Source: Hydrogenothermaceae bacterium (GTDB taxonomy: Bacteria > Aquificota > Aquificae > Hydrogenothermales > Hydrogenothermaceae). Taken from it: a stretch of 7,690 nt of DNA. How positions within the stretch are numbered: the stretch's first letter is position 1; every line of letters begins with the position of its first letter. The DNA is taken from the NCBI GenBank assembly GCA_026984415.1, contig JALSSE010000403.1:1-7690 (forward strand). Reading direction: 5' to 3'. The translations under genes and the position numbers were made by a program. The notes beneath the pieces were generated by a model. That model did not search any database and had not been told where the DNA came from. It saw only the letters and a list, made by a program, of their open reading frames with translations. Shown piece by piece: positions 1 through 7,690 of the stretch.

Positions 1-702
1 CAGATTTTAGTCAATTTTATAGACTCTTTTAATGATTCAATATTGGTTATGGCTAAATGGATTATAAAACTCTCTCCAATAGGTGTTTTTGCACTGATTG
101 CCTATGTTGTTGCTGAAAAAGGATTAAATACACTCTTTTCACTGTGGCATTATGTTGTTCTTGTAATTATTGGACTTTTATTCCATGCAGTATTTAATTT
201 AGGATTGATTGGATTTATATTCGGAAAATTTAACCCTGTAAAATACTTTCTAAAAGTTAAAGAAGCTATACTTGTTGCATTTTCAACATCTTCAAGCTCT
301 GCCACACTTCCAGTTTCAATAGAAGTTGCTGAAGAAAAAGCAGGTATAACTAAAAAAGTGGCTGGCTTTATTCTACCATTAGGTGCAACTATAAATATGG
401 ATGGAACAGCCCTCTATGAAGCTGTTGCTGCAATGTTTATAGCCCATGTTTACGGAATTGATTTAACAATAACACAACAAATAATTATTTTTGTAACGGC
501 TTCAATTGCTGCAATTGGTGCTGCTGGAATTCCAAGTGCTGGACTTGTAACAATGACACTTGTTTTCAGTGCAGTTGGATTACCTGTAGAAGGTATAGCA
601 CTTATTCTTGCAGTTGATAGATTTTTAGATATGCTTAGAACAGCTATAAATGTGTGGGGAGACCTTGTTGGAGCAAAAATAATTAACAGGTTTATAAAAT
701 AA
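1..702 (+). CDS. Dicarboxylate/amino acid:cation symporter (DAACS family), C-terminal part, 5' end outside window
   Basis: This is an inner-membrane secondary transporter, likely for aspartate/glutamate or C4-dicarboxylates coupled to Na+ or H+. The frame is open to base 1, so 233 C-terminal residues are visible of a family usually 400-450 long; the TTG near 43 is internal. Visible in order are the serine-rich re-entrant loop HP1 (STSSSSATLP, about 283-312), the TM7 motif NMDGT (394-408), the HP2 loop GAAGIPSAG, and the TM8 motif D-R-F-L-D-M-L-R-T-A-I-N-V-W-G-D (616-663). The TM8 residues that align with D390, D394, R397, N401 and D405 of GltPh are all kept. The retained Arg is the one that pairs with a substrate side-chain carboxylate, which favours an acidic substrate. 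The exact substrate cannot be told. The AEC permease gene follows after 1 nt and is probably co-transcribed. Confidence 0.93.
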   Translation, partial: QILVNFIDSFNDSILVMAKWIIKLSPIGVFALIAYVVAEKGLNTLFSLWHYVVLVIIGLLFHAVFNLGLIGFIFGKFNPVKYFLKVKEAILVAFSTSSSSATLPVSIEVAEEKAGITKKVAGFILPLGATINMDGTALYEAVAAMFIAHVYGIDLTITQQIIIFVTASIAAIGAAGIPSAGLVTMTLVFSAVGLPVEGIALILAVDRFLDMLRTAINVWGDLVGAKIINRFIK

Positions 703-703
703 A

Positions 704-1618
704 ATGTTAGAAAATTTATTTTCTGTAGTCCTTTTTTTCTCTTTAGGATACATTTTTAGAAAATTTAAAATCTTTACAGAAGAATCTTCAAAAACCTTAA
801 TAGATTTTATAATTTATGTTGCTTTTCCAGCCCTTGTCATATATAACGTTCAATTTTTAGAGCTTAAAATTTCGTATTTATGGATTTTAGTATTGGGATG
901 GATTGCAATAATTTTCTCAATAATTATCTCTTTTTTAGCTGGTAAGTTTTTAAAATTAAACAGAATTACACTGGCATCTTTTGTTATGATGGCAAGTTTT
1001 GGTAATACATCATTTTTAGGAATTCCTTTTAACATGGCTTTATTTGGAGAAGAATCCGTAAAGTATGTGATTATATTTGACCAGTTTGCCTCTTTTTTAC
1101 CTGTTGTTATTTTATCTCCATTCATTTTAGCTTATGGTCAGGGTACAGGAAGTATAAAAATAGACTGGAAAAAAATAATAACCTTTCCTCCTTTTATTAC
1201 TTTAATATTTTCATTTTTAATTAAACCATTTTTTCACATTCCAGATTTTATCCTTGGAAGTTTACACCTTTTAGGTTTGACAGTTGTTCCACTTGCTTTA
1301 TTTTCTGTTGGGCTAAACCTGAGATTTTCAAATCTAAAGGAAAGAATAAGAGATGTTACAGCTGTTTTATTCATAAAAATGATTTTTGTTCCTTCTATAT
1401 TTCTGGCATTTTTTATTTTTGCTGGAATAGAATCTGGATTGTTTACTAAAGTTGCAATAATAGAGATAGCAATGCCTCCAATGGTTTTAGCGTCTATTTT
1501 AGTGATAGGAGCAGGTTTAGATAAAGATTTAGCTGCTTCTTCTGTGGCCAGTGGAATAATCTTTAGTTTCTTTTCTGTTCCTATTTTTTATATTCTTATA
1601 AATAGATTGATATTCTAA
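704..1618 (+). CDS. AEC-family (auxin efflux carrier-like) transporter
   Basis: A 304-residue integral membrane protein of the Mem_trans/AEC family, which includes bacterial malate, malonate and aspartate permeases and plant auxin carriers. It is full length for the bacterial family. About ten hydrophobic segments span the protein. Family hallmarks are GNTSFLGIP (residues 100-108), the P-L-A-L-F-S-V-G-L segment (196-204), and the C-terminal block E-I-A-M-P-P-M...G-A-G-L-D-K-D-L-A (about 254-277). The start codon is 1 nt after the stop of the upstream symporter and has only a weak CAGG upstream (about 13 nt away), so translation is probably coupled. Pairing with a DAACS symporter suggests shared handling of organic or amino acids; import or export cannot be decided. 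The last codons carry the promoter of the next gene. Confidence 0.88.
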   Translation: MLENLFSVVLFFSLGYIFRKFKIFTEESSKTLIDFIIYVAFPALVIYNVQFLELKISYLWILVLGWIAIIFSIIISFLAGKFLKLNRITLASFVMMASFGNTSFLGIPFNMALFGEESVKYVIIFDQFASFLPVVILSPFILAYGQGTGSIKIDWKKIITFPPFITLIFSFLIKPFFHIPDFILGSLHLLGLTVVPLALFSVGLNLRFSNLKERIRDVTAVLFIKMIFVPSIFLAFFIFAGIESGLFTKVAIIEIAMPPMVLASILVIGAGLDKDLAASSVASGIIFSFFSVPIFYILINRLIF

Positions 1619-1634
1619 TTTTATATATTATAAT
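1607..1634 (+). promoter_or_regulatory. Sigma70-type promoter for the SQR-like gene
   Basis: The -35 box TTGATA (1607-1612, 5 of 6 to consensus) and -10 box TATAAT (1629-1634, perfect) are separated by 16 bp. The -35 box lies in the last codons of the AEC gene. Transcription would start near 1641, giving a leader of about 30 nt that contains the Shine-Dalgarno GGAGG (1661-1665), 6 nt before the ATG at 1672. This separates the flavoprotein gene from the transporter operon. The region is very AT-rich, so chance matches are possible, but two good boxes with allowed spacing directly before a strong ribosome site are persuasive. Confidence 0.65.
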
Positions 1635-1671
1635 ATTTATAGTTAGCTAATATTAACCTTGGAGGTTTAAA

Positions 1672-2850
1672 ATGAAAAGAATTCTTGTGTTAGGTGGCGG
1701 TATCGGTGGAGTAGAAGCAGCAATCAGTTTGACTAAGCAGTTTAAAAAAGACAAAAACTATGAGATAACCCTTATTTCAGAGAGGGATTTTCTTTATATT
1801 TACCCAATAACAATATGGATTCCAGTTGGTAAGAGAAATTTTGAAGATGTAACACTTAGTATTCCCAAAATTGCTGACATACACGGGTTTAAATTTTTAA
1901 AAGAAAAAGTTCAAAAAATAATCGCCAGAGAAAACAAAGTTATTACAGATAAACAGGAACATAATTATGATTATGTTATAGTTGCTTTAGGTGGAACAAA
2001 ATTAAGACCAAAAGGAATAGAGAATACATTATCAATATGTGGTTCTCCAGAAGAAGCTTTACAGATAAGAGATAGGCTTTTTGAGCTTATAGAAAAAGGG
2101 AATGGAACAATTGCAGCTGGATTTGGTGGGAATCCAAAAGACCCAACAGCAGTTAGAGGTGGTCCAGTTTTTGAAGTTTTATTTAATATTGATACTCTAT
2201 TAAGGGATAAAAAAATAAGAGATAAGTTTAACTTGATATTTTTCAGCCCTTCTGCTGAAGCTGGAAAAAGACTTGGTGAATCAGGAATGAAAAGATTACA
2301 AAAGCTGTTTATGGATAAAAAAATTCAACCAGTCCTTGGAAAAAAAATAAAAGAGTTTCAAAAAGATGGAATTTTGTTTGAAGATGATACAAAAATACAA
2401 ACAGACTTAACCCTTTTTACACCAGGGCTTCAGGGTAATCCAGTTTTACGTGAATCTGATTTACCTTTAACAGAAGCAGGTTTTGTTCCAATTGATGATT
2501 ACTGCAGGGCAAAAGGATTTGAAAATTGTTATGTTATTGGTGATAGTGCCTATTTTGAAGGTCCTGATTGGAGAGCTAAACAGGGTCATATTGCGGAAGT
2601 TATGGCAAGGGCTTCTGCAAAAAACATTAAATTACAGGAAGAAGGAAAAGAACCTGAAGAAACATACAAAGGTCATCTCTCTATTTTATGTGTAATGGAT
2701 TTAGGAAGACAGGGGGTTTTTGTTTATAGAAATGATAAAAAGGCAATTGCTCCAATGGGAGCATGGGCACACTGGGCAAAATTAGCATGGGAAAAATATT
2801 ACAAATTACACAAACTTGGAAAAGCTCCTACTATTGATATTGAATTGTGA
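1672..2850 (+). CDS. Sulfide:quinone reductase-like FAD-dependent oxidoreductase lacking the Cys156 equivalent
   Basis: A 392-residue two-dinucleotide-domain flavoprotein of the SQR/flavocytochrome c sulfide dehydrogenase/NDH-2 group. Seen: the N-terminal FAD site GGGIGG (8-13), the second FAD motif CYVIGD (286-291), and a C-terminal amphipathic stretch, MGAWAHWAKLAWEKYY (362-377). That stretch closely matches the membrane-anchoring end of Aquifex SQR as I recall it. Cys123 (SICGSPEEA) and Cys340 (LSILCVMDLG) line up with Aquifex Cys124 and Cys347. The position of Aquifex Cys156 (C-F-G-P-A-Y-E-F context) reads V-R-G-G-P-V-F-E-V, with Arg162 in place of Cys. Two more cysteines are 278 and 286. 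The fold and peripheral inner-membrane, quinone-reducing role are likely. Sulfide as donor is uncertain because a cysteine of the usual polysulfide bridge is gone. It appears to be monocistronic with its own promoter. The C-terminus is shorter than that of classical SQRs (about 430 residues). Confidence 0.8.
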   Translation: MKRILVLGGGIGGVEAAISLTKQFKKDKNYEITLISERDFLYIYPITIWIPVGKRNFEDVTLSIPKIADIHGFKFLKEKVQKIIARENKVITDKQEHNYDYVIVALGGTKLRPKGIENTLSICGSPEEALQIRDRLFELIEKGNGTIAAGFGGNPKDPTAVRGGPVFEVLFNIDTLLRDKKIRDKFNLIFFSPSAEAGKRLGESGMKRLQKLFMDKKIQPVLGKKIKEFQKDGILFEDDTKIQTDLTLFTPGLQGNPVLRESDLPLTEAGFVPIDDYCRAKGFENCYVIGDSAYFEGPDWRAKQGHIAEVMARASAKNIKLQEEGKEPEETYKGHLSILCVMDLGRQGVFVYRNDKKAIAPMGAWAHWAKLAWEKYYKLHKLGKAPTIDIEL

Positions 2851-2858
2851 AAATTATA

Positions 2859-2887
2859 TTTCAAAAATTATAAAAAACTGATAGAAT
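2859..2887 (+). promoter_or_regulatory. Candidate extended -10 promoter for the coiled-coil lipoprotein
   Basis: TG-A-TAGAAT (2879-2887) is an extended -10 element with 5 of 6 consensus -10 bases. A poor -35 (TTTCAA, 2859-2864) sits 17 bp upstream. An alternative pair is TTGTGA (2845-2850) with TATAAA (2869-2874), spacing 18. Either start gives a leader of about 50-65 nt ending in AAGGAGGT (2930-2937), a near-perfect anti-16S match 6 nt before the ATG at 2944. Such a strong ribosome site suits an abundant structural lipoprotein. I see no convincing terminator for the upstream flavoprotein gene in this gap, so read-through is possible. Confidence 0.4.
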
Positions 2888-2943
2888 AAATAATGTGTCC
2901 GAAATAAAACAAAAGAAATTTTCAAAACCAAGGAGGTCTTAAT

Positions 2944-3345
2944 ATGTTTAAAAACTTAGTAAAAGCTGGGGTAGTGTTATCGGCAACTGCAATTATATTC
3001 ACAGGTTGTGCTCCAAAAGATTATATTGACAGCCAGATTAAGCCAATTGCTAAAAAAGTCAACACTTTAGAGGAAAAGGTTAACAATTTAGAAGCTAAAG
3101 TTAACAACTTAGAAGCAGAAATAAACAGCTTAAAAGAAACAACTGCAAATAACTCAACTGAAATTCAAAATGTTGGAAAAGAGGTTGATATTTTAAAAGC
3201 TGAAACTGAAAGAATAAAAGCATCAGCAGATGACTGTAATGCAAAATGTGAACAGGCATTAAATAAAGTTAACGAATTAGAAGCTGAAATTAAAAGACAG
3301 TCTGAAAATGTAGAAAAATTACTACAAAAATCTTATAGAAAATAA
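2944..3345 (+). CDS. Lpp-like coiled-coil outer-membrane lipoprotein ending in Tyr-Arg-Lys
   Basis: A 133-residue predicted lipoprotein. Residues 1-21 form a signal peptide (K3, K7, then a hydrophobic core) ending in the lipobox F-T-G-C with lipidated Cys22. Ala at +2 would not hold it in the inner membrane by the E. coli rule. From about residue 32 to 126 every a and d heptad position can be read without a break: I32/I35, V39/L42, V46/L49, V53/L56, I60/L63, then on to V109/L112 and V123/L126. This indicates one long rod. Four tandem heptads (VNTLEEK, VNNLEAK, VNNLEAE, INSLKET) are nearly identical. Cys98 and Cys102 sit at core positions. The last residues, K-S-Y-R-K, match the K-Y-R-K end of E. 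coli Lpp, whose final Lys is bonded to peptidoglycan. The mature part is 112 residues against 58 in Lpp. It meets a LysM-YkuD transpeptidase gene tail to tail. Lipoprotein and coiled coil are seen directly; wall attachment is inferred. Confidence 0.85.
   Translation: MFKNLVKAGVVLSATAIIFTGCAPKDYIDSQIKPIAKKVNTLEEKVNNLEAKVNNLEAEINSLKETTANNSTEIQNVGKEVDILKAETERIKASADDCNAKCEQALNKVNELEAEIKRQSENVEKLLQKSYRK
3058..3141 (+). repeat. Four tandem 21-nt heptad repeats, with a fifth dispersed copy
   Basis: Four consecutive 21-nt units (3058-3078, 3079-3099, 3100-3120, 3121-3141) each encode one heptad of the coiled coil. Units 2 and 3 differ at only 3 of 21 bases; units 1 and 4 are more diverged. A fifth unit at 3268-3288 (VNELEAE) also matches unit 3 at 18 of 21 bases. 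The likeness includes synonymous positions, which points to duplication within the gene rather than only selection for heptads. Confidence 0.75.
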
Positions 3346-4626
3346 TTACTCAAAGGGGATTGCATATCCCCTTTGTAAAAGTTTTAATTTTATTTCATAA
3401 ATATTTTTCTTCTTTATATCCTTTATATAAGAAGATATTTTTTGTAAAAACTCATCTAAATCTATACTTCCATCTGTTGAAATTTCAACGTAAAGCTTTT
3501 TAGCTTTAAATCCAAACTTGTAGGGTAAATCTATAACTTTAACTTTTGTGCCTTCTTTTACCAAATCAAATAATCTTTCTACATCGTGGTTATACATCCT
3601 TATACAGCCGTGGCTTACTTTCATTCCTATTCCAAATTTTTTATTTGTTCCGTGGATAAGTAAAGCTGTATTTCCAAGTCTCATAGCTCTGGTTCCAAGA
3701 GGATTATCTTCTCCCGGTGGAAAAACATCTGGAAGTTCTGGATTTTCTTTTTTTATATTTTCTGGAACATACCATGAAGGATTTTCTCTTTTTTGTGAAA
3801 TTTCGTATTCTCCAGTTTTTGTTCCTGTTTCATCAGTTCCAATCCCGACTGGAAAAGTGATTACATATTTTTTTCCTTCTATTTCTGTAGGATAGTAAAG
3901 TCTTTTTTCAGAAAGGTTTATATAGATGGTGTTTAACTGGTAGTTTATTTCTGGAATAATTCTTCTCCGTGGAATTAAAATCATATCACCTTTTTTAATA
4001 GCAAATGGATTTATATCTGGATTTGCAAGCCTTAACTCAAAATAACCCATATCTGTCTGTTTGGCTATTTCAACAAGAGTTTGGTTTTCAGGGGAGATAT
4101 ACAGCTTATTTTCACCAAAAACTGTATTATCATCTTCTAAAAGGAAAATATTTTTTCCAAGTTCAAATCCTTTAACAGTTTTATACTCTTTCTCTAACTC
4201 ATTTTTTAAAAAAGAAAATTTATCAAAAAGGGTATTTACAATATCAAATTCCTCTTTTCTCTGGAAATACATCACAACCCTTGCTATTAAATCTCTTGAA
4301 AGATAATCCTTACCATAGGTCAAAACGAGTTTATAAAGTTTTTTTGAATTTCCAGTGTAGTAATAAGCTGCGACTAATGTTTGTATAACTTTACCTTTGT
4401 TTGGGTCATCTATTGGAGCTTTTTTTAAGTATTCTTCAGCTTTTGGAATAACAAGTGCATATAAACCATCAACGTATAATCCCTGTATCTGATAAAACAA
4501 TTCATTGAGATATTTTTCTTCTTCAAAAAGGAAAAATGGGTCTTCTGATATTATATTTTTTTTCTCTTCTGCGTGAATAAAAGAAAAAATAAATAACACA
4601 CTAAAAATAAAAATTACCCTTTCCAT
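3346..4626 (-). CDS. L,D-transpeptidase with helical N-terminal, LysM and YkuD domains (ErfK/YbiS/YcfS type)
   Basis: A periplasmic cell-wall enzyme. An ATG at 4626 gives 426 residues; a GTG at 4635 adds three. I prefer the ATG, because the GTG has a GGG only 2 nt upstream, too close for a ribosome site. Numbering from the GTG: signal peptide about 4-22 (cut after I-H-A), a TPR-like helical region about 45-165, a LysM domain about 178-222 (N-P-D-I-N-P-F...G-D-M-I-L-I-P), and a YkuD catalytic domain about 235-370. Catalytic motifs are H-G-T-N (His328) and S-H-G-C-I-R-M (His342, Cys344, the acyl-enzyme nucleophile). A C-terminal extension of about 60 residues follows. The LysM-YkuD core, with F-G-I-G-M-x-V-S before the Cys motif, resembles the E. 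coli enzymes that attach Lpp to diaminopimelate, more than minimal 3-3 cross-linkers. It is the last gene of the - strand cluster and converges with the Lpp-like lipoprotein with no intervening base. Which reaction it catalyses, tethering or 3-3 cross-linking, is not proved. Confidence 0.92.
   Translation of the reverse strand: MERVIFIFSVLFIFSFIHAEEKKNIISEDPFFLFEEEKYLNELFYQIQGLYVDGLYALVIPKAEEYLKKAPIDDPNKGKVIQTLVAAYYYTGNSKKLYKLVLTYGKDYLSRDLIARVVMYFQRKEEFDIVNTLFDKFSFLKNELEKEYKTVKGFELGKNIFLLEDDNTVFGENKLYISPENQTLVEIAKQTDMGYFELRLANPDINPFAIKKGDMILIPRRRIIPEINYQLNTIYINLSEKRLYYPTEIEGKKYVITFPVGIGTDETGTKTGEYEISQKRENPSWYVPENIKKENPELPDVFPPGEDNPLGTRAMRLGNTALLIHGTNKKFGIGMKVSHGCIRMYNHDVERLFDLVKEGTKVKVIDLPYKFGFKAKKLYVEISTDGSIDLDEFLQKISSYIKDIKKKNIYEIKLKLLQRGYAIPFE
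3351..3375. terminator. Bidirectional terminator hairpin inside the transpeptidase 3' coding end
   Basis: A perfect 10-bp stem pairs CAAAGGGGAT (3351-3360) with ATCCCCTTTG (3366-3375) around a 5-nt loop (3361-3365). Four G-C pairs form the core. On the + strand the stem runs into TTTGT and a T-rich stretch (3381-3395); on the - strand it is followed by TTTGAGTAATTATTTT. The hairpin lies 5 bp past the lipoprotein stop codon and encodes the final residues (Q-R-G-Y-A-I-P-F-E) of the transpeptidase. One element can therefore end both convergent transcripts. The T tracts are interrupted, so efficiency is uncertain. Confidence 0.65.
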
Positions 4627-4650
4627 ATTTTGCACAACCCACGTTTTATA

Positions 4651-5226
4651 TTATTTAGTTTTATTGTAAAAACAAAGAACCCTTTGTAATGCTGTATAAT
4701 GGGAACCTAAAGCTATTAAAACAACTGCAACTTCTAATAACCCTAAAAATAGAGACACGATTAATAAAATTGACCTTTCTGGTCTTTCAAAAATTCCCAC
4801 TTTACAATCTATTCCTAAACCTTCAGCCCTTGCCCTTGTATAGCTAACTAAAAAAGAACCTGCAATTGCAAACATTGAAAACAAAAACATATAAAAATTA
4901 TCTCTAAATAGATATGCTGCTGCCATTAATGGTAAAAAATCCGAATATCTATCAATAACAGAATCTAAAAATGCTCCAAACTTAGTCTGCATATTATACT
5001 TTCTGGCAAGGGCACCATCTAACATATCACATAAATTCCCAATTGTTATAAATATTCCTGCAATTATTAAAAGGTCAAAAAATATAAAATAAGAGCCTAT
5101 GGTTATAAATCCGATACCTACTATAGTTAATGTATTTGGAGAAATATTCTTTTTATGAAGGAAATCAACTACAGGTTCTATTCCTTTTTCAAATGTAGGT
5201 TTTAGCTGTTTAATTATTTCGCTCAT
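4651..5226 (-). CDS. CDP-alcohol phosphatidyltransferase, phosphatidylinositol-phosphate synthase-like
   Basis: A 191-residue inner-membrane phospholipid head-group enzyme that transfers an alcohol or alcohol phosphate onto a CDP-activated lipid. The full CDP-alcohol phosphotransferase signature is at residues 67-92: D-M-L-D-G-A-L-A-R, then eight residues, G-A-F-L-D-S-V-I-D, giving the four metal-binding Asp 67, 70, 88 and 92. About six hydrophobic segments surround it. The head group is not certain. The I-S-P-N-T-L-T start, the F-E-R-P-E-R-S segment (147-152) and the T-A-L-Q-R-V-L end recall phosphatidyl- and archaetidylinositol-phosphate synthases more than PgsA or PssA; this is from memory of the families. 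Phosphatidylinositol is reported in Aquificales lipids, which fits. The gene overlaps the end of trpF by 17 bp and has its own AAAGGA about 6 nt before the ATG, so translation is likely coupled. Confidence 0.85.
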   Translation of the reverse strand: MSEIIKQLKPTFEKGIEPVVDFLHKKNISPNTLTIVGIGFITIGSYFIFFDLLIIAGIFITIGNLCDMLDGALARKYNMQTKFGAFLDSVIDRYSDFLPLMAAAYLFRDNFYMFLFSMFAIAGSFLVSYTRARAEGLGIDCKVGIFERPERSILLIVSLFLGLLEVAVVLIALGSHYTALQRVLCFYNKTK

Positions 5227-5839
5227 AATATTCCTTTGCAGTGTTAATGAAATTTTTAACTTTTTCTAAATCTTTAATTCCAGGTTCTATTTCAAGTTTT
5301 GATGAAGCATCTATTCCATAAGGGTTTATTTGTTCCAGCAATTTAGAAATATTTTCAGAGGATAAACCACCTGAAAGTATAAGCTTATCAGTCATTTCTG
5401 ATATTTTTCTTGCAAGCTCTGGATTTATCTGTTTTCCAGTTCCTCCGTACTCCCCTTCTTTATAGGCATCTATCAGGATAAGATAATCTTCTTTTATAAA
5501 CGGTTCTATTTTTTTTATATCGTTTTCACTTTTTATTCTAAATGCCTTTATAACCTTTTCTTTTGGAAAATTTTTTACAAATTCTAAAGTTTCTTCCCCG
5601 TGGAACTGAACCATATTCACAATTTTTAATAGCTCTTCAACTTCCCTTTTTTCTGAATTTACAACAACAGCAACCAATTTAATATTTTCAGGTAAAGATT
5701 TTTTAATTTCCTTTATTTTATCTAAATCAATAAATCTTGGACTTTTTGGATAAAAAATGACACCGATATGCGTAGCACCTAAATTTCCTATCTTATTTGC
5801 CTGTTCTTTTTGTGTTATTCCACAGATTTTTATAAACAT
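5210..5839 (-). CDS. trpF: Phosphoribosylanthranilate isomerase
   Basis: Cytosolic enzyme of tryptophan synthesis that converts N-(5'-phosphoribosyl)anthranilate to CdRP by an Amadori rearrangement. At 209 residues it is full length for a single-domain (beta/alpha)8 TrpF. Seen: K-I-C-G-I-T at the N-terminus with the catalytic base Cys6, F-H-G-E (79-82), the general acid Asp124 in I-L-I-D-A, the phosphate-binding loop G-G-T-G-K (132-136), L-S-G-G-L (155-159), and D-A-S-S-K-L-E...P-G-I-K-D (177-190). The last motif usually reads S-S-G-V-E; here Gly-Val is Lys-Leu. The start codon is 1 nt after the stop of the LolB-like gene with no clear Shine-Dalgarno, so it depends on translational coupling. 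No other trp gene is nearby, consistent with the scattered trp genes of Aquificales. Its place between envelope genes looks like genomic packing rather than a functional link. Confidence 0.96.
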   Translation of the reverse strand: MFIKICGITQKEQANKIGNLGATHIGVIFYPKSPRFIDLDKIKEIKKSLPENIKLVAVVVNSEKREVEELLKIVNMVQFHGEETLEFVKNFPKEKVIKAFRIKSENDIKKIEPFIKEDYLILIDAYKEGEYGGTGKQINPELARKISEMTDKLILSGGLSSENISKLLEQINPYGIDASSKLEIEPGIKDLEKVKNFINTAKEYYERNN

Positions 5840-5840
5840 T

Positions 5841-6491
5841 TTATAATTTATCTATTGAATTAACTTCTATTTTTACAACTAATTCATTGTTGTAGAAAAT
5901 TTCAATAACTTTTTCTTTGTTATCAACATTATACAAATAATTTACTGTATAACTATGATATAAAACCTTTTTTGGTAAAAACCTTTTTCTATCCCTAATA
6001 TTTATAAAATCGTAAACAATGGTATAACTGTCTTTTTCAATAAAAAGAGTTTTTCCTTCACAGTGGAAATGTTCTTTTCCTTTCAAATTAAATTTACCAC
6101 TTATTATGTTCTGGAGAGGAATGTCTATATCAAAAAGAGCTTTAAGGTTAAAGATATTTTTAACACAGCCTTCTGTTTTATTTAGTTTAAAGCAGTACTC
6201 CCCATCTTTTAAAATTATCTCTCCAGCAAATAATCCAAAAGGAAGGTAAACTTTTATTTTTCCGTTGTCTTCATTTTTGAATATTCCTTTTATGTAAAGG
6301 TTAAGATTGTTGTAGATTAATCTCCCTTTAAATTGGAAGTTAGAAGGGATTTTATTGTCCTGAACTACTATCTCCCTGTAATATTCTTCACAGGTTAAAG
6401 GCTTTAACTTTAACCCTGCACACGATACTAAAAAACTTAATATAAAGGTGAAAAGTAAGAGTTTAATGTTCAAAATAAAATTCCTTCTCAT
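5841..6491 (-). CDS. LolB-like outer-membrane lipoprotein
   Basis: A 216-residue predicted lipoprotein. The basic N-terminus (M-R-R) and hydrophobic core lead to the lipobox L-V-S-C with lipidated Cys24 and Ala at +2, compatible with outer-membrane sorting. The rest is beta-rich. The stretch F-K-G-R-L-I-Y (54-60), then L-P-F-G-L-F-A-G-E-I (83-92) and the following turn resemble the half-barrel of LolB/DUF4292 proteins, where a G-R strand and a P-[FL]-G loop are typical. Context is the stronger argument: a TPR gene followed by lolB is a common order in proteobacteria, and the TPR gene here ends 49 nt upstream. LolB receives lipoproteins from LolA at the outer membrane, and this window encodes another lipoprotein that would need that route. 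Cys34, 100, 109 and 144 are unusual; 100 and 109 could pair. Sequence similarity alone is weak, so an unrelated envelope lipoprotein remains possible. Confidence 0.65.
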   Translation of the reverse strand: MRRNFILNIKLLLFTFILSFLVSCAGLKLKPLTCEEYYREIVVQDNKIPSNFQFKGRLIYNNLNLYIKGIFKNEDNGKIKVYLPFGLFAGEIILKDGEYCFKLNKTEGCVKNIFNLKALFDIDIPLQNIISGKFNLKGKEHFHCEGKTLFIEKDSYTIVYDFINIRDRKRFLPKKVLYHSYTVNYLYNVDNKEKVIEIFYNNELVVKIEVNSIDKL

Positions 6492-6540
6492 ATAACACTT
6501 TATAACTGACCATTAATGAATTCAAATTTATACTAAAGAT

Positions 6541-7690
6541 TTATTTTTCTAACTTTTTCAATTTCTCCAAAATTCTTTTCTTTTGGTTTGGTTCACCTTC
6601 TACACCTGTTTTCTTAATTATCTCAAGGGCTTTTTTGTACAGTTTTACTGCTTCTTCTTTTTTACCTAATTTTGCCAGTACATCTGCGTAATGTTCTGTT
6701 AAAACAGGGTCGTCAGGCATTAGTTTATAAGCTTTTGAGATATATTTTTCCGCCTTTTTTATCTCTCCTTTTTTGAAATATCCCCAACCTAAACTATCTA
6801 AAAAAGCCGGATTATCTGGAGACAGCTCTAAAGCTCTTTTTACAAGTTCTATTCCTTTGTCAATGTCTATGTTCCTAATTATGTACGAATAACCTAAATA
6901 ATTAAGAGCATCTGCGTAATCTGGTCTTAACTTTAAAGCTGTTAAAAACGCTTTTTCTGCTTCATCCCATCTATCTAATTTATCTAAATAAACCCCTTTG
7001 TAAAAATAAACAAGAGGGTCTTCTTTTGCCTGTTTTAAAGCTTCATCAACAAGCTCAACCGCTTTTTCTGTATTTCCTCTTTTATCTTCAATTTCAGCCA
7101 TAATTAAAAGAATTCTATAATCTTTAGGTCTTATTGAGTAAAGCTGATTGTAGACATCAAGGGCTTTTTCGTAATTTTTAGTTTCTACGTAAAGATTACC
7201 TAATCTTTCTAAAACTTCTGTGTTATACGGTTGTTTTTCTAATACTTTTAAATAGTATTTTTCAGCATTTTTATAATCTTTTGCACTTTCGTAAGCCATT
7301 CCTAAAACGGTAAGGATAAATGTATTGTCAGGATACTTATTCTTTAAAGTTTCTAAATCATCTATTATTTCTTTTCCTTTACCCATTTTTAGATAAAGGA
7401 GGAATTTTTTTAATAAAGCTTCTTTATTGTCTGGAGTTATTGCTATTATTCTGTTTATTATTTCTTTTGCTTTATCAAGGTCATTCTTATCTAAATAAAT
7501 CTGGAACAGTCTGTTTAGAGCTTCTAAATTTTCAGGGTCTGTTTTTAAAACATTTTCATAAACTTTTATGGCTTTATCGTATTTACCTTCCTGTCTGTAT
7601 ATTTCTCCTAAAAGTACGAAGGCAGGTTTGTATAAAGGGTTTTCCTTTAATGCTTTTTCTAAATACTGGATACCTTTTTCTATTTTATTT
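6541..7690 (-). CDS. Tetratricopeptide repeat protein, N-terminal part outside window
   Basis: The frame stays open from the stop at 6541 to the window edge, giving 382 visible residues; the Met codon at 7386 is internal, since clear TPR sequence continues upstream of it (for example A-K-E-I-I-N-R-I-I-A and G-E-I-Y-R-Q-E-G-K-Y-D-K-A). About ten to eleven 34-residue TPRs run almost without break, then a Lys-rich tail (K-R-I-L-E-K-L-K-K-L-E-K). TPRs form a superhelical scaffold for protein binding. The C-terminal repeats (A-L-N-Y-L-G-Y-S-Y, then N-P-A-F-L-D-S-L-G-W-G-Y) match the conserved end of the TPR proteins encoded next to lolB in proteobacteria. No signal peptide can be judged because the start is missing. 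It is the first visible gene of the - strand cluster; the promoter must lie outside the window. Confidence 0.93.
   Translation of the reverse strand, partial: NKIEKGIQYLEKALKENPLYKPAFVLLGEIYRQEGKYDKAIKVYENVLKTDPENLEALNRLFQIYLDKNDLDKAKEIINRIIAITPDNKEALLKKFLLYLKMGKGKEIIDDLETLKNKYPDNTFILTVLGMAYESAKDYKNAEKYYLKVLEKQPYNTEVLERLGNLYVETKNYEKALDVYNQLYSIRPKDYRILLIMAEIEDKRGNTEKAVELVDEALKQAKEDPLVYFYKGVYLDKLDRWDEAEKAFLTALKLRPDYADALNYLGYSYIIRNIDIDKGIELVKRALELSPDNPAFLDSLGWGYFKKGEIKKAEKYISKAYKLMPDDPVLTEHYADVLAKLGKKEEAVKLYKKALEIIKKTGVEGEPNQKKRILEKLKKLEK

What the first reader, a model, noticed from the sequence alone, without database searches (positions are those of the whole stretch)
2944..4626. Possible Braun-type lipoprotein and its wall-attachment enzyme as convergent neighbours
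The lipoprotein has a lipobox, a continuous coiled coil and the C-terminal Y-R-K of E. coli Lpp. The adjacent gene is an L,D-transpeptidase with the LysM-YkuD core of ErfK/YbiS/YcfS, the enzymes that bond the Lpp C-terminal Lys to diaminopimelate. Lpp is classically a gammaproteobacterial protein, so this pairing in a deep-branching, probably Aquificota genome would be an independent or ancient outer membrane-to-wall tether. Seen: motifs and adjacency. Known: the E. coli chemistry. Inferred: that this enzyme acts on this protein.
Basis: partly seen in the sequence, partly recalled or inferred. Interest (0 to 1): 0.78.

Follow-up and report, generated by a model that had tools for sequence, protein, structure and literature searches.

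The report
Lpp-type wall tether in Aquificota
A family of heat-loving bacteria appears to staple its outer membrane to its cell wall with a long rod-shaped lipoprotein and a neighbouring linking enzyme, much as E. coli does with Braun's lipoprotein, but neither the bond nor the enzyme's role has been shown yet.

Summary
In detail: a 133-aa lipoprotein ending in Lys lies stop-to-stop against a YkuD L,D-transpeptidase gene. Both first-reader tests were run on 41 related (Hydrogenothermaceae) genomes. The lipoprotein is in 38; its last residue is Lys in 39 of 39 best copies (window included) and 8 of 8 second copies, while the residue before it varies. The convergent pair is adjacent in 24 of the 36 genomes holding both genes, although flanking genes differ. 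The coil keeps one heptad register for 105 residues. The enzyme has the SHGCIR motif; the second YkuD protein read in 10 pair-bearing genomes lacks that Arg. The window also encodes a LolB-fold lipoprotein. E. coli has the same layout, lpp><ldtE. Best reading: an Lpp-type covalent outer membrane-wall tether, probably of separate origin, since the family was not found in 95 other Aquificota genomes. Caveats: no muropeptide data; adjacency is partly explained by a hairpin shared between the lipoprotein's 3' end and the enzyme's last codons; sequence does not separate anchoring from cross-linking enzymes; H. pylori HP0135 has a conserved C-terminal Lys yet was not wall-bound, although that species lacks the anchoring enzymes.

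The parts
2931..2936 (+). AGGAGG, ribosome-binding-site-like, upstream of the lipoprotein gene
   Evidence: sequence
2944..3345 (+). Lpp-type coiled-coil lipoprotein, 133 aa (mature 112 aa)
2944..3009 (+). signal peptide and lipobox IFTGC; Cys22 codon at 3007-3009
   Evidence: +2 residue Ala in 37 of 39 best copies, Ser in 2
3022..3336 (+). continuous coiled coil, single heptad register over 105 residues
3340..3342 (+). C-terminal Lys codon (AAA), proposed site of linkage to diaminopimelate
   Evidence: Lys in 39 of 39 best copies and 8 of 8 second copies
3351..3375 (.). 10-bp hairpin at the seam, shared by the lipoprotein 3' end and the last codons of the transpeptidase
3346..4626 (-). L,D-transpeptidase: signal peptide-like start, N-terminal helices, LysM-like region, YkuD domain
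3535..3930 (-). YkuD catalytic domain; Cys codon of SHGCIR at 3604-3606
5841..6491 (-). LolB/LolA-fold lipoprotein, candidate outer-membrane receptor for lipoproteins

Best explanation
The lipoprotein is an Lpp-type tether. After export it is lipidated on Cys22 and (inferred) delivered to the outer membrane, stands as a roughly 15-nm coiled-coil rod, and the YkuD enzyme next door joins the side-chain amine of its C-terminal Lys to the diaminopimelate of a wall stem peptide. Shown here: lipobox, continuous coil, invariant terminal Lys, transpeptidase-type active-site motif, MurE with the DNPR motif in relatives, conserved gene pair. Inferred: lipidation, outer-membrane location, trimer state, the amide bond, and that this enzyme makes it.
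For: Terminal Lys in 39/39 best and 8/8 second copies, including the 14 genomes where the lipoprotein is not beside the enzyme gene. In 23 aligned orthologues only C22, A23, K25 and the last Lys are invariant. The residue before the Lys varies: R, A, S, H, K, Q. The enzyme has SHGCIR in the 29 enzyme-bearing loci read; the second YkuD protein read in 10 of 24 pair genomes lacks the Arg, and three such proteins tested, two of them from pair genomes, match Pgp2 among solved structures. The window enzyme's best E. coli match of LdtA, B, C and E is LdtC (41% over 212 aa), an Lpp-anchoring enzyme (PMC12729407, passages). MurE DNPR motif in 13 of 13 genomes (its meaning is recalled). LolB-fold protein in the window. 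E. coli lpp and ldtE are convergent neighbours. Pfam PF11839, alanine-zipper outer-membrane lipoprotein, 31.1 bits over cut-off 23.1.
Against: No biochemical evidence. H. pylori HP0135 has a conserved C-terminal Lys but was not found in sacculi (PMC11768039, passages); that paper says the species lacks ErfK/YcfS/YbiS homologues. LDT anchoring and cross-linking functions cannot be told apart by lineage (PMC10434034, abstract and section 13); 11 of 37 family enzymes match LdtE, a cross-linker, best, and in E. coli the convergent neighbour of lpp is that cross-linker. PF04728 (Lpp) is not matched. The coil matches 116 Pfam families at E 0.1, so family scores mean little. G031 and G032 have the lipoprotein but no SHGCIR enzyme was found (they may be incomplete).
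Confidence: 0.72

Rival explanations
1. The enzyme is a 3-3 cross-linker like LdtE, and the lipoprotein is an outer-membrane coil that is not covalently attached. The genes stay together because they share a 3' hairpin.
For: The same layout in E. coli pairs lpp with ldtE, a cross-linker, while ldtA, ldtB and ldtC lie elsewhere. NCBIfam's best LDT model is LdtE, far below its cut-off. Shared hairpin. HP0135 precedent.
Against: It gives no reason for an invariant terminal Lys, also in the 14 genomes where the lipoprotein is not beside the enzyme gene and in the 8 second copies.
Confidence: 0.18
2. The terminal Lys serves another purpose, such as non-covalent contact with wall or enzyme, coil capping, or stability.
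For: HP0135 shows that a conserved C-terminal Lys can occur without linkage; Lys is the commonest last residue here, 77 of 364 ORFs.
Against: Invariance at the very last residue with a variable residue before it, and an SHGCIR-type enzyme relative in 36 of the 38 lipoprotein genomes, fit linkage better.
Confidence: 0.1
3. Origin rival (not exclusive of the best explanation): the tether is homologous to gammaproteobacterial Lpp, by old descent or transfer, and not an independent invention.
For: hhalign of the family profile with E. coli Lpp gives probability 93.7 over 50 columns; same convergent layout in E. coli; the window protein passes the NF040598 Lpp/OprI cut-off, 45.8 against 43.
Against: The aligned part is lipobox plus coil, which arise easily, and SMC and tropomyosin models also score. 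0 of 136 Aquificota genomes pass the NF040598 cut-off. The enzymes form their own group apart from EcLdtE, which sits on a long branch whose place is unsure.
Confidence: 0.25

Closest known systems
Braun's lipoprotein Lpp of E. coli with LdtA/LdtB/LdtC
   Same: lipobox, +2 residue not Asp, coiled coil, C-terminal Y-R-K in the window protein, transpeptidase related to LdtA/B/C/E; lpp lies convergent to an LDT gene
   Different: mature length 97-126 aa against 58 (PMC11768039); no PF04728 match; some members have CxxxC in the coil; a different phylum
OprI with LdtPae2 of Pseudomonas aeruginosa (PMC10434034)
   Same: divergent Lpp-type lipoprotein ending Arg-Lys, anchored by one LDT that also anchors E. 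coli Lpp at 24.8% Lpp/OprI identity (section 6)
   Different: proven chemically there, not here; the neighbourhood of the two genes there is recalled only
E. coli lengthened Lpp (Lpp+14, Lpp+21; PMC5736177)
   Same: added heptads keep wall linkage and widen the periplasm (passages); mature lengths here are multiples of 7 in 22 of 39
   Different: engineered there, natural variation here
HP0135 of Helicobacter pylori (PMC11768039)
   Same: small lipoprotein with conserved C-terminal Lys (passages)
   Different: 28-aa mature protein, anchoring LDT homologues reported absent, not found in the sacculus
LDT-attached outer-membrane proteins of Coxiella and Brucella (reviewed in PMC12729407)
   Same: LDT-made outer membrane-wall links other than Lpp (passages)
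   Different: most are linked near the N-terminus of beta-barrels; the Coxiella lipoprotein LimB27 through an internal Lys

Membership tests
Lpp / Braun lipoprotein | lipobox and lipidated Cys | tested here: met
   lipobox-like sequence in 39 of 39 best copies; lipidation itself not tested
Lpp / Braun lipoprotein | C-terminal Lys | tested here: met
   39 of 39 best copies, 8 of 8 second copies
Lpp / Braun lipoprotein | continuous coiled coil | tested here: met
   single register over 105 residues, window protein only
Lpp / Braun lipoprotein | homotrimer | not testable with these tools
   no multimer prediction
Lpp / Braun lipoprotein | Pfam PF04728 match | tested here: not met
   not among the best 25 of 116 listed for the window protein, where a score at its 29.1-bit cut-off would rank near the top
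Lpp / Braun lipoprotein | Pfam PF11839 alanine-zipper lipoprotein | tested here: met
   31.1 bits, cut-off 23.1, window protein; generic coil models score 25-26 bits below their own cut-offs
Lpp / Braun lipoprotein | NCBIfam NF040598 Lpp/OprI model | tested here: inconclusive
   window 45.8 bits over cut-off 43; 15 of 23 family members match at E 1e-5, scores not shown; 0 of 136 genomes over cut-off
Lpp / Braun lipoprotein | covalent amide to diaminopimelate | not testable with these tools
   needs muropeptide mass spectrometry
Lpp / Braun lipoprotein | outer-membrane location | not testable with these tools
   +2 residue Ala or Ser in 39 of 39; LolB-fold protein in the window
L,D-transpeptidase (YkuD) | PF03734 domain | tested here: met
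   88.1 bits, cut-off 23.4
L,D-transpeptidase (YkuD) | S-x-G-C-h-R motif of transpeptidases | tested here: met
   SHGCIR in the 29 enzyme-bearing loci read
L,D-transpeptidase (YkuD) | LysM domain of the ErfK/YbiS/YcfS/YnhG type | tested here: inconclusive
   no PF01476 hit at E <= 0.1; aligned with LdtE model positions 32-253 and with 4lzh, TM 0.81 by target
Lpp-anchoring LDT (LdtA/B/C) as opposed to cross-linking (LdtD/E) | substrate preference | not testable with these tools
   best E. coli match LdtC 24, LdtE 11, LdtB 2 of 37 (LdtD not included); published lineages do not separate the functions

The most novel reading that the evidence does not exclude
One family of Aquificota, the Hydrogenothermaceae, evolved its own Lpp-type covalent outer membrane-wall tether, independently of Gammaproteobacteria. 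Its rod is about twice as long and has changed length mostly in whole coiled-coil heptads, so the living species form a natural series of periplasm rulers; in most of them its gene is locked to the linking enzyme's gene by a hairpin that both share.
Probability: 0.5. Interest if true: 0.82.

Novelty: new variant of a known kind. Interest (0 to 1): 0.72.

Why it matters
A published survey found Lpp (PF04728) only in a subset of Gammaproteobacteria (PMC8263019, section 11). A Lys-ended lipoprotein with its own transpeptidase across a thermophile family would suggest that this way of holding the outer membrane to the wall arose, or was kept, elsewhere, and that Pfam-based surveys miss such proteins. 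Cultured relatives (Persephonella, Sulfurihydrogenibium) make the question testable by standard muropeptide analysis, and the natural length series tests whether tether length sets periplasm width outside E. coli.

Tried and rejected

PDB search with the lipoprotein profile: 347 matches at E 0.1, 60 shown, coiled-coil proteins such as tropomyosin, reovirus sigma-1 and SMC, no Lpp among those shown. Not used.

Coil matches as family evidence: SMC, tropomyosin and similar models also score, so family scores carry little weight here.

Ancient origin in all Aquificota: not supported. In the 95 genomes outside the family the best profile matches are E 2.4e-10 or weaker, against 2.6e-29 or stronger in 38 of the 41 family genomes. 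Small lipoproteins of another (unnamed) Aquificota group, found with NF040598 and readable in 5 of 7 loci, end in K, Q, E, Q, Q (1 of 5 Lys; L255, L258-L261); no YkuD gene stands beside them in the stretches read; L254 and L262 gave no readable copy.

The idea that the LolB-like gene is followed by ispE as in Gammaproteobacteria was tested in two relatives and failed (the neighbour matches transketolase).

Adjacency as strong proof of function: down-weighted because of the shared hairpin.

Co-occurrence: lipoprotein and pair-type enzyme both found in 36, lipoprotein only in 2, neither in 3 of 41 genomes (exact probability 0.0009). Given little weight: missing contigs and relatedness can produce it; some enzyme frames counted are cut by a contig end or hold an internal stop.

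A survey of lpp-LDT adjacency across Gammaproteobacteria could not be done; only E. coli K-12 was seen, and P. aeruginosa oprI/PA2854 adjacency is recalled.

Full report
OBSERVATION. The lipoprotein ORF (2944-3345, +) and the transpeptidase ORF (3346-4635, -; ATG at 4626) are present as described, with stop codons back to back. The enzyme's domain is YkuD (PF03734, 88.1 bits). NCBIfam's nearest models are LdtE, PRK10190 and PRK10260, all well below their cut-offs. Pfam does not report LysM, but the AlphaFold2 model (pLDDT 90.4) matches the Klebsiella enzyme 4lzh (TM 0.81 by target). The N-terminal third is predicted as helices.

WHOSE GENOME. No genome is held for the window. The best genome-collection hit to the enzyme is an assembly titled Hydrogenothermaceae bacterium (L001 = G001), and the named protein hits nearest the top are Aquificae, Persephonella, Sulfurihydrogenibium and Venenivibrio. 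In the enzyme tree the window is sister to G014 and next to G011-G013.

THE TERMINAL LYS. The lipoprotein family is in 38 of 41 genomes. The last residue is Lys in all 38 best copies, in the window, and in 8 of 8 tandem second copies. Of 23 members aligned, only C22, A23, K25 and the last Lys are invariant. The residue before it is R 20, A 11, S 4, H 2, K 1, Q 1 of 39. Lys is the last residue of 77 of 364 ORFs in the same loci, family members included, so chance would give about one in five at most; the 39 fall into 21 groups at 70% identity (relatedness is not modelled). Lys is also conserved in the 14 genomes where the lipoprotein is not beside the enzyme gene, so the neighbouring gene does not impose it.

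THE ROD. The window coil keeps one heptad register over 105 residues (70% LIVMF at a/d, 4% elsewhere; 0 of 2000 shuffles). Mature lengths run from 97 to 126 and 22 of 39 are multiples of seven (12 of 21 after thinning at 70% identity). E. coli with two or three added heptads in Lpp stays linked and gains periplasm width (PMC5736177, passages). By the usual helix rise (recalled), 105 residues span about 15 nm, roughly twice E. coli Lpp.

THE PAIR. The genes are convergent neighbours in 24 of the 36 genomes that hold both, with -12 to +9 bases between stops. The outer neighbours fall into seven clusters on the lipoprotein side (that of G005 may stem from an over-long ORF call) and five on the enzyme side (one is a fragment in G030's broken locus); 15 or so Persephonella-type genomes share the same flanks, the window shares neither. 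On the tree the arrangement needs three changes, at least two. In G001, G014, G015, G033 and G034-G041 the genes are apart; G031 and G032 have the lipoprotein only. In E. coli K-12 lpp (+) and ldtE (-) are also convergent neighbours, 63 bases apart, whereas ldtA, ldtB and ldtC lie elsewhere.

A REASON TO DISCOUNT ADJACENCY. The seam holds a hairpin, CAAAGGGGAT-TGCAT-ATCCCCTTTG in the window (dG -15.3 kcal/mol, z -4.08). It follows the lipoprotein stop and at the same time encodes the enzyme's tail RGYAIPF. A stem of at least 6 pairs was found in 23 of 23 seams aligned (no null run there; G008 and G029 of the 25 were left out: G008 has a different tail with a hairpin further on, G029 matches G028). 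Seven seams folded against dinucleotide shuffles gave z from -2.05 to -4.08; with 90-base stretches and simple shuffles z ran from -0.7 to -5.8 over 25. Stem letters differ between lineages on both arms. Pro codons in the enzyme tails are CCC in 19 of 28, against 309 of 3217 elsewhere (related genomes). In G014, where the genes are apart, the enzyme keeps the tail ERGYAIPFK but the stem is weak (-2.8 kcal/mol, z -0.59), and the lipoprotein has a different hairpin (-16.1, z -5.28). In the window the scan calls the seam terminator-like only on the minus strand; in several relatives the plus-strand tail is rich in T. The hairpin by itself could keep the genes together.

THE ENZYME'S JOB. SHGCIR is found in the 29 enzyme-bearing loci read. 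One search finds two YkuD matches in 22 of the 24 pair genomes and one in G006 and G010. The second protein, read in 10 pair genomes, has V, I or A in place of the Arg after the catalytic Cys; that of G009 was not recovered and the rest were not read. Three second proteins (G016, G018 and the unlinked G014) match four solved sequences, two of them named Pgp2; the best, 7o21, is uncharacterised and 4xzz is Csd6 by recall. So in the pair genomes read, the pair enzyme is the only YkuD protein with the transpeptidase motif; in G036 another YkuD with SSGCIR exists. Published work warns that anchoring and cross-linking enzymes do not form separate lineages (PMC10434034, abstract and section 13). The window enzyme's best match among E. 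coli LdtA, B, C and E is LdtC; over 37 family enzymes it is LdtC 24, LdtE 11, LdtB 2. MurE has the DNPR motif in 13 of 13 genomes, which by recalled knowledge marks diaminopimelate addition.

GETTING TO THE OUTER MEMBRANE. The +2 residue is Ala or Ser in 39 of 39. The window's own gene 5841-6491 encodes a lipoprotein-like protein whose model (pLDDT 82) has LolB as its five best PDB matches (TM 0.49-0.55 by query, 9-13% identity); relatives are found in 35 of 41 family genomes at E 0.01. OmpA-domain proteins, the usual non-covalent tethers, are in 39 of 41, so the proposed link would be additional.

RELATION TO KNOWN LPP. PF04728 is not matched; PF11839 is. NF040598 is passed by the window protein and by none of 136 Aquificota genomes. 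Profile comparison with E. coli Lpp gives probability 93.7 over lipobox plus coil, which does not prove descent. A published survey found Lpp only in some Gammaproteobacteria (PMC8263019, section 11). The family was not found in the 95 other Aquificota genomes, and small coil lipoproteins of another Aquificota group end in Lys in 1 of 5 read. I find independent origin somewhat more likely than descent, but this is not settled. A verrucomicrobial lipoprotein with conserved Cys, Tyr and C-terminal Lys has been compared with Lpp before (PMC10260701, passages), so the idea of Lpp-like ends outside Gammaproteobacteria is not new in itself.

LITERATURE. Searches with Aquificota or Persephonella terms listed 10 of 10, 15 of 4,443 and 10 of 11 papers; none of those titles and abstract openings reports such a tether in Aquificota. 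Most subscription journals are not in that library. Counter-precedent: HP0135 of H. pylori (PMC11768039, passages).

CHANGES ON CHECKING.

Noticed in passing
window 3351-3375; 24 relatives (L213-L223, L226-L238): A hairpin right after the lipoprotein stop is embedded in the last codons of the convergent transpeptidase gene, with changes on both arms between lineages, and is weak where the genes are apart (G014). A dual-use 3' end.
   Followed up: yes
window 5841-6491 (-): Lipoprotein-like protein without Pfam or NCBIfam match whose predicted fold is LolB/LolA; next to a TPR protein in the window and to an untested gene of about 490-500 aa in many relatives. A LolB candidate in Aquificota.
   Followed up: partly
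L143, L145-L149, L159, L160 (G015, G035-G041): A second coil protein in tandem with the lipoprotein; 7 of 8 copies have no lipobox match, yet all 8 end in Lys. The one seen in full (L147) looks secreted.
   Followed up: partly
window 2944-3345, residues 98 and 102; G001, G011-G015, G034-G041: A Cys-x3-Cys pair inside the coil in the window and 14 of 38 relatives, absent from the other 24; possible disulfide.
   Followed up: no
L254, L255, L258-L262 (G049-G064): Another Aquificota group has small coil lipoproteins, most beside a longer lipoprotein of 186-192 aa, between genes that look by eye like carB and guaA; 1 of 5 read ends in Lys.
   Followed up: partly
L247 2272-2985 (G136) and similar loci L248-L252: Coiled-coil protein with a LysM domain (PF01476, 37.1 bits in L247) beside a small coil protein in a further Aquificota group; possible non-covalent wall contact.
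   Followed up: no
one search list, e.g. G011:C13:80144-80389: A separate protein of about 360-440 aa matches only the N-terminal helical region of the transpeptidase in many family genomes.
   Followed up: no
L285 1365-3263 (G014); L286, L288 (G013, G012): The Pgp2-like YkuD protein of the window's nearest relatives is about 600 aa with an extra N-terminal part; in G014 that part matches TPR designs weakly.
   Followed up: no
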